Shown: in pieces, positions 1-64,000 of the stretch
Numbering within the stretch: the stretch's first letter is position 1
How the letters are laid out: each line of letters starts with the position of its first letter
NCBI RefSeq assembly: GCF_030818695.1
Contig: NZ_JAUTAR010000001.1
Location: forward strand, 3,404,501 to 3,468,500
Length of the DNA stretch: 64,000 bases
Direction of reading: 5' to 3'
Source of the DNA: Chryseobacterium sp. SORGH_AS_0447
GTDB taxonomy: Bacteria; Bacteroidota; Bacteroidia; Flavobacteriales; Weeksellaceae
The notes under the pieces: generated by a model
The model's input: only the letters and a program-made list of their open reading frames with translations
Database searches by the model: none
Told to the model about the DNA's origin: nothing
Position numbers and translations under genes: made by a program

Positions 1-1602
1 CAGCAGGTTAAACCATTGCCAGTTGGTTTTCTCTTCGGTGATTCTCTGGCGGTCCAGGAGCCTTTCTTCGATGTTTCGGTTTCTCAGTTCCATCAGGTTG
101 CTGTCGTCCAGAAGATAGTCTAAGGCATTTCGCAGGAACTGCTCGTTTCCGAACTGTTCGTTGGTCAGCAGATCGACGCCCAACGGAAGCGGTTCGCCTT
201 TCAGGACTTTATTTCGGCCTACGTCTCCGTCGGCGATGATGATCATTTTGTTTTCAGGGCTTGTGCTTTTGAAACCCGGATATGATTTTCTTTCGATTCT
301 CGAAGCATAGGCCGAGTTGAACTTTCCTTCCAGAGACACCGCATAGATTTTTGGAGTGCTTGGTTTCTCCATCTGCCCAAGACTGTCGACGCTTGAAATT
401 TCTTTCAGGTCTACATAATTCGGAACCTGTTTCAGCAAGGTACGTTCGCTGGATTCAAAAAGGACGCGGGTTTTAATATTCTTTCTTCCGCCCAAGGTAT
501 CGATGGAAGTTGGAAATTCAAACTTTACCGGGTTAATGTTTTTGGTGATTGGATTATCTTTTTCTGCGATTCCCAATGGGAAATACGGCCACGGAAGGCT
601 TGTGTACTGCGGATTTCCGCTTACTTCTCCGGTAACCAGCCTCAACAAAGCAAATTTCTTTACATCCTTTACCAGAGCCGGATTGATTCTTACTCCGTAA
701 TTGAAGAAAAAATCGGTCATGTTGATGTCTACCGGGAAAGGCATTACTTTCTGGGATCTCATCAGCGTATCCATCTCGGCATTCACAGCATCGATCATCC
801 AAAGGGTTTTTCCGCCATTCATAATGTATTGATCAAGGATTACCTTTTCACCATCGGTAAAAGCTTTTCTCGGTTTTGCAATGACCAGGGCATTCATTTG
901 CTTTAAGGTAGGAATGTCTGCCAGTGTAAGCTCGGTCTGGTTTTTAGGAATAATCGGGCCGGCATCGTAACTTTCGGTAGCCAGCTGCATAAAGCCCTGG
1001 AATTCCATCGGATTCAGTTCGTCCTGGTTCACGAGAATCCCGATTTTCTTTCTTTTGTTGGCGGCAATGTTTTTAATATTGGAAACGAGGTTGTATTCCA
1101 AATTTTCAATGGATTTCGTCAGCTGCTGATCGGCATCAATTCCTGTCTGCTGAACCACCAATGGAATGGAAACCCCTTTTTTATCATATTTTACCACCGC
1201 ATATGGGAAAAGCATGATCTGGGAAACCTTTCCATCCTTGATATCCGGAAGCATGGAAGGCTGCATGCCCATTGCCATCAGGGTATCTTTCGACATCTTG
1301 GTTTTGATAGGATCAATGAATTTAAAATCGATCTTCGGATTTATTTTCCTGAATTCTTCCAGCATAAACTTCGTTTCGCCCTGCAGCTGCTTGAAGCTTG
1401 CCGGGAAATCCCCTTCCAGGTAAACATCTACCACCAATGGCTTGTTTACCGATTCCAGCATCTTAATAGTATTATCGGAAAGCGTATATCTTTTTTCTTT
1501 GGTTAAATCCAGCCTGATGCCTGAAACTGCAAGAATAATGGCCAGAGGCAGGACAACAAAAAGTAAAATTCCTAACGGAGACTTAAATGATATCTTCTTC
1601 AT
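1..1602 (-). CDS. gldG: GldG, gliding/T9SS-associated ABC auxiliary protein (3' end outside window)
   Basis: The frame is open from an ATG at 1600-1602 to the left edge, giving 534 residues, close to the usual family length of about 560, so only the C-terminal tail is missing. It begins MKKISFKSPLGILL with one N-terminal membrane segment (about residues 10-30), then the LTKEKRYTLS stretch typical of the GldG/ABC-auxiliary family and a large extracytoplasmic domain. GldG is described as working with GldF and the ATPase GldA as an ABC complex needed for gliding in Flavobacterium johnsoniae. The start lies only 4 nt after the gldF stop, so the two are co-transcribed. No gldA is in the window. 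Family assignment is strong. Whether this organism actually glides cannot be read from the gene. Confidence 0.93.
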   Translation of the reverse strand, partial: MKKISFKSPLGILLFVVLPLAIILAVSGIRLDLTKEKRYTLSDNTIKMLESVNKPLVVDVYLEGDFPASFKQLQGETKFMLEEFRKINPKIDFKFIDPIKTKMSKDTLMAMGMQPSMLPDIKDGKVSQIMLFPYAVVKYDKKGVSIPLVVQQTGIDADQQLTKSIENLEYNLVSNIKNIAANKRKKIGILVNQDELNPMEFQGFMQLATESYDAGPIIPKNQTELTLADIPTLKQMNALVIAKPRKAFTDGEKVILDQYIMNGGKTLWMIDAVNAEMDTLMRSQKVMPFPVDINMTDFFFNYGVRINPALVKDVKKFALLRLVTGEVSGNPQYTSLPWPYFPLGIAEKDNPITKNINPVKFEFPTSIDTLGGRKNIKTRVLFESSERTLLKQVPNYVDLKEISSVDSLGQMEKPSTPKIYAVSLEGKFNSAYASRIERKSYPGFKSTSPENKMIIIADGDVGRNKVLKGEPLPLGVDLLTNEQFGNEQFLRNALDYLLDDSNLMELRNRNIEERLLDRQRITEEKTNWQWFNLL

Positions 1603-1606
1603 AATT

Positions 1607-2335
1607 CTACTTTTTTTTATTGATAAAATGATTGGACAATACTAAAGCAACCCCAATGATGAAAACGAAATAGGCAACATCTTTAAAATCGATAAGCCCT
1701 CTGGTAAATCCTAAGAAATGCTGATAAAAACCTATGTTCTGCAAAATGAAATCTGCCCCTCCTAATAATTTGTAACTGGCCAGCTGTTCAATTCCGAAAT
1801 ACAGGATAAAGCACATGAAAACCCCAAGCAGATAAGCCATGATCTGGTTTTGGGAAAGCGAAGACGCCAGAATTCCCACTCCGGAAAAAGCAGCAATGAG
1901 AATAATTAATCCTACGTAGCTTCCGAACGTCATTCCAAGATCGATGTTTCCTTCCGGAACCCCCAGAACATACACGGTATACAGGTAGATCAGTGATGGA
2001 ATCAGACAAAGAATCCCAACGATCCATACCGAAAGGAACTTTCCGAACACGAGATCCGAAACTTTTAGCGGTTGGGAAAAAAGCCAGTTCAGGGTTCCGG
2101 TCTGCTGTTCTTCCGCAAAGGTTTTCATGGAAAGCGCTGGAATGATGAACATCAGCAGCCAGGGAACCAAAACGAAATAACTCTGTAAGGATGCCATCCC
2201 GATCTCAAAAATATTGGAGTCGTTTTCGAAAAAAAACAGAAACAGTGTCGCGATCAGGCTGAAAGCGGCGATAATCACCCACGCGCTCCAGTTCCCGAAG
2301 TAGCTCCAAAGTTCTTTTTTTAAAATTGCAATCAT
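1607..2335 (-). CDS. gldF: GldF, gliding-associated ABC transporter permease
   Basis: A 242-residue integral membrane protein with about six hydrophobic segments. It begins MIAILKKELWSYFGNW, typical of ABC-2 type permeases. The stretch EEQQTGTLNWLFSQPLKVSDLVFGK is the conserved cytoplasmic loop after the second segment seen in GldF and related NosY-like permeases. It would form the membrane channel of the GldAFG complex. The stop is followed after 4 nt by the gldG ATG, supporting one transcript. Length is normal for GldF. The spacer upstream (2336-2449) holds only a degenerate AATGGTTG-type repeat and no clear promoter. Confidence 0.93.
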   Translation of the reverse strand: MIAILKKELWSYFGNWSAWVIIAAFSLIATLFLFFFENDSNIFEIGMASLQSYFVLVPWLLMFIIPALSMKTFAEEQQTGTLNWLFSQPLKVSDLVFGKFLSVWIVGILCLIPSLIYLYTVYVLGVPEGNIDLGMTFGSYVGLIILIAAFSGVGILASSLSQNQIMAYLLGVFMCFILYFGIEQLASYKLLGGADFILQNIGFYQHFLGFTRGLIDFKDVAYFVFIIGVALVLSNHFINKKK

Positions 2336-2345
2336 AGTTTTATTG

Positions 2346-2402
2346 TCAGATGTTGATTGTTAATGGTTGTCATTTAATGGTTGTTAGTTGATGGTTGATT
2401 GT
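2346..2402. repeat. Degenerate short tandem repeat upstream of gldF
   Basis: Variants of TTAATGGTTGT and TTGATGGTTGATT recur several times in about 57 bases just 5' of gldF. It codes for nothing obvious. Similar low-complexity spacers occur at 19488, 29132, 31923 and 53048. Confidence 0.55.
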
Positions 2403-2449
2403 TTTAGTTTTTTTAATTTAATCATAAATGGCAACGGTCAACCGGTTAT

Positions 2450-2998
2450 TTATTTTTTCTTGTTCTTATTTACCAGCTTTACGGTCATCATAATCAAAAA
2501 TACCAGAACGAAAAATCCGGCAATTAATTGCCACCAGTATTCGATAACCTGCGATTTTAAGATTACGGTAAAAACGACCAAAAATAAAATAAATGTTGCG
2601 ATTTCGTTGGCCTGCCGAAGTTTGATATTGGCCGTTTCAAGAGTTTGGCCATTTAATTCTTTTAATTTCAGCACTTTTTTCCAGCACCAGTAATGGTAAA
2701 CCGCCAATCCGACAAGAAAGGTCAGCTTCAGATGAAACCAGGGCGTTTTCATCAGTCCGGTATTCAGAAAAATCATAACGAGCCCGCATACAGCCATAAT
2801 AACTCCTGCCGGAACTGTAATGATGTTCCACAGTCTTCGGGCCATGAAGGTGTACTGTTCTCTCAGGATCCGTTTTTTATCTTCCGCAAATTCATCGGTA
2901 TCTTTATAGTACACGAATATTCTTACCAGGTAAAAAATCCCTGCAAAATAACTTACCATAAAGATAATGTGAAGCGCTTTGATGATGGTATAAAGCAT
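2450..2998 (-). CDS. hemJ: HemJ-like protoporphyrinogen IX oxidase (UPF0093/CopD-like membrane protein)
   Basis: A 182-residue protein with four or five membrane segments. The start MLYTIIKALHIIFMVSYFAG carries the conserved His10 of the HemJ family, and the later HLKLTFLVGLAVYHYW segment carries the conserved lysine (Lys91 here). HemJ is the heme-dependent enzyme that oxidises protoporphyrinogen IX to protoporphyrin IX in bacteria lacking HemG or HemY. Length and topology fit. The gene stands alone, about 110 nt upstream of gldF on the same strand and without other heme genes nearby. Generic databases often call this family CopD or UPF0093. The HemJ reading rests on the two conserved residues. 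Confidence 0.8.
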   Translation of the reverse strand: MLYTIIKALHIIFMVSYFAGIFYLVRIFVYYKDTDEFAEDKKRILREQYTFMARRLWNIITVPAGVIMAVCGLVMIFLNTGLMKTPWFHLKLTFLVGLAVYHYWCWKKVLKLKELNGQTLETANIKLRQANEIATFILFLVVFTVILKSQVIEYWWQLIAGFFVLVFLIMMTVKLVNKNKKK

Positions 2999-3115
2999 CT
3001 TAAAAATTTGTTTGCAAAGATAAGTTATTTCACAAAAAAAGAACGTTTAATATGAAAAAATGACGGATAATAAAGAAGCCTTCTGATAAATTAAAAAAGA
3101 ATGTTTTTCTGCCAT

Positions 3116-3829
3116 TTAAAATTTAAAAATAAATTTCATATCTACATTTACCATAAAACGCATTCCACTCTGTTCACGGTCGAATTGTGTGAAAAACGGG
3201 AAAACATCCAAAGGTTCATTGCTTGGATCCCGGCCTTCGACGTTACGGTACGTAATGCTGCGGTGAGCAATGCCAATTCCTATTTTAGGCATGAAGCCAA
3301 ACCATGAGGATTCCCGGTGAAGCAGAATGCTGTAGTTAATGCTCAGCCCTTTCCGTATTCTTTTAAAATCAGCAGAAGTGAAATCGTAATATTGTCCGCT
3401 GCGGTCATAATATCCCGCGTCCGTCCTCTCCGATCTATGATTCAGGTAAGAAAGTTCTGCTGAAATAAAATGCTTCAGCCGGGAGTTTGGATTCAGGCTG
3501 TAATAAAGCTCCGGTTTTACTTCAAATATCTTAAAATCCCCTTCAAATCCGAGATTGTATGGAGTCATTCCTTTCTGTCCGTAAGCAATCTCTGTTCCGA
3601 TCCACCATCTTGTATTCAGTTGGTGCATGTATCCGACGTTCCACCGTTGGTCGCGCAAGGGTGCAAATCCGCTGACGGTAAGTATTGAATGATAATTTCC
3701 CTGTTTGTACTGCTGGGATTCTGTCGACTGCTGAAGCTCTTGTGGTTTTTGTTGTGGTGGCGGCAATTCCTGTGCGGAAACAGCGGTTCCCAGAATAAAC
3801 GGAATGCAAAGGAGTAATTTTTTTCTCAT
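3116..3829 (-). CDS. Exported outer-membrane beta-barrel-like protein, unknown function
   Basis: A 237-residue protein with a clear signal peptide (MRKKLLLCIPFILGTAVSAQ), then a Pro/Gln-rich linker (about residues 22-45) and alternating aromatic/polar strands such as WWIGTEIAYGQKG, KPELYYSLNPNSRL, and a C-terminal MRFMVNVDMKFIFKF ending in Phe, as in outer-membrane barrels. No T9SS sorting domain or enzyme motif is visible. The family was not recognised. It is probably a small outer-membrane protein. It is monocistronic, with about 140 nt to the neighbouring gene upstream. Confidence 0.7.
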   Translation of the reverse strand: MRKKLLLCIPFILGTAVSAQELPPPQQKPQELQQSTESQQYKQGNYHSILTVSGFAPLRDQRWNVGYMHQLNTRWWIGTEIAYGQKGMTPYNLGFEGDFKIFEVKPELYYSLNPNSRLKHFISAELSYLNHRSERTDAGYYDRSGQYYDFTSADFKRIRKGLSINYSILLHRESSWFGFMPKIGIGIAHRSITYRNVEGRDPSNEPLDVFPFFTQFDREQSGMRFMVNVDMKFIFKF

Positions 3830-3970
3830 GGTTTTATTTAGGACGGCTCAAAAATATAAATTTTCTGCCTACCACAAAAACATTTCGTAATGAGTAAGAA
3901 AAATATTCTGAGGTTCCCTATTGCTTTACCATTGAGATACTGTCGCTCTTCTGTCCGAGCCGGTAATTTT

Positions 3971-4357
3971 TTATATAAAGCAGCTTTCCTTTTTCATCGT
4001 AATATTTCCATGGGCCGAAATAATACCAGGCCTTTCATGATCTGAGATCTCCAACCTGGACTGCCCTTTTTCCATTATATTTCCATTGGGAAAATATTTT
4101 TTGGTTTTCGTTACCTCTTTTCTGATAACGTCTTTCTGGTATTTTCTGCCATTAAAAGAAGTTTTCCAGGTTCCTTTTTTCTCTCCTGCCTGATATTTTC
4201 CTGTAGCCACCAGCGTCCCTTCATCTGCGGAATATTCTTCTACCCTTTTTCCATTCCGTTTGTTCACCTGATGCTCATCTTTACTATACTGGTTAAGTTT
4301 TGCTTTGCAGGAAACAAAAGACAATAGCATGAAAATATAAATAGAAAATTTATTCAT
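3971..4357 (-). CDS. YwqK/MORN-like repeat lipoprotein, probably frameshifted at its 3' end
   Basis: As read, 128 residues. A lipoprotein signal (MNKFSIYIFMLLSFVSC, lipobox Cys17) is followed by repeats of the form GTWKTSFNGRKYQKD and KKYFPNGNIMEKGQ, as in YwqK/MORN-type proteins. After SDHE the sequence stops resembling repeats and ends in ESCFI. In the next frame the DNA encodes KAWYYFGPWKYYDEKGKLLY, a textbook further repeat, ending at a TAG at 3918-3920. Adding one A to the AAA tract near 4036 would join the frames into a 146-residue protein spanning 3918-4357. Function is unknown. Some homologues are labelled antitoxins from genome context, which nothing here supports. Confidence 0.75.
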   Translation of the reverse strand: MNKFSIYIFMLLSFVSCKAKLNQYSKDEHQVNKRNGKRVEEYSADEGTLVATGKYQAGEKKGTWKTSFNGRKYQKDVIRKEVTKTKKYFPNGNIMEKGQSRLEISDHERPGIISAHGNITMKKESCFI

Positions 4358-4360
4358 AAA

Positions 4361-4398
4361 AAAGCAGGATTTCCACGAATATAGGAAATCCTGCTTTT
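4361..4398 (-). terminator. Rho-independent terminator after kbl
   Basis: A 13-bp stem (AAGCAGGATTTCC with GGAAATCCTGCTT) and a short AT-rich loop, followed on the minus strand by a run of T. It lies 27 nt downstream of the kbl stop and just before the next start. Confidence 0.85.
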
Positions 4399-4424
4399 AT
4401 TCTGCAAACGCAGCATTTTTTATT

Positions 4425-5621
4425 CTAAGAAATCACATTCAGCTCTTTTCCTACTTTCTCAAAAGCAGCAATGGCTTTATCCAGATGTTCTCTTGTGTGT
4501 GCTGCAGATAGCTGAACACGGATTCTTGCTTTTCCTTTTGGTACGACCGGATAGAAGAATCCGATTACGTAAATCCCTTCATCCATCAGTTTTTCTGCCA
4601 TTTTCTGTGCTAAAGGTGCATCGTAAAGCATCACCGGAACAATAGCTGCATCACCATCCGGAATATCAAATCCTTTGGCTTTCATCTCTGTCCTGAAATA
4701 TTCCGCGTTTTCCATTACCTTATCGCGAAGCGAAGTATCTTCGGAAATCATATCCAATACTTTCAGCGCTGCTCCTACGATCCCGGGAGCTAAGGAATTG
4801 GAAAACAGATAAGGTCTGGAACGCTGTCTCAGCATATCGATGATCTCCTTTTTACCGGAAGTAAATCCGCCCAAGGCACCTCCTAACGCTTTTCCTAATG
4901 TTGAAGTAATAATATCTACCCTGCCCATCACCTCATTGGCTTCATGGGTTCCGCGGCCTGTTTTCCCGATAAAACCGGTAGCATGGGAATCATCCACCAT
5001 CACCAAAGCATCATATTTATCGGCCAGGTCACAAACCCCTTTCAGGTCGGCTACAATTCCGTCCATGGAGAAAACCCCATCCGTTACGATGATTTTAAAA
5101 CGGTGATTTTTTTCGGAAGCAGCTATTAACTGTGCTTCCAAATCTTCCATATTGTTGTTTTTATAGCGGTATCTTGCCGCTTTACAAAGACGAACCCCAT
5201 CGATGATCGAAGCGTGATTCAACTCATCAGAAATAATTGCATCTTCGTCCGTAAACAGAGGTTCGAAAACCCCGCCGTTTGCATCGAAGCAGGCGGCATA
5301 CAAAATCGTATCTTCAAGACCTAGGAAATCGGCAATCTTCTGCTCCAGCTGCTTGTGGATATCCTGAGTTCCGCAGATGAAACGTACCGAAGACATTCCG
5401 TAACCGTGGGATTCGATCATATCCTGGGAAGCTTTCATTACGTCCGGGTTATTGGATAATCCCAGATAATTGTTGGCACAGAAGTTTAAAAGCTTCTTTC
5501 CGTTGGCTTCGATTTCCGCACTCTGCTGGGAAGTGATGATCCGTTCTTTTTTGTAAAGTCCGTCATTCTCAATATTCTGTAGTTCGTTCCGTAAATTTTC
5601 AAGATACTTTTCAGAGATCAT
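4425..5621 (-). CDS. kbl: Glycine C-acetyltransferase (2-amino-3-ketobutyrate CoA ligase)
   Basis: A 398-residue PLP enzyme of the alpha-oxoamine synthase family, full length. The cofactor lysine is Lys244 in [15 protein letters not shown]. The aspartate/histidine pair that holds PLP is in [11 protein letters not shown] (Asp210 to His213), and [10 protein letters not shown] is the usual N-terminal motif. It cleaves 2-amino-3-ketobutyrate with CoA to glycine and acetyl-CoA in threonine breakdown, acting in the cytosol. The partner threonine dehydrogenase gene is not in the window, so the gene is a single unit with its own terminator. The related BioF was considered, but overall sequence and the absence of biotin genes favour Kbl. 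Confidence 0.93.
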
Positions 5622-5725
5622 TTCTAGTAATTTTTATGATGTGCTAATTTAATAAAAAGGCAGTAAAGTACAGGCTTTTCTGTTTTTTATTCTAAATGTT
5701 TGTTTAAAAATCATAATATTTCAAA

Positions 5726-5762
5726 TTAGTCTATAATTTTAGTAGACTAATTATTATATTTG
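5726..5762 (+). promoter_or_regulatory. Promoter -7 box with upstream 8-bp inverted repeat (putative operator) for the JmjC/cupin gene
   Basis: TATATTTG at 5755-5762 fits the Bacteroidota -7 box TAnnTTTG. Just upstream, TTAGTCTA (5726-5733) and TAGACTAA (5743-5750) form a perfect inverted repeat with a 9-nt spacer, placed where a regulator would meet RNA polymerase. No clear TTG is found at -33, which would fit an activator-dependent promoter. The promoter reading is inferred. Confidence 0.5.
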
Positions 5763-5778
5763 TCTTTAAAATCAGGAA

Positions 5779-6657
5779 ATGAGATTATCACCAGTACAAA
5801 GAATTAGAAATATATCGTCCGAAGATTTCCTCAAAACCTATCTGAAACCTGCAAAACCGGTTATTCTGCAAGACTTCGTTGCTCCTGAAAGCCCGGCTTT
5901 TAAAAAATGGAATTACGACTATTTCAAAGAAATCGCCGGAGAACAAAAAGTAAATATTTACGGCAGCGAAATCGAATCTTTGGACAGGGTCGCCAGCAAA
6001 CCGATCGGGCAAAGTACTTTTGCAGAATACCTTGATCTGATTACATCCGCTCCTACCGAGCACCGCCTTTTTCTCTTTAACTTATTAAGCATTAAGCCTG
6101 AACTTAAAAATGACATCCATTACAATGACGTTACGAAAGGAAAAATTATAAAATGGCTTCCCTTTATGTTTTTCGGCGGTGAAGGTTCAATTACCCGAAA
6201 CCATGTGGATATTGATATGTCCCATGTATTCATCACGCAATTTCAGGGAATTAAAAGAATCTGGCTTTTTCCCTGGGAACAGTCGGATCTGATGTATAAG
6301 CTTCCTTACAATTTCCACTCCATCACCAATATTAAAGAGCCTGATTTTAAAGAATTTCCCGGATTAAGATATGTAAGCGGCTATGAAGCCGTCATCAGGC
6401 CCGGTGAAACCCTGTACATTCCTTCCGGATGGTGGCACTACATCCAATATGAAACGGAGGGATATTCGGTTTCCATCAGGGCATTGCCTTCCAGTCTTCT
6501 GGAAAAATGGCGGGGATTCAAAAATTTAGTATTGATCAGGCACTTTGACAATATCATGCGGAATCTTTTCAAAGAAAGATGGTTTGATTTTAAAGTAAGA
6601 AAGGCCAAGAGAAAAGCAAACCGGGCCATTAAACGACAGCGGAATTTTCTGATTTAA
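5779..6657 (+). CDS. Cupin-8/JmjC-like putative Fe(II)/2-oxoglutarate hydroxylase
   Basis: A 292-residue soluble protein. The likely iron triad is His142 and Asp144 (NHVDIDMSH) and His220 (PSGWWHYIQ), set in the double-stranded beta-helix pattern of the cupin-8/JmjC fold. The segment FQGIKRIWLFPWEQS and the YIPSGWWH strand are typical of FIH-like and ribosomal oxygenase-like enzymes. Members hydroxylate protein side chains or small molecules, but the substrate here is unknown. The C-terminus (from about residue 245) is very basic, with KVRKAKRKANRAIKRQR, suggesting contact with nucleic acid or ribosomes. It is transcribed alone, facing the M1 peptidase gene. Putative operator and promoter lie at 5726-5762. 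Confidence 0.82.
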   Translation: MRLSPVQRIRNISSEDFLKTYLKPAKPVILQDFVAPESPAFKKWNYDYFKEIAGEQKVNIYGSEIESLDRVASKPIGQSTFAEYLDLITSAPTEHRLFLFNLLSIKPELKNDIHYNDVTKGKIIKWLPFMFFGGEGSITRNHVDIDMSHVFITQFQGIKRIWLFPWEQSDLMYKLPYNFHSITNIKEPDFKEFPGLRYVSGYEAVIRPGETLYIPSGWWHYIQYETEGYSVSIRALPSSLLEKWRGFKNLVLIRHFDNIMRNLFKERWFDFKVRKAKRKANRAIKRQRNFLI

Positions 6658-6767
6658 TCTTTTTTATTCACTTTAACATATTACAGCATGGAACTATTTT
6701 ATTTAATTATTTCTGCAGAACGATCTCTGCACGCCTATTATCCGATTTCATTCAACTGGTACTAAAA

Positions 6768-6800
6768 ACAAAAACCTTCAGAAATTCTGAAGGTTTTGAT
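6768..6800. terminator. Bidirectional terminator between convergent genes
   Basis: AAAACCTTCAGAA (6771-6783) pairs with TTCTGAAGGTTTT (6785-6797), with A-rich and T-rich flanks on both sides. It sits between the convergent cupin-like gene and the M1 peptidase gene. Confidence 0.85.
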
Positions 6801-6817
6801 TTTTATAGCAGATCCAA

Positions 6818-8740
6818 TTATTTCTTTAAAAACTTAACATTCTTATCATTGATCTTCAGGATATAAGTTCCTGGAACAAGTTCTGAAATATTGATTGATT
6901 TTTCAGGCTGATAAGTTCCTTTTCTCATCAGCTTCCCGTCGATGAAGTAGATGGTGAAATCCGTCGGCTGATTAATACCTTTCAGATTCAGTTCATTTCT
7001 GGCAGGATTAGGATATAGGGCAAACTGATCTTTACCCGCATCCGAAATTGACAGAGTATTGTCCTGAGCTACCGTAGAGTTTTTTTCCAATATCTGGTAT
7101 TCATAGTTGAACTCAACACTGGATACTGGGAAATTTACGGTCTGCGTAAAATACTGATTGTTAAAAGTATTGTTTAGGGCAAAATAGGCTACCTGCCCTC
7201 CGGTACCGTTTACTTTAATCGGTAAAGGCATTTCGAAGAAGCTTATTGAAGGGTGGCTTTGGGTTTGGGCAGCTCTGAAAGTAACCGTGCTCCCAACCTG
7301 CTTCCAGCGGATATCATACGTCGGGTATCCCTGACCGTAGATCCAGTCGTTGAAAAATTCGGTAAAATCTTTTCCGGTAGAGGTTAATAATGAAGCATTT
7401 AAATCCTGGGTCTTTACGTAGTTATATGCCAATGCCGGTCTCGCGTGATAATCCTTAAGTGCCTGATAGAATGCTGTATCTCCTAAGATCCATTTGATCA
7501 TTCTCAGAACATAGCCTCCCTTAGAATAAGACAGCCTTCCGTTGAAGATTGTCCCAACGCTCGTTAAATTGGCATCTGCCACATATACACTTCCTCCTGT
7601 GGCACTAGTGATGTAATTTTTCTGACCTAAAAGGTAATTTAAAAAGTCTGTATTCGACATCAGCAGTTTTTCATTGGCCAGATGTTCACCATACGTGGCG
7701 AAACCTTCATTCAGCCAGATGTCGTTCCATGCTCCGCAGGTAACTTTATCCCCAAACCATTGGTGGGCCAGCTCATGAGCAATCAGCCCTCTGCTCCATC
7801 CTCCCATGGATGACATGGTCTGATGCTCCATTCCGCCCCCGGCTTGGAATTCCATGTGCCCATATTTTTCATTTCTGAAAGGATAAGGTCCGAAATACGT
7901 TTCAAAAGTATTCATCACGGTTTTGGTCCAGTCGATGTTACTCATATTGGTCGTATTCGTGGAAGTGGAAGGGAAGATATAATTGATAAACGGAAAAGGA
8001 GGATTCCCCATTGTGTCCGTTAATTTTACAAAGTTGGTTACCGAAAATGCGATCAGATAAGCTGCCGTAGGATACTGGGTACGCCAAAAGGTAAGTTTCT
8101 GCCCGTTTCCTAAGGTCGTTTCAGCCATCAGCTTTCCGTTTGAAGCCACGCTGTATTGGGAAGGCGTGGTAATTTTCACGTCCACCCTTTCGATTTTATC
8201 ATTGAGGCTCTGCTTGGTCGGGAACCAGTCCTGTGCTCCGTAAGGTTCGCTTAAAGTGGAAAGTACGGCCGTCCCGCCCTGCGTTCCGTTGAAGAATGCA
8301 TTATTTGCCGTAGTTGGAGCACCCGAATAGGTTATCGTAAGAGAATCCAGTACATTGGCAGGCAGCGCCGACTGAAAATTGATTTTTACTTCTTTCGTGG
8401 AAAGCTGCTGAAACGCCAGCGTGTTCCCATGATACTGAACCTGGGAAACCGTCATCTGGTTATCCAGATCAAAATAGATATTGCTCATGCTCTGATTCGG
8501 CTTGAAATGAGAGGTCACCGAACCTGAGACATTGTAGACTGCGGGATTTATAGCCAGATCAAGTCTTTGATACTGCAGGTCATAATTTAATGTATTCGGA
8601 TTGGTATTTCCTACCGCCATTTTTTGTGCAAAAGACTTCATTTCTTTCGCCATCATTGCTTTTCGTTCAATATTTTCATTCTGAGCGCTAAACTGCTGGA
8701 AAACAAAGACGCTCAGCATCAAAAAGTAAATTTTTCTCAT
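6818..8740 (-). CDS. Secreted M1 family metallopeptidase with T9SS type A sorting domain
   Basis: The chosen start at 8740 gives 640 residues opening with a signal peptide (MRKIYFLMLSVFVFQQFSAQ). A start 15 codons earlier is possible but would spoil the signal. Gluzincin motifs are present: the substrate-binding GGGMEH (301-306), the zinc motif HELAH (322-326), and the third zinc ligand in NEGFATYGE (Glu345). The last 80 or so residues (FALYPNPARNELNLKG to the end) form a T9SS type A C-terminal domain, predicting export through the outer membrane and anchoring or release at the surface. It would trim peptides from the N-terminus outside the cell. It is transcribed alone, 84 nt after dacB. Confidence 0.92.
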   Translation of the reverse strand: MRKIYFLMLSVFVFQQFSAQNENIERKAMMAKEMKSFAQKMAVGNTNPNTLNYDLQYQRLDLAINPAVYNVSGSVTSHFKPNQSMSNIYFDLDNQMTVSQVQYHGNTLAFQQLSTKEVKINFQSALPANVLDSLTITYSGAPTTANNAFFNGTQGGTAVLSTLSEPYGAQDWFPTKQSLNDKIERVDVKITTPSQYSVASNGKLMAETTLGNGQKLTFWRTQYPTAAYLIAFSVTNFVKLTDTMGNPPFPFINYIFPSTSTNTTNMSNIDWTKTVMNTFETYFGPYPFRNEKYGHMEFQAGGGMEHQTMSSMGGWSRGLIAHELAHQWFGDKVTCGAWNDIWLNEGFATYGEHLANEKLLMSNTDFLNYLLGQKNYITSATGGSVYVADANLTSVGTIFNGRLSYSKGGYVLRMIKWILGDTAFYQALKDYHARPALAYNYVKTQDLNASLLTSTGKDFTEFFNDWIYGQGYPTYDIRWKQVGSTVTFRAAQTQSHPSISFFEMPLPIKVNGTGGQVAYFALNNTFNNQYFTQTVNFPVSSVEFNYEYQILEKNSTVAQDNTLSISDAGKDQFALYPNPARNELNLKGINQPTDFTIYFIDGKLMRKGTYQPEKSINISELVPGTYILKINDKNVKFLKK

Positions 8741-8824
8741 TCTTAAATTAATTGTATCAAAGATATAAAAAAACCTTTCAATCATTGATTAAAAGGCTCT
8801 TATATTAATTAAATTTTAATTTTT

Positions 8825-10297
8825 CTATAAATCCAGCGCAGGTTCCAGAATTTTTTCCATTCTTTTTTTCACCATGTCTACCGATCCCGTGTAATTGTTC
8901 ACCATCAGGGAGAAAACAAGTGTTTTCCCAGTATTGGTCTTCATATATCCTGCCAAGGTTTTTACTTTATTCAGGGTTCCTGTTTTGGCGAAAACCTGTC
9001 CGTTCCCTAAGCCGTTAAACATTCTTTTCAGTGTTCCGGATTGTCCTCCAATCGGTAATGAATTCAGATACGTTTTATAAAACTTTTCATCCATTAAAGA
9101 GGTAAGGAATTTAGCCTGTGCAATCGGCGTAACGTTGTTGCTTCTGGAAAGTCCGCTTCCGTCAATGTAATTAAGGCCCATCATATCGAACCCGTGGTTT
9201 TTCAGATGCTCCGTCACTACTTTTCTGCCGGATTCAGTGGTTTGATCCCCTAAACTCTGAAAACCTACTGTTTTTAACAGGGCTTCGGCCAATCCGTTGT
9301 CACTGTGCTGATTGGTATAATAAATAATATCGGCTAACGTAGGAGATTTGTATAGCGAAACCATTTTTCTGCCTTCAGGATTGGCATCCGTCATTTTAGG
9401 AATCACTTTTCCGGTTACGGGAATACCGCTTTTTACCAGAGTAGTTCTGAAAGTATTGGCCAGGTAAGCAGGCGCATCCGGTAATTTTGTCGTTAAAATT
9501 CCGTCCCCTTCATATTTATCGGCATACACCATCTGGTTGTTGTATGGAGAAACATAAAAGAATTTTTTCTCTGCGGTAAGGCCGGCTGATTTTTTTACGA
9601 TCAGTTTTTCATTCGCAGGGTTAATTTCACGCGTGGTTCCTGCCGGTAAATAGTAATTGTTATTTTCCAACCAAACAACATTTTCCGGAAGCCTTGAAAT
9701 ATTGCCTTTGAAAAGCGCTGTCTGGATAATAATATCACCATTTACTTTTTTGATTCCTTCGCGGGAAAGCCCTTCTTTGAAATCCGTTACGATATCCCGG
9801 TAAGCCCATGCTCCGCCTTTGTTGGTTCCCAGGGAAGGGTCGCCGCTGCCTACGATATACAGGTTTCCGTTCAGTACCCCGTTTTCGTCTACGTTTCCGG
9901 AGTATTCCAGTTGGGTGTTCCAGCGGTAGTTTTCACCCAGCATGCTCATCGCTGTTTCCGTTGTAAGCAGCTTGGTCGTGGAAGCCGGAACCAATGGGGT
10001 ATTTTCATTATACGAAGAAATAACCTTCTTCGTTTTCGGGTCGTACACGACAAATCCCCATGTTGCATTTTTCAGCACCGGATCGGCCATCATCGTGTTT
10101 ACATTAATGTCTACGAGTTCTTTAGGCGACAAAATAGTTTTCTCCACCATGGAAGTGATGGGAGAAGGTAAGTTTAAACTGCTCTTCTGATTGTCGTAAG
10201 CCTGAGAATACAGAACGGTAGAAACGGTAGACTGTGCCAGGAAAAAACCTGAGGCCAACACCGCGACACTTGAAATATATTTTCTGAAATTTACCAT
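8825..10297 (-). CDS. dacB: D-alanyl-D-alanine carboxypeptidase/endopeptidase (PBP4 family, peptidase S13)
   Basis: A 490-residue exported penicillin-binding protein with an N-terminal signal/anchor (residues 8-22, ending FFLAQS). Active-site motifs are in the S13 order: SxxK as S106-TTK109, SxN in SGLSRSNN, and KTG in FAKTGTLNKVKT near the C-terminus. A large insert between the first two motifs is characteristic of PBP4/DacB. It removes the terminal D-Ala from, or cuts cross-links in, periplasmic peptidoglycan. Length is normal. No envelope gene is directly adjacent. Confidence 0.92.
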   Translation of the reverse strand: MVNFRKYISSVAVLASGFFLAQSTVSTVLYSQAYDNQKSSLNLPSPITSMVEKTILSPKELVDINVNTMMADPVLKNATWGFVVYDPKTKKVISSYNENTPLVPASTTKLLTTETAMSMLGENYRWNTQLEYSGNVDENGVLNGNLYIVGSGDPSLGTNKGGAWAYRDIVTDFKEGLSREGIKKVNGDIIIQTALFKGNISRLPENVVWLENNNYYLPAGTTREINPANEKLIVKKSAGLTAEKKFFYVSPYNNQMVYADKYEGDGILTTKLPDAPAYLANTFRTTLVKSGIPVTGKVIPKMTDANPEGRKMVSLYKSPTLADIIYYTNQHSDNGLAEALLKTVGFQSLGDQTTESGRKVVTEHLKNHGFDMMGLNYIDGSGLSRSNNVTPIAQAKFLTSLMDEKFYKTYLNSLPIGGQSGTLKRMFNGLGNGQVFAKTGTLNKVKTLAGYMKTNTGKTLVFSLMVNNYTGSVDMVKKRMEKILEPALDL

Positions 10298-10458
10298 CTA
10301 TTCTTTCGTTTTTGCTATATTTTGGATGAGATAACAGCCAATGGGTTAAATCGGAAGTTAAACGCCAAACATATAATCAACGGCCAAATGTAGAAAATAT
10401 TGTTGTATGGCAGATCAGTAGACTATTATAAAAACTCTATAAATTTTGTTAAAAAGTG

Positions 10459-12906
10459 TTAAAAATCCACAAAAATGTCTTTTTTAATACTTTGATAAGC
10501 AGGGATTTCCTCAAATTCCTTAATACTGGCCAGCACCAGTTTTTTGTATTCTTCATACTTTTTCCCACGGGGAAGCTTGAGCATGATCTGAAACTGGTAC
10601 AGGTTATTCAGCCTTGCGATCTGCGCTTTTTCCGGACCTAAAATACAGTCTTCCGGCAGATATTTTCTGAGAACGGAACCTAAAAACTGGGAAGCGCGAT
10701 TGGCCTTATCTTCCCGCCGGTGCTTCAGCTCGATCATAATCAGTTTCGTGAAAGGCGGATAATGGAACTTTTGCCGTTCCGTAAGGATGTATTTGTAGAT
10801 CCTTGCCGGATTGTGCATTTTGATTAACTGAAAGACAGAATGCTCAGGATTAAAAGTCTGGATCAGGATTTTCCCTTTCCCGGAAACCCTTCCCGCTCTT
10901 CCGGAAACCTGGGTGATGAGCTGGTAAGCCCTTTCCTCTGCCCGGAAATCCTGAACGTACAGCAAAGAATCCGCTTTTGGAATGGCTACTAATTCGATAT
11001 GATCAAAATCCAGTCCTTTGGAAATCATCTGGGTTCCAACCACAATATCCGTTTCCCGGTCTTCGATTTTTTCGTACAGCTTTTCGTAGGCAAATTTCTT
11101 TCGCATCGAATCCACATCCATCCGGTCTACCTCGTTATCCGGAAACAGGCTGGAGACCTCTTCATGGATCTGCTCCACGCCTACTCCCCTTTCATTGAGG
11201 TTTTCGGAATGGCATTTCGGGCAGGTTTTCGGCTTGGAAGCCCGCTGGCCGCAGTAGTGGCATTTCATTTCATTAGCCGCCTTGTGATAGGTCATTACTA
11301 CATCGCAGTTGGAACAATAGTTTACATATCCGCAGGTCTCGCATTCCACCACATTGGCATAACCCCGGCGGTTGTGAAGGACAATAACCTGATTTTGCTC
11401 TTCCAGCACTTTTTTCATCTCATCGATCAGGTACAAAGAGAAATTCCCGGATACCTTTTTGGAATCCTGGGCTTCTTTGAAGTTGATGATCTCATATTCC
11501 GGAAGGCTTACGTTACCGAAGCGTTCTTCCAAGAAAATGTATTTCATCTTGTCCTTGCGGGCATTATAATAACTTTCTACAGAAGGCGTCGCCGAGCCCA
11601 AAATAACATGGGCTTTGTAACAATTCCCGAGCACCAGGGCAGCATCCTTCGCATTGAAATACGGTGATGCTTCTCTCGGCCTGTAAGCGGAATCATGTTC
11701 TTCATCCACCACGATCAGCCCCAAATTCTTAAAAGGCAGAAACAGGGAATTTCGGGTTCCGATGAGGATCTTAATGTCATTCTGCCGGATTCTCCGCCAC
11801 ACTTCCACCCGTTCGAAATCGGTAAGCTTCTGGTGGTAAAATCCAAGTTGCCGGCCGTACTTTTTTTCCAGCCTTTGGGTAATCTGCTTGGTCAGTGATA
11901 TTTCAGGAAGCAGGAACAGGACATTTTTGCCGCTGTTGATGCATTCTTCGATTTTTTCTAAATAAAGATGGGTTTTTCCGGATGAGGTAACGCCATGAAG
12001 CAAAACATTTTTCCCTTCCTCAAAAGCTTCATCGATTTCCGCTCTTGCCGTTTTCTGGGCTTCGGAAAGCTCTTCGAGTTCCTCGATCTCACCTTCATAA
12101 CTTTCCAGACGGTCTTTCTGCATATAATATTCCTCCACCAGATTTTTATCGGCCAGGGATTTAAAATGCGAACTGCCGAAATAGCCGTCCTCAAAGAGAT
12201 CCGATTTTTTCAGGTGAAGGTCCGGATTTTCGGTCTGCTTCTCCAGAATGTGAAGGAAAAGGTCTTTCTGCTTTCTGGCTTTATTAAGTTTTAAAAGAAT
12301 TTCGGTTAAATTTTGGTTCTGTAAAACCTCATCTTTGATCTTTACGTAAGCAACTTCTTTCGCTTTGTATTTTTCCGCAATTTTCTCATCAATTTCGATA
12401 TACTGAAGGTCGATTAACGAATTGACAGTTTTAATAATATCCTTCTTCGGAATAAACGCTTCAATATCGGTAAGGTTGATAAGCTGGCGGACTTCCAGTG
12501 CCTGGATCAGATACATTTCGTTGACGTCGAGGTTTTCAAAATCAACGGTCGTATTCGGTTTCAGCTTCAGGTAAGTTTCGCTTTCGAGCTTCAAAGAAGA
12601 TGGGAAGGCAAAACGGTAGATTTCGCCCAACCCGCAAAGGTAATAGTCGGAAAGCCAGTTCCAGAATTGGATCTGCTCCCTGGGAACAATCGGCTGATCA
12701 TCCAGCAGGCTGATGACCTCCTTCGGCAGAAAAGTTTCCGGCACCTCGTCGTGAAGCTCAAATACGATTCCGGTATAGATCTTCTTGCCCCGGAAGGATA
12801 CCAATGCCCGCATTCCGACCTGGATTTCAGACTGCATTTCTTGGGGAACTTTGTAGGTAAAAGATCCTTTTACATTCAACGGCAAAACTATCTGGGCGTA
12901 ATTCAA
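10459..12906 (-). CDS. priA: Primosomal replication protein N' (PriA helicase)
   Basis: An 815-residue superfamily 2 DNA helicase that restarts stalled replication forks. Visible parts are the N-terminal DNA-binding domain, Walker A HGVTSSGKTH near residue 306, the DEEH box (VVDEEHDSAYRPRE), paired zinc ligands from CETCGYVNYCSNC to CPKC, and helicase motifs GTQMISKGLDFD and QVSGRAGR. The frame starts with TTG (12904-12906). An in-frame stop lies just upstream and the conserved N-terminus NYAQIVLPL begins at the next codon, so TTG is the best start. Length is normal. No partner primosome gene is nearby. Confidence 0.94.
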   Translation of the reverse strand: MNYAQIVLPLNVKGSFTYKVPQEMQSEIQVGMRALVSFRGKKIYTGIVFELHDEVPETFLPKEVISLLDDQPIVPREQIQFWNWLSDYYLCGLGEIYRFAFPSSLKLESETYLKLKPNTTVDFENLDVNEMYLIQALEVRQLINLTDIEAFIPKKDIIKTVNSLIDLQYIEIDEKIAEKYKAKEVAYVKIKDEVLQNQNLTEILLKLNKARKQKDLFLHILEKQTENPDLHLKKSDLFEDGYFGSSHFKSLADKNLVEEYYMQKDRLESYEGEIEELEELSEAQKTARAEIDEAFEEGKNVLLHGVTSSGKTHLYLEKIEECINSGKNVLFLLPEISLTKQITQRLEKKYGRQLGFYHQKLTDFERVEVWRRIRQNDIKILIGTRNSLFLPFKNLGLIVVDEEHDSAYRPREASPYFNAKDAALVLGNCYKAHVILGSATPSVESYYNARKDKMKYIFLEERFGNVSLPEYEIINFKEAQDSKKVSGNFSLYLIDEMKKVLEEQNQVIVLHNRRGYANVVECETCGYVNYCSNCDVVMTYHKAANEMKCHYCGQRASKPKTCPKCHSENLNERGVGVEQIHEEVSSLFPDNEVDRMDVDSMRKKFAYEKLYEKIEDRETDIVVGTQMISKGLDFDHIELVAIPKADSLLYVQDFRAEERAYQLITQVSGRAGRVSGKGKILIQTFNPEHSVFQLIKMHNPARIYKYILTERQKFHYPPFTKLIMIELKHRREDKANRASQFLGSVLRKYLPEDCILGPEKAQIARLNNLYQFQIMLKLPRGKKYEEYKKLVLASIKEFEEIPAYQSIKKDIFVDF

Positions 12907-13158
12907 GGGAAATATTTAAAGTGTAAAATTAAAATTTTCCGGAGAGAAGTGCAATTTTTAAGGAAGGTAAATGGAGGCGATTTGATTATTTTAACCGTAA
13001 AAGCGGCAAAGGGTTTATTGGATATCAATGTTCCTATTTAGGGTGCAAAGGTATTTCGGCAAGCTTAGCATAAACTTTTAACTAAGAAATGAGTATAAGT
13101 TAGACTTTTATGATTAATTATATGATAATCAACACTTTTTAATATCTCACTGATTACA

Positions 13159-13190
13159 AACTTCCAGCATCCAGCTTCCTTCTTCCAGCC
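13159..13190 (-). repeat. GCTGGAAG-rich spacer phrase, copy 1
   Basis: On the minus strand this reads GGCTGGAAGAAGGAAGCTGG and continues to GATGCTGGAAGTT. It closely resembles 30389-30420, and in both places it lies 70-110 nt before a copy of the structured element. Confidence 0.6.
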
Positions 13191-13257
13191 TATCAAACCT
13201 TACTTCACTTTCAGACCCTTATTCATCTTTTTACGAAATTTAATACAGAAGCAGACT

Positions 13258-13383
13258 GCCCTAGCCCGGATAGGAACGGTTACCCCACAGCGGGGTTGGA
13301 GTGTGTAAGGGTTTGGTGAGGGAGGCTTGGGATAAGGTCGGCGCGAGGAGTAAGAGTGGATAGCCGGATTAGCTCCTAAAAAA
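13258..13383 (+). repeat. Dispersed structured repeat, copy 1
   Basis: It begins GCCCTAGCCCGGAT and ends GCCGGATTAGCTCCTAAA. It is nearly identical at both ends to 30529-30667, with a variable middle. Possible pairings are a closing stem AGC-CCGG with CCGG-(ATTA bulge)-GCT and an inner hairpin ACCCC-ACAGC-GGGGT. It is much richer in G+C than the surrounding spacer. It is non-coding, either a dispersed palindromic element or an RNA gene. Confidence 0.75.
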
Positions 13384-13443
13384 TAAGACCTGAAATAAAG
13401 CCGGTTTTATAATATAAGCTTTAAAACTTTTTCAAAGATTTTG

Positions 13444-13467
13444 AACTTTGACAAAAACTTTGACAAA
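13444..13467. repeat. Tandem 12-bp repeat AACTTTGACAAA x2
   Basis: Two exact adjacent copies, 6 nt before the stop codon of the AEC transporter gene (which ends at 13474 on the minus strand). Partial further copies (TTCAAAGATTTT, GACAAAG) flank them. Confidence 0.7.
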
Positions 13468-13473
13468 GTAAGG

Positions 13474-14382
13474 TTAAAAGAAAAATTCCGTTAATTGATA
13501 CCAGATCGCCGAGGTAAAGAGTCCGACGATGATGCTGAAACCGATCGTTAAATTGGTGAGTTTGGTGTTGAGGCGGAACTGCTCGGCGATAATGCTTGAA
13601 GTTACAACGGTGGGCATCGCCGCTTCAAAGACGGTAATTTTTGCCACGTCGCCTTTGATGCCGGCCAATAACGCAAGCCCTAACACCAGTGCCGGGGCCA
13701 GAATCAGTTTATAAAGCATGGAAACGGACATCTGGGGAATGAGTTTTTTCCAGCCGTTGAATTTCAGCTGAAGGCCTACCGAAAATAAAGCTAATGGACT
13801 GACTGTAGCAGCCAGCTTATCGAAAAAAGGTTCCGCAGATGAAAAATCGATGAATCTTGAAAGAACGAGGGCCGTAATACAACCGATGAGCGGCGGGAAG
13901 GTAACCAGCCTTTTCAGAATAAACGCAGCGCTCACTTTTCCGGACCTGCTGCCTCCTTTTACCGCGGCAATGATGCCGAGGGTGGAAAGTGCCAGAAACA
14001 TCGTTTGATCACAAATAATGGCTATGCTTAAAAGGCTTTCGCCATAAAATGCGGCAACGAGCGGAAAACCGATGAAAGAAGTATTGCTGTAGCCGCTTAC
14101 GAGTTCCATCGTGCTTCTCGACCGCCTGGAGTAACCTTTGCGCCTGCTGTACAACATCATAAAGAAAAAGCAGAATACTGAGATCAGAAAGGTGGCTGCT
14201 ATCGGAAAAAGCATTTCAGTTGTCCATTGCACCTTTGGCAGATATTTGAATGAAACGGCCGGAAGCGCAAGATACAGGATCCAGGTATTGATACCCTTAT
14301 GTGCATCGGGGTGGATGGATTTTGTTGCCTTGAACACCATTCCCGCGATAATGCATACTGCAATGAGAACAAAATTGACCAT
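13474..14382 (-). CDS. AEC (auxin efflux carrier) family transporter
   Basis: A 302-residue membrane protein with about ten hydrophobic segments in the two-bundle AEC pattern. It begins MVNFVLIAVCIIAGMVFK, and the segments around YSNTSFIGFPLVAAFYGE and FEAAMPTVVTSSIIAEQF are the signature crossover stretches of bacterial AEC/MleP-like permeases. Such proteins move organic acids or similar anions across the inner membrane, and the substrate cannot be told. Length is usual. It is downstream on the same strand of a small membrane protein gene with about 60-120 nt between. Confidence 0.88.
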   Translation of the reverse strand: MVNFVLIAVCIIAGMVFKATKSIHPDAHKGINTWILYLALPAVSFKYLPKVQWTTEMLFPIAATFLISVFCFFFMMLYSRRKGYSRRSRSTMELVSGYSNTSFIGFPLVAAFYGESLLSIAIICDQTMFLALSTLGIIAAVKGGSRSGKVSAAFILKRLVTFPPLIGCITALVLSRFIDFSSAEPFFDKLAATVSPLALFSVGLQLKFNGWKKLIPQMSVSMLYKLILAPALVLGLALLAGIKGDVAKITVFEAAMPTVVTSSIIAEQFRLNTKLTNLTIGFSIIVGLFTSAIWYQLTEFFF

Positions 14383-14506
14383 ACTTCAGAAATCTACAGC
14401 AAAGGTACGGCTGAAATTTTATTTTTTTAAGTTTTGGATCAAAGTTTCCTCCGTTCTTCAGCGATAAATACCATGAGTTTCAGAATAACCGCTATTAAAA
14501 TAACCA

Positions 14507-15064
14507 CTAACATAGACGGAAAAAACTAAGCAGCCGAAGAAAAAAACTTTGCTGCACAATTTTCTCTTTTGTGCCTGACAATTTCCAGATCGACGGAAAG
14601 CGGGCTCCCAGATTTCCATATTTTTCGTGGTTGCGGGTAATAAAAAATGTATTGACGTTCTTTATTTTCCCTGTCCCGTCAGCGTAGAAACTAAAACTTT
14701 CTTTTCGTTCGGAAAAAGGATATACCGTAACCTTCCTATCTGTATGCCTTGTTACGATGATGTTATCGCGGGTATCGATGCCCAGGTGAAAAGGTTTTCC
14801 CGATGTATCATTTACCCTGAAAGATTCTATAAAGTTTCCTGTTTTGTCATATTTCTGAATGATTGCAAAGAAACTGTCTGCGATGTAAACATTCTCCTTC
14901 GTATCAACAACAAATCCAGTCAAGGCATTGATCGGTAATTCAACGTTTATTTTGGAGTTGCTCCTAGCGACAATCATTCCTAATATGAAAACAAGGAAGA
15001 ATAAGGCAAACAGGAAATCGGAAATCTTCTTTATTATTTTCATATACGAATCCATATTATTCAT
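14507..15064 (-). CDS. Membrane-anchored NHL/beta-propeller-like protein, probably frameshifted at its 3' end
   Basis: As read, 185 residues. One N-terminal membrane segment (about residues 15-35) is followed by repeats resembling NHL blades: GFVVDTKENVYIADSFFAIIQKYD, then GIDTRDNIIVTRHTDRKVTVY. It ends abruptly in LRLLSFFRLC. One extra T in the T6 tract near 14522 would change the end to LLSFFPSMLVVILIAVILK and continue to EERRKL at a stop at 14439-14441, giving 208 residues with a proper C-terminal membrane helix. The start overlaps the mannosidase stop by 8 nt, so it is translated from the same message. Function is unknown. Confidence 0.65.
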   Translation of the reverse strand: MNNMDSYMKIIKKISDFLFALFFLVFILGMIVARSNSKINVELPINALTGFVVDTKENVYIADSFFAIIQKYDKTGNFIESFRVNDTSGKPFHLGIDTRDNIIVTRHTDRKVTVYPFSERKESFSFYADGTGKIKNVNTFFITRNHEKYGNLGARFPSIWKLSGTKEKIVQQSFFLRLLSFFRLC

Positions 15065-17540
15065 TCATCGTATCCCAAAGACTCATTACCTCTAGTTTTT
15101 CCAAATGCTTTGAAAGGGTAATCTTTTTAGAGGCACCGGGAAGAAGATCAAAGAAGCTATCGCTAAAATGAGTATCTCCGAGCAGGTAAACGTCTTTTGC
15201 CAGGACATCTGTGGAGATTTCGATTTCAGTAGGTGAAATTTTTTTGATTCTGATATTGGGTTTTGTTAATTTTAAATCTTTTGGTTTTGCAAAGAAATGG
15301 TTGCTTTCGGCAATTACCTTTTCATCTTTGCCTCTTAAAATTACGTGTAAAAACAGTTCATTTTTATCAGCATTACCCACCAGTTCGGCGATAGACATCG
15401 GATCGAACTTCACAACTTCTTCCAAATTCTTTTTCTGATTTGGAACTATCGTGCGAATATTTTCACCTTTAAAATTATTCACTTCAAGCTCTAAGCTTAC
15501 CTCTTTACTTTTACCCAACCCGTCATTAATTCCGTAAAAATTCAGCATTCCATCTTTTTCTTCTACTAAAATCGCCTGATTTTCAAAACTTCTTTTCACT
15601 TGATAATGTAAGGCTTTCCAGTTTCCAAGATAATCGATGGATGACCATGAAACGACCGGCCAGCAATCGTTCAGCTGCCAATACAGCGTTCCCATATTGT
15701 ACGGTCTGGCACGGCGGTGTGCTTCAATGGCAATCTGCATTCCTCTTGCCTGAAGCAGCTGGGAAATATAGTTGTATTTCACAAAGTCTTTGAGCACAAC
15801 ATAATCGCGTTTCATGTAATTGTCTATAATTTCCCAACCTCTCGAATGCTTTTCATGGGCTTTGATAATTCCGTTCTGTAAACTGAGCTCCGGTTTTACT
15901 GAGAACATTGATTTTGTTGTTTCCAGCGTCGGCATTCCCTGGAAGCCGTATTCCGAAGCAAAACGCGGTACTTTTTCGTTATAGATTTCGAACGGCTGTT
16001 CTCCCCACCAAACGCCCCAGTAATGGGAATCGCCTTCGGTCAGGCTTTCTTTATGTCCCCAGCCGATCGACGGGGAACTCGGCCAATAGATCTGTTTATC
16101 GGCCGTTGCATATTTCCTGATGGCGTCCGGAATCACCTGATGAAAAATAGTTTTATAATCTTTCCAGACCTGCAAAGAATCGTTTTTAGAATATTTGAAC
16201 TGCTTCTGGTAACCCCAATTGACGATGGCTTCATCGATTTCATTGTTTCCGCACCATAAAGCCAGAGATGCATGGTTCTGCAATCTTTCAATCTGATCTT
16301 TGACTTCCGATTCTATATTTTTCTGAAAAGCATCATCCGCCGGATAGAAACTTCCTGCAAACATGAAATCCTGCCATACCAGAATCCCGTTTTCGTCGCA
16401 GGCTCTGTAGAATTCATCGTCTTCGTAAATCCCGCCGCCCCAGACGCGGATCATATTCATATTCGCCTCTTTACAGTCTTTTATCAGTTTTTGATATTTC
16501 TCTTTAGTCATCCGAGGTGAAAAGCTGTCGCCGGGAATCCAGTTGGTTCCTTTAGCATACATCGGCTGCCCGTTGACTTTAAAATAGAATGATTTTCCTT
16601 TCGCATCTTTTTCCTGAATCAACTCAACCGTTCTCAATCCGATCCGTTCCGTTTTTTCAGCGATGAGCTGTGATTCTTTCTGTAAGGTAATTTTAAGATC
16701 GTATAGATTTGGATTCCCCCACCCGTTCGGCTGCCAGAGTTTAGGATTCGGGATCTGATACGGAACGGAAACAGCATTGCTTCCCGGTTTCAGGGTAACT
16801 TCCTGGTTTTTCCCGTTAATCAGAAGGCTGTATTTCCCTGGTTTTTCAGCAAAAATTTCAGCGTTCACCTGCAGATCCGCCTGTTTTCCGGTTATGGATT
16901 TCTGTTCTACTTTTATATTTTCAACTTTTGCCTGGTCCCAGAAGTTAAGTTTCACGTCTTTCCAGATTCCTGCGGTCACCAATCTTGGTCCCCAGTCCCA
17001 TCCGAACTGGTATTGTGCTTTTCTTACAAAGCTTCTCGGTGATTCCGGCATTGCGAAAGGAATTTTCTGGGCTAATTCTTTTCCAGCCGTTACGGCCGAT
17101 TTAAATCTGACCTGTAAGATGTTCTCACCGCTTTTCATGTAATCTTTTGCCGGGATTGTCCATGTCCTGAACATATTATCCGTATTTTTCAGCAATTTAC
17201 CATTCAGATATACCTCCGAAAAAGTATCCAGCCCCAGGAATATTAAATCTATATTCTGATGCTGAAGTTCTGCATTAGACAGATTGAACTTCGTCTGATA
17301 TTCCCAGTCCTCGTTTTCCACCCACTGCACTTTCTTTTCGTTTTCGTCTTTGTAAGGATCAGGAATGACGTTATTGTTCATCAGATCCAGATGAACCGTC
17401 CCTGGGACTTTGGCTGCCAACCAGGTGTTTTCTTTGGTATTCTTAAACTGCCATTTTTCAGCGGATAAAGAACGTTCTGAAACCTGCCCATGGATCAGCA
17501 GCTGGATAAAGAGAAAGGAAAAAAGTAAAGTTTTCTTCAT
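15057..17540 (-). CDS. Beta-mannosidase, glycoside hydrolase family 2
   Basis: From the ATG at 17540, 827 residues with a signal peptide (MKKTLLFSFLFIQLLIHGQ). A start 7 codons upstream would bury that signal. The order is the sugar-binding jelly roll (to about 190), an immunoglobulin-like domain, then the TIM barrel with acid/base Glu434 (WCGNNEIDEA) and nucleophile Glu530 (FASEYGFQGMP). RVWGGGIYEDDEFY is a GH2 mannosidase hallmark. It would release the beta-1,4-linked core mannose of N-glycans or mannan ends in the periplasm. No T9SS domain is present. The neighbours (GH20 hexosaminidase, glycosylasparaginase) point to N-glycan salvage. Terminal beta-linked mannose is the expected substrate. 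Confidence 0.92.
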   Translation of the reverse strand: MKKTLLFSFLFIQLLIHGQVSERSLSAEKWQFKNTKENTWLAAKVPGTVHLDLMNNNVIPDPYKDENEKKVQWVENEDWEYQTKFNLSNAELQHQNIDLIFLGLDTFSEVYLNGKLLKNTDNMFRTWTIPAKDYMKSGENILQVRFKSAVTAGKELAQKIPFAMPESPRSFVRKAQYQFGWDWGPRLVTAGIWKDVKLNFWDQAKVENIKVEQKSITGKQADLQVNAEIFAEKPGKYSLLINGKNQEVTLKPGSNAVSVPYQIPNPKLWQPNGWGNPNLYDLKITLQKESQLIAEKTERIGLRTVELIQEKDAKGKSFYFKVNGQPMYAKGTNWIPGDSFSPRMTKEKYQKLIKDCKEANMNMIRVWGGGIYEDDEFYRACDENGILVWQDFMFAGSFYPADDAFQKNIESEVKDQIERLQNHASLALWCGNNEIDEAIVNWGYQKQFKYSKNDSLQVWKDYKTIFHQVIPDAIRKYATADKQIYWPSSPSIGWGHKESLTEGDSHYWGVWWGEQPFEIYNEKVPRFASEYGFQGMPTLETTKSMFSVKPELSLQNGIIKAHEKHSRGWEIIDNYMKRDYVVLKDFVKYNYISQLLQARGMQIAIEAHRRARPYNMGTLYWQLNDCWPVVSWSSIDYLGNWKALHYQVKRSFENQAILVEEKDGMLNFYGINDGLGKSKEVSLELEVNNFKGENIRTIVPNQKKNLEEVVKFDPMSIAELVGNADKNELFLHVILRGKDEKVIAESNHFFAKPKDLKLTKPNIRIKKISPTEIEISTDVLAKDVYLLGDTHFSDSFFDLLPGASKKITLSKHLEKLEVMSLWDTMNE

Positions 17541-17789
17541 TATAAATTGTTTGAATGGCACTATTATCAGTTACAGAAACGTGTGTGGCTTCTTAAACCA
17601 CAAAAGTCACAAAAGCTTTTTTAGACACATGAGAAACATGAGATGTAAAGATAAATTTTTACGCACATTTTAGAGCACATAAGAAGAAAATCAAAGATTT
17701 TCATTAATATTATGTTCAACTTCTGTCGATGGTTAAGGCATTTATTCTTTTGAAAAAATAAAATCAGAGAATCATTAATCCATAAAAGT

Positions 17790-18452
17790 TTATTTACTTT
17801 TTAAAGCCATTACCTCTTCTGCACTGGCATAAGCACCGCCGTCTGTAATAGCAGATGAATGGAAATATTGGGCTTTTGTATATTGCCTGATTTCTTCTAT
17901 ATTGCTTGAGCGAAGGCCGCCGCCCACGAGGATTTCGATTCTGCTGGCTGATAATTCCACCAGCTTTTTCAGGTTTTCTTTTCCTTCCGAGACGTTGGCT
18001 TCCTGGCCGGACGTGAGAATGGTTTTGAATCCACAGTCGATTACTTTTTCCAATGAAGTTTCGAGGTCCTTCGCTCTGTCAAATGCGCGGTGAAAGGTAC
18101 ACGGATAAGGTTCTGCCAGTTTTACCAACTCTCTATTCTGCTCAACATTTACCTCATCGTTCTCATCTAAAATTCCGAAAACAAAGCCGTCGACATTTAA
18201 AGATTTTAATTGAATTAAATCCGATTTCATCTTTTCAAATTCTTCGTTCGAATACGTAAAATCTCCACCGCGCGGACGGATCATTACAAACATTGGAATC
18301 GTGATTCTTTCATGCAGCTGTTTTACCGTTTCAAAATCCGGCGTCGTTCCGCCTTCGCTCAGTCCGTCGCACAACTCGATGCGGTCGGCTCCGTTTTCAA
18401 AGGCGGTAATTGCGGATTCAGGGTTGAAGCAGGCTATTTCTATTTTTGACAT
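17790..18452 (-). CDS. cutC: CutC family protein
   Basis: A 220-residue TIM-barrel protein without signal peptide, so cytosolic. CutC motifs are clear: ADRIELCDGLSEGGTTPD, MFVMIRPRGGDFTYS, TFHRAFDRAKD, KTILTSGQ and EILVGGGLRSSNIEEI. The family was named for copper tolerance in E. coli, but its biochemical role remains unsettled. The gene lies 36 nt after the glycosylasparaginase gene and upstream of beta-mannosidase, with no copper genes in the window. That placement, with its TIM-barrel fold, suggests a role in sugar or glycoconjugate metabolism here. This is context inference only. Confidence 0.9.
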   Translation of the reverse strand: MSKIEIACFNPESAITAFENGADRIELCDGLSEGGTTPDFETVKQLHERITIPMFVMIRPRGGDFTYSNEEFEKMKSDLIQLKSLNVDGFVFGILDENDEVNVEQNRELVKLAEPYPCTFHRAFDRAKDLETSLEKVIDCGFKTILTSGQEANVSEGKENLKKLVELSASRIEILVGGGLRSSNIEEIRQYTKAQYFHSSAITDGGAYASAEEVMALKSK

Positions 18453-18488
18453 GGAATGGTTTACAATTTAAGGTTCAAAATTCAAAGT

Positions 18489-19484
18489 TTATTTCAAAGC
18501 GAAGCCGGGTTTTTCCAGACGGTTTCCTTTCTGGTCGTGCACGGCGAAGCTGAATCCGTCCTGGATGCAGTAGGAGCCGTATTCCCCTTTTTTGTTAAGG
18601 GCAATAAAGCCTACCTGGATGTCCTTCAGGTTTTTATTTCTTCTTTTGGTAATCTGTACAATCCGTTCCACCGCTTCTCTGCAGGCCTGTTCCGGCGTTT
18701 TACCCTGCCGCATCAGCTCTACTACCAAATGGGTTCCCACCATCCTGATGACTTCTTCGCCGTGGCCGGTTGCCGTAGCGGCACCCACTTCATTATCGAC
18801 AAACAGACCAGCTCCGATAATCGGGGAATCACCTACCCTGCCGTGCATCTTAAAAGCCATTCCGCTCGTGGTACAGGCTCCGGAAAGATTTCCCTGCGCA
18901 TCCAGGGCGATCATCCCGATGGTATCATGGTTTTCGATGTTAACGATAGGCCTATATTTACTGTCCTTCAGCCATTCTTTCCATTCTTTTTCAGATTCGG
19001 GAGTTAAAAGATTTTCTTTCTTAAATCCCTGAGAAACGGCAAACTGTAAAGCCCCGTTGCCGACGAGCATGACGTGTGGGGTCTTTTCCATCACCGCCCG
19101 GGCCACGGAAATCGGATTTTTGATATTTTCCAGGCAGGCAACCGAGCCGATGTTGTAGTTTTCGTCCATAATACAGGCATCCAATGTTACCCTTCCGTCT
19201 CTGTCTGGCCGCCCACCGTAGCCTACGCTTCTTTCCGTAGGGTCATCTTCCACAAGGCGGACTCCTTTTTCGACGGAATCCAATGCTCTTCCTCCTTTGC
19301 CTAAGATTTTCCAGGCTTCCTCATTGGCCCGAAGACCGAAATCCCAGGTAGAAAGCACAATCGGTTTGTTTATGGTTCTGCTGTTACTTACAGGCACATC
19401 TTTAGCGATCAGATCCAAAGGATTCAATAACAAAGCGGATGATGCGATAGCGGTATTTTTTATAAATTTTCTGCGTGAAGACAT
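18489..19484 (-). CDS. N4-(beta-N-acetylglucosaminyl)-L-asparaginase (glycosylasparaginase)
   Basis: A 331-residue precursor with a twin-arginine signal (SRRKFIKN, then a hydrophobic stretch ending about residue 28). It is an Ntn-hydrolase: Asp187-Thr188 in NHDTIGM is the self-cleavage site, and Thr188 becomes the nucleophile. The following CTTSGMAFKMHGRVGDSPIIG and ATATGHGEE stretches match the glycosylasparaginase known from Elizabethkingia meningoseptica. It cuts the GlcNAc-Asn bond once the glycan has been trimmed to its last sugar. It lies between GH20 and cutC on the same strand, 97 and 36 nt away. The Tat signal predicts periplasmic location after folding. Confidence 0.93.
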   Translation of the reverse strand: MSSRRKFIKNTAIASSALLLNPLDLIAKDVPVSNSRTINKPIVLSTWDFGLRANEEAWKILGKGGRALDSVEKGVRLVEDDPTERSVGYGGRPDRDGRVTLDACIMDENYNIGSVACLENIKNPISVARAVMEKTPHVMLVGNGALQFAVSQGFKKENLLTPESEKEWKEWLKDSKYRPIVNIENHDTIGMIALDAQGNLSGACTTSGMAFKMHGRVGDSPIIGAGLFVDNEVGAATATGHGEEVIRMVGTHLVVELMRQGKTPEQACREAVERIVQITKRRNKNLKDIQVGFIALNKKGEYGSYCIQDGFSFAVHDQKGNRLEKPGFALK

Positions 19485-19487
19485 GAG

Positions 19488-19541
19488 GGTTTAAAGTTTT
19501 GGGTTTAAGGTTTAAAGTTTTAAGTTCGAGGTTTAAGGTTT
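19488..19541. repeat. Degenerate GGTTTAAAGTTTT tandem repeat
   Basis: Four or more imperfect copies of GGTTTAAGGTTT / GTTTAAAGTTTT fill the spacer upstream of the glycosylasparaginase start. No gene or hairpin is evident. Confidence 0.6.
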
Positions 19542-19581
19542 TTGGTGAGATAATCATTTTGAACATTGAACTTTGAATTTA

Positions 19582-21840
19582 TCAGTTCGCTCCGATTTCG
19601 TCTACGAATAGCCAGGCTTTGGAATCGGCACCGGGATTTCCGGCAGGAATGATTCCTGCATTCTCTATTTTAATTTTTAAGTATTTTGCATTTTGATTTC
19701 CGACCGGCATGCTGATTTTCCCTTTGGCGGAAAGGATTTCTTCTTTCCCAATTTCTTTGATCATCTTGAAATCGGTTCCGTTATCAGAGACGAATACCCG
19801 GGCTGATTTTGCCAGGTGGATCCAGCTGCCTTTGTTGTCTAATGTGTTGAAATAAACTTCTGAAAACGGCGTTTTCTGCCCGAAATCAATCGTAGCCACT
19901 ACATCTTTTCCCTGGAAGCCCAGCCAGGTTTTGCCCAATTGCCTCTGGTTCCCGATAATTCCGTCCACCAGCGTAAAAGCACCTCCGAAAGAATAATTTT
20001 CGCTCGGCTGCTGCTCCAGCGTAATTTTTTTGCCCGTGGTTTTTGAAACGGTAAAATCCTGTGAGGAAACCGCGCTTTTCAGCTGTCCGCTTTCAAAGTA
20101 GGCCGATTTTATAGTCTGAGATTTCTGAACGGGAACCGGGTTGGTGTAAGTCTGTGAATTTGCCTGAGGCGCTGTCCCGTCTGTTGTATAGCGGATTCCT
20201 GACGGGTTTTGTGAAGTTGAAAGTTCATAAGCAACCCCAGTGTTGGCTGGTATCACCTTTCCATTGATATTGTAAATGCTTTTTGCGTAGTTTACGCCCA
20301 TTTTATCCAATGTTTTGAACTCATTGATTACGCGGCCTTCAAATTCTTTGTAATTTTTAGGATCTGAAGTTCCCCAGGCCACTTCGGAAAGAGCCAGCAA
20401 TCTTGGAAAAATCATGTACTGTACCTGTCTGAAATCCAAGATATATTCGGTCCAGAGGTTGGCCTGAACACCTAAAATGTATTTTGACTGCGCTGCATTC
20501 AGCTCTTCAGGAACCGGTTGATAAGAATAGACTTTATCCAGCGGGGTAAATCCTCCGAAAGCATTGGGTTCGGTAGCCGGATCGCCCTGATAATGGTCGA
20601 AATAGCAATAAGCCCCGGGAGTCATAACGGCAAAATGCCCGGTCCTGGCCGCTTCCACACCGCCTTTAATGCCGGTCCAGCTCATTACGGCTGCATTCGG
20701 AGCCAGTCCGCCTTCCAGGATTTCATCCCAGCCGATAATTTTCCGGCCTTTTGAGTTGACGTATTTTTCGATCCTCTGGATAAAATAGCTTTGCAAGCCA
20801 TGTTCATCCTTCAGATTATTTTTTTTGATCAGTTCCTGGCAATGGGCACATTCTTTCCATCTCGTTTTCGGGCATTCGTCGCCTCCGATGTGGATGTACT
20901 GCGAAGGGAAAAGCTGCATCACCTCATTCAGAACATTTTCCAGAAAGGTAAAAGTCTCTTCCTTCGGACAGAATACATCATCGAAAACGCCCCATTTGGT
21001 CGCCGGCTCAAAAGGCCCTTTTGTGCAGGCGAGTTCCGGATAAGCGGATAAGGCTGCCAAAGCATGACCCGGCATTTCAATTTCGGGAACTACGGTAATG
21101 TGTCTTTCCTGCGCATATTTTACAACGTCCCTGATCTGCTCCTGAGTATAAAAATAAGGTCCGTACGGTTTTCCGTCAAATGTATTGTCGACATAAGCTC
21201 CGATCATGGATTCTTTGCGTTTTGAGCCGACCTGGGTAAGTTTCGGATATTTTTTGATTTCAATTCTCCATCCCTGGTCATCGGTTAAATGCCAGTGAAA
21301 GGTATTCAGCTTATACATGGCCAGATAATCGATGTACTGTTTCACTTCGTCAACGGTGAAAAAATGCCGGCAGACATCCAGGTGCATTCCCCGCCAGGCA
21401 AACTTCGGTTCATCTTCAATTTTCATTGCCGGAATTTTCCCTGAATCCTTATACTGTCTGAACAACTGGATTAAGGTCTGCAACGCCAGAAAATACCCTT
21501 GTTTCGTATTCGATGCAATGACAATCTGCCGGGGAGAAATTTCGATGGCGTATTTTTCTTTCTTCTTACGATCTTCTCCGGACTGACCGGAAAAAAGAAC
21601 ATGGACCAGATGAGCAGTATCTTTGCTGCCCTTCCCGAATTTCAGCAGGTCTTCAGTCTGCTTTTTAAAATATCCGGTTTCCTGCTGCGGAAGACCGGGA
21701 TCAAGCTTAAAATTTTCAGGGATGGTAAATTCGCCTTTCAGCAGTTCCACTTTCTGAGGATAAGGAATCAAATTCAATCGGTTCTGGGTGAAAAACAGGC
21801 TCGAAAGCAAGACCGAAAATACGAGTAATAAACGCTGCAT
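19582..21840 (-). CDS. Beta-N-acetylhexosaminidase, glycoside hydrolase family 20
   Basis: A 752-residue exported enzyme (signal MQRLLLVFSVLLSSLFFTQN). Residues 25-145 form the GH20b domain, followed by a TIM barrel with the catalytic Asp321-Glu322 pair in YIHIGGDECPKTRW and LNTFHWHLTDDQGWR. After about residue 540 come a chitobiase-type C-terminal domain (GIRYTTDGTAPQANSQTY) and an F5/8 type C-like carbohydrate-binding domain ending FVDEIGAN. It removes terminal GlcNAc/GalNAc from glycans. No T9SS domain is seen, so a periplasmic enzyme is likely. It is the first gene of a probable operon with glycosylasparaginase and cutC. Confidence 0.93.
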   Translation of the reverse strand: MQRLLLVFSVLLSSLFFTQNRLNLIPYPQKVELLKGEFTIPENFKLDPGLPQQETGYFKKQTEDLLKFGKGSKDTAHLVHVLFSGQSGEDRKKKEKYAIEISPRQIVIASNTKQGYFLALQTLIQLFRQYKDSGKIPAMKIEDEPKFAWRGMHLDVCRHFFTVDEVKQYIDYLAMYKLNTFHWHLTDDQGWRIEIKKYPKLTQVGSKRKESMIGAYVDNTFDGKPYGPYFYTQEQIRDVVKYAQERHITVVPEIEMPGHALAALSAYPELACTKGPFEPATKWGVFDDVFCPKEETFTFLENVLNEVMQLFPSQYIHIGGDECPKTRWKECAHCQELIKKNNLKDEHGLQSYFIQRIEKYVNSKGRKIIGWDEILEGGLAPNAAVMSWTGIKGGVEAARTGHFAVMTPGAYCYFDHYQGDPATEPNAFGGFTPLDKVYSYQPVPEELNAAQSKYILGVQANLWTEYILDFRQVQYMIFPRLLALSEVAWGTSDPKNYKEFEGRVINEFKTLDKMGVNYAKSIYNINGKVIPANTGVAYELSTSQNPSGIRYTTDGTAPQANSQTYTNPVPVQKSQTIKSAYFESGQLKSAVSSQDFTVSKTTGKKITLEQQPSENYSFGGAFTLVDGIIGNQRQLGKTWLGFQGKDVVATIDFGQKTPFSEVYFNTLDNKGSWIHLAKSARVFVSDNGTDFKMIKEIGKEEILSAKGKISMPVGNQNAKYLKIKIENAGIIPAGNPGADSKAWLFVDEIGAN

Positions 21841-21941
21841 CTGATGGGTTTAAAATTAGGCGAATATACTTATTTTCTGAAAATTTACGGATCCATTTAA
21901 CCTATTATAAATCAAAATATCTAATTTTATAGAAAATTAAG

Positions 21942-22745
21942 ATGATGAGAAAAACATTTTTACTTGCCGGCACCCTTTTACTTTCAGTTTCTTCACAGGC
22001 ACAGATCTTCGACGCCATTAAAACGGCGGTGAAAGACAAAACAGGCATTGACCTGAACCAGCCTAAAACGACCACGACTAACCCCTATCCTGCTGCTTCG
22101 GGATCTGCCAATGCTTCGGTGAATCTGGGAAGCCTCAGCTCCTTACAGATTTCATCCGGGCTGAAAGAAGCGTTAAGCCTGGGTGTGAATGAAGGCGTAA
22201 AAAAACTGGGCGTGACCGATGGATTCTTTCGAAACGAAGCTGTAAAAATCCTGATGCCTGAAAAGCTGAGAAAAATTGATGCGACCCTGCGTTCCGTCGG
22301 GCTGGGAAGTTTAGCCGACCAGGGCGTTAAGCTGCTTAACCGTGCTGCGGAAGATGCCGTAACGGAAGCCGCCCCGATTTTTACCAATGCCATTACTTCA
22401 ATGACGATTACCGATGCCAAAAACATTCTTTTGGGAAGCGATAATGCGGCAACCAATTACCTTCAAGGGAAAACCCAGAGCCAGCTTTTCGCAGCCTTTC
22501 AGCCGAAAGTAAAAGCTTCTTTAGGGAAAGTAGGCGCCGATAAAGTGTGGTCTAACCTGATTTCGAAGTACAATACTTTCACCGGACAATCGGTAACCAC
22601 CGACCTGAATGCCTATGTAACGACCGAAACCATCAATGGGGTCTTCAAAATGGTTGCGGAAAAAGAAAGCGGTATCCGGAATACGCCTGCGATGAGAACG
22701 ACCAGCATCCTGAAAAAGGTTTTCGGAGCACAGGACGGACGTTGA
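21942..22745 (+). CDS. DUF4197 family exported protein
   Basis: A 267-residue protein with a signal peptide (MMRKTFLLAGTLLLSVSSQAQ), a Pro/Thr/Ser-rich linker (about residues 40-58), then an alpha-helical domain with GLKEALSLGVNEGVKKLG, KILMPEKLRKIDATLRSVG and FTNAITSMTITDAKNILLG, the typical DUF4197 pattern. The function of the family is unknown, and the protein is probably periplasmic. It is the only plus-strand gene in this region, convergent with the histidine kinase gene and divergent from the GH20 gene. Confidence 0.88.
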   Translation: MMRKTFLLAGTLLLSVSSQAQIFDAIKTAVKDKTGIDLNQPKTTTTNPYPAASGSANASVNLGSLSSLQISSGLKEALSLGVNEGVKKLGVTDGFFRNEAVKILMPEKLRKIDATLRSVGLGSLADQGVKLLNRAAEDAVTEAAPIFTNAITSMTITDAKNILLGSDNAATNYLQGKTQSQLFAAFQPKVKASLGKVGADKVWSNLISKYNTFTGQSVTTDLNAYVTTETINGVFKMVAEKESGIRNTPAMRTTSILKKVFGAQDGR

Positions 22746-22818
22746 TTTTATGTCCTGAATGGTGAAATTTTAGATTAGTTAAAAAGTTGTGTATACAGAT
22801 TTATATCCGTTTAAATTT

Positions 22819-24120
22819 TTACGTTTTATCAAATTCCAAACTCACTGAGAATCTTCTTTCAAAAGAATCAAGCGAAAGTCGGGCGTTGTTTTTTTCACTT
22901 AAAATAGCCGAGATCCAAAGTCCTAGGCCGAAGCCGTCTTTATGGAAGGTATCACGCAGGAACTGGCCTTTCAGCTTTTCGGGATTTTCGATGGTCTGGC
23001 TGATGGCATTGGAAATCACAAGGCCTTTTTTCTCATGCTGGAAAATTTTGATGTCAATTACCGTATCGGGTTTGGTATATTTCACGGCATTCGACAGCAG
23101 ATTTTTAATGATAACTTCCACCTGGTTTCTGTCGGCAGTTACTGTAAAATCGCCGTCTACCGGTGAAAATTCAATTCTGAACCGCTGTTGGTTAAGAGTC
23201 ACCTGTTTCATAAAGCCTTCCGAAAGTTCCAGAACCATTTCGGCCAGCTCTATTTCAGATTTGTTGGTCCGCAGGTTTCCGGATTCGATCTGGCTCATCC
23301 ACAGGAAATTATCTACCAATGCCTGCATGCGTTTTACTTCCTGCTCCTGGTTATCCAACAGTTTTCGGGTATCTGTATCAGGCGATCCTCCGTTGAAAAC
23401 CTGTAACTCGGTAAGCATATTGCTGAGGGGCGTCCGCAATTCGTGGGAAGCCATCGTAAAGAAAGTTGTCTGCTGTTTTACCTGCTCATCAATCCGCATC
23501 AGCATCCGGTTCAGTGCATCAGTAAGATGGTAAAATTCGTCTCTGGTCTGCGGTTGAGAAAGCAGGGTGATGTGTTCCAAATCTACCTTGTTGGCATTAT
23601 GGATGATCCGGCGGAGCGGTCTGAGAAAAAAACCGGAAAGCAGATAACCACCCAGAAAAGAGACTAAAAATGCAACCGGAAGATAGATGTACAGCAATCT
23701 CCGCAATTTCTGAATCCCGGAATGGTAGCTCTCTGCCGACAGTGCAAAATCCACCGAAATACGGCCGCCGTTTTCGGGATATTTTTTTACGGAAATCATC
23801 CGCCATTTTTCTTTATTATTGACATCTTTCGGAAGATTACTGATCAGCTGGGTTTGCTTCACGTTATTGTCGTACATAATCCTGTAAAATTCTCCACTTT
23901 TGGGTAACGGAACAGAGATCGGATCGATGTCGGTTTTCTGAAGAACAGTATTGGCCGCAGACGATAGCTGTAGTGAGAAACTCCGGTCGAGTTCTGTCTT
24001 GGCATTTTTATACAGTGAATAGACGATGAAGCTGACGCAGAGAAAAAGCAGCGAATTGAACAGCAGCCCGAAACGAAACCGCAAGCCCTGATAAAAAAAA
24101 GAGGTCGGCTGGCTTTTCAT
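22819..24120 (-). CDS. Sensor histidine kinase (HAMP, HisKA, HATPase_c)
   Basis: A 433-residue inner-membrane kinase. Membrane helices lie at about 17-37 and 143-165, flanking a roughly 105-residue sensor region, then HAMP, the phosphoacceptor His226 in MASHELRTPLSNML, the N box with Asn344 (NLLSNAVKYTK) and the G box DGFGLGLWIS (395-404). It follows the OmpR-type regulator by 20 nt, and two exported repeat proteins precede both in the same operon. The stimulus is unknown. The operon layout (small exported proteins, regulator, kinase) suggests those proteins take part in sensing or are outputs of the pathway. Confidence 0.94.
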   Translation of the reverse strand: MKSQPTSFFYQGLRFRFGLLFNSLLFLCVSFIVYSLYKNAKTELDRSFSLQLSSAANTVLQKTDIDPISVPLPKSGEFYRIMYDNNVKQTQLISNLPKDVNNKEKWRMISVKKYPENGGRISVDFALSAESYHSGIQKLRRLLYIYLPVAFLVSFLGGYLLSGFFLRPLRRIIHNANKVDLEHITLLSQPQTRDEFYHLTDALNRMLMRIDEQVKQQTTFFTMASHELRTPLSNMLTELQVFNGGSPDTDTRKLLDNQEQEVKRMQALVDNFLWMSQIESGNLRTNKSEIELAEMVLELSEGFMKQVTLNQQRFRIEFSPVDGDFTVTADRNQVEVIIKNLLSNAVKYTKPDTVIDIKIFQHEKKGLVISNAISQTIENPEKLKGQFLRDTFHKDGFGLGLWISAILSEKNNARLSLDSFERRFSVSLEFDKT

Positions 24121-24140
24121 ACGTTATTGTTTTTCACCTT

Positions 24141-24806
24141 TCAGCATATAATATAGCCCGCTCCTATCACTGTTTTGATAAGCTGTTTTTCAAATCCTTT
24201 GTCAATTTTTTTCCTGAGCTGGTGCATGTAGACTTCAACGATATTGCTTTCAGGATCGAAGCTGATATTCCAGGCATTTTCCAGAATCTGGTTTTTTGTG
24301 AGGACAAGATTGGCATTTCTTACAAGATATTCCAGCAGTACAAACTCTTTGGACGTCAGTTCTATTTCGGTATTTCCCCTCTTCACTTTCCGGGAAGGAA
24401 TATCGATCTCAAGATCCTCAATATTGATTTTCTGCTGGCCATTGGAGCCTGAAAAACGGCTTACAGTACGGATTCTGGCGAGCAGTTCTTCCCATTCAAA
24501 AGGTTTTCTGATGTAATCCACGGCCCCGAGATCCAGCCCCTGCACCACCTGTTTGGAATCTGCAATCGCACTGATAATGATTACCGGTGTTTCCGCACCG
24601 AAAGTCTTCAGATTCTTAAGAAAGTCAAAACCATTAATTCCCGGCAGCATCAGATCCAGAAGAATCAGGTCAAAATCATTTTTGATCGCCATTTCCAGTG
24701 CTTCCGCCCCATCATTACAGACTTCTGTCTGATGGCCTGCCTGCGAAAGTCCCTGCTGTATAAAGCCAGCCAGTTTCTTTTCGTCTTCAGCAATTAGTAC
24801 CTTCAT
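24141..24806 (-). CDS. OmpR/PhoB-family response regulator
   Basis: 221 residues. The receiver domain carries acidic Glu7/Asp8/Glu9, phosphoacceptor Asp51 (ILLDLMLPG) and the conserved Lys in YIRKPFEWEEL. The C-terminal winged helix (from about residue 125) contains ELTSKEFVLLEYLVRN and SNIVEVYMHQLRKKID, typical of DNA-binding OmpR proteins. It starts 2 nt after the stop of the lipoprotein gene and is followed by the kinase gene after 20 nt, so all are on one transcript. Probable targets include its own operon, though no direct-repeat box was identified. Confidence 0.95.
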   Translation of the reverse strand: MKVLIAEDEKKLAGFIQQGLSQAGHQTEVCNDGAEALEMAIKNDFDLILLDLMLPGINGFDFLKNLKTFGAETPVIIISAIADSKQVVQGLDLGAVDYIRKPFEWEELLARIRTVSRFSGSNGQQKINIEDLEIDIPSRKVKRGNTEIELTSKEFVLLEYLVRNANLVLTKNQILENAWNISFDPESNIVEVYMHQLRKKIDKGFEKQLIKTVIGAGYIIC

Positions 24807-24808
24807 AA

Positions 24809-25474
24809 TCAGTGTATTTTATAGACAATACTGTCAATTTTAATGTCCTTCATCTTCACCGGCGGAAACCGGAAGGTATTGATCGTACCGTCCTTTTTAT
24901 CACGTTCCAAAGCGGTGACTTCTACCTGCTTAGTCTTCATCAATAATGGTGCTAATGTCCGGCTTTCTTCAGGATTCAGCATGACTGTCTTGTTGCCGAT
25001 TACAAATCCGGCTGTGTCATTTTTACTGTTTCTGACCCATCCGGAAATTTCTCCTGTAATCCGTATTTCTCTTCCGGGATTGGGTTTTGGAGGCAGAATA
25101 CCCTGTGTATCGAAAATCTTTTTCCCATCTTCTGAAGAAATGGAGATCAGCTCATTGCCACGTTTTCTCCAGGAGGTTTTGAGGTGAACATAAGCATTAA
25201 TTTTTGCAATTTCCAGAATAGGTTTGGCCAGATGAGGCGGAAAATGAATTTCAGATTTCTGTTTTCCCTGATTCAGGATGATCTTATCGATATTGCTTTC
25301 AGGATTGGTTTCATAGCCTGCCACTCTGCCATTCAACAGCATGGGTTTTTCAATTTCCGAAGGCGGAACGGGCGGTGGTAATGGCGGTTTCTTCCCACAA
25401 CCGGAAAGGCAGAAAACGGCTGAAAAAATAAAAGTTATTTTCGATAGATAATATGTTGTATGTTTAAAAACCAT
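24809..25474 (-). CDS. Lipoprotein with two FPPHL-type repeat domains, unknown function
   Basis: 221 residues. A lipoprotein signal ends at LSGCGKK (Cys26), followed by a proline-rich linker PPLPPPVPPSE. Two domains of about 75 residues follow: one from LLNGRVAGYE with the motif HFPPHLAKPILE, the second from ITGEISGWVRN with TAGFVIGNKTVMLNPEE and a trailing FRFPPVKM. The layout (G-x-V/I strand, a variable loop, a strand with xxhPPHh, a helix, a closing strand) matches the domains of the next gene upstream (25545-26240) and resembles bacterial OB-fold proteins. The family was not recognised. Its stop is 2 nt before the response regulator start. Confidence 0.75.
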   Translation of the reverse strand: MVFKHTTYYLSKITFIFSAVFCLSGCGKKPPLPPPVPPSEIEKPMLLNGRVAGYETNPESNIDKIILNQGKQKSEIHFPPHLAKPILEIAKINAYVHLKTSWRKRGNELISISSEDGKKIFDTQGILPPKPNPGREIRITGEISGWVRNSKNDTAGFVIGNKTVMLNPEESRTLAPLLMKTKQVEVTALERDKKDGTINTFRFPPVKMKDIKIDSIVYKIH

Positions 25475-25544
25475 TGTGTTATAATCAAAAACCTGAGCAA
25501 ATTACAAAAATCTGCCCAAGTTTTACTGGTGTTTCAATTACCTG

Positions 25545-26240
25545 TTAAAGTGAATATTCTTTACCGTTTACGCTGATGGTTTTAGCGCGTACGATGTCGA
25601 ATTTTCTCTCTGCCACTTCACCGGAATTGTCCGGCTTTTTGAAGCCTGTGAAAGAGATTTTCGTCCCTTTTACCAATGACTGTCCCAACTGCTGATAGAT
25701 GTGAGGCGGCATTTTGAGTAGGGTATTATCAACAAAGATACCAACTACGGCGTCGCCCTCCTTATTTTTCTGCAGGTCTGTAATGGTTCCGCTTTCGCTT
25801 ACAGAAACTTCCTGAGGCGGCGCCTGAGGAGCAGCCGGTGGTGTATCTTCAACTGTTTTTCCATTGGCTGTAATGCTGTTTATATGAAACGACTTTTCGC
25901 CATTGGGCGCCACGTCCTCAAAACCTTTGATGCTGATCTGGCTTCCCTGCTTGGCAAGTGCCGTAATCTGACTTCCCAGATGCGGCGGAAATTTTACGAG
26001 AACTGATCCTCCGTTGCTGTTGAGATAAAATCCGTCATACACAAAATCATCATTGGTTTTCAGTTTGGAAACGGTGCCGGAGATCGTGGTGATTTCTTTG
26101 AGTGCTTGGGGTCCCGGTTTTTCCATTCCCGGACGAGGATCTTTCGGGGGAACCGGAGTCTGAGCGTTTACCACTACAGCAGTCATTAAAAATACAGCGG
26201 CCGCTATTTTTTTTCCTTGGTCTAAAACATTGTTGTTCAT
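25545..26240 (-). CDS. Exported protein with two FPPHL-type (OB-fold-like) repeats, unknown function
   Basis: From the ATG at 26240, 231 residues with a signal peptide (MNNNVLDQGKKIAAAVFLM, cut near VNAQ). An ATG 8 codons upstream is also possible. Two domains are separated by a proline/alanine-rich linker (DTPPAAPQAPPQEVS): ITTISGTVSKLKTNDDFVYD with LVKFPPHLGSQITALAKQG, and ESGTITDLQKNKEGDAVVG with LLKMPPHIYQQLGQSLVKG. Each ends in a strand like SFHINSITANGKTVE. This is a paralogue of the downstream lipoprotein. The fold resembles BOF/OB domains, but this is a visual inference. It is first in the operon that ends in the two-component pair. Confidence 0.75.
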   Translation of the reverse strand: MNNNVLDQGKKIAAAVFLMTAVVVNAQTPVPPKDPRPGMEKPGPQALKEITTISGTVSKLKTNDDFVYDGFYLNSNGGSVLVKFPPHLGSQITALAKQGSQISIKGFEDVAPNGEKSFHINSITANGKTVEDTPPAAPQAPPQEVSVSESGTITDLQKNKEGDAVVGIFVDNTLLKMPPHIYQQLGQSLVKGTKISFTGFKKPDNSGEVAERKFDIVRAKTISVNGKEYSL

Positions 26241-26473
26241 CTTATTAAATTTTAAATTATACATTTTGATTGATTTTCTGAAACAAATGTATCATGACTT
26301 TATTAAGATGATATGAGGATGAAATTAATTTTTTTTAATGTTCAAGAAAATATTTTAAAAATTTTCTGAGAAATCAATTTATTCAAGGTTTTTTTAATTT
26401 CTTCAGTATTTGCCCAAGCTGTTCTTGACCTACGCTTATTCCAGAATTTCGTTATGAACTGGGTGGACAGAAC

Positions 26474-26501
26474 AAAGGCTGTCTCAAGAGAAACAGCCTT
26501 T
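26474..26501 (-). terminator. Hairpin terminator after scoB
   Basis: AAAGGCTGT (26474-26482) pairs with ACAGCCTTT (26493-26501) around a 10-nt loop, 58 nt downstream of the scoB stop. The trailing T run is short, so termination strength is uncertain. Confidence 0.6.
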
Positions 26502-26558
26502 AATTATATAGTTATTGTTCGTAGTTACAAAAGCTGAAAGCCAATAGCCAGAAGCCCT

Positions 26559-27212
26559 CTAAAACTGCATTTCAGGAACTTCACCGTCGATAATTAGGTC
26601 GGCTTCCGTAGATTTTACGATGTGTTCTACAGAAACGCCCGGTGCTCTTTCAACAAGTTTGAAACCTGCCGGCGTAACATCCAATACGGCTAATTCGGTG
26701 ACTACCCTTTTTACACAGTTTACACCGGTTAGAGGGAGTGTACATTTTTTAAGGATTTTGCTTTCTCCTGCTTTGTTAACGTGCATCATGGCGACGATAA
26801 TATTTTCGGCAGAAGCAACAAGATCCATCGCACCACCCATTCCTTTTACCATTTTGCCCGGGATCTTCCAGTTGGCAATATCTCCGTTTTCCGCCACTTC
26901 CATCGCTCCGAGAATCGTCAGATCCACCTTCTGGGCACGGATCATCCCAAAACTAAAGGCGGAATCGAAGAAGGAACCTCCGTCGAGAATTGTGATCGTC
27001 TGCTTTCCGGCGTTGATGATGTCCGCATCTTCTTCCCCTTCAAAAGGAAACGGCCCCATTCCCAAAACCCCGTTTTCACTCTGGAATTCCACGGAGAGGT
27101 TGTCCGGTACGTAGTTCGCCACCAATGTAGGGATTCCGATTCCCAGGTTTACATAATATCCGTCTTTTACTTCTCTGGAAATTCTCTGTGCAATTTGTTC
27201 TTTAGTCAGCAT
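26559..27212 (-). CDS. scoB: 3-oxoacid CoA-transferase subunit B
   Basis: 217 residues, normal length for a beta subunit. It carries NLGIGIPTLVANYVP, the catalytic glutamate Glu46 in FQSENGVLGMGPFP (E-x-G motif), and GGSFFDSAFSFGMIRAQKVDLT. With subunit A it moves CoA from succinyl-CoA to acetoacetate or another 3-oxoacid. The partner gene scoA is on the same strand but 2.35 kb upstream, cut off by an inverted ABC exporter and its own terminator, so each subunit must be transcribed separately. That is unusual, since the pair normally overlaps or abuts. Confidence 0.93.
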   Translation of the reverse strand: MLTKEQIAQRISREVKDGYYVNLGIGIPTLVANYVPDNLSVEFQSENGVLGMGPFPFEGEEDADIINAGKQTITILDGGSFFDSAFSFGMIRAQKVDLTILGAMEVAENGDIANWKIPGKMVKGMGGAMDLVASAENIIVAMMHVNKAGESKILKKCTLPLTGVNCVKRVVTELAVLDVTPAGFKLVERAPGVSVEHIVKSTEADLIIDGEVPEMQF

Positions 27213-27333
27213 AGCTTAATCTTATCCCGCCAAATTAGCCATTTTTTCAGAATTACGAAATATTTTCTTTCTTATCCTATGGTAAATTTTAGTGCTCAAT
27301 TTGTTGTAAATTTGTAAACCTTTTAATAAGCTC

Positions 27334-29130
27334 ATGAAAGTTCTCTTACATTACCTGAAACCTTATCGTTTCCTGATCATCATATCCCTTTTCTTAGCCG
27401 CTGTAAACCAGGTTTTTTCGCTGTTTGCTCCTGCTATTACGGGAAACATCCTGGATAAACTGGTTACCCATCCCAATTTTTTTGATAAGGAAAAAACCAT
27501 TCCCAGAAACCTGAATGAATACCTGTATGGAAATGATATTTACCACGGAGTATTTTATTTTTTGGGCCTCTTGGTGGGCACTGCGATGATAAGCCGTATT
27601 GCTAAAGCCTTCCAGGATTATGTAGTGAATGTAATTATCCAGAAGTTCGGCGCTAAAATTTTCACCGACGGATTAAGACACTCCATGCGGCTGCCCTATC
27701 AGGAGTTTGAGGACCAGCGGAGCGGAGAAACACTTTCGATTTTAACGAAGGTCCGTGAAGATACCGTGAAATTCATCAATAATTTCATCAATATCTTTTT
27801 CGGGATTTTGGTGAGCATTATTTTCGTTTCGGTGTATGCGATCCGCCTGCACTGGTCGATTATGCCGGTGTATGTCGTGGGCATTATTTTTATTGCCGTT
27901 GTTACCAATCTGTTAAGCAGGAGGATTAAAACCATCCAGAAAAGCATTGTAAAGGAAACAACCGATCTGGCAGGAAGCACCACGGAAAGCCTCAGGAATA
28001 TTGAGATTGTCAAAAGTTTAGGGCTTACGAACCAGGAAGTGGAGCGGCTGAACAACAATACCTATAAAATCCTGAGTCTGGAGCTGAGAAAAGTAAAAAG
28101 CATCCGGTCTTTGAGTTTTGTTCAGGGTACTTTGGTGAACTTTTTACAGCAGATGATCACCTTTACCCTTTTGCTGCTGATTTTTAAAAACGTGGTTACT
28201 CCCGGCCAATATCTGTCGCTAATGTTTTACGGGTTCTTTATTTTCGGGCCGATGCAGGAGATCGGGAATATCATTATTTCCTACCGTGAAGCGCAGGCTT
28301 CGCTGAATAATTTCGACCGCGTGATGAAAAAAGAAGTGGAGCCCAAACCTTTGACTCCAAAAAAAATCGGTGCCATCGAAGAACTGGAATTCCGGAAGGT
28401 TTCATTTCAGCATCAGACGGCTCAGTATAAAGCACTCAATTCGATCTCATTTGATGTGAAGAACGGAGAAACCATTGCTTTTGTGGGACCGAGCGGTTCC
28501 GGAAAAAGTACACTGGTAAAGCTGCTTGTAGGTTTGTACCGGCCACAGGAAGGCGCTATTTTTTACAACCAGGTGGATGGTAAAGAGTTCGATTTTGATG
28601 AACTGAGAAACCAGATCGGATTTGTAACACAGGATACCCAGCTTTTTGCCGGAACCATCAAAGAAAACCTTTTGTTTGTGAATCCGTCGGCTACCGAAGA
28701 AGATTTAAAGATGGCTTTAAAGAAATCCAGTTGTACGACTCTTCTGGAGCGTGCCGAAAACGGTATTGAAACGGTAATTGGAGAAGGCGGACTGAAGCTG
28801 AGCGGCGGGGAAAAACAACGGATTGCCATTGCCCGTGCTTTATTAAGGAAACCGCACCTGCTGATCTTTGATGAAGCCACTTCTGCGCTGGACAGCATTA
28901 CCGAAGAAGAAATTACGACAACCATTAAAGAGATTTCGAAAGAAAAAGAACAAATTACGGTGCTTATTGCCCACCGTTTAAGCACCATCATGCATGCCGA
29001 CCGGATTTATGTGCTGGAACGCGGGCAGATTGTGGAAACCGGTTCGCACCTCGGCCTCATCGAAGAGAAAGGGCTGTATTATGCGATGTGGAGGCAGCAG
29101 ATTGGGGAAAGGAAGACGATGGGAGTTTAG
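27334..29130 (+). CDS. ABC exporter, fused permease and ATPase (MsbA/MdlB-like)
   Basis: 598 residues. An N-terminal type I exporter membrane domain has six helices (about residues 12-310). The ATPase carries Walker A GPSGSGKST (about 386-394), the Q-loop at FVTQDTQLFAGT, the signature LSGGEKQRIA, Walker B LLIFDEATSALD and the switch His in IAHRLST. It works as a homodimer or with a half-transporter partner. Substrate could be lipid, drug or peptide and is not evident. It lies on the opposite strand between the two CoA-transferase subunit genes. A possible -7 box TAAATTTG lies at 27307-27314, without a clear -33 box. Confidence 0.93.
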   Translation: MKVLLHYLKPYRFLIIISLFLAAVNQVFSLFAPAITGNILDKLVTHPNFFDKEKTIPRNLNEYLYGNDIYHGVFYFLGLLVGTAMISRIAKAFQDYVVNVIIQKFGAKIFTDGLRHSMRLPYQEFEDQRSGETLSILTKVREDTVKFINNFINIFFGILVSIIFVSVYAIRLHWSIMPVYVVGIIFIAVVTNLLSRRIKTIQKSIVKETTDLAGSTTESLRNIEIVKSLGLTNQEVERLNNNTYKILSLELRKVKSIRSLSFVQGTLVNFLQQMITFTLLLLIFKNVVTPGQYLSLMFYGFFIFGPMQEIGNIIISYREAQASLNNFDRVMKKEVEPKPLTPKKIGAIEELEFRKVSFQHQTAQYKALNSISFDVKNGETIAFVGPSGSGKSTLVKLLVGLYRPQEGAIFYNQVDGKEFDFDELRNQIGFVTQDTQLFAGTIKENLLFVNPSATEEDLKMALKKSSCTTLLERAENGIETVIGEGGLKLSGGEKQRIAIARALLRKPHLLIFDEATSALDSITEEEITTTIKEISKEKEQITVLIAHRLSTIMHADRIYVLERGQIVETGSHLGLIEEKGLYYAMWRQQIGERKTMGV

Positions 29131-29131
29131 G

Positions 29132-29160
29132 TGATGGAAGATGGGTGATGGGTGATGGAT
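29132..29160. repeat. Degenerate GATGGGTGATGG tandem repeat
   Basis: Three to four imperfect 7-9 nt units immediately follow the ABC exporter stop codon. Confidence 0.55.
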
Positions 29161-29532
29161 GCGGGATGTTTACATGATTGAAAACAATAAAGTGGAGGGT
29201 GAATGTAATTTTTTGCATTCTGAAGCATTTTTATTTCTAAAAATTCATATCTATTTTCAAACCACCTGCTGCTCTACAAGGTTGGAAATACGCAAAGACG
29301 CAATAAGATTTTTACGATCTGGCAGTAAAAGGCGCAACGATTTTATCTTTGATAAAAATTGTCCACCTGTTAATCTTTGTAGATCTTTATTTGAGCAGAA
29401 GTTTTAAACGGTACGAAAATTCGGCTGAGTTGAATTCCTCGTATCTTTACTAATTCCCTTTTCCCGAGACTTTTCGGCTTTGCGTTTTTCACAACACATT
29501 ACCATATTGCTTACATTTATGTTCTAAAAAAC

Positions 29533-29557
29533 AAAAACCGTGAAGGCTCACGGTTTT
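29533..29557 (-). terminator. Terminator after scoA
   Basis: AAAACCGTGA and TCACGGTTTT pair around a 4-nt loop, directly downstream of the scoA stop and flanked by T/A runs. It separates scoA from scoB. Confidence 0.85.
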
Positions 29558-29562
29558 ATATT

Positions 29563-30264
29563 TTAATCTCTTTTTCTTACTGTTCTCTGTTCGATTCTTT
29601 TTTCAAATTTTTCACCCTGGAAAATCCGCTGGATCATAATGCCCGGAATATGAATCTGATTCGGGTCCAGTTCGCCCGGCTCTACCAACTCCTCTACTTC
29701 GACAATGGTGATCTTTCCGGCTCCGGCCATCGGATGGTTGAAGTTTCTTGCGGATCCTTTGAAAACAAGGTTTCCGGCATGGTCGCCTTTCCAGGCTTTT
29801 ACAATAGCGAAATCGGCTTCATAAGCAAATTCCAGGATGTGCGGTTTTCCTTTGAAATCTTTTACTTCCTTTCCTTCCGCCACTTCAGTCCCGAAACCTG
29901 CCGGTGTGTAAAAAGCAGGAATTCCCGCCTGTGCCGCCCTGCATTTTTCCGCCAGTGTTCCCTGAGGCGTCAGTTCCACTTCCAGTTCACCGGAAAGCAT
30001 CTGTCTTTCAAACTCGGCATTTTCTCCTACATAAGATGAAATCATTTTCTTGATTTGTCTTTTATGAAGCAGCAGCCCCAGTCCGAAATCATCCACTCCG
30101 GCGTTGTTTGAAATGCAGGTAAGATCTTTTACATCACTTTCTACCAAAGCATTAATTGAATTTTCAGGAATTCCGCAAAGGCCGAAACCGCCCAGCATTA
30201 ATGTCATCCCGTCTTTAATCCCTTCAATGGCTTCCTTTGCATTTTTTACTCTTTTGTCTATCAT
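29563..30264 (-). CDS. scoA: 3-oxoacid CoA-transferase subunit A
   Basis: 233 residues of normal alpha-subunit length. [18 protein letters not shown] is the CoA-binding glycine-rich stretch. [30 protein letters not shown] and [25 protein letters not shown] are strongly conserved in SCOT-type and AtoD-like subunits. It pairs with the B subunit at 26559-27212. The two together let the cell interconvert acetoacetate and acetoacetyl-CoA for ketone or branched-chain degradation. It has its own terminator, consistent with a split operon. Confidence 0.93.
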
Positions 30265-30388
30265 GAACTATCCGATTTTTCTATTGGCTAAATTTAATAC
30301 TTTTTCTCATATACGGACGAATGGGAAATCATTTCATTGGAGAAGGGCAATTTTGTGGAATCTATAGCTGAAAAATAATTTGATTAAA

Positions 30389-30420
30389 GGTTGGAAGAGG
30401 GATGCTGGAGGCTGGAAGTT
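30389..30420 (+). repeat. GCTGGAAG-rich spacer phrase, copy 2
   Basis: GGTTGGAAGAGGGATGCTGG and the following GAGGCTGGAAGTT resemble the minus strand of 13159-13190. As there, it precedes a copy of the structured element. Confidence 0.6.
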
Positions 30421-30528
30421 TTTTGGTCTACATGAAAACAAAATCAGATGCATGAAACCTTTTTTAGGCTTTCGGAATATTGAAGTGATCGTTTTGTTGG
30501 AAGGTCTTATGTAAAAATGAAGCCGTAT

Positions 30529-30667
30529 GCCCTAGCCCGGATCGCAGCGGTTACCCCACAGCGGGGTTGGAGGGTTGGCGCGTTTTAGGGGTTTGGCGTC
30601 GACGTACGTTGGAGAAGGTTGGCGCGAGGAGTATGAGCGGAGAGCCGGATTAAGCTCCTGATAAAAA
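30529..30667 (+). repeat. Dispersed structured repeat, copy 2
   Basis: It shares its first 44 nt almost exactly with copy 1 at 13258 (GCCCTAGCCCGGAT, then GGTTACCCCACAGCGGGGTT), and its last 45 nt (GGCGCGAGGAGTATGAGC, then AGCCGGATTAAGCTCCT). The middle is about 13 nt longer. It has the same predicted closing stem and ACCCC/GGGGT hairpin. Confidence 0.75.
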
Positions 30668-30775
30668 GAATTTTCAGCCGACCCAACGGTATTGTCGTTC
30701 CATGCTGTGATGATTCCATAAAAAACGTGGTCTGAATTTTGGTTGTGGTATGCTACACCAATTAAATTACATTAT

Positions 30776-31156
30776 ATGGAAACGAAAGACATTTCAAGAA
30801 TTGCGTTAGGCGCATTTCTGATCACCGCGGGTATCGGGCACCTTACTTTTGCAAGAAAGGCCTTCCAGGCACAGGTTCCGGAATGGGTGCCGATGGATAA
30901 AGATGATACGGTTGTTTATTCCGGCTATGCAGAGATTGCTTTAGGAACAGCGATGATTGCCACTCCGAAAAAATATCGTAAAACAATGGGACGCGTGGTG
31001 GCCGGATTTTTTGCCGCCGTCTTCCCGGGAAATATTGCCCAATATAAAAACCGCAGGGATTCCTTCGGACTGAATACCGATAATGCAAGGCTCGGCAGGC
31101 TGTTTATGCAGGCTCCCCTGATTGCATGGGCGCTGAAATCGACAGACGAAGAATAA
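30776..31156 (+). CDS. DoxX-like small membrane protein
   Basis: From ATG 30776, 126 residues (METKDISRIALGAF). About four hydrophobic segments are seen with the DoxX-like pattern: FLITAGIGHLTFARKAFQAQVPEWVP, where the HLTFA and QVPEWVP stretches are typical, then YSGYAEIALGTAMIATP and VVAGFFAAVFPGNIAQY. Members are membrane proteins of uncertain role, sometimes tied to redox or oxidative-stress functions. An earlier in-frame start 11 codons upstream is less likely because it adds a polar, poorly conserved leader. A terminator follows at 31169-31202. Confidence 0.8.
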   Translation: METKDISRIALGAFLITAGIGHLTFARKAFQAQVPEWVPMDKDDTVVYSGYAEIALGTAMIATPKKYRKTMGRVVAGFFAAVFPGNIAQYKNRRDSFGLNTDNARLGRLFMQAPLIAWALKSTDEE

Positions 31157-31168
31157 TTTATAAAGATA

Positions 31169-31202
31169 TAAAGCGGGAGATATTAAAGTTTCCCGCTTTT
31201 TG
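31169..31202 (+). terminator. Terminator after the DoxX-like gene
   Basis: AAAGCGGGA pairs with TCCCGCTTT around an AT-rich loop, followed by a T run, 13 nt after the stop codon. Confidence 0.85.
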
Positions 31203-31392
31203 TTTGGGTTCTGTTATTTCATTTTATGATTACCTCTCTTTATTGGAAGATATTTCACTCACTGTACTCCACTAGATTTCAAGTCTTTACAATTAATTAT
31301 TTAGAAATTGCGTTTTATTTTATTTCTATTAAAATTCAGCCATTAATTTGATTTACAATTGTTTGGTTTTTGAAGATTTCGTGATAATTTGT

Positions 31393-31424
31393 TTGGGAAA
31401 TTAAAAAAATGTTTTGTACATTTG
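31393..31424 (+). promoter_or_regulatory. rplS: Promoter of rplS
   Basis: TTG at 31393-31395, a 21-nt spacer and TACATTTG at 31417-31424 match the Bacteroidota -33/-7 consensus. Transcription would begin near 31431, leaving a leader of about 60 nt. Confidence 0.8.
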
Positions 31425-31493
31425 CAACCTGTTATTCAACCTCTGACGAAGTCCGTGTAAGTTGCTTAGCATTAACATTTTATTTATTTAATA

Positions 31494-31850
31494 ATGGATT
31501 TATTAAAGTACGTACAAGACAAGTACATTACAAAAAAAGAATTCCCTGAATTCAAAGCGGGTGATACCATCACTGTGTATTACGAAATTAAAGAAGGACA
31601 AAAAACAAGAACGCAGTTCTTCAAAGGAACCGTTATCCAATTAAGAGGTACAGGTTCTACAAAAACTTTCACCATCAGAAAAATGTCTGGTGATGTAGGT
31701 GTAGAAAGAGTATTCCCGATCAACATGCCAGCTCTTCAAAAAATTGAAGTTGACAGAAGAGGTAGAGTTAGAAGATCAAGAATCTACTACTTCAGAGACC
31801 TTAGAGGTAAAAAAGCGAGAATTAAGGACGCTGCTTACAAGAAGAAATAA
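31494..31850 (+). CDS. rplS: 50S ribosomal protein L19
   Basis: 118 residues, complete. The FKAGDTITVYYEIKEG, RTQFFKGTVIQLRG and STKTFTIRKMSGDVGVERVFP stretches are the L19 signature, followed by the basic tail RRGRVRRSRIYYFRDLRGKKARI. L19 sits at the 30S/50S interface. It is transcribed alone here with a good promoter upstream and a terminator at 31870-31903, rather than in the rpsP-rimM-trmD-rplS operon seen in many bacteria. Confidence 0.98.
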   Translation: MDLLKYVQDKYITKKEFPEFKAGDTITVYYEIKEGQKTRTQFFKGTVIQLRGTGSTKTFTIRKMSGDVGVERVFPINMPALQKIEVDRRGRVRRSRIYYFRDLRGKKARIKDAAYKKK

Positions 31851-31869
31851 TTCAGACAACAATTATACG

Positions 31870-31903
31870 AAAAGAGACCGTTTATTTTTAAGCGGTCTCT
31901 TTT
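31870..31903 (+). terminator. Terminator after rplS
   Basis: AAAAGAGACCG (31870-31880) pairs with CGGTCTCTTTT (31893-31903) around a 12-nt AT-rich loop, ending in a T run. Confidence 0.9.
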
Positions 31904-31922
31904 CATTTGGTAAATGTATATG

Positions 31923-31990
31923 GTGAATGGTGAATTTTACTTCATAAGTGAATGGTGAATTTTACTTCATAAGTGAATGGTGAATTTTTT
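31923..31990. repeat. 25-bp tandem repeat, 2.7 copies
   Basis: The unit GTGAATGGTGAATTTTACTT + CATAA occurs twice exactly (31923-31947, 31948-31972), and its first 15 or so bases a third time. It lies between rplS and the alpha/beta hydrolase gene, downstream of both coding regions, and has no coding content. Confidence 0.9.
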
Positions 31991-32016
31991 CTTTTTAGCT
32001 AAATGTGAGCGTGAAT

Positions 32017-33012
32017 CTATTTTATAAAATCATACAAAGCTTTCCAGAATTGATCATATACTTCAATATGCGGAAGGTGGCCGACATTTTCAATTTCTAC
32101 CAACTTGGAACCTGGAATCTGCTGTTGGGTTTTCTTTCCCAATTCCTGGTATTGTCCCATTCTTGGCTGTAGTTCTTTAGGCGCACGGTCCTTTCCAATG
32201 GCTGTTCTGTCTCTTGTCCCGATAATTAATAAGGTCGGCACTTTAATATTTTTAAATTCATAACATACCGGCTGATTGTAGATCATATCTGACGTTAATG
32301 CTGCATCCCAGGAGACTTTAGGATAATCCGGATGAAGGGTCCAACCTGCGATGAGATCCAGCCACGGCTGATATTCCGCTTTCCATTTGTTATCATAATA
32401 AAATTTCATCTGATAGTTTTTATATGATTCTGCCGTATTTTTCAGTTCCGACTGATAAGCCTGGTCAATCGTCTGGTATGATGCAAAGGCTTTATAATCT
32501 TCCAATCCAATCGGATTTTCCAAAATCAATTTTTCTACTTTTTCAGGATACAGTAAGACAAATCTCGTTGCTACCATTCCTCCCATGGAATGTCCCAAAA
32601 CAATGGTTTTATCAATTTTCAGATCGTCCAGGATCGCTTTCGTATTAGCCGCCAGCTGGGAGAATGAGAACTGATAGCTTTGAGGCTTTGAAGATTTTCC
32701 GAATCCGATCTGGTCGGGAATTATAACCCTAAAACCTTTTTCAGAAAGGTCTCTGGCCGTTCTTTCCCAATAGGCCCCGTTAAAATTCTTGCCGTGAAGC
32801 AACATAATCGTTTTACCGTTAGCGACCTTCGGCTTTACATCCATGTAGGCCATTTTCAGGTCATTTTTTTGAGAGGTAAATTTCAGAAAGTGTACTTCAA
32901 ACGGATATGGATAGTTCGTTAGCTCTGCATCTAAAGGCTTTATCTGTGCAAACACAGGATTAAAACTTATCGATAACATGATAGCGACAAAGGTATTCTT
33001 ACAATATTTCAT
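32017..33012 (-). CDS. Exported alpha/beta hydrolase
   Basis: 331 residues with a signal peptide (MKYCKNTFVAIMLSISFNPVFAQ). Alpha/beta hydrolase motifs are the oxyanion LLHGKNFNG, the nucleophile elbow GHSMGG (Ser142), the acid in IIGTRDRTAIGK and the catalytic His in ENVGHLPHIE. It most resembles the broad family of epoxide hydrolase/haloperoxidase-like hydrolases, and no substrate can be assigned. It is probably periplasmic. The gene stands alone, between the tandem repeat at 31923 and the transporter gene. Confidence 0.88.
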   Translation of the reverse strand: MKYCKNTFVAIMLSISFNPVFAQIKPLDAELTNYPYPFEVHFLKFTSQKNDLKMAYMDVKPKVANGKTIMLLHGKNFNGAYWERTARDLSEKGFRVIIPDQIGFGKSSKPQSYQFSFSQLAANTKAILDDLKIDKTIVLGHSMGGMVATRFVLLYPEKVEKLILENPIGLEDYKAFASYQTIDQAYQSELKNTAESYKNYQMKFYYDNKWKAEYQPWLDLIAGWTLHPDYPKVSWDAALTSDMIYNQPVCYEFKNIKVPTLLIIGTRDRTAIGKDRAPKELQPRMGQYQELGKKTQQQIPGSKLVEIENVGHLPHIEVYDQFWKALYDFIK

Positions 33013-33037
33013 AATTTATTTTATCAGTTAAAATTAA

Positions 33038-33062
33038 AAAACCGTTCCAAAGAAACGGTTTA
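33038..33062 (-). terminator. Terminator after the EamA transporter gene
   Basis: AAACCGTT and AACGGTTT pair around a short loop, with a run of T on the minus strand, 18 nt after the stop codon. Confidence 0.75.
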
Positions 33063-33079
33063 CTTGTATTAATTGCCTG

Positions 33080-34057
33080 TTATGACCTTTCACTCAGCCG
33101 GCTCCCCTTTCTTGGAAGGTTCATAAGAACAATCGCAAAAAGAATCAGGGCTATGCCTACCCATTGAATAAAAATTACTTTTTCTCCCAAAAGAACAAAA
33201 GCCATGGTTACTGAAACCGGAAGTTCGAGAGAGGAAACAATGCTTCCTAATCCAAGACCCGCATTCGGAAATCCGATGTTAAATAGAATAGGCGGAATAA
33301 TCGTGCCGAACAATGATAAAACAAGTCCATATGTCCAGAGAATAGAATATTTAAAAGGATGGATATGTGCTGTATTTTCAGTAAAATTAAGATAGAAAGA
33401 TTTTAAACTTTCAAAATGCAAAGGACCGATCTGGGCAAAAAACAGAAATCCGAACACAATAACGGAACCACCGCAAAGCATAATGATGCTTTTTCTGAAA
33501 ACCGGCAGATGGGTTGCTAAGGTATTGGATGTAAACATTGTGAGGGTGTAAGAAGCGGCCGCCATCAATCCCCAGAAAATCCCTTTCCAGTCAAGATCCA
33601 GATTTTCATGAAGTAAGTTTGTTGCTAAAACCGTTCCCAATAAAACAATTAGCACCGATACGATTTTCCGGGTATTTGGTAGTTTTTTAGTAAGAATACT
33701 CTCCACGACTACACTGAACCAAACCGATTGCATCAACAATACAATCGCAATCGAAACATTGATGTACTGCACGGCGATGTAATAAAACAAACTGGTACAT
33801 CCCAACGAAGTTCCTGCCAACATTAAGTTTATGATCTCTTTAGGGGTTGGCGACGGTAACACTTTTTTAGAGGTAATGGTCTGGATAAAATTTAAAATTA
33901 AAAGTCCTATCAGACCCAATATAAACTGAGATGTCGTTACTTCCGAGGTGGTATACCCTTCCTGATAAGCGAGCTTTACAAAAGTTGCCAGCATTCCGTA
34001 GATACTTGCCCCTATTCCTACAAACAAAACCCCTTTCAGTATATTTTTCTTCTGCAT
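33080..34057 (-). CDS. EamA/DMT-family transporter
   Basis: 325 residues with ten hydrophobic segments, arranged as two EamA repeats of five (about residues 8-148 and 158-312). It begins MQKKNILKGVLFVGIGASIYG. Conserved glycine and proline positions in the second repeat, such as FGTIIPPILFNIGFPNAGLGLGS and LELPVSVTMAFVLLGEKV, are typical of RhaT/EamA permeases. It probably exports an amino acid or metabolite, and the substrate is unknown. It is a single-gene unit with its own terminator. Confidence 0.9.
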   Translation of the reverse strand: MQKKNILKGVLFVGIGASIYGMLATFVKLAYQEGYTTSEVTTSQFILGLIGLLILNFIQTITSKKVLPSPTPKEIINLMLAGTSLGCTSLFYYIAVQYINVSIAIVLLMQSVWFSVVVESILTKKLPNTRKIVSVLIVLLGTVLATNLLHENLDLDWKGIFWGLMAAASYTLTMFTSNTLATHLPVFRKSIIMLCGGSVIVFGFLFFAQIGPLHFESLKSFYLNFTENTAHIHPFKYSILWTYGLVLSLFGTIIPPILFNIGFPNAGLGLGSIVSSLELPVSVTMAFVLLGEKVIFIQWVGIALILFAIVLMNLPRKGSRLSERS

Positions 34058-34118
34058 AATTCATTTTTTAACAGCCTGCAAAGGTACAATTTATTCTGAA
34101 ATCCGGAATATTAATAAA

Positions 34119-34153
34119 AAAGGAACGGCGCGAGCTCTGCTCGCGCCGTTCCT
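34119..34153 (-). terminator. Strong GC-rich terminator after the M36 peptidase gene
   Basis: A perfect 15-bp stem (AGGAACGGCGCGAGC with GCTCGCGCCGTTCCT) with a 3-nt loop. On the minus strand it is followed by a T6 run. It starts 20 nt after the peptidase stop and is notably GC-rich for this genome. Confidence 0.92.
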
Positions 34154-34172
34154 GAGATTTATAATAATAGAA

Positions 34173-36767
34173 TTATTTTCTAACGATAACTTTTGAAGCG
34201 GCATCGATACCGATTCCTTTTACTTTTACCATATATGTTCCGTTGATCAATCGGTCAGTTGAGATGGACTTCTTCGCATCAGGAGAAATTTTATCTTCCG
34301 AAGACACTAATTTTCCTGACATGTCATAAATCTCCACGCTTACTTTTCCTAAAGTATTGCTAGGGAAATTAATGAAGAATTCATTCTTAGCAGGATTCGG
34401 ATAAATTGAAATGTTATTTTTAACCGTTTTCACTTCGTCCGTAGCCAATATACAATCCGACGGAACTGAGAAGTCTTCAGTCTGGTCATTGATATTTGTT
34501 TTAGAACCTGCACTTGCATTTACTCCCAACCCTCTTTTAGCAAAAGCTCTCCAGATCATACATCGGTCTGCTCCTTGTGTTGTAGCCTGATCCGCTGCCA
34601 AAATAGCATCTCTACCTTCAACAAAAGTTGGATAACATGGCTGAAGTTTCAAAGCATCTGTTACCAATTGAAGTACTCTTGAGCTTCCGTTCGTAGTATT
34701 TACAGTTACATCAGAAGCATATCCATATTTAGCAACATACTGCCAGTGAATATCCCATAGCATCGTTGCCCATACAAATCCAATGGAGTGAACATCCGGA
34801 ACAATCTGCCCGTTGGAATTTGTGTATTCCATGCCGTTGGTATCTGTGTAGGTATAATCATTGATTGTAAAGTCAGGAGAATATTTTGCTGGTCTAATCC
34901 CGCCTCCACTAGTTGATTGTCCTACCGCATATGTACCGATACCTCTTGGAACGGAAGCATTGTCTCCTGGTTTATTTGTCAGCATTAGGGCAAAAAAGTC
35001 TGACCATCCTTCTCCCATTTGCTCCTTATCTGCTGAAGAACTAAGACATCCAACATTAGTTCCAGTAAGACGGGTAGAAATTCCATGGCCATATTCATGA
35101 GTTACAATACCATTATCAAAGCTACCGTCTGGAGTAATGCTAGCAGCAGGATCATTCTTTAAAGTTACATTTACTGTAGTGCTGGCCAATTGATTTTTAA
35201 TATATTCTCCTTCGGTATTTGTAATTAGAACGGAAGGAATTGTAATTGTAGAATCAGTCCCAGACATTCCGCCAATAGTATCACCATTAGCCGCATTGTT
35301 ATAAATAATTACAGCATTGGCACCTGCATTTTGTGCATTTTTAACTTTCACAGTAAAATTGCACGTACCCCTTTCAACTAATCCGATTTTCCCGGTCAGT
35401 GAACCTGCAGGAATAGCAGTACAACCATCTAATACAGATGACAATTGAACATTTCCGGTTACTCCCGTAGCATTTAAAGGATTCCCAAATTGAGCCGTTC
35501 CTGCCGCCGGCTGACGTGGTACAGCTGAGCTTGGTGCATTATAGAAGAATACTCTATTTACTGTACTCCACATAAACATTTGCATTCTTGGTTTAGATCC
35601 ATCTGATGGTGTAGAGAAGTTTGCATTATTTGTTCCGCCACCATCCTGTGCTTCAGCCTGTACATAATCATTTCCTACACCGCCTAATCCAAAATTAGTG
35701 TTCTGAAAATTTTTGGCAGCTGGAGTAAAGCCGAACTTATAGAAAATATCGTGTACCTTATTATTTATGTAAAATAAGTTCGTAATCGATGCATCCTGAT
35801 TACTGAACTGATCTGCATTAATACTGAAAGGGTAATTAAAATTTCTGGAAGCTCCAGCGTCAGGAGAATATCCAGGAGTATTTCCCGCTACTGTATCTTC
35901 ATACGCATAAACATTATTCCCTCTGGTTGTAGTATATCTTGTAGTACCGTCATAATGCCATCCTTCAGGAGATGATTGAAGAATCCACGGATTACTTACT
36001 ACAGATCTCGATCCGAAAGTAGGCGCTTCAATAGGTAAAGGAAAAACATTATACGAAGCATTATCAGGAGCTAAGAAATAAAACGCCGTCTGCGAAGTTT
36101 TATTAAGAGGTCCTACGAATTCATTATGTGCATGAGCATGGTCATGTGAATATGCATCATCATGGAAATTACAAGATAAATTTAAATCCTGCTTGCGTAA
36201 GATTTCTCCATTAGAAGCATCAACAAGAATATTCCAATAACTTGCTGAGCCTGGTTCAGGAACGGAAAACTCATAAGCCAGTTTCAAATTTTCAGCATCT
36301 TCAACATATACCAGTCTTTGCTTCGCAAATTTCCCGTCTGCAGGATCAGCGTCGCTAAAACCAAGAACAGGATAATTTTCAATCTGCGATTTCTGAAGAT
36401 TTTGTGCAATTTTCTTTAAAGCAACAGTTTTAGTTATAGAAACAACAGAAGGTGCAGCCGATTTATAATCTTTTAAAAAAGTATCTGTATAATAGATAAT
36501 TTTATTATCTCTTACAAGTATTGTCCCTCCTGCATTGTATACAGGAAGCCCATTAAATGTCTGTTGAAATTTTACAACATTTCCATTTAATGATTGTGAT
36601 TCATCTACATTATCAATGATAAAGTTAGCAAGATCAGACTTCTTATATTCTTTAATCTTGTTTTGAGAAATATAATCTTTAATTAATCTCTCGTTATCTT
36701 GTCCAAAAAGAACGGAAGGAAAGATTGCAGATACTGCAAATAAAAGGGGTAAAGCTACTTTTTTCAT
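34173..36767 (-). CDS. Secreted M36 (fungalysin) metallopeptidase with PA insert and T9SS type A domain
   Basis: From ATG 36767, 864 residues with a signal peptide (MKKVALPLLFAVSAIFPSVLFGQ). The order is a fungalysin propeptide-like region, the M36 catalytic domain with zinc motif HEYGH near residue 556 and the downstream Glu in MGEGWSDFFALMLT, an inserted protease-associated (PA) domain (LTGKIGLVERGTCNFTVKVKNAQ), and a C-terminal T9SS type A sorting domain starting at ISIYPNPAKNEFFINF. A His/Asp-rich segment YSHDHAHAHNE lies near residue 210. It is secreted to digest proteins outside the cell. It has a strong terminator. Confidence 0.93.
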   Translation of the reverse strand: MKKVALPLLFAVSAIFPSVLFGQDNERLIKDYISQNKIKEYKKSDLANFIIDNVDESQSLNGNVVKFQQTFNGLPVYNAGGTILVRDNKIIYYTDTFLKDYKSAAPSVVSITKTVALKKIAQNLQKSQIENYPVLGFSDADPADGKFAKQRLVYVEDAENLKLAYEFSVPEPGSASYWNILVDASNGEILRKQDLNLSCNFHDDAYSHDHAHAHNEFVGPLNKTSQTAFYFLAPDNASYNVFPLPIEAPTFGSRSVVSNPWILQSSPEGWHYDGTTRYTTTRGNNVYAYEDTVAGNTPGYSPDAGASRNFNYPFSINADQFSNQDASITNLFYINNKVHDIFYKFGFTPAAKNFQNTNFGLGGVGNDYVQAEAQDGGGTNNANFSTPSDGSKPRMQMFMWSTVNRVFFYNAPSSAVPRQPAAGTAQFGNPLNATGVTGNVQLSSVLDGCTAIPAGSLTGKIGLVERGTCNFTVKVKNAQNAGANAVIIYNNAANGDTIGGMSGTDSTITIPSVLITNTEGEYIKNQLASTTVNVTLKNDPAASITPDGSFDNGIVTHEYGHGISTRLTGTNVGCLSSSADKEQMGEGWSDFFALMLTNKPGDNASVPRGIGTYAVGQSTSGGGIRPAKYSPDFTINDYTYTDTNGMEYTNSNGQIVPDVHSIGFVWATMLWDIHWQYVAKYGYASDVTVNTTNGSSRVLQLVTDALKLQPCYPTFVEGRDAILAADQATTQGADRCMIWRAFAKRGLGVNASAGSKTNINDQTEDFSVPSDCILATDEVKTVKNNISIYPNPAKNEFFINFPSNTLGKVSVEIYDMSGKLVSSEDKISPDAKKSISTDRLINGTYMVKVKGIGIDAASKVIVRK

Positions 36768-36932
36768 ATACACTAATAAAGCCGCTAATCTACAAATAAT
36801 TAACAACAAAATAACAATTTATTTAAAATTATTTAAAGATAATTCTACTTTAACATACTACTGTCTATTTTGATGAACTTACTGTTTTATTTTTCCCTAT
36901 TTTATTGGTTATGGTACCTAACAACAATGAAA

Positions 36933-36957
36933 AAAGCCACTCTTTTCAGAGTGGCTC
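36933..36957 (-). terminator. Terminator after rpsA
   Basis: AGCCACTCT (36935-36943) pairs with AGAGTGGCT (36948-36956) around TTTC, with a T run on the minus strand, 24 nt after the rpsA stop. Confidence 0.9.
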
Positions 36958-36980
36958 ATATGGTAAAATGAAGTCAGGGA

Positions 36981-38777
36981 TTATTTACCTTCTTCCATTT
37001 TTCTTTTTAATTCTGCTAATGCGTCGATATCTCCAAGAGTTGATCTCTCTTCGTTTGAAGATGAAGAAACATTGTTAGATCTGTTGTGAGAAGATTCTCT
37101 AGAGTTTTTCTTCTCTTCATCTCTGAAGATTCCTGTGTGAGAAACTACTACTCTCTTGAATTCTTTGTTGAATTCAATTACTTTGAAATCAGCTTCTTCT
37201 CCTTTTTTGATTTTAGATCCGTCTTCCTTCTCTAATAATCTTGAAGGGCAGAAAGCTTCAACCTCAGCATCTTCGAACTGTACGGAAGCACCTTTATCGT
37301 GTACTTCTACCGCTTTACCAGCGTGGATTGTTCCTTCAGCATATTTCGCTTCGAATGCATCCCAAGGGTTGTCAGTCAATTGCTTGTGACCTAGAGATAA
37401 TCTTCTAGCCTGGATATCAAGCTCAAGAACGATAACATCTAGTTTATCACCAACTGCACAGAACTCAGACGGGTGCTTGATTTTCTTAGTCCAAGAAAGA
37501 TCAGAAATGTAGATTAATCCGTCGATACCTTCTTCAAGTTCTACGAATACACCAAAGTTGGTGAAGTTTCTTACAGTTCCAACATGCTTAGATCCTACCG
37601 GATACTTCGCTTCGATATTTTCCCATGGATCTTTAGATAATTGCTTGATTCCTAAAGAAATTTTTCTTTCTTCTCTGTCTAAAGTTAATACTTCAGCTTC
37701 CACTTCATCACCAACTTTTACGAAATCACCTGCAGATCTTAAGTGTGTAGACCAAGACATTTCAGAAACGTGGATCAATCCTTCTACTCCTGGAGCAATT
37801 TCTACGAATGCACCATAGTCAGCAAGAACTACTACTTTTCCTTTTACTTTATCTCCAACTTTCATGTCAGCAGAAAGCGCATCCCAAGGGTGAGCTTCCA
37901 ATTGCTTCATACCTAATTGGATTCTTGTTTTCTCATCATCAAAATCAAGGATAACAACTTTTACAGTCTGTCCGTCCTCAAGGATTTCAGATGGGTGGTT
38001 CACTCTAGACCAAGAAAGGTCGGTGATGTGGATCAATCCGTCTACACCTCCTAAGTCGATGAATACCCCGTAAGAAGTAATATTCTTAACAGTACCTTCA
38101 AGAACTTGTCCTTTCTCCAACTGAGCGATGATTTCTTTTTTCTGACCTTCGATATCTGCTTCGATCAATGCTTTGTGAGATACTACTACGTTTTTGAACT
38201 CAGGGTTGATTTTCACAACTTTGAACTCCATAGTTTTTCCTACGAACTGATCGTAATCTTTAATAGGCTTAACGTCGATCTGAGAACCAGGTAAGAATGC
38301 TTCGATTCCGTGTACGTCTACGATCATACCTCCTTTCGTTCTAGACTTCACAAAACCGTTAACGATTTCACCTGTTTCGTGAAGTTCGTTTACTTTATCC
38401 CAAGCTTTAAGCGTTCTTGCCTTTCTGTGAGATAACTGTAACTGACCGGTTTTGTCTTCTCTTCTGTCTACCATTACTTCTACCTCGTCTCCTACTTTAA
38501 GACCTTGGTTGTAACGGAATTCGTTAAGAGAAATAACACCTTCAGATTTGAAGTTGATGTCTACGATAGCTTCTTTATCAGTTAATCTTACTACTTTACC
38601 AATTAGAACGTCGTTATCGTCTAAGTTGTTTAAAGATCCGTTGTAGATTTCCTCAAGATCGCTTTTCTCTTTTCTAGCATCAGCATCAAGACCGGACTCG
38701 AAAGAATCCCAGTCAAATTGTTCAGGTGCTACGTTTTGATTTAATAATAATTCTGCTGAATTTGTCTCTTTTGACAT
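36981..38777 (-). CDS. rpsA: 30S ribosomal protein S1
   Basis: 598 residues containing six S1 RNA-binding repeats, for example GQVLEGTVKNITSYGVFIDL, GLIHITDLSWSRVNHPSEIL, GLIHVSEMSWSTHLRSAG and GLIYISDLSWTKKIKHPSEF. The N-terminal acidic extension (residues 1-50) and the C-terminal SHNRSNNVSSSSNEER tail are variable. It brings mRNA to the 30S subunit. Upstream there is a -7 box at 38900-38907 and a leader of about 118 nt, longer than usual here. Confidence 0.97.
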   Translation of the reverse strand: MSKETNSAELLLNQNVAPEQFDWDSFESGLDADARKEKSDLEEIYNGSLNNLDDNDVLIGKVVRLTDKEAIVDINFKSEGVISLNEFRYNQGLKVGDEVEVMVDRREDKTGQLQLSHRKARTLKAWDKVNELHETGEIVNGFVKSRTKGGMIVDVHGIEAFLPGSQIDVKPIKDYDQFVGKTMEFKVVKINPEFKNVVVSHKALIEADIEGQKKEIIAQLEKGQVLEGTVKNITSYGVFIDLGGVDGLIHITDLSWSRVNHPSEILEDGQTVKVVILDFDDEKTRIQLGMKQLEAHPWDALSADMKVGDKVKGKVVVLADYGAFVEIAPGVEGLIHVSEMSWSTHLRSAGDFVKVGDEVEAEVLTLDREERKISLGIKQLSKDPWENIEAKYPVGSKHVGTVRNFTNFGVFVELEEGIDGLIYISDLSWTKKIKHPSEFCAVGDKLDVIVLELDIQARRLSLGHKQLTDNPWDAFEAKYAEGTIHAGKAVEVHDKGASVQFEDAEVEAFCPSRLLEKEDGSKIKKGEEADFKVIEFNKEFKRVVVSHTGIFRDEEKKNSRESSHNRSNNVSSSSNEERSTLGDIDALAELKRKMEEGK

Positions 38778-38899
38778 AATTCTAATAAAATTTGTATTCC
38801 TTCTCTTTCAACGGTTTGAATAAATGTGAATTGAAAAATACGGAAGTAATTAATTGTGAGTTATTTACTTTTCAAACCTTTTCGCCACAAAAGTGGGTG

Positions 38900-38907
38900 C
38901 AAAGATA
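38900..38907 (-). promoter_or_regulatory. rpsA: Probable -7 box of rpsA, with a long leader to 38778
   Basis: TATCTTTG on the minus strand matches TAnnTTTG. No TTG is seen at -33. The transcript would carry about 118 nt of untranslated leader, with a small CCAC-TTTT-GTGG hairpin near its 5' end and a purine-rich GAAAGAGAAGGAA near its 3' end that could act as ribosome-binding or autoregulatory sequence. Confidence 0.5.
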
Positions 38908-38992
38908 TGAAATTTTAATGAGAATACCTAAAAATTATTAACCATCAGATCATTACAAAAATTACTCTGCCAATGTTTCATCGAGAATTCTT

Positions 38993-40876
38993 TTAAAAAA
39001 CAATTTTTACATCTTCTTTATAATTCTGCAATGTGGTATTGATATTTGCTGACCAGCCATCAATAAAAATTTTACCTTTTCTCAAAATAGCAGAGAACTC
39101 ATCTTTATTTACTTTTTCCGAATTAATTATATAGTGATTATCTCCGGTTTTATAAATACAATCTTTCTTTATACACTCTACCTGATAAGTCGGGTCATCT
39201 ATTCCTACCGAAAAAATCATGTTGTAGATACGGGAGAGTGAATCATCATCCTGTTCAAATTTAATGGAAACCTGCTCATTTTCCAGAATCAGTTTTGGAG
39301 CATCAATACTATCAAAGGTTTTAAAACCGACATCAGGAATTTGTTTTTCAACGCCTTGAAACAATCCGTCCTTAGAGTTCTCTTCTGCAATCTGTGTTGC
39401 AATTTTGTCACCGCCCCTTTTTAGACGCTCTACAGTAATTGAGGAAATAACAGGGGGTAGATTATTTTCCACACAAAACTGATAAGCCGGTTTTTCTTTG
39501 CTTATCGGTTCATCGATCTGACAAAGGATAAACTTTCTGTTTCCACCATCTTCAGCATTGAGTTGCATGACGGCATGGCCTGTAGTTCCGGAACCGGCGA
39601 AGAAGTCGAGGATTGTAAAATATTTATCATTAACTGATTTTATTATGTTTGAAATTAACTTTACAGGTTTGCTATATTCAAAATAATTCTCGTTAAACAA
39701 TCTTTTCATTTCATTATCACTATCTTGGTTATCTCCCCAATCAAGTAATAAATCTGTTATTGATTTCTTTTTTTTCTTTTCATTATTATTTATATCTCGT
39801 CTTAATCCTTTATTTACAGTTATAAAGAGTAATCCCTCTTTTATATATTCATCAATTTTTTCTTGTGAAACAGAAAATTGGGCCTTAACTTTGATATCTT
39901 TTATAGTTTTACCATCTTTAAATTCAATATCATCCATATATTCAATTTTCATTGTCTTGATTATATAAACTCCTTTTGAAATAACTCCATTATCACCCAA
40001 TTTAACAATAACGCCTTTTGAAAATATTCTTTCAGAATACGGATTTGTAAGATTTATAATTTTTTTAGTTGAGTCGGAAATTCTTTCGATAGACAACTTT
40101 TCTAAATTATTAAAGTTTTTAGAATAAACTAAAATATATTCCATAACTTTTGCTGTATGTTTAGCTAAAAATGAAGGCTGCTTTTTTCTTTTCCATTTTA
40201 AACATTCTATAAAATTCTCCTCCCCAAAAACCTCATCACAAAGCAGTTTCAGATTTGCCTGTTCATTATCATCAATACTTATAAAAATAACGCCGTCTTT
40301 GCTTAGTAAGTCTCTTGCCAGTAAAAGCCTTGGATACATAAAACTCAGCCAGCCGTTGTGTGACTTTTTGTTTTTAAAAGAAAATTCCATCCGCTCAAGC
40401 TCAATTTCACTGATATTTGCCAGACCTAGCACTTCGGCTTCTTCTCTGTCGAATTTATCAGGATATATAAAATTATCGTTGGCGGTATTATATGGCGGAT
40501 CAATATAAATACATTTTATTTTATCCGTATAATAATGCTTTAAAATTTTGAGGCTGTCCAGATTATCGCCTTTTAAAACCATATTTTTTGTGGCCTCAAA
40601 GTTTTTGGAAAGTTCTTTATTAATCTTGACTTCTTTTTCTGTAGGTTGAGCATACTTAGCTCTTGCCACATTTCTCCCGACAAAATTCAATCCGTAGCCA
40701 TTTACTTTTTCATCAACCAGTAAATTCAGAATTGCTTTTAATTCGTTTAGATTTAACTCATTGTCAGAAATTACACCTGGATAATTTTCTTTTAAGAAAG
40801 CAAGCAGTTTACTATCACTATTTTCAGTTTCCAGTAGCTGAAATCCTGATTTTATAAAATCGTCTTTTTGGTTCAT
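38993..40876 (-). CDS. mod: Type III restriction-modification DNA methyltransferase (Mod)
   Basis: From ATG 40876, 627 residues. It is a beta-class adenine methyltransferase with motif IV as DPPYN (126-130, CIYIDPPYNTANDNF) and motif I as FFAGSGTTGHAV near residue 425. The order IV before I and the size fit type III Mod subunits such as those of EcoP15I. The region between the motifs, about residues 240-420 (nt 39620-40150), should be the target recognition domain and is visibly more AT-rich than the rest. With Res it forms the restriction complex. Alone it methylates one strand of an asymmetric site. Res follows upstream after an 88-nt spacer. Confidence 0.93.
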   Translation of the reverse strand: MNQKDDFIKSGFQLLETENSDSKLLAFLKENYPGVISDNELNLNELKAILNLLVDEKVNGYGLNFVGRNVARAKYAQPTEKEVKINKELSKNFEATKNMVLKGDNLDSLKILKHYYTDKIKCIYIDPPYNTANDNFIYPDKFDREEAEVLGLANISEIELERMEFSFKNKKSHNGWLSFMYPRLLLARDLLSKDGVIFISIDDNEQANLKLLCDEVFGEENFIECLKWKRKKQPSFLAKHTAKVMEYILVYSKNFNNLEKLSIERISDSTKKIINLTNPYSERIFSKGVIVKLGDNGVISKGVYIIKTMKIEYMDDIEFKDGKTIKDIKVKAQFSVSQEKIDEYIKEGLLFITVNKGLRRDINNNEKKKKKSITDLLLDWGDNQDSDNEMKRLFNENYFEYSKPVKLISNIIKSVNDKYFTILDFFAGSGTTGHAVMQLNAEDGGNRKFILCQIDEPISKEKPAYQFCVENNLPPVISSITVERLKRGGDKIATQIAEENSKDGLFQGVEKQIPDVGFKTFDSIDAPKLILENEQVSIKFEQDDDSLSRIYNMIFSVGIDDPTYQVECIKKDCIYKTGDNHYIINSEKVNKDEFSAILRKGKIFIDGWSANINTTLQNYKEDVKIVF

Positions 40877-40910
40877 TAGTTTAATTTTTATTATTTTAAG
40901 TAACAAAATT

Positions 40911-40955
40911 GTCATCCTGAACCAACGTAACTGCTGATATTCTTTTCAGAATGAC
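40911..40955. repeat. Imperfect palindrome GTCATCCTGAA ... TTCAGAATGAC in the mod-res spacer
   Basis: Two 11-nt arms, complementary at 10 of 11 positions, flank a 23-nt spacer between res and mod. Similar GTCATTCTGA-type elements are common as dispersed repeats in flavobacterial genomes (recollection, not checked). It could be a REP-like element or weak attenuator between the two genes. Confidence 0.6.
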
Positions 40956-40964
40956 AAGCATACG

Positions 40965-43865
40965 TTATATTTGATTTTTAATTAATGATGAAAGCTGCGT
41001 GGTATTGAGACGTTCCTTAAAAAGGATCTTAATGTTTTTATCTTTATAATGATCATTAAGAGCCAGGAAGTACTGTTTAGCAAAGCTTATTTTTGCTTTT
41101 TCACTTTCAGAAACCGTTGTCATGGTATCGTAGCCTTTGCTTTCTACCACCAGAAAAATCTTATTTCCTTCCGTACTTTTTATCGCATAACAAAAATCCG
41201 GATTATATTTTCCGAGCGGCGTATTAATTTCAAGCTTAGGTAATTTTCCGAAAATCTCAATACTTTCGATATTGGGATCCTGTTCTATGATATTAATTTC
41301 GAATTCGCTGTCAAATTCAATAACCTCCTCAAAAACCCACTTCTCCCTCAGGAAAAAGTCTTTTTCAATCTGTTTTTGAAACTTCCCAATACTTCCTTTA
41401 TCAAAATACGTCCTTCCATTTTCGGTTTTAAAAACATTTGGCAAGATCTTCCCACTGATTCCTTCATATTTAATATTGGCTTTCAGCATGGATATCAAAT
41501 TTTTACGGATGATTTCATTCATTTCTTTCTGAGCCTGCGCAGGATTATTATGAAGCATTTTCCGTTTAAAATCCGGGCTTAAAGCATTGAATATTTTTAC
41601 TACAAAAGAAATTGGTGTTTTGGTATTGTTGGATAAAGTGCGGACCAATTCGAGATAGTTGATTTTGCTTTGGTAAGAAACAGTATCGGTAACGGTTTCG
41701 CTTATAGCATCTGTCTGATTAAGCTTTTCAATACTTAATTCAGTACGTCTTGTTTCAAGGACTATCCCGTAAATGGTTAATCTTTCAATTTCGTTTTTAA
41801 TATTCTCAACCAATTGGTTTTCGGCTTCTTCACTCAAAGCATCAAGAACATAATCTGCATTTTTACTGATGCTATTCCAAAGATTCTTAAAATCCTGCAA
41901 ATATCTGGCTTTAATGAAAACTTTCTTCTTTTCTTTTTTATATTCTCCTTTACTGACGAACTCTTTTGCATCAAAGGCAAAAAGATTTTCCAGAATACGT
42001 ATCTGTTCTTTGGGTAACTCTTGAGACTTCAGAATGGACGAATATTCGGGTGACTTTTCGTATATTTTTTGTCCGTCTACAATTGCTTTCCGAACAATCA
42101 TTTTCTGTTCCTTCAAAACATCATCTACCAAAGCAACAACCCTATCATCATCCAATCCTGATTTTTCTTTGATGATCTTAATCAATTCCACTTCTGTAAA
42201 CTGCTGCTCGGAAATGAAAAACGAATTGCTCAGAATCTCATTCTGAATTGCTTCTACAAATCCCTGCTCTTTATTGGAGACTACAACATCAAGGTTATTG
42301 ACCTGCCAAAATTCTTCCTGGTTGTCTTCCAGTTTCTTAATGGTATTTCTTTTCAAATCCTGATCTACACATATCCTTAAACCACGTCCGATCTGCTGCA
42401 GCCTGGAAATCTCACTTCCCTGATTGGAAAGCTTGCAAATCGTAAAAACATTCGGATTATCCCAGCCTTCCTGCAGTGCCCAGATGGAAAAAATAAAACG
42501 GGTCGGGCTATCAAACGAAAGCAGTTTCTTTTTGTCTCTTAGAATTTCGTCAACACCCGATTTTATCTTGGCATCCGAATTTCCTTTATCACCTGAAAAA
42601 TAACCTTTATGAACCTGTAAATTTCCATCTTCGTCAAAATCCCTGGATAAAAAATCCTTGTATGGATCACCATCTGTCAATCTCTTATAAATTTGCTTGT
42701 ATCGGCTCAAGTATTCTTCCTCAAACATGGTTTTGATTTTTGGATGATTTCCACGGAATAAAGAGACATCGCTTTTTATAAAAAACAGTGTTAAAGATTT
42801 GATACCTTTTTTAAATAATATCTCCTCCTTCTCGAAATGGATTTTGATAGTTTCCCCAATCATGGCTCTCAAAGATTCATCCGATAGCGAATAATCCACT
42901 TTTTCTACCGTATCATTCGCTAAAACAATGCTGTCTTTATTTATTCTCCTAATGATTTTTCCGTTGAAAATTCCGCCGATTCCCAAAGTTCTCTTCGCAA
43001 AAATTCCGTTTATCAGCGTATTCACGATTGCTTTCCTGTTTTCGATCCCCAATAAAGTATCCGTATTTTCTACCACGTCCTGCGTATACACTACGATTTT
43101 CTTTACCAGATTCTGACGGAAAGAGGAAATACTGTCTAAAACATAAGCCACGTTGGAAAGAGGAAGGCTTTCTTTCTTTTTAGGAAATGTGGCGCCAAAA
43201 CGCAAGCAATAATTACCGAAACCTTCAAAGTATTTTTTAAAAGCATCCCCCTCAAAACGGTGCGGTTCATCCATAATTACAATAGGATGTAATCGTTTCA
43301 GGCATTCCAGATAAGATGTTGGAGGCTCCTGATTTTCTTCGAAAAGGCTGGGGGCATATATTTCACTTTCCAAAGGGCGATTGAGAATATTTTCCCTACT
43401 GTTGAATGAACTGGGAGTCATGATCAGAGCAGACAAATGAGAAGTCCCGATAAAGCGTTTTACTGCAGAAATATTTCCTCCTTCATACACGAAAGTTTCG
43501 ATCTCTTTCTCACGTTCATTGGCATAATGGGCTTTGAAGTATTCTCTGGTGTCTTCCAGATTGGTTTTAGTTCCTTCCCTGATAGGAACAGTGGGAATCA
43601 GAATAATAAACTTCTTATAACCGAAGTTCCTGTTAAGTTCAAATATAGTTTTGATGAAAGTGAAGGTTTTACCGGTACCGGTTTCCATCATCACATCTAT
43701 ATTTCTGTTATCCCGTATAGGAAAGGGATAATTTTGTTTTTTATGATGAGATTTCATTACATTTTCTAAAGATTGGTTTTGATTCAAATCTTCAAAAATG
43801 CTGATTATATTGGCAATACAATCTTCCTGGTACGATTGTATTTCATATTGGAATTGTGTTTTCAT
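40965..43865 (-). CDS. res: Type III restriction enzyme, Res subunit
   Basis: From ATG 43865, 966 residues (MKTQFQYEIQSYQED). A start 21 codons earlier exists but adds a non-conserved leader. It is an SF2 helicase-like ATPase with Walker A ETGTGKT (61-67), box II VIMDEPHRFEG, box VI IGRGLRICVD. The C-terminal PD-(D/E)XK nuclease appears as NPDFCYAIKSTEG followed by FLVVESKG. It moves along DNA in an ATP-dependent manner and cuts when two unmethylated sites are engaged. A long nested inverted repeat (43900-44031) sits 35 nt upstream of the start codon. Confidence 0.93.
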   Translation of the reverse strand: MKTQFQYEIQSYQEDCIANIISIFEDLNQNQSLENVMKSHHKKQNYPFPIRDNRNIDVMMETGTGKTFTFIKTIFELNRNFGYKKFIILIPTVPIREGTKTNLEDTREYFKAHYANEREKEIETFVYEGGNISAVKRFIGTSHLSALIMTPSSFNSRENILNRPLESEIYAPSLFEENQEPPTSYLECLKRLHPIVIMDEPHRFEGDAFKKYFEGFGNYCLRFGATFPKKKESLPLSNVAYVLDSISSFRQNLVKKIVVYTQDVVENTDTLLGIENRKAIVNTLINGIFAKRTLGIGGIFNGKIIRRINKDSIVLANDTVEKVDYSLSDESLRAMIGETIKIHFEKEEILFKKGIKSLTLFFIKSDVSLFRGNHPKIKTMFEEEYLSRYKQIYKRLTDGDPYKDFLSRDFDEDGNLQVHKGYFSGDKGNSDAKIKSGVDEILRDKKKLLSFDSPTRFIFSIWALQEGWDNPNVFTICKLSNQGSEISRLQQIGRGLRICVDQDLKRNTIKKLEDNQEEFWQVNNLDVVVSNKEQGFVEAIQNEILSNSFFISEQQFTEVELIKIIKEKSGLDDDRVVALVDDVLKEQKMIVRKAIVDGQKIYEKSPEYSSILKSQELPKEQIRILENLFAFDAKEFVSKGEYKKEKKKVFIKARYLQDFKNLWNSISKNADYVLDALSEEAENQLVENIKNEIERLTIYGIVLETRRTELSIEKLNQTDAISETVTDTVSYQSKINYLELVRTLSNNTKTPISFVVKIFNALSPDFKRKMLHNNPAQAQKEMNEIIRKNLISMLKANIKYEGISGKILPNVFKTENGRTYFDKGSIGKFQKQIEKDFFLREKWVFEEVIEFDSEFEINIIEQDPNIESIEIFGKLPKLEINTPLGKYNPDFCYAIKSTEGNKIFLVVESKGYDTMTTVSESEKAKISFAKQYFLALNDHYKDKNIKILFKERLNTTQLSSLIKNQI

Positions 43866-43899
43866 AGCTGTTCTTTGTAAAAACAGCGAAGGCGAATCT

Positions 43900-44031
43900 C
43901 CCAGTACTTTCATCAGAGGTCCTTGCAAAACCTATAGAACAAAGAAAAGAGAACGCCTACGCTATACCGTAGGCATTTCTACTTTATTTCCCTGTTCTAT
44001 TTAGAAAAAATTGCAAGATTTCTGATGTGGG
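43900..44031. repeat. Nested interrupted inverted repeat upstream of res
   Basis: Symmetric blocks surround a central hairpin: CCCA/TGGG (43900, 44028), CATCAGA/TCTGATG (43911, 44021), TTGCAA/TTGCAA (43923, 44011), ATAGAAC/GTTCTAT (43934, 43994), then GCCTAC-(8 nt)-GTAGGC (43955-43974) at the centre. It covers 132 nt between res and the divergent DEAD-box gene. It could be a small inverted-repeat element (MITE-like), a structured leader RNA, or a control region. Confidence 0.75.
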
Positions 44032-44133
44032 AATTACAAAGTGAAATACTAATATTTTATTTGGTTACTGATTATTAATTTTTATTAAATAAATTTTTAT
44101 AACCCAAATATAGCAACTAAAATTGAATTCTTA

Positions 44134-44141
44134 TACCTTTG
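44134..44141 (+). promoter_or_regulatory. Possible -7 box of the DEAD-box helicase gene
   Basis: TACCTTTG matches TAnnTTTG and ends 4 nt before the ATG, so a transcript from it would be nearly leaderless. No TTG is found at -33. Tentative. Confidence 0.4.
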
Positions 44142-44145
44142 CCCC

Positions 44146-45453
44146 ATGGAATTAGAATCAATTTATCAAAAACTGCAGATTCAGGACATGAATCAGATGC
44201 AGAAATCTACTTATAAAACGACGGAAAATAATCAGGATGTCGTGCTGCTTTCTCCCACAGGTTCAGGGAAAACGCTGGCATTTCTATTTCCTGTTCTCAG
44301 AAATCTGAAGAAGAATACGCCCGGAATTCAGACTTTGATCTTAATTCCTTCAAGAGAATTGGGATTACAGATCGAGCAGGTTTTCAAATCGATGGGAACC
44401 GATTTTAAAGTTTCGGTCTGCTACGGCGGTCACAATAAAAAGATTGAAGTGAATAATTTGATTCAGGCTCCGGCAGTTTTAATCGGAACTCCCGGAAGAA
44501 TTGTCTACCATATAAGAAATAATAATTTCGATCCTTCAACGATTAAGACATTGGTATTGGATGAATTCGACAAGGCGCTCGAACTGGGTTTTCATAAAGA
44601 TATGGAATTTATTTCCCATTCTTTAAAAAATGTTTCACAGAGAATCCTGACTTCCGCAACAGCAATGGATGAAATTCCTGAGTTTACAGGTCTGAAAAAT
44701 GAAAAAGTGGTTGATTTTTTAAAGTTGGCCGAAGCAAGACCTGATATTCAGTTAAAAAAAGTAATGACGATTTCCGAAGAAAAATTAGATACGCTGTTTA
44801 ATCTGATCTGTAAGATCGGCAACAAAAGAACATTGATTTTTTGTAATCACAGAGAAGCGGTTGACCGTATTTCTGAACTTCTGCGTGAAAAAGGAATCGA
44901 CAGAGAAACTTTCCACGGCGGAATGGAGCAGGACGAAAGAGAACGTGCTTTGCTGAAATTTAAAAATGATTCGTCAAGGATTTTAATTACCACCGATCTG
45001 GCCTCAAGAGGACTGGACGTTCCTGAGGTTGAATCGATTGTACATTATCAATTGCCGTATAAGGAAGATGCTTTTATTCATCGGAACGGCCGTACTGCGA
45101 GGATGAATGCCAAAGGTTTTGCCTATCTGATCATGACTGCGGAAGAAAATTTCCCTTTCATTAAAAATGATACGCCGGAGGAAACTGTTGCAGGATTTAC
45201 GAAAGTTCCGGAAAAACCGTATTTCCAGACCGTTTACATCAGTGCCGGGAAAAAAGACAAGGTGAATAAGGTGGATATTGTAGGCTATTTAATGAAAAAA
45301 GGTGAACTTCAAAAAGAAGAACTTGGTTTGATCGAAGTAAAAGATACCACTTCCTATGTTGCTGTTTCCAGGATTAAAGTCAATGCCCTGTTGAAAAAGC
45401 TTGCCAACGAAAAGCTGAAAGGCAAAAAAGTGAAAATGGAAGTAGCTTACTAA
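44146..45453 (+). CDS. DEAD-box RNA helicase with DbpA-like C-terminal domain
   Basis: 435 residues. Motif I is SPTGSGKT (36-43), Ia PSRELG, Ib TPGR (115-118), II DEFD (139-142) in place of the usual DEAD, III SAT (170-172), and motif VI HRNGRTAR near residue 311. The last 75 residues (TVYISAGKKDKVNKVDIVGYLMKKG to the end) resemble the DbpA RNA-binding domain, which in E. coli targets 23S rRNA hairpin 92 during ribosome assembly. That role is plausible here but unproven. The gene is divergent from res and convergent with the SMP-30 gene. Confidence 0.9.
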   Translation: MELESIYQKLQIQDMNQMQKSTYKTTENNQDVVLLSPTGSGKTLAFLFPVLRNLKKNTPGIQTLILIPSRELGLQIEQVFKSMGTDFKVSVCYGGHNKKIEVNNLIQAPAVLIGTPGRIVYHIRNNNFDPSTIKTLVLDEFDKALELGFHKDMEFISHSLKNVSQRILTSATAMDEIPEFTGLKNEKVVDFLKLAEARPDIQLKKVMTISEEKLDTLFNLICKIGNKRTLIFCNHREAVDRISELLREKGIDRETFHGGMEQDERERALLKFKNDSSRILITTDLASRGLDVPEVESIVHYQLPYKEDAFIHRNGRTARMNAKGFAYLIMTAEENFPFIKNDTPEETVAGFTKVPEKPYFQTVYISAGKKDKVNKVDIVGYLMKKGELQKEELGLIEVKDTTSYVAVSRIKVNALLKKLANEKLKGKKVKMEVAY

Positions 45454-45504
45454 TAACTTCATATACAGATACTGTGCATGTATTCCGAAAGAGATACATC
45501 TATA

Positions 45505-45550
45505 AAATAAACAAAGAAGCAGGCTCGTGAGCCTGCTTCTTTGTTTATTT
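45505..45550. terminator. Bidirectional terminator, 22-bp perfect stem
   Basis: AAATAAACAAAGAAGCAGGC followed by TC pairs perfectly with the sequence from 45529 to 45550, around a 2-nt loop. It lies between convergent helicase and SMP-30 genes, with A and T runs built into the stem so it can act in both directions. Confidence 0.92.
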
Positions 45551-45576
45551 TTACGGACAAGGTAAATTCCATTTTC

Positions 45577-46470
45577 TTAGTGGGTACCTTTCACTTTTGT
45601 CGGTAAGATATAGACAGATTTACTTGCCGTAATAAACAATACATCATTGTCTTTTCCTCCGAAAGTTACATTACCCGTCCAATCCTCGTCAATAGGAATA
45701 TGATGGATCTTCTTCCCTTCCTTATTGAAAACGTGAACACCTTCACCCGTAAGATATACGTTTCCGTGCTTGTCTATCGTCATACCGTCCGATCCCATTT
45801 CGCAGAACAGCTTTTTTTCCGACAGTTTTCCTTCTCCTAAAATTTCATAAACATAGGTTTTCCCGGCATCGATATCGGAAACATACAGCTTGTTGAATTT
45901 ATGGCTTCCGATAATTCCGTTGGGTTGGGTAAAAGTTTCGATTTTGGTTACATTTCCTTCTTTGCTTCTGTAATAAAGGCTCTTATGAGGGGTTTCGTGT
46001 TTGAAATCTACCCAGTAATCCCTTTCATACAAAGGATCGGTAAAATACATTCCCCCGAATTTATCATTCCAAACATCATTCGGGCCGTTCAGCCTTTTGC
46101 CTTCGAAATGGGTAAGCATCACTTCCACTTTTTTATCTTTGGAAATTTTCCAGATTTCTCCTTTATGATCGGAGCAGGTAATCAGGTTGCCATCCTTATC
46201 GAAGTGTGTTCCGTTGGCCCTTCCCGTCTTATCCATGAACTCAATAACCTTATTGATTTTCCAGTCCCAATAATAAATTTTATCATTCGGCTGATCGGTA
46301 AAATAGACATTCCCTTCTTTATCCGAAGCAGGCCCTTCCGTAAACTTAAACTGGTCCGAAATTTTTTCCGGCTTTTTATCCTCATAAAACATATTACTTG
46401 TATTTACTGATTTGCAGTTCAGTAATACTAAAACCAAACCAATAGAGCCGGCTTTCAAGACATTTTTCAT
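45577..46470 (-). CDS. SMP-30/gluconolactonase-like lipoprotein
   Basis: 297 residues with a lipoprotein signal (MKNVLKAGSIGLVLVLLNC, Cys19). The six-bladed propeller pattern of the SMP-30/gluconolactonase/LRE family is visible in FTEGPASDKEGNVYFTDQPN (metal-ligand Glu), LNGPNDVWNDKFGGMYFTDP, FTQPNGIIGS and MTIDKHGNVYLTGEG. Enzymes of this family hydrolyse sugar lactones with a divalent metal. The lipid anchor places it in the periplasm or at the outer membrane. No sugar-utilisation genes are adjacent, so the substrate is unknown. Confidence 0.88.
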   Translation of the reverse strand: MKNVLKAGSIGLVLVLLNCKSVNTSNMFYEDKKPEKISDQFKFTEGPASDKEGNVYFTDQPNDKIYYWDWKINKVIEFMDKTGRANGTHFDKDGNLITCSDHKGEIWKISKDKKVEVMLTHFEGKRLNGPNDVWNDKFGGMYFTDPLYERDYWVDFKHETPHKSLYYRSKEGNVTKIETFTQPNGIIGSHKFNKLYVSDIDAGKTYVYEILGEGKLSEKKLFCEMGSDGMTIDKHGNVYLTGEGVHVFNKEGKKIHHIPIDEDWTGNVTFGGKDNDVLFITASKSVYILPTKVKGTH

Positions 46471-46737
46471 ACCACGTTATTTTTAAAGGGTACAATTTAC
46501 GACATGCCGGAAGAGATTCAAAGTTTATTTTCTCTGTTTGATCAATTAAAATAGCCAAGCATCAATGTCCGAATTGTCCTATTTCAGAAGTAGATCCTAT
46601 TAGTACCAGGTTTATTTAATTCAGAGCTTTGCAGAGAAAAAAATTATAGAAATATTTTCAGCTTTAAAATAGTAAAATGAGAATTTATTTATCTCCATGT
46701 AAGCTCTCATAAAAATTTCCAAATACATTCTAAGACG

Positions 46738-48180
46738 ATGAATATACCATCCAGCAATTTTCAGGCTCCGGAAACTCCATATGAAGATTTCAGAAATTCG
46801 GTAGGAACCATGGAAAAAACGGGGGAACGAAAATGGGTCTATCCCCGAAAGCCTAAAGGAAAATACACCAATTACAGAAATTACGTCAGCTACTTCCTGC
46901 TTGCCTTATTTTTCGGACTTCCTTTTGTGAAGATCAACGGCAATCCTTTTTTACTGTTTAATGTTATTGACCGGAAATTTTTCATTTTCGGACAGCCTTT
47001 TTATCTGCAGGACTTTTTCATTTTGGCTTTGGGAGCTGTTACTTCAGTTATTTTTGTCATGCTTTTTACCGTGGTTTTTGGAAGAATTTTCTGCGGTTGG
47101 CTGTGTCCGCAAACCATCTTTATGGAAAGTGTCTTCAGAAAAATAGAATACCTGATCGAAGGTGACCGCAATAAGCAGATGAAGCTGGACCGTCAGGAAT
47201 GGAACTCAGAAAAAATCCGAAAGAGAGTCATCAAATGGTCAGTATTCGCCCTTATGTCAGTGATCATTACCAATTTCATGTTCATGTACATCGTCGGCTA
47301 TGAAGAGGTTTTTACAATAATTATGGAAGGACTGGCCGACCATTCTTTGAAATTTTTAGGAATGATCGGTTTTGCAGCGACGTTTTACTTTGTGTTTGCC
47401 TGGCTCCGTGAACAGGTTTGCACACTGGTATGTCCCTATGGAAGGCTTCAGGGGGTTTTGATCGACAAGCAGACCATCAATGTCTATTATGATTTCAAAA
47501 GAGGCGAAGGACGTTCGAAATGGAGAAATAATGAAGACCGTAAGGCGCTGAGTAAAGGCGATTGCATCGATTGCCAGCAATGTGTGGTGGTTTGTCCTAC
47601 AGGAATCGACATCAGGAACGGCCAGCAGCTGGAATGTGTCAACTGCACGGCCTGTATCGACGCCTGCGATGAGGTGATGGAAAAAGTCGGTCTTCCGAAA
47701 GGATTGATCCGCTATGCCACAGAAGCTGAGATTGAAAACCGGGAACCCTTCAGATTTACTCCAAGAATGAAGGCGACAACCGTTATTTTAACTCTGCTGA
47801 TCGGATTTTTGGGGTTTCTGATGTATGACCGGGGTTCAATGGAAGCTAAATTTATTAAACCTGCAGGATCGACATTTTTCATAAAAGACGGAAAAATAAC
47901 GAATACTTTCATATACACCCTTTTAAACAAATCCAACGAACAGAAAACATTGACTATAAAAGTAATTGCGCCCCAAAATGCAGAAATTGATTTCTTCGGC
48001 CCAGACAAAATTATTCTGAAAGGCAATCAGATCCTGAGAGGCAACATCAATATTACGTTTCCTGAAAAAGAAATCAAGTTTTCAAAACAGAATATGACGA
48101 TCAGGGTTTTTGATGAAAAAGGAAATATGACGGATTCATTCGATACTATTTTTGAAGGGCCTTTCCAGCTATCCTTTTAA
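46738..48180 (+). CDS. ccoG: Cytochrome c oxidase accessory protein CcoG
   Basis: 480 residues. It is a membrane iron-sulfur protein of the NapH/CcoG type with about five membrane helices. FGRIFCGWLCPQTIFME and REQVCTLVCPYGRLQG are signature loops. A double 4Fe-4S ferredoxin follows, with CIDCQQCVVVCPTG and CVNCTACIDACDEV. The C-terminal extracytoplasmic immunoglobulin-like domain (about residues 360-480) is also typical. CcoG is reported to act as a Cu(II) reductase that supplies copper for cbb3 oxidase assembly. The ccoNOP and ccoS genes are not nearby. Its stop is 2 nt from the stop of the convergent AraC gene. Confidence 0.95.
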   Translation: MNIPSSNFQAPETPYEDFRNSVGTMEKTGERKWVYPRKPKGKYTNYRNYVSYFLLALFFGLPFVKINGNPFLLFNVIDRKFFIFGQPFYLQDFFILALGAVTSVIFVMLFTVVFGRIFCGWLCPQTIFMESVFRKIEYLIEGDRNKQMKLDRQEWNSEKIRKRVIKWSVFALMSVIITNFMFMYIVGYEEVFTIIMEGLADHSLKFLGMIGFAATFYFVFAWLREQVCTLVCPYGRLQGVLIDKQTINVYYDFKRGEGRSKWRNNEDRKALSKGDCIDCQQCVVVCPTGIDIRNGQQLECVNCTACIDACDEVMEKVGLPKGLIRYATEAEIENREPFRFTPRMKATTVILTLLIGFLGFLMYDRGSMEAKFIKPAGSTFFIKDGKITNTFIYTLLNKSNEQKTLTIKVIAPQNAEIDFFGPDKIILKGNQILRGNINITFPEKEIKFSKQNMTIRVFDEKGNMTDSFDTIFEGPFQLSF

Positions 48181-48182
48181 AG

Positions 48183-49064
48183 TTAGGATTTATACATTTT
48201 AATAAATTGCGTCGGCGTCATTCCGGAAGTTTTCCGGAATACCCTTACAAAATAGGAATATTCTTCGTAGCCTAACCTGAAAGCAATGTCCACCAGGCTT
48301 TCATCCAGATACATCAGCATTCTTTTGGCTTCCAGAACTACCCTTTCCGTAATAATTTCGGTAGCGGTTTTCTGAACGACGGTCTGGGTAATCCGGTTGA
48401 GATGCTTGGGAGAAATATTCAGCAGCGCAGCGTAAAAAGCAATCGACTTCTCTTTTGTGAAATGCGCTTCCACCAGCCTTTCAAATTCCTGGTAATGTTT
48501 AAAATAAGAAAGACTTGCTGATGCTGCAGAATGATTGGAATCCCTGGAAAATAACCTTGCCGACTGAATAAAAATCTGCGACATCAGAGAAAGCATCATT
48601 CCATCTTTCATGATCTCCTGAGATTGATATTCCTTTTGCAGGGCGGTCATCAAGGCAACGGAATTGTTTAGTTCAGAAATATCCAACTGTAATTTTCTGG
48701 GAAAATTAACGGATCCGAAAAACGGGAAATTCCTTAATTTCTGATTGACATAATGCATTTCATAAAAGTCCTGCGAACAAAAGAAAATATAGCCTTCAAT
48801 ATCATCCGAAAGTTCCCAGCTGTGAACCTGCCCAGGAGACATGAAAAACAGGCTTCCTGCCGAAACTTCATAGGTATGAAAATCGATCTCATGCACTCCG
48901 CTTCCCCCGGTAAAAAGAATGGTGGCATAAAAGTCGTGGCGGTGCGCTTTTTCGATATGCCGATGGCTTGTGGCCAGATGATTCTGCATCGTATTGAAAT
49001 AAAAATCCGAAGTATTTTTATCCTGCTGAAAAAGATCGATATGAAGGACAGAAATAGAATTCAT
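48183..49064 (-). CDS. AraC-family transcriptional regulator
   Basis: 293 residues. The N-terminal cupin-like effector domain (about residues 25-105) carries SPGQVHSWEL, typical of arabinose-binding-like domains. The C-terminal 100 residues form the AraC double helix-turn-helix: FYAALLNISPKHLNRITQ and VDIAFRLGYEEYSYFVRVFRKTSGMTP. The ligand is unknown. It is convergent with ccoG with only 2 nt between stops, and divergent from the MerR-family gene. Confidence 0.93.
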   Translation of the reverse strand: MNSISVLHIDLFQQDKNTSDFYFNTMQNHLATSHRHIEKAHRHDFYATILFTGGSGVHEIDFHTYEVSAGSLFFMSPGQVHSWELSDDIEGYIFFCSQDFYEMHYVNQKLRNFPFFGSVNFPRKLQLDISELNNSVALMTALQKEYQSQEIMKDGMMLSLMSQIFIQSARLFSRDSNHSAASASLSYFKHYQEFERLVEAHFTKEKSIAFYAALLNISPKHLNRITQTVVQKTATEIITERVVLEAKRMLMYLDESLVDIAFRLGYEEYSYFVRVFRKTSGMTPTQFIKMYKS

Positions 49065-49175
49065 CAGCCTTTATTTTAAATCAAAATTAATGAAAACAAA
49101 ACTATTTCTACAGGAATTAAAAATGACTTTCATCTGGGACGAACAAAGTAAAACCGACTTTTAGCCTTTGTATTT

Positions 49176-49205
49176 TTGATGAAATTTAAAAAATATTTAT
49201 CTTTG
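49176..49205 (+). promoter_or_regulatory. Promoter of the MerR-family gene
   Basis: TTG at 49176-49178, a 19-nt spacer and TATCTTTG at 49198-49205 match the Bacteroidota promoter. Transcription from about 49212 excludes longer reading frames and supports the ATG at 49224. Confidence 0.7.
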
Positions 49206-49223
49206 AAAATTACGATTCCAGAA

Positions 49224-49568
49224 ATGAAGATAAACTTACCCGATAAACTGTATTATTCCATAGGAGAAGTCGCAAAAGCTTTTGATGTAAACACTTCACT
49301 GATACGGTATTGGGAACAGGAATTTCCGATCATCAAGCCAAAAAAGAATAAAAAAGGCAACCGGTACTTCACTCCTGAAGACATCAAAAATCTCCAAATC
49401 ATCTACCATCTCGTAAAAGAAAAAGGCTACACCCTCGATGGTGCCAAGATTGCGTTAACGACCAACAGCAAAATCTCCGAGACCATTACCCTGATCGATA
49501 GGCTGGAATTTGTAAAGGCTGAATTGCTGAAACTGAAGGAATCACTGACGGAGAAAGATGAAGAATAG
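49224..49568 (+). CDS. MerR-family transcriptional regulator
   Basis: From ATG 49224, 114 residues (MKINLPDKLYYSIGEVAKAF). Longer frames exist to 49176, but that TTG is the -33 box of the likely promoter. The helix-turn-helix and wing of the MerR family are seen in YSIGEVAKAFDVNTSLIRYWEQEFP, then RYFTPEDIKNLQIIYHLVKEKGYTLDGAK. The C-terminal segment (from about residue 80) is a short dimerising coiled coil. No effector-binding domain is present. Its targets are unknown. Confidence 0.9.
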   Translation: MKINLPDKLYYSIGEVAKAFDVNTSLIRYWEQEFPIIKPKKNKKGNRYFTPEDIKNLQIIYHLVKEKGYTLDGAKIALTTNSKISETITLIDRLEFVKAELLKLKESLTEKDEE

Positions 49569-49694
49569 TTAAAATAATTCACTTCTATTCGAATTTAAAT
49601 TTATTTTTTAAAGCTGAAATAAAAACTTCTATCATAAAATAATCCAATTGCAACTTCCTCATTGCGAATGCTTAATAAAATAATTAAGTTTACA

Positions 49695-50996
49695 ATGATG
49701 AAAAAAAGCTATTACCAAAAGTTGGCTGGCATGGGAATATTGCTGGCTATTTTATTTACCTTTCAGGAGTATACCAGTAAGGAAAAAGAAGATTTTTCTG
49801 ATGTTAAATTCATAACAAAATCTGCCGTTCCCCTGCACCTTACTGAATTTGATCCGAATGATCTTGATCAGAAGCAATGGCAGCATTTAGGATTTACCGA
49901 AAAGCAGGTTGCCACCATCCTCAATTACAAAAAAGTCGTCGGCGGAAAGTTCGTCTCGAAAGAACAGCTGAAAAAATGCTTCGCCATTTCCGAAGATCGG
50001 TTTTCAACGATTAAGAATTACATTCTTTTACCTGAAACCAGCAGAGAAGCAAAATCCGGGAATTTCAACCAGATTGAAAAGAAGGCGATTACCATTTCCG
50101 GAAGTTTCAATCCCGATGCTTATACTGCTGAAGACTGGCAAAAGATGGGCTTCTCTGAAAAACAGGCACAAGCCATTTTGAAATACAAAAGTTACCTGGG
50201 CGGAAGCTTTACCAGCAAAGAAAAGTTCAGGGAATGTTTCATCATCAGCGAAGAAAATTTTAAAAAGATCAGTCCTTACCTGCTTCTGCCGGAAAAAACA
50301 CCGGCTAACTTTAATCAGTATGCTAAAAATACAAAACCGGAAAAAAGCAGAATTAAATATTATGCTTTCGATCCGAATACAATGGACCTGGAAGGCTGGA
50401 AATCTTTGGGCTTTTCCGACAGGCAGGCACAAACCATTATCAATTACCGCGACCGGAATTTAAAAGGTAGTTTTAAAAGTCTGGAAGAGATACAGCGGTG
50501 TTTTGTTATTTCCCCGGAAAAGTTTGTGGAAATGAAACCGTTCATTCGACTAAATACAACGTTTGCCAAAACTTCAAACCAGAACCAGGAACTGAATCAG
50601 CAGGAAAAAACGGACTTTTCAAACGTAGATCTTAATTCAATTACTTTCAGACAGCTTATCGAATTCGGGTTTGATGAAAGGGCGGCCGGATCAATGATCG
50701 GTTTCCGGAAAAAATTAGGTGGTTTTGTGAACAAAGAACAAATCCTGACCACTTATAATATTGACAAAGAACTTACACAAAAATTGCTTTCCACCGCGCC
50801 TCTGAATACGTCAAACGTACAGAAATATACACTGCTCGATGCTCCTGAAGAATGGTTGAAGAGCCATCCTTATTTTAAATATTCTGCCGACAAGATTATC
50901 TTTTACCGACTGAGTGAAAAGGATGAACGGAAAATCTGGAAATTATTGAAGGTAAAGCCGGAGTATGAAGCCCGGATGAGATGGTATCTAAAATGA
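49695..50996 (+). CDS. Membrane-anchored protein with tandem helix-hairpin-helix repeats
   Basis: From ATG 49695, 433 residues. ATGs at 49668 and 49698 are alternatives. After one N-terminal membrane segment (about 10-24) come four repeats of about 60 residues (roughly 52-113, 138-200, 225-286, 310-369) and a fifth partial one at the C-terminus (381-433). The shared pattern is FDPN, W, LGFS-KQ, ILNYK, GG-F-SKE, CF-ISE, then a Y-x-LLPE end. This is the ComEA-like helix-hairpin-helix fold, which can bind DNA non-specifically. Function is not known. A DNA-uptake or DNA-binding role outside the membrane is only inferred. Confidence 0.8.
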   Translation: MMKKSYYQKLAGMGILLAILFTFQEYTSKEKEDFSDVKFITKSAVPLHLTEFDPNDLDQKQWQHLGFTEKQVATILNYKKVVGGKFVSKEQLKKCFAISEDRFSTIKNYILLPETSREAKSGNFNQIEKKAITISGSFNPDAYTAEDWQKMGFSEKQAQAILKYKSYLGGSFTSKEKFRECFIISEENFKKISPYLLLPEKTPANFNQYAKNTKPEKSRIKYYAFDPNTMDLEGWKSLGFSDRQAQTIINYRDRNLKGSFKSLEEIQRCFVISPEKFVEMKPFIRLNTTFAKTSNQNQELNQQEKTDFSNVDLNSITFRQLIEFGFDERAAGSMIGFRKKLGGFVNKEQILTTYNIDKELTQKLLSTAPLNTSNVQKYTLLDAPEEWLKSHPYFKYSADKIIFYRLSEKDERKIWKLLKVKPEYEARMRWYLK

Positions 50997-51011
50997 TACA
51001 ACATAAATATA

Positions 51012-51040
51012 TGGAGATGCCCCGATAGCGGAGCATCTCA
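51012..51040. terminator. Terminator between the HhH protein gene and rluF
   Basis: GAGATGCCCCG and CGGAGCATCTC pair (one mismatch) around ATAG, between the convergent stops at 50996 and 51049. Confidence 0.8.
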
Positions 51041-51048
51041 ATTTTATT

Positions 51049-51771
51049 TTAATCGAAGGTCTTGCTGGAGCCTTCTACAAGTTTCTGTAAGGTGGAAAGC
51101 TCTTCCTCTGTGAGGTTCCTCCATTTTCCAATAGGAAGATCGAGTTTTACATTCAGCACCCTTATTCTTTTCAGTTTTTTTACTTCATAGCCGAGGTATT
51201 CGCACATTCTGCGGATCTGGCGGTTTAAACCTTGCGTCAATACGATTCTGAAGTTCATTTCATCGATTTTCTCTACTTCACATTTTTTGGTGACGGTATC
51301 TAATATCGGCACTCCGTTCCGCATTTTGTCCAGGAATTTCGGTGTAATGGGCTTGTCTACCCTTACGATATATTCTTTTCCATGGTTATTCCGTGATCTA
51401 AGGATTTTATTCACAATATCACCGTCACTGGTTAGGAGAATCAGTCCCTCGCTTGGCTTATCCAGCCTTCCGATCGGGAAAATTCTTTTAGGGTGGTTGA
51501 TGTAATCGATGATGTTATTCTGTTCACGTTTCGTATCCGTTGTACAGACGATTCCCACCGGTTTATTAAAAGCAATATACACATGATCTTCTTCCGGCTC
51601 GCGGATCGGCTTTCCGTCGACTTCAATTACATCCTCATCGGAAACCTTGGTTCCCATTTCCGGAATCGTACCGTTGATCGTTATTCTCCCCTCTTCCAAC
51701 AGCTTGTCTGCCGCTCTTCTGGAACAATAGCCGACTTCCGATAAATATTTATTAATCCTTGTTTTTTCCAT
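51049..51771 (-). CDS. rluF: Ribosomal large-subunit pseudouridine synthase RluF-like
   Basis: 240 residues. An N-terminal S4 RNA-binding domain ([29 protein letters not shown]) precedes an RsuA/RluF catalytic domain with catalytic Asp104 in [40 protein letters not shown] is the RluF/RluB-type signature. In E. coli RluF modifies 23S rRNA U2604. The gene is last in the ftsX-truB operon. Its ATG overlaps the stop of the preceding barrel protein gene by 1 nt. Confidence 0.9.
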
Positions 51772-52346
51772 TAATCTTCTCCGTAACCGGTATAATTTTT
51801 ATTGCTGAAAACAGTAATTCCATAGCTTAAGCCGATAAAGAAAGGATTGGAATATCCCGTCTTATGAGATTCAAGAACAATCCCTCCTTCCTGGCTCAGT
51901 CTTTTTGAATACGATACCTGCATCCCGATCCTGCCACCCCAAAGTTCGGAATCAGAAACTACGCTGTGATTAAGCTGCTTTCCGTAATTCAGTTCAATAA
52001 AAAACGGATGGTCGCCGGGACTGAAAATAAACTTCGGCTGAATCATCAGATAGACAAGGTGGTAGTTGTTTTCTATAAAACTATATCGGAACCCGCTTCC
52101 GAGGGCAAAGTTAGGTAAAAAATGGTAACCTCCGATTGCGGTAATTCCGTAGGTTAGTTTACGGGTAGCCTCCGGCTGGATATACTGTGTATTATTGGGA
52201 ATTTGTCTCTCCTTAGCCACCTTAAGGCCTATGTGTAGAGACGGATTAAAATAAAATCCCATTGTGGGTTTTGAAGCAGCAATTTCTTGGGAAAAAGCAG
52301 AGGAGAATGATGCTAAAGCACATAATAAAAGCAGATTTTTTTTCAT
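51771..52346 (-). CDS. Exported outer-membrane barrel-like protein, unknown function
   Basis: 191 residues with signal peptide ([20 protein letters not shown]). Amphipathic strands such as [21 protein letters not shown] and [20 protein letters not shown] suggest a small outer-membrane barrel. The family was not recognised. Its start overlaps the truB stop by 4 nt (ATGA) and its stop overlaps the rluF start by 1 nt, so it is tightly bound into the RNA-modification operon, an odd company for an envelope protein. Confidence 0.7.
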
Positions 52347-53041
52347 GGTATATTAAATTTGAAATCATTGTCTAAGAAATCAGATGTAGCATTTTCAATG
52401 GTGTACTCGCCAATTTTTGTTCTCCTCAATTGGGTAAGATAAGCACCAACTCCTAACTCCTGTCCGATATCATGCGCCAAACTCCGGATATACGTCCCTT
52501 TGGAACAGCCTACTGTAAAGCTTACCAATGGAAAATTAATCTTAACATCCTCAATATAGAGAATGGTTGTTTTCCGGGATTTCATTTCCACCTCCGTACC
52601 TGCTCTTGCCAAGTCATACGCTCTTTTCCCATCGATTTTGATCGCCGAAAATACAGGTGGGGTCTGATCGATTTCACCAATAAATTTTTCTAAAGCGGCT
52701 TTAATATGCTCTTCGGTAATATGGGAAATATCCTGATGAAGAATTTCCGGCTTTTCCGTATCGTAAGATTCAGTCTGTACACCGATTTTTATCTCCGTCC
52801 AATACTCTTTCGGAGCATCCTGAATCTCAGGAATTTTTTTGGTGAATTTCCCGCAGCATACGATCAGAAGACCGGTTGCCCGGGGATCCAAGGTTCCGGC
52901 ATGGCCGATCTTGAATTTTTTAGGAAGGTTAAACTCTCTTTTGAGCTTGTATTTCATTTTATTGACCGCCTGAAAAGACGTCCAGTCCAAAGGTTTGTCG
53001 AGTAGGAAAATATGTCCTGATTGTAAGTCTTCAGCTATCAT
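52343..53041 (-). CDS. truB: tRNA pseudouridine-55 synthase TruB
   Basis: 232 residues. The catalytic Asp52 lies in KIGHAGTLDPRATGLLIVC, the family motif. FLLDKPLDWTSFQAVNKMK and TPPVFSAIKIDGKRAYDLAR are further TruB blocks, and GCSKGTYIRSLAHDIG lies near the end. It forms pseudouridine 55 in the T-loop of tRNAs. It is shorter than E. coli TruB because the C-terminal PUA domain is absent, as in many Bacteroidota. It belongs to the ftsX-DUF3098-uppP-truB operon. Confidence 0.96.
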   Translation of the reverse strand: MIAEDLQSGHIFLLDKPLDWTSFQAVNKMKYKLKREFNLPKKFKIGHAGTLDPRATGLLIVCCGKFTKKIPEIQDAPKEYWTEIKIGVQTESYDTEKPEILHQDISHITEEHIKAALEKFIGEIDQTPPVFSAIKIDGKRAYDLARAGTEVEMKSRKTTILYIEDVKINFPLVSFTVGCSKGTYIRSLAHDIGQELGVGAYLTQLRRTKIGEYTIENATSDFLDNDFKFNIP

Positions 53042-53047
53042 TTATAT

Positions 53048-53077
53048 ATGAGTAATGAGTGATAGGTAATGAGTAAT
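53048..53077. repeat. Degenerate GAGTAATGAGTGATAGG repeat
   Basis: Imperfect copies of AGTAATGAGT fill the spacer between uppP and truB. Confidence 0.55.
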
Positions 53078-53083
53078 CGAAAT

Positions 53084-53902
53084 TTATTTAAAGAAATAAA
53101 AATAAATCAGCAAAGCTACCCCTACAAAAATTCGGTACCATCCCCAGGGTTTAAACCCGTATTTATTTAAAAAACCGATAAAGGCTTTGATTGCAATAAG
53201 TGCTACAATAAACGCAGCTATATTTCCGACAATGAAAACGGTAATATGTTCCTGAGATTCCATGATCATTTCGTAACCTTTCTGCGGATTCGGGGTTTCT
53301 TTACCCCATGTTTTTACAAATACGGAATACACTGTTACAGCAAGCATCGTAGGCACAGCCAGGAAGAATGAAAACTCCGCCGCTGCTTTTCTTGTCAGGC
53401 CCTGCGTCATTCCGCCGATAATGGAGGCCGCACTCCGGCTGGTTCCCGGCATCATCGCAAGACACTGCCAGAACCCGATGGTGACTGCCTTTTTTATGGT
53501 AATTCCTTTTTCGTCATCTATTTTTGGATTTTTAAACCATTGGTCGGCGAACAGCAAAACAACTCCGCCCAGCACCAGTACCGAAGAAATGGCGATCTGA
53601 TTTCCTAAAACCGCTTCAATTTTGTCGTCAAACAAATATCCCAGCACCAACGCCGGAATAACTGCAAAAGCGAGTTTAAAATAAAACTGCAGGTTGTTCA
53701 GATCAAAAAATTTCTTCCAGTAAGCAACCACTACCGATAGGATCGCTCCAAACTGAATGGAAACCTGAAACATTTTTAAGAATTCGGTTTCTTCCAGACC
53801 CATTAAATTGGCGGTAAAACCCATATGGGCCGTTGAAGAGATCGGAAGATATTCCGTTAGGCCTTCTACAATAGCAATGATGATTGCTTTGATTAAATCC
53901 AT
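53084..53902 (-). CDS. uppP: Undecaprenyl-diphosphatase UppP (BacA)
   Basis: 272 residues with about eight membrane helices. The two active-site motifs are present: EGLTEYLPISSTAHM near the N-terminus and MMPGTSRSAASIIGGM around residue 155. It dephosphorylates undecaprenyl pyrophosphate to recycle the lipid carrier for peptidoglycan and O-antigen synthesis, and confers bacitracin resistance when overproduced. It sits between DUF3098 and truB. Confidence 0.96.
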   Translation of the reverse strand: MDLIKAIIIAIVEGLTEYLPISSTAHMGFTANLMGLEETEFLKMFQVSIQFGAILSVVVAYWKKFFDLNNLQFYFKLAFAVIPALVLGYLFDDKIEAVLGNQIAISSVLVLGGVVLLFADQWFKNPKIDDEKGITIKKAVTIGFWQCLAMMPGTSRSAASIIGGMTQGLTRKAAAEFSFFLAVPTMLAVTVYSVFVKTWGKETPNPQKGYEMIMESQEHITVFIVGNIAAFIVALIAIKAFIGFLNKYGFKPWGWYRIFVGVALLIYFYFFK

Positions 53903-53920
53903 AATATATTTAAAATTAAA

Positions 53921-53980
53921 AGATTAAGAAATTAAGAGATCCAGACCCTACGTTCTAAATTTCTCAATTCCTTAATCTCT
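53921..53980. repeat. Imperfect inverted repeat in the spacer before uppP
   Basis: AGATTAAGAAATTAAGAGA pairs imperfectly with TCTCAATTCCTTAATCT around a GC-containing loop, between DUF3098 and uppP in the operon. It might be an attenuator or a processing site. Confidence 0.55.
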
Positions 53981-53997
53981 GCAATAAAAGTTTATTT

Positions 53998-54297
53998 CTA
54001 TTTTCTTTTCAGAATCGCGTAGACTTCGATCACAAAACCGATTACCACAAACAACGGGGCAATACGGATCCTGCGGATGGAAAAAATCCCTTCATTCCAG
54101 GAATCAGGGTTATACTTTCCGTCTACGGTGTTGGCATCAGGTCCCATCATCAGAAGGAAACCCACTACGATAAATGCGAAGCCGATCAGCATCCATTTAA
54201 AGTTCTGCTTCCCGAAATAGAACGTGTTTTCCTGTGGGGCTTCGGCTGTTTCTTTACCGAAGCTGTCGGCGGAAAATTTATTTGTTTTTTTGCTCAT
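53998..54297 (-). CDS. DUF3098 small membrane protein
   Basis: 99 residues. A charged N-terminal tail is followed by two membrane helices (about 35-52 and 77-94) with a short loop containing GPDANTVDGKYNPDSWNEGIFS. This matches the DUF3098 family, which in Bacteroidota is placed next to ftsX and uppP. Function is unknown. It starts 2 nt after the ftsX stop, so the products are probably translated together, hinting at a role in the cell-division or envelope machinery. Confidence 0.88.
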   Translation of the reverse strand: MSKKTNKFSADSFGKETAEAPQENTFYFGKQNFKWMLIGFAFIVVGFLLMMGPDANTVDGKYNPDSWNEGIFSIRRIRIAPLFVVIGFVIEVYAILKRK

Positions 54298-54299
54298 TG

Positions 54300-55199
54300 T
54301 TAAGAGTAATATAAGTCGTCAACGTTTGATCTTAAGAATCTCCAGGTAGCCACCACCGTACTTAAAACCGTGATGAAAATCCCCACGCCCAATACCAGCA
54401 GTACCAGCCAGAAATATTGGTTGTTGTCCTGTACGAAAGCAGATCCGATCTGGCTCGTAAAGTAATACCACACTCCAAAAAGTGCCAGAAGCCCAATTAC
54501 GGAGCCGATAGCTCCCAATACAACCGCTTCGATAATGAAAGGCTTCAGAATAAATCTTCTTTTTGCCCCTACCAGCTGCATAGTTTTAATGATAAATCTT
54601 TTAGAGAATATTTTCAGACGGATGGAATTGTTAATTAATACCACCGCAAGAATTAAAAACAGAATGGAAAATCCCAATATCCATTTAAGAATCCGGCTGA
54701 GGTTGTTGTAAACATCCACCATCAGCGTACTGTCGTTCTTCACATCGATAATTCCCGGAACGGCTTTAATCGCCTTAATTGCCTGATCAATCTTTGTAGG
54801 ATCTACATATTCCGGTTTTAAGGCAATTTCTACAGATGAGGGAAAAATGTTTTCTTCAAAAAGTGCATCCGCATCGATTCCCATTGCTTTTTTCGCTTCC
54901 TGGGAAGCCATTTCCCTTGTAATATAAGTGGCTTTTTTCACGGGTGCCAGTGTCTGAATTTCTTTGAAAACTTCGGCTTCCATTTTCGCAATCTTAGCAG
55001 AATCCTTTGCCTCATAGTTTTCATCAAAGTAAGCATTTACCACCAGCTGTTCTTTGATGTAATCGGAATATTTCTGGGCATTGATCAGAATAAGTCCCAT
55101 TAATCCCAACAAAAATAACACTAAGGCAATACTTATTACTACTGTAATATTGCTAGACCTAAGCCTTTTCTTATTAAACTCATCTACAGATTTAGCCAT
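54300..55199 (-). CDS. ftsX: Cell division permease FtsX
   Basis: 299 residues with a cytoplasmic N-terminus, a first membrane helix at about 18-40, a large extracytoplasmic domain, then three helices near the C-terminus, ending in the RFLRSNVDDLYYS tail. SILFLILAVVLINNSIRLKIFSKRFIIKTMQLVGAKRRFI is split across the typical FtsX segment. With the ATPase FtsE it regulates peptidoglycan hydrolases at the septum. FtsE is not adjacent here, as in other Bacteroidota. It is the first gene of the operon on this strand. Confidence 0.93.
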   Translation of the reverse strand: MAKSVDEFNKKRLRSSNITVVISIALVLFLLGLMGLILINAQKYSDYIKEQLVVNAYFDENYEAKDSAKIAKMEAEVFKEIQTLAPVKKATYITREMASQEAKKAMGIDADALFEENIFPSSVEIALKPEYVDPTKIDQAIKAIKAVPGIIDVKNDSTLMVDVYNNLSRILKWILGFSILFLILAVVLINNSIRLKIFSKRFIIKTMQLVGAKRRFILKPFIIEAVVLGAIGSVIGLLALFGVWYYFTSQIGSAFVQDNNQYFWLVLLVLGVGIFITVLSTVVATWRFLRSNVDDLYYS

Positions 55200-55290
55200 T
55201 AATATTAAAATTTTTGGCTAAAATAGAAAAAATCTTCCGAAATTTGGGAACGAAAAGAGAAAATCACTGTTAATAAAATCATAAAAAACA

Positions 55291-56061
55291 TTGAGTGTAA
55301 AAGCAAAAAAGCATCTTGGTCAGCACTTTCTGACGGATGAAAACATCGCAAGGAAAATCGTGGACGGTCTCAGTTTTGAAGGCTACCGGAGCGTAATGGA
55401 AGTAGGTCCGGGGATGGGTGTCCTTACGAAATACCTGCTGGAAAAAGACCAGCATATTTATCTTGCAGAAATCGATAAAGAATCCATAGAATACCTGAAA
55501 GACAATTACCCTAAAGTAACGGAAGAGACTTTTGTCGGGGATTTTCTGAAACAGGATTTTCAGTTTACGGATGGCGAGCAGATCGCAATTATCGGGAATT
55601 TCCCATACAATATTTCTTCACAAATTCTGTTCCAGATCATCGATCATTATGAATTGATCCCTGAAATGGTAGGGATGTTCCAGAAAGAAGTTGCTGAAAG
55701 AACGGCTGCTGTTCCGAGAACCAAAGATTACGGGATTCTTTCTGTTTTAATACAGGCGTATTATGACACCGCCTATCTGTTTACGGTTCACGAAAACGTC
55801 TTCAATCCGCCTCCAAAAGTAAAATCGGGAGTGATCCGGATCACGAGAAATCCGAAGGAAGGGCTTGCCGGAAATGAGGTCCTTTTCAAAAAGATCGTAA
55901 AGGCCGGTTTTAACCAAAGAAGAAAAAAACTTTCCAACGCCCTGAAAATTCTTAGCATTCCTGAAGCCCTGAAAACGCATGAATTTATGGATAAAAGGGC
56001 CGAGGAGCTCAGTGTAACGGACTTTATTGCCTTTACCCAGCTGTGGAAAGAAAACCAATAA
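55291..56061 (+). CDS. rsmA: 16S rRNA dimethyladenosine transferase (RsmA/KsgA)
   Basis: 256 residues starting at TTG (55291-55293). KAKKHLGQHFLTDENIARKI aligns with the conserved N-terminus, and no ATG is available upstream. SAM-binding motif I is MEVGPGMGVLT, and catalytic motif IV is NFPYNIS. The C-terminal domain contains FNQRRKKLSNALK. It dimethylates A1518 and A1519 of 16S rRNA during ribosome maturation. It is divergent from ftsX, with 91 nt between. A terminator follows at 56085-56115. Confidence 0.95.
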   Translation: MSVKAKKHLGQHFLTDENIARKIVDGLSFEGYRSVMEVGPGMGVLTKYLLEKDQHIYLAEIDKESIEYLKDNYPKVTEETFVGDFLKQDFQFTDGEQIAIIGNFPYNISSQILFQIIDHYELIPEMVGMFQKEVAERTAAVPRTKDYGILSVLIQAYYDTAYLFTVHENVFNPPPKVKSGVIRITRNPKEGLAGNEVLFKKIVKAGFNQRRKKLSNALKILSIPEALKTHEFMDKRAEELSVTDFIAFTQLWKENQ

Positions 56062-56084
56062 GAATTTGATAATCAATAAAAAAA

Positions 56085-56115
56085 CAAAGCCCTTCAGTTT
56101 CCTGAAGGGCTTTTG
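56085..56115. terminator. Bidirectional terminator after rsmA
   Basis: AAAGCCCTTCAG (56086-56097) pairs with CTGAAGGGCTTT (56102-56113) around TTTC, with T and A runs on both sides. It serves rsmA and the convergent surface-protein gene. Confidence 0.9.
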
Positions 56116-56142
56116 CATTGCATTATCGATTGATTTGATTAT

Positions 56143-58512
56143 TTATTCTCTGTTTTTCAGAAGGATCCATCCCGAATGGTCCATATTCGCCTTAGATTTC
56201 GGATACTGGAAATTAAATTTATACCAGTACGTTGCCGTAGGCAATCTTTTTCCACCTAGCGTTCCGTCCCAAACCGGTGCCTGTTTCGAGAACCTGAATA
56301 TTTCAGAACCATAACGGTCGTAAACAGATCCTGTAAAATTATTGAATGATCCAAGAGCCGAAAGATCCAGTGTATCGTTAACCCCATCCTGATTCGGCGT
56401 GATGATATTGGCAATGTTGAATGTAAAGAATTCCAACGCTCCTACACAATGCGTTCCTACGGTTCTTACCTGAATATTATAGTTGGCATTATTGATAAGA
56501 CCAGTAAACACATTCGATGCCTGCCAGGTAATCCCGCCATCAACTGAATATTCTGCTGTCTGAGGGATATTGTTTATCATCGGCACTTCTGCCGTAATCG
56601 TCAGGGTATTGTTGCTGTACTGAAGATTTGTTACGTAAGGAGAGGCTGCAGCCATTACCTTAGCTGTGAAAGTTCTTTCGCAGAATCCGTTATTGATCTT
56701 CACCGAGTAAATTCCCCATTGGTCTACATCGATGGTTCTGGTAACGGCACCTGTACTCCACAGATAAGTATAATTCGGACCAGCTCCGGCATCAAGGGTT
56801 ACCCGGTCTCCTGCACATATTTCTACATCACGTAAAGAAGAAACAATTTCCGGTACTACCTCAACGGTAATTTTAGCAGGAAGCAAAGATTTACAGCCTT
56901 TCGCTCCGATCGCGTATACCTGGAAGGTAGTCGTGTTATAGACGGTTGCCGACTGGGTGTTTCCTGTTCCTGAAAAGTTCGCCCATTGATATGTTACTCC
57001 GCCGGTCGCTGTAAGGTTTACCGTTGTCCCCGGACACACCTTAATAGCTGATGCCACAAGGCTTGCCGTAGGGGTAGTTTCTTTTAGCAGTTTTAATTCC
57101 ACCATTTTACTACAGAATCCTCCGTTTGAAACCACTACATACAGGGTTTGACCATCAGTTCCATTATAGTGCAGAATATCGGTAATATAATTATTATTCG
57201 GAACGAGCGCGTCAGCCTGGTTCACGTAAAAACGGAATACTGCTCCGGGAGTTGTGCTTATGGATGGCATGGCATCCGTTAAATCGAACCAGGTTACATC
57301 CGGTGTCGCACATAGCAATAAAGTAGCATTAGCTGCTGCCGGAGTTGTGCCTCCGTTGATCTTAATGTTTGCTTTTCCCGGACAAGGACTCCCAGGGAAA
57401 GTTACCTGGATTTCGTAGTTCCCCGGCTGTGTTGCCGTAATGGTAGGTGAGGTTGCTCCCGGGATCGCTACTCCATTAAAGTACCATTGGTAATTCATAT
57501 TCGGATCACTTACAGAAGCCGTAATTACCTGTGGAGTATTGTCACAGACATTAATTTCTTCCGGCAGTGTATCCCCAGAAGGATCAAGTAACTCCACACC
57601 GATGTTAAAAGATCCACCGTCTAAAAATACTGAAGAATCGTAACTGCTGTCAATAGCATCTGCCAAAACCATTTTGAAATGATAGGCCTGTCCTGGAACT
57701 ACCGTTGCCGTTGCCTGCAAAGGAACTGTTCTTCCGTTAAAATTCGTTTCGATATTGGTCGTATTATAACCTCCAAAAAATGTAACATTTGGCGCGCCAC
57801 ATCCCATATTTGTTCCCGTAAAACTGTTTTGCGGGTGAATATTGGTTACGCTTACCGGTCCGGTTCCCGGAGCAGGCAATACAGCCATGTTGACATACGG
57901 TCCGCCAGCTACAGGTTTTAATAATAAAGCAAACGCATCTGAGAAACTACAAGGAAAACTTCCTGTATATTCTTCAGATGCAAAAAGATAATTGAATTTT
58001 ACCTGGCTTGAAGTCGGAACAAAGTCAAATTCTAAAACAACCGCGTCATTAAGGGTTACAGACGGGTTTGTAGCCGCTACAAGATCAGGATCGCTACCTG
58101 TAGGCAAATCATCCCCTAAAGTAGAGCTTATATAAGCATTACCTGCTTTTTGGGCATATCCGGTGGATAATACGATTCCGTCTTTAAAAGGAAAACTGGT
58201 TGTTCCCCTGTTAAAATATCCCCAGGATCTATTCGTATTGGTTGCAGGCAGGTTTGGACTTACCTGGACATTAGATACATTAGGGGTAACACATGAATTT
58301 GTTCCTGAAGAAATCAAGACATCCTTTACCAGCTGCAGTGGCGTATATGCTGACGCAGGATAGGTTGGGACATTTACATCAATAAAAGCACCTGCCTTCA
58401 TCGTCAAAGCAGAAGCCTTTTCTTGCTGAGGCTTTCTGTTTAAAGTTTTTTGCGAATATAGTAAACCCGATGAGGAAGCTAAAAAGGAAAACAGTAGGAG
58501 ATATCTCTTCAT
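56143..58512 (-). CDS. T9SS type B surface protein with choice-of-anchor L domain (shortest of three paralogues)
   Basis: 789 residues. A signal peptide (MKRYLLLFSFLASSSGLLYSQ) precedes a choice-of-anchor L domain (about residues 40-325, with LVKDVLISSGTNS, SWGYFNRGTTSFPFKDGIVL and FDFVPTSSQVKFNYLFASEEYTGSFPC). Ig-like modules follow, then a gliding-motility-associated C-terminal (T9SS type B) domain in the last 85 residues (IITPNQDGVNDTLDLSALGS, YDRYGSEIFRF, ending SGWILLKNRE). Such proteins are exported by T9SS and are often adhesin-like. It is a paralogue of the next two genes. It lies next to them on the same strand, each with its own promoter region. Confidence 0.9.
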   Translation of the reverse strand: MKRYLLLFSFLASSSGLLYSQKTLNRKPQQEKASALTMKAGAFIDVNVPTYPASAYTPLQLVKDVLISSGTNSCVTPNVSNVQVSPNLPATNTNRSWGYFNRGTTSFPFKDGIVLSTGYAQKAGNAYISSTLGDDLPTGSDPDLVAATNPSVTLNDAVVLEFDFVPTSSQVKFNYLFASEEYTGSFPCSFSDAFALLLKPVAGGPYVNMAVLPAPGTGPVSVTNIHPQNSFTGTNMGCGAPNVTFFGGYNTTNIETNFNGRTVPLQATATVVPGQAYHFKMVLADAIDSSYDSSVFLDGGSFNIGVELLDPSGDTLPEEINVCDNTPQVITASVSDPNMNYQWYFNGVAIPGATSPTITATQPGNYEIQVTFPGSPCPGKANIKINGGTTPAAANATLLLCATPDVTWFDLTDAMPSISTTPGAVFRFYVNQADALVPNNNYITDILHYNGTDGQTLYVVVSNGGFCSKMVELKLLKETTPTASLVASAIKVCPGTTVNLTATGGVTYQWANFSGTGNTQSATVYNTTTFQVYAIGAKGCKSLLPAKITVEVVPEIVSSLRDVEICAGDRVTLDAGAGPNYTYLWSTGAVTRTIDVDQWGIYSVKINNGFCERTFTAKVMAAASPYVTNLQYSNNTLTITAEVPMINNIPQTAEYSVDGGITWQASNVFTGLINNANYNIQVRTVGTHCVGALEFFTFNIANIITPNQDGVNDTLDLSALGSFNNFTGSVYDRYGSEIFRFSKQAPVWDGTLGGKRLPTATYWYKFNFQYPKSKANMDHSGWILLKNRE

Positions 58513-58593
58513 AATATTTTTGTTTTAACAAATTTAATTTTTTTTTACAAAAATCATATATATAATATCATTTTTTATGAAGAAGTAATAAAA

Positions 58594-58616
58594 AAACCTC
58601 TCAAAATGAGAGGTTG
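58594..58616 (-). terminator. Terminator after the 1201-residue surface-protein gene
   Basis: AACCTCTC (58595-58602) pairs with GAGAGGTT (58608-58615), followed by T on the minus strand, 16 nt after the stop codon. Confidence 0.85.
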
Positions 58617-58631
58617 TAATTTATATATCTT

Positions 58632-61600
58632 TTAATTTCTGTTTTTCAGCAAAATCCATCCACTGCGAAGCTCCAGTTTTTTACTTGCCGGGTTTTCCCA
58701 CTGTACGCGATACCAATACGTTGCTGTAGGAAGGACAAGGTTTCCTCGCAGCATTCCATTCCAGACGGTATTGCTTTTACCGGCCTTAAACACTTCCTGT
58801 CCGTACCTGTCGAAAATAGAAGCGGCAAAATTATTATAATTGCTTATTCCGGTAAAGTCTACGGTATCGTTTTTACCATCCGAATTCGGAGTCACAGCAT
58901 TCGTTACTATAAAAGTAAAGAATGAAAGAGAGGTGTAACATTTAGCGTCTTTTACCCTTACGAGCAAGGTATAATTCGTATTGTCCAGTACATTATAAAA
59001 AACATTGGACGCCTGCCAGTTGACTCCTCCATTAATGGAGTATTCCAGCGTTCCGTTGGTAGGATTTGTTGCTGTTAAGGTAAGTACATTCTTTTCATAG
59101 GTAACATTGGTAAACTGCGGCAATGACGGATTGATCAGCTGAGCCGAGAATACTTTGGAACAAGTTCCGTTGCTGATGGTTACCGAATATGTTCCCGGGG
59201 CAGTTACGGAAATCGTCTGTGTAGTTGCTCCCGTATTCCATAAATAGGTATAATTCGGTCCAGAACCTGCGTCTAAGACCGCGCTGTCTCCTGCACATGC
59301 ATAAACGTCCTGTAAGCCGGAAACGATAGCCGGTACAACTTCTATGGTGATGGACGTTGGTGTAGCCACTTTACAGCCGTTTCCTCCTAAAGCATAAACA
59401 GAATATGTTGTTGTAGCTGTCGGGGAAACAATCTGCGTACTTCCGTTACCCGGCAATCCTACCCATTCATAAGTTACGCCGCCGGTCGCCGTTAAGGTAA
59501 CCGATTCGCCTGCACAAATTTTGGATTTTGAAGCAGCAAGCACAGCTACTGGAGGACCTACAGTTACTGTAACCGTTGCTGGGTTTGTCGAAACGCAACC
59601 GTTAGCTCCTACAGCAAATACAGAATAAGTCGTTGTATTCGTTGGAGAAACAACCTGCGTATTTCCATTTCCGGAAAGACCACCACCCCAGTTATAAGTT
59701 ACCCCTCCTGAAGCTGTTAAAGTAACCGATTCTCCCGGACAGATCTGTGCAGCGGTAGAGGTTAAAGCCGCTACCGGAGCGGTTGTATTTTGTGTTACCG
59801 TTCCATTAGCCGTATAGCTGCAATTCAGGTTACCTGGTTGGTTAACGTTCGTTACTGTTAAAGTATAGGTTCCTCCTGCATTTACGACAGGCGTTAATGT
59901 ATTTCCTCCTGAAACAATGTTTCCTCCACCGGCAGCCGTCCAGGTTATTGTAGATCCCGAAGGAATAACCGAAGTAGAAGCATTTAAAGTAATCTGTGGC
60001 GTTGTACAGGTTATCTGCTGAGGCGAATTGATCGTTAAAGTCGTCTGTGGTGTCGACAGCAATTGTAAAGTTACTACATTACGGCATCCGCCATTAACCA
60101 CTAGAACATAGATCGTCTGTCCTCCCGCACTGTTAAATGATGCAGGATTCGTAATGGTGTTGGCATTTCCGGCATTGGCATCTGCTGCAGTAAGATAATA
60201 AGAGAAGGTCACCCCGGAAGCCGTCGTAATCTGCGGTTGGGCTTCGGTTAAATTATAATTGATTCCTCCTTGCTGATAGCATTTCAGTAACGTTGCATTA
60301 TTCACGGTAATCGGCTGTGAAACCTGGATGGTAATCGTTGCCGGAGTCTGTGAAACGCACCCGTTCGCTCCCACTGCTGTTACGGTATATGTTGTCGTTG
60401 CTGTCAGGGAAACCGTCTGGGTGGCTCCGTTTCCGGTAAGTCCTGTCCAGTTATAGGTTACTCCGCCGGAAGCTGTTAAAGTAATGGATTCACCGGAACA
60501 AATTAGCGTTTTGGAAGCTATAACTCCCGTCGTCGGTGGTGCACTGTCTCCAGTAACCGTAACACTTGCCGAATTCGTACAGGTTAAATTTCCAGGCTGA
60601 TAGGTATTTGAAATAGTAAGTGTATAAGTTCCTGCCGCATTTACTACCGGGTTTAAAGTATTGGCCCCTGAAACGATATTTCCGTTGGTGGTTGTCCAAC
60701 TGAAGGTTGCACCGGTAGGATAAACCGAGCCGGAAGCATTCAGTGTAACCTGTGGGTTTGCACAGGTAAGAACACCCGGCGTTGCGATGGTTGCTGTTAT
60801 CTGAGCGGCTTTTACTAATTGCAACTCGGCTACTTTTGAGCAGAACCCGTTTTTAACCAATACATACACTGTCTGCCCCGCACTTGAAAAAGCGGTCGGT
60901 GTGGTAATCGTATTTCCGTTTCCGGCTAAAGCGTCCGATTGATTAATATAATAGGAAAATGTTGCCCCCGGCGTTGTACTGATTGAGCTCTGCGCTGAGG
61001 TTAAATTAAATACCGCATTTCCCTGGGTATAACACGCGGTGAGTGTCGCATTCTGTACAGTAGGTGATGTTCCGCCGACTACCGTTATAGAAGCGGTTCC
61101 CGGACATGTATTTCCAGGTAAAAATACCTGAACACTGTATACACCGGGCTGCGTAGCGGTATAAGAAGGCTGGTTGGCTCCGGGAATCGGATTTGATCCC
61201 AGATACCACTGATAGGTCGCACCTCCGCCCTGCACCGAAGCTGTAAAGGTTTGCGGCGCATTATCACAGACATTAACTGATGAAGGAAGCGCTACGCCTG
61301 CAGGGTCCAACAACTGAACCCCTATATCAAAGGATCCTGCTTCAAGAAAAACGGCAGAATCGAAGTTTGAATCCTGGTAATCCGCCAAAACCATCTTGAA
61401 ATGATAGGTCTGTCCGGGAATTACGGTCGCCGTTGCTGTTAAAGGAACGGTACGGCCGTTAAAGTTGGTTTCTACCTGCGGAAGGTTATACCCTCCGAAA
61501 TAAGATACATTAGCTGCCCCACACGACAACGGCGCACCGGTTTGATATTGCGTGGCAGGATGTATATTCGTTACACTCACAGGCCCAGCTCCTCCGGGAA

Positions 61601-62237
61601 GAACAGCAAGGTTGGTATAAGGATCCCCTACTCTTTTCAGCAACAGGGCAAAACCGTCACTGATGGTGCAGGGAAAGTTAGTCTGATATTCTTTTGAAGC
61701 GAAAAGGTATCGGAAACTTACTTTGGTAGATGCCGGAACGAAATCAAATTCAATAAAGGTGGCATCGTTCAGCTGGTTATTCGGAACTCCTAATGCTGCT
61801 GCCAAATCTGCGTCCCCGCCCGAACCAAGAGGATCACTCAAGGTTCCCTGAAAATCATTTCCGGCTTTTCTAGCGTATCCTGTGGTAAGAACGATTCCTT
61901 TAGCAAAAGGAAAGTTAGTAGATGCTTTATTAAAATATCCCCAGCTTCTGTTTTGGTTGGAAACTGCTAAATTCGGAGAGACAGTAACATTGGTTACATT
62001 GGCTGCTGAGCAGGTAGATCCGCCACTGATCAGCACGTCTTTTACCAGCTGGGTGATGCTGAAGCCGGATTCCGGATATGCGGCGGTATTTACATCTATA
62101 AAAGCTCCGGCTTTCATATTTTCCGCAGTTTTTTTACTGGCTACTCCTTTGCTGTCCCTGTTTTGGGCTGAAAGGAAGCCTGCTGCAAAAACTAAAAACA
62201 AAGCCAAAAATAAATTTTCTGTCCTCCTATTTAACAT
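58632..62237 (-). CDS. T9SS type B surface protein with choice-of-anchor L domain and duplicated Ig-like modules
   Basis: 1201 residues with signal peptide (MLNRRTENLFLALFLVFAAGFLSAQ), an N-terminal choice-of-anchor L domain (about 40-330), and many repeated modules. One family reads TFSYYINQSDALAGNGNTIT, then QTVYVLVKNGFCSKVAELQL. Another reads TPGVLTCANPQVTLNASGSV, then GGTYTLTVTNVNQPG. A third reads CSGESITLTASGGVTYNW, then TTYTVTAVGANGC. Several appear twice. It ends in a T9SS type B domain (VTPNSDGKNDTVDF, YDRYGQEVFKAG, WILLKNRN form). Probably cell-surface, adhesive or structural. The exact function is unknown. It has its own promoter (62254-62285). Confidence 0.9.
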   Translation of the reverse strand: MLNRRTENLFLALFLVFAAGFLSAQNRDSKGVASKKTAENMKAGAFIDVNTAAYPESGFSITQLVKDVLISGGSTCSAANVTNVTVSPNLAVSNQNRSWGYFNKASTNFPFAKGIVLTTGYARKAGNDFQGTLSDPLGSGGDADLAAALGVPNNQLNDATFIEFDFVPASTKVSFRYLFASKEYQTNFPCTISDGFALLLKRVGDPYTNLAVLPGGAGPVSVTNIHPATQYQTGAPLSCGAANVSYFGGYNLPQVETNFNGRTVPLTATATVIPGQTYHFKMVLADYQDSNFDSAVFLEAGSFDIGVQLLDPAGVALPSSVNVCDNAPQTFTASVQGGGATYQWYLGSNPIPGANQPSYTATQPGVYSVQVFLPGNTCPGTASITVVGGTSPTVQNATLTACYTQGNAVFNLTSAQSSISTTPGATFSYYINQSDALAGNGNTITTPTAFSSAGQTVYVLVKNGFCSKVAELQLVKAAQITATIATPGVLTCANPQVTLNASGSVYPTGATFSWTTTNGNIVSGANTLNPVVNAAGTYTLTISNTYQPGNLTCTNSASVTVTGDSAPPTTGVIASKTLICSGESITLTASGGVTYNWTGLTGNGATQTVSLTATTTYTVTAVGANGCVSQTPATITIQVSQPITVNNATLLKCYQQGGINYNLTEAQPQITTASGVTFSYYLTAADANAGNANTITNPASFNSAGGQTIYVLVVNGGCRNVVTLQLLSTPQTTLTINSPQQITCTTPQITLNASTSVIPSGSTITWTAAGGGNIVSGGNTLTPVVNAGGTYTLTVTNVNQPGNLNCSYTANGTVTQNTTAPVAALTSTAAQICPGESVTLTASGGVTYNWGGGLSGNGNTQVVSPTNTTTYSVFAVGANGCVSTNPATVTVTVGPPVAVLAASKSKICAGESVTLTATGGVTYEWVGLPGNGSTQIVSPTATTTYSVYALGGNGCKVATPTSITIEVVPAIVSGLQDVYACAGDSAVLDAGSGPNYTYLWNTGATTQTISVTAPGTYSVTISNGTCSKVFSAQLINPSLPQFTNVTYEKNVLTLTATNPTNGTLEYSINGGVNWQASNVFYNVLDNTNYTLLVRVKDAKCYTSLSFFTFIVTNAVTPNSDGKNDTVDFTGISNYNNFAASIFDRYGQEVFKAGKSNTVWNGMLRGNLVLPTATYWYRVQWENPASKKLELRSGWILLKNRN

Positions 62238-62253
62238 TTTATATTATTTTAAA

Positions 62254-62285
62254 CAAAAATACTATTTTTTTTAATTGTATTTCAA
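62254..62285 (-). promoter_or_regulatory. Promoter of the 1201-residue surface-protein gene
   Basis: On the minus strand TTG (62283-62285), 21 nt, then TATTTTTG (62254-62261) fit the Bacteroidota -33/-7 boxes closely. The start codon lies about 17 nt downstream of the -7 box. Confidence 0.8.
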
Positions 62286-62360
62286 TTCCAAGCAAATTGC
62301 GTTGTCACTAATACAATTAAATTTATCGTAAAAAGATTAATTTTCATTCTTTTAAAACGA

Positions 62361-62391
62361 AAAAAAGACCAACAAATTGTCGGCCTTTTTT
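62361..62391 (-). terminator. Terminator after the third surface-protein gene
   Basis: GACCAACA (62367-62374) pairs with TGTCGGCC (62378-62385), with G-U pairs on the minus strand, flanked by runs of A and T, 18 nt past the stop codon. Confidence 0.75.
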
Positions 62392-62408
62392 AGATATATT
62401 AAAAAATA

Positions 62409-64000
62409 TTATTCAAAATTTTTCAGCAAGATCCATCCGGTTTTTACGACCGGCTTTTTGCTGGCTGGATCCTCAAAACTTACCTGATACCAATAAGAAG
62501 CGGTATTAAGACGTTTCCCCTGAAAATATCCATCCCAATAAGGCTGCAGTTTGCTTTCCCGGTACACTTCTTTTCCATAACGGTCGAAGATGGAAGCTTT
62601 GAAATCTTTATTATCATTTACTCCTCTGAAGTCGATGATGTCATTTACATTATCTCCGTTCGGCGTGATAACGTTTTTAATTACAAAGGTGAAATATTCC
62701 AGAAAACCTACACAACTTGTATTTTTTACCCTAACCCTAATGGAAACTACCGTATTTCTCGGTACATTGGTAAAGGTATTTGAATTCTGCCACGTTAATC
62801 CGTTATCTATTGAATATTCAAGCGAACCGTTACTCGGATTACTCGCGGTAAGGATCATGGTTCCGTTCTCGTTATAATTTACGTTAATGATTTCAGGAAT
62901 AATCGCCTGAATAACCTGTACTGTAAATGTTTTTGAACATACTCCATTATCAATAACTACGGTATATGTTCCCGGCGTTCCTACAGAAATGGTCTGTGTA
63001 GACGCTCCTGTATTCCAAAGATAAGTGTAATTCGGTCCCGATCCGGCGTCCAATGTAATTTTGTCTCCCTGACAGATATAACCACCCTTCACATTAGAAA
63101 CAATAGCAGGTACTACTTCTATGGTAACTGTTGCTGGAGTAGCAGACTGGCAGCCATTGGCAGCAATTCCATTTACAGTGTAAGTTGTTGTTACATTCGG
63201 AGTAACTGTTTTTACTGCTCCGTTCCCTGAAAGGCCGGACCATACATAGGTAAGTGCGCCTGCAGCAGTAAGCACTACCGATTCGCCCTGACAGATTTTA
63301 TATCTTGGTGCAGTAAGTGTTACCACGGGCTTTACAAGATCTTCTAACACATTTACAGAAGCAGTAACTGTACAGGTAGCACCAGGCTGATACACTTTTG
63401 TAATCGTCAAGGTATAAGTACCTCCTTTATTAATTACCGGATTTGATGTGGTAGCCCCTGAAACAATATTTCCACCTGCAGAAGCTACCCAATTAAAGGT
63501 AGAACCTGTAGGATATACTGATGCTCCGGCATCCAGTGTAGTCTGTGGAGCAGCACAGGTAAGTTTTTGAGGAGTCGCAATAGTAGCTGTCATTTGCGGA
63601 GCTTTTACCAGCTGCAGCTGGGCTACTTTTGAACAGAATCCTTTTGCTACATTCACATAAATCGTCTGTCCGCCTGCGCTTGAAAAAGTGGTAGGGGTTG
63701 CAATGTTGGAATTATTTCCTGCTACGGCATCTGCCTGGGTTAAGTAATATTTAAATGTTACGCCGGTTGTGGTTGTTAAATACGGTTCTGCCTGGGTAAG
63801 ATTAAAAGTAGCGTTTCCTGCAGCATAACAGGCCGTGAGTGTCGCATTCTGTACAGTGGGCGATGTTCCGCCGATAATGGTGACCGTCGCGGAAGCCGGA
63901 CATGTACTTCCGGGAACCATTACTTTTACTTCATAAACTCCCGGTGTGGTCGCAACATAAGTACCGCTGGTCGCACCGGCAATAGCAACTCCGTCTTTAT
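62409..64000 (-). CDS. T9SS type B surface protein, third paralogue (5' end outside window)
   Basis: The frame stays open to the right edge, so the start codon and N-terminal domain lie outside. About 530 residues are visible. Modules match the neighbour: NATLTACYAAGNATFNLTQA, FKYYLTQADAVAGNNS, then QTIYVNVAKGFCSKVAQLQLVKAPQ, an Ig-like TPQKLTCAAPQTTLDAGAS block, CQGESVVLTAAGALTYVW, then the VSNVKGGYICQGDKITLDAG block, ending in a type B sorting domain (VITPNGDNVNDIIDFRG, YDRYGKEVYRES, WILLKNFE). Upstream sequence reads KDGVAIAGATSGTYVATTPG, confirming it continues. Complete length is unknown. Confidence 0.88.
   Translation of the reverse strand, partial: KDGVAIAGATSGTYVATTPGVYEVKVMVPGSTCPASATVTIIGGTSPTVQNATLTACYAAGNATFNLTQAEPYLTTTTGVTFKYYLTQADAVAGNNSNIATPTTFSSAGGQTIYVNVAKGFCSKVAQLQLVKAPQMTATIATPQKLTCAAPQTTLDAGASVYPTGSTFNWVASAGGNIVSGATTSNPVINKGGTYTLTITKVYQPGATCTVTASVNVLEDLVKPVVTLTAPRYKICQGESVVLTAAGALTYVWSGLSGNGAVKTVTPNVTTTYTVNGIAANGCQSATPATVTIEVVPAIVSNVKGGYICQGDKITLDAGSGPNYTYLWNTGASTQTISVGTPGTYTVVIDNGVCSKTFTVQVIQAIIPEIINVNYNENGTMILTASNPSNGSLEYSIDNGLTWQNSNTFTNVPRNTVVSIRVRVKNTSCVGFLEYFTFVIKNVITPNGDNVNDIIDFRGVNDNKDFKASIFDRYGKEVYRESKLQPYWDGYFQGKRLNTASYWYQVSFEDPASKKPVVKTGWILLKNFE

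Follow-up and report, generated by a model that had tools for sequence, protein, structure and literature searches.

A Two-Component System Encoded with Two Predicted Tandem OB-Fold Envelope Proteins in Chryseobacterium Recurs in Five Phyla

The Locus

The window is the whole stretch of DNA that was analyzed, 64,000 nt of Chryseobacterium sp. SORGH_AS_0447 (GCF_030818695.1, NZ_JAUTAR010000001.1:3,404,501-3,468,500, forward strand). Four genes follow each other on its minus strand: P1 (25545..26240), coding for an exported tandem OB-fold protein (predicted) of 231 aa; P2 (24809..25474), coding for a lipoprotein of 221 aa that is a paralogue of P1; RR (24141..24806), an OmpR-type response regulator with the Pfam domains Response_reg (7e-29) and Trans_reg_C (2.6e-24), i.e., a receiver and a winged-helix output domain; and HK (22819..24120), a membrane histidine kinase with the Pfam domains HAMP (1.3e-6), HisKA (8.4e-14), and HATPase_c (1.6e-7) and a short periplasmic region. 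The intergenic gaps in this order are 70, 2, and 20 nt, and both coordinates and strand agree with the original prediction of four co-directional genes so spaced. The start of P1 is uncertain, because a second in-frame ATG lies at 26264, 24 nt upstream of the annotated one. Its recurrence in other phyla (see below) puts the arrangement far beyond chance.

P1 and P2 Are Paralogous Two-Domain Proteins

The signal peptide of P1 ends in ...VNAQ, with A26 and Q27 invariant in 18/18 rows of alignment A1, and P2 carries the lipobox LSGC, with C26 invariant in 20/20 rows of alignment A2. These features bear out the proposal that both proteins are exported, one of them as a lipoprotein, P1 being predicted to be soluble and P2 lipid-anchored. 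The remote P2-like proteins of Niabella, Chitinophaga, and Xanthocytophaga appear, by eye, to have an N-terminal helix as anchor instead of a lipobox. Judged by sequence, P1 and P2 are paralogues (BLASTP 2e-12), and a whole-genome search with P1 gives P2 as the second match (E = 4.1e-11). The sole candidate for a third FPPHL gene in the genome of the window (E = 0.085) is not credible.

Each protein has two domains. The first domain of P1 (residues 49-132; 25845..26096, minus strand) has the FPPH motif between its third strand and the helix (residues 84-87), and the second (residues 145-231; 25548..25808, minus strand) has MPPH and, in the model, the same order of elements. The first domain of P2 (residues 43-124; 25103..25348, minus strand) contains an invariant D63 and FPPH at 78-81, and the second (residues 134-221; 24812..25075, minus strand) has no PPH motif. 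When the four domain profiles are compared by hhalign, excluding rows shared by the P1 and P2 alignments, five of the six pairs have a probability of 97.4-99.3 (99.25 for the two domains of P1) and the two domains of P2 one of 76; the reversed-profile controls, computed with the shared rows still in, stay at or below 3.04. The comparison of the whole P1 and P2 profiles is inflated by seven rows common to both alignments. The six pairs and their controls uphold the claim of two homologous domains per protein. The motif (F/M)PPH(L/I), which the same claim placed in all four domains, is found in three of them, P2 domain 2 having LNPEE at that place, and it is also missing from several second domains. 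The Asp beside the motif, though invariant in alignment A7, falls outside the columns with 90% conservation in the P1 alignment A6.

Fold and Family Membership

The predicted models have a mean pLDDT of 84.4 (P1) and 86.6 (P2). From these models and their structure matches the domains are predicted to be OB folds, as was first suggested. Nucleic-acid-binding OB folds prevail among the PDB matches, with SSB, PriB, RecO, and telomere or RPA proteins at the top, and no Foldseek match of the P2 model reaches 0.001. A shared OB fold by itself shows no function. BOF proteins are not among the structure matches listed, which says nothing against a shared fold.

P1 and P2 had been described as members of an unknown family, and indeed no Pfam or NCBIfam family was found for either. 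The suggested relation to YgiW and the BOF family is rejected at the level of sequence: BOF is absent from the Pfam matches of 56 P1-type members (E 0.1) and of P1 and P2 (E 1), and hhalign against Escherichia coli YgiW gives a probability of 1.3 (<0.4 per single domain). What P1 and P2 have in common with these proteins is an exported OB fold, by predicted fold and signal sequences only. The suggested DUF5666-type likeness comes down to subthreshold matches: DUF5666 (PF18914) is found in two of the 56 members at E 0.1, the best at 0.0023 with 18.6 bits for a cut-off of 27, and gives no match for P1 or P2 at E 1 and none in the genome of the window. One UniRef entry close to P1 has a name starting with "DUF56." CusF-type copper/silver chaperones carry a Met/His/Trp metal site. 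P1 and P2 share the OB fold (predicted) with the CusF/SilF type, and the CusF profile is not among the matches of the 56 members (E 0.1) or of P1 and P2 (E 1). The tRNA_anti-codon OB profile matches 13 of the 56 members at E 0.1 (best 2.1e-5), and two relatives, P0079 and P0081, have a precomputed PF01336 label in a scan that scored the 7998 candidates with most shared words and is no census.

Recurrence with Two-Component Systems

Genes for a response regulator and a histidine kinase lie beside relatives of P1 and P2 in 23 of the 26 loci of a species scan, in all nine further Bacteroidota loci, and in 15 of the 18 plasmid records. The association is seen in five phyla, and the original prediction, which homologues lying mostly away from two-component genes would have refuted, stands on this point. 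An adjacent kinase pair is lacking at one orphan locus (L030) and at three lone Caballeronia copies. The linked regulator is OmpR-type in Bacteroidota and Planctomycetota and a sigma-54 NtrC-type elsewhere, the versions of Pseudomonadota, Nitrospirota, and cyanobacteria consisting of a kinase, an NtrC-type regulator, and an accessory protein. In a tree of 22 linked regulators and eight of the 14 other RR-like matches of the genome of the window, RR clusters with regulators that accompany other FPPHL genes and not with its eight own-genome paralogues (support 94/90, just below the tool's mark of 95, with a warning of long branches). The pairing of anchored and soluble forms, also claimed originally, recurs in some other Bacteroidota; Spirosoma and Dysgonomonas have a single copy. 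Burkholderiales and Bradyrhizobium pair, by eye, one exported copy with one leaderless copy.

Several of the plasmid records with the module are megabase-sized, and most come from soil, plant, lichen, or insect isolates; the inducer is therefore likely to be some compound widespread in the environment. The swap of regulator class between phyla, the recurring transporters, and the upstream box lay outside what the original prediction could see.

A Conserved Box Upstream of P1

A conserved box, TTAAAAAAAATTAATTTCATCCTCATATCATCTTAA (26303..26338, minus strand; core ATTAAT-N5-CCTCAT-N5-CTTAA), presumed to be the site of RR, lies upstream of P1 and is present in all 10 P1-carrying Chryseobacterium genomes. 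By eye, its third half-site follows after a spacer of 5 or 6 nt. The promoter-like element TACATTTG (26284..26291, minus strand) is kept in 10/10 Chryseobacterium upstream regions and fits the Bacteroidota -7 consensus TAnnTTTG. A genome-wide pattern search found one exact box, the one before P1, none at one or two mismatches, and three at three.

Of 19 other loci, 15 have the box as their top-scoring site under a model trained on Chryseobacterium, a count in which L026 and L027 were anchored at a same-direction upstream ORF after the site was seen there (13/17 without these two) and from which L038 is omitted, its contig beginning there. L028 ranks first, its score being weak (-5.0 against -10.9 ± 6.0 for shuffles). 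At L029 the box ranks second, and it also fails to come first at the orphan L030 and at both Planctomycetota loci, L036 and L037. This recurrence of an RR-like box favors P1 and P2 as outputs of RR, which, on the motif evidence, they most likely are.

Transporters

Three transporter families, MFS, CitMHS/ArsB-like, and DMT_6, turn up repeatedly in the clusters of relatives. Many clusters have no linked transporter, including those of eight of the nine P1-carrying congeners with downstream sequence, Dysgonomonas, others, and the window locus. In the genome of the window, an MFS-CitMHS/ArsB pair lies unlinked at ~1.16 Mb from P1-P2-RR-HK, and there is no match to DMT_6. Among 173 congeners, MFS is present in 12, P1 in 10, and both in nine; the exceptions are G244, with P1 and no MFS, and G275, G289, and G310, with MFS and no P1. 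An rpsA tree covered all 10 genomes with P1 and 20 of the other 163.

The four linked CitMHS/ArsB-like transporters tested are above the cut-offs of both Pfam CitMHS and Pfam ArsB, and of the two scored with the NCBIfam ArsB model the best has 181.7 bits for a cut-off of 457. A copy of the box was searched upstream of MFS in the 12 genomes and in the MFS-CitMHS/ArsB gaps of sufficient length. The lone candidate, a weak site in front of the CitMHS/ArsB gene of the window's genome (score 2.0), is not conserved elsewhere, and a shared box was rejected. With no convincing copy at the unlinked pair, control of the transporters by RR is not supported in this genome. A different palindrome upstream of MFS is common to six of those 12 genomes.

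Discussion

Two-component systems that come with an envelope accessory protein are already known, and the P1/P2 combination adds a fresh variant. The QseBC-YgiW system (PreAB in Salmonella; VC1639-VCA0732 in Vibrio cholerae) is alike in having an OmpR-type regulator, a kinase, and an exported OB-fold protein, and two studies indicate that a QseBC-type system activates this protein (PMC2653508, PMC5636140). E. coli YgiW is a protein of 130 aa transcribed divergently from qseBC, unlike the co-directional P1-P2-RR-HK; it lacks profile similarity to P1 or P2, and the ygiW-qseBC stretch examined has no annotated gene for an MFS, CitMHS/ArsB, or DMT_6 transporter. Copper-silver efflux by Cus/Sil also includes OB-fold chaperones, CusF/SilF. 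P1 and P2 differ from these in their tandem domains, different exporters, and lack of a CusF profile match, and the two-component pair scores below the cut-offs of the Czc/Sil/Cop heavy-metal two-component subfamily (TIGR01387, 229.1 versus 279.2 bits; TIGR01386, 131.1 versus 292.55). ZraPSR and AioXSR are two-component systems with a sigma-54 NtrC-type regulator and an exported accessory protein, ZraP and AioX having other folds. In layout, they resemble the NtrC-type versions of Pseudomonadota, Nitrospirota, and cyanobacteria. Arsenic-resistance operons, for which MFS and ArsB transporters are discussed in PMC4435449, are similar in the recurring MFS and CitMHS/ArsB-like genes; the module clusters differ in the subcut-off ArsB score and in that 13 annotated plasmid loci have no feature named ArsR, ArsC, or ArsA (the PLSDB gene tables being incomplete). 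No description of the P1-P2-RR-HK module appeared among the papers listed in searches of the open-licence PMC literature. DUF5666 is only listed in PMC13255231 and PMC10714799, as is a BOF-family COG for a Chryseobacterium in PMC10710014; the apparent DUF486 mentions of PMC11968277 refer to DUF4867.

We lean, with some reserve, towards a mobile cross-phylum envelope-stress module in which P1 and P2 would be the main direct outputs of RR/HK and bind or buffer a ligand, linked exporters removing the same compound. HK would detect a periplasmic signal, and RR would bind the ATTAAT-N5-YTCAT box by the promoter and turn on P1-P2-RR-HK, presumably in positive autoregulation. P1 and P2 would then bind or buffer a stress ligand on the side of the envelope, with the conserved Phe-Pro-Pro-His corner of the first barrel as a possible site, and they may also act back on HK. 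The MFS, CitMHS/ArsB-like, and DMT_6 exporters would clear the same compound, possibly a toxic small anion or metalloid. Several observations weigh against this reading: the unlinked transporter pair of this genome and its lack of a convincing box, the many clusters with no linked transporter, the four genomes with only one of MFS and P1, the uneven conservation of the PPH motif and its Asp, the preponderance of nucleic-acid-binding folds among the structure matches, and the modest support of the RR group. A wider version, whose chances we put slightly short of even, is an undescribed, horizontally moving sense-and-export module of at least five phyla, in which the regulator class was swapped, the OB proteins, as a new family, and three transporter families were kept, and the OB core would bind the toxic compound and tie sensing to export.

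P1 and P2 might instead be upstream sensors that, ligand-loaded or free, touch the periplasmic region of HK and set kinase activity, control by RR being a feedback loop. Their constant co-inheritance with a kinase across phyla that use different HK/RR classes, the joint presence of soluble and anchored forms in several Bacteroidota, and a stretch of the sensor region of HK (DIDP..PLP), with its proline kept in 17/18 aligned linked kinases (those of L036, L037, L059, L060, and L064 being left out), are consistent with this. However, the box marks P1 as a target, L030 and the lone Caballeronia copies lack an adjacent kinase pair, and the leaderless paralogue of Burkholderiales and Bradyrhizobium would be out of reach of a sensor domain in the periplasm, which makes such a sensor unlikely, if a serious contender.

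Distinctly less probable is protection of the envelope by binding of a cell-wall or lipid component, as reported for VisP/YgiW, with the transporters as separate cargo. The general layout of an OB protein with an OmpR-type pair is similar, and according to PMC5636140 Salmonella VisP binds peptidoglycan and the VC1639 kinase has the V. cholerae BOF protein VCA0732 among its targets; yet the same study reports no rise in polymyxin sensitivity upon mutation of vca0732. In addition, P1 and P2 lack sequence kinship to YgiW, leaderless copies could not get to the wall, and the recurrence of three transporter families and the phyletic link between MFS and P1 would be left unexplained. Binding of nucleic acid, suggested by the top structure matches, the tRNA_anti-codon matches, and the PF01336 labels, is very improbable, since signal peptide and lipobox put P1 and P2 outside the cytoplasm, SSB-like matches follow from the fold itself, and repair or replication genes do not recur in the clusters.

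For the preferred reading, an envelope-stress module with P1 and P2 as outputs, the recurrence of the gene set in distant groups suggests a stress-response module that was so far undescribed. A family without a Pfam or NCBIfam model can thereby be placed in a context and be given a predicted fold and a putative promoter switch, and two transporter families, DMT_6/DUF486 and CitMHS/ArsB-like, become linked to one signaling module. The system also offers a clean example of a regulator class being exchanged while accessory protein and exporters stay.

Organization of the operon

Four genes lie co-directionally on the minus strand of the window, with intergenic gaps of 70, 2, and 20 nt, as originally predicted. 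They encode P1, an exported protein with a predicted tandem OB fold (26240-25545), its lipoprotein paralogue P2 (25474-24809), an OmpR-type response regulator, RR (24806-24141), and a histidine kinase, HK (24120-22819). The key residues of the signal peptide of P1 are invariant in 18 aligned rows, and those of the lipobox of P2 in 20. The two proteins match each other (BLASTP, 2e-12) and each contains two homologous domains; no further credible copy of either was found in the 4.37-Mb genome. The PPH motif, attributed by the original prediction to all domains, is present in three of the four and absent from the other. Neither protein has a Pfam or NCBIfam family, P2 giving only a sub-threshold match to a lipobox model. 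By profile, the proteins do not belong to the BOF (YgiW-type), DUF5666, or CusF families. No published description of the module was found in the open-licence literature searched.

A gene for a DUF4197 protein (4.3e-75; 21942-22745) is convergent with the end of the HK gene. Upstream of P1, a plus-strand gene that looks like an ABC exporter (27334-29130, from its appearance) separates two minus-strand CoA-transferase-like genes, at 26559-27212 (Pfam) and 29563-30264 (from the look of the translation only).

Distribution and linkage with two-component systems

Relatives of P1 and P2, named FPPHL genes after their (F/M)PPH(L/I) motif, were found at 26 loci when a single genome was scanned for each species. 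These belong to Bacteroidota (Chryseobacterium and relatives, Niabella, Chitinophaga, Dysgonomonas, Xanthocytophaga, and Spirosoma), Planctomycetota (Schlesneria), Cyanobacteria (Rhizonema/Scytonema/Nostoc), and Nitrospira, to which 18 plasmid records add Caballeronia, Paraburkholderia, Burkholderia, Bradyrhizobium, Methylocystis, and Acidiphilium. Occurrence is patchy: within the window's genus 10 of 173 genomes are positive, and in a phylum sample 6 of 395. In the cyanobacterial loci L039, L041, and L043, the tandem OB part appears by eye to be the C-terminal portion of a larger protein, whose N-terminal region is soluble and which has an apparent single membrane span.

A census of neighbours, made with a single script across 53 fetched loci, bears out the expected association: RR and HK genes accompany FPPHL genes in 23/26 scan loci, 9/9 further Bacteroidota loci drawn from whole genomes (L056-L064), and 15/18 plasmid loci, loci of related strains being non-independent in these counts. 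Of the exceptions, L019 and L038 are on clipped contigs, L030 is a true orphan, and L071, L115, and L116 are lone leaderless copies in Caballeronia. These last three have the same surroundings in their replicons, with a GntR regulator gene on one side and an amidohydrolase gene on the other. Since the whole window genome has 15 RR-like matches, such a neighbourhood would arise by chance in at most a few percent of cases, by a rough estimate. The class of regulator varies by phylum. Bacteroidota and, by match, Planctomycetota have an OmpR-type RR, and the RR is of the sigma-54 NtrC type in Nitrospira (Pfam), annotated Pseudomonadota records, and Cyanobacteria (by match to those of Nitrospira and Pseudomonadota).

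Transporters and co-inheritance

At least one of the MFS, CitMHS/ArsB-like, and DMT_6 transporters (families confirmed with Pfam for examples) is present in 14/26 scan, 4/9 further Bacteroidota, and 14/18 plasmid loci. The fullest cluster, in Paraburkholderia sp. D15, encodes an HK, an NtrC-type RR, an exported and a leaderless FPPHL protein, a metallophosphoesterase, an MFS, an "arsenic transporter", a DMT, and a CHASE3 protein. The metallophosphoesterase (L112, L113, L114) and a short CHASE3 protein (L067, L069, L112) are recurrent in Pseudomonadota clusters. In the window genome, MFS and CitMHS/ArsB-like genes lie together, away from the operon (G000:C1:2265211-2267863). Among nine P1-bearing congeners with fetched downstream sequence, only L058 (Chryseobacterium genome G285) has transporters directly 3' of HK; its P1 copy (L058:6001-6696) is broken by an in-frame TGA, and the neighbouring P2, RR, HK, MFS, and CitMHS/ArsB frames are open.

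Among the 173 congeners, 12 have the MFS gene, 10 have P1, and 9 have both (hypergeometric 7e-12, kinship ignored); a CitMHS/ArsB-like gene, recognized by the look of its translation, adjoins the MFS gene in all 12. On an rpsA tree that includes 30 of the congeners, P1 takes six changes, three of them forced by well-supported branches, so that the P1/MFS overlap is not that of a single clade. A tree of 22 FPPHL-linked RRs and 8 paralogous RRs encoded in the window genome separates the former as one group (94/90, just below the tool's mark). Within it, the window RR clusters with those of Chitinophagaceae (100/100), and two loci of the window's own family with Dysgonomonas (86/83), groupings that are consistent with horizontal transfer.

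A conserved upstream box

About 60 bp are common to the P1 upstream regions of 10/10 Chryseobacterium genomes, with an outer border that is sharp by eye: an A-rich run, ATTAAT-N5-YTCAT-N5-CTTAA, then TACATTTG. A weight matrix built solely from these 10 sites was scanned on 19 loci of other genera. Its top-scoring site across the whole locus lies at most 250 bp 5' of the first gene, on the correct strand, in 15 of them, or in 13 of 17 if L026 and L027, which were anchored on an upstream ORF, are set aside. In L059 and L060 the box also precedes DMT_6. No second site with two or fewer mismatches was found in the window genome. The simplest reading of these sequences is that RR would bind the box for autoregulation, with P1 and P2 as its main targets.

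In six Chryseobacterium genomes (L073, L077-L081), a common palindrome-like stretch, AATATGATCCTGATCATATT in some, is seen by eye 5' of the unlinked MFS gene; in the window genome this upstream region lies near G000:C1:2268000. This points to a regulator other than RR.

Proposed mechanism

The anatomy of the module, its conservation and co-inheritance, and the box are demonstrated here; for its mechanism we infer that HK would sense a periplasmic compound and RR would turn on P1-P2-RR-HK, and the compound may then be bound or buffered by P1/P2 and removed by the exporters. Two observations argue against this full mechanism: the box is missing from the transporter genes of the window genome, and in many clusters no transporter is linked. 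Because they are constantly paired with kinases, which belong to two classes, P1/P2 may still have a sensor or feedback role. For the output role, VCA0732 and YgiW provide a precedent (PMC5636140; PMC2653508). In its working, the module would resemble QseBC-YgiW or Cus/CusF.
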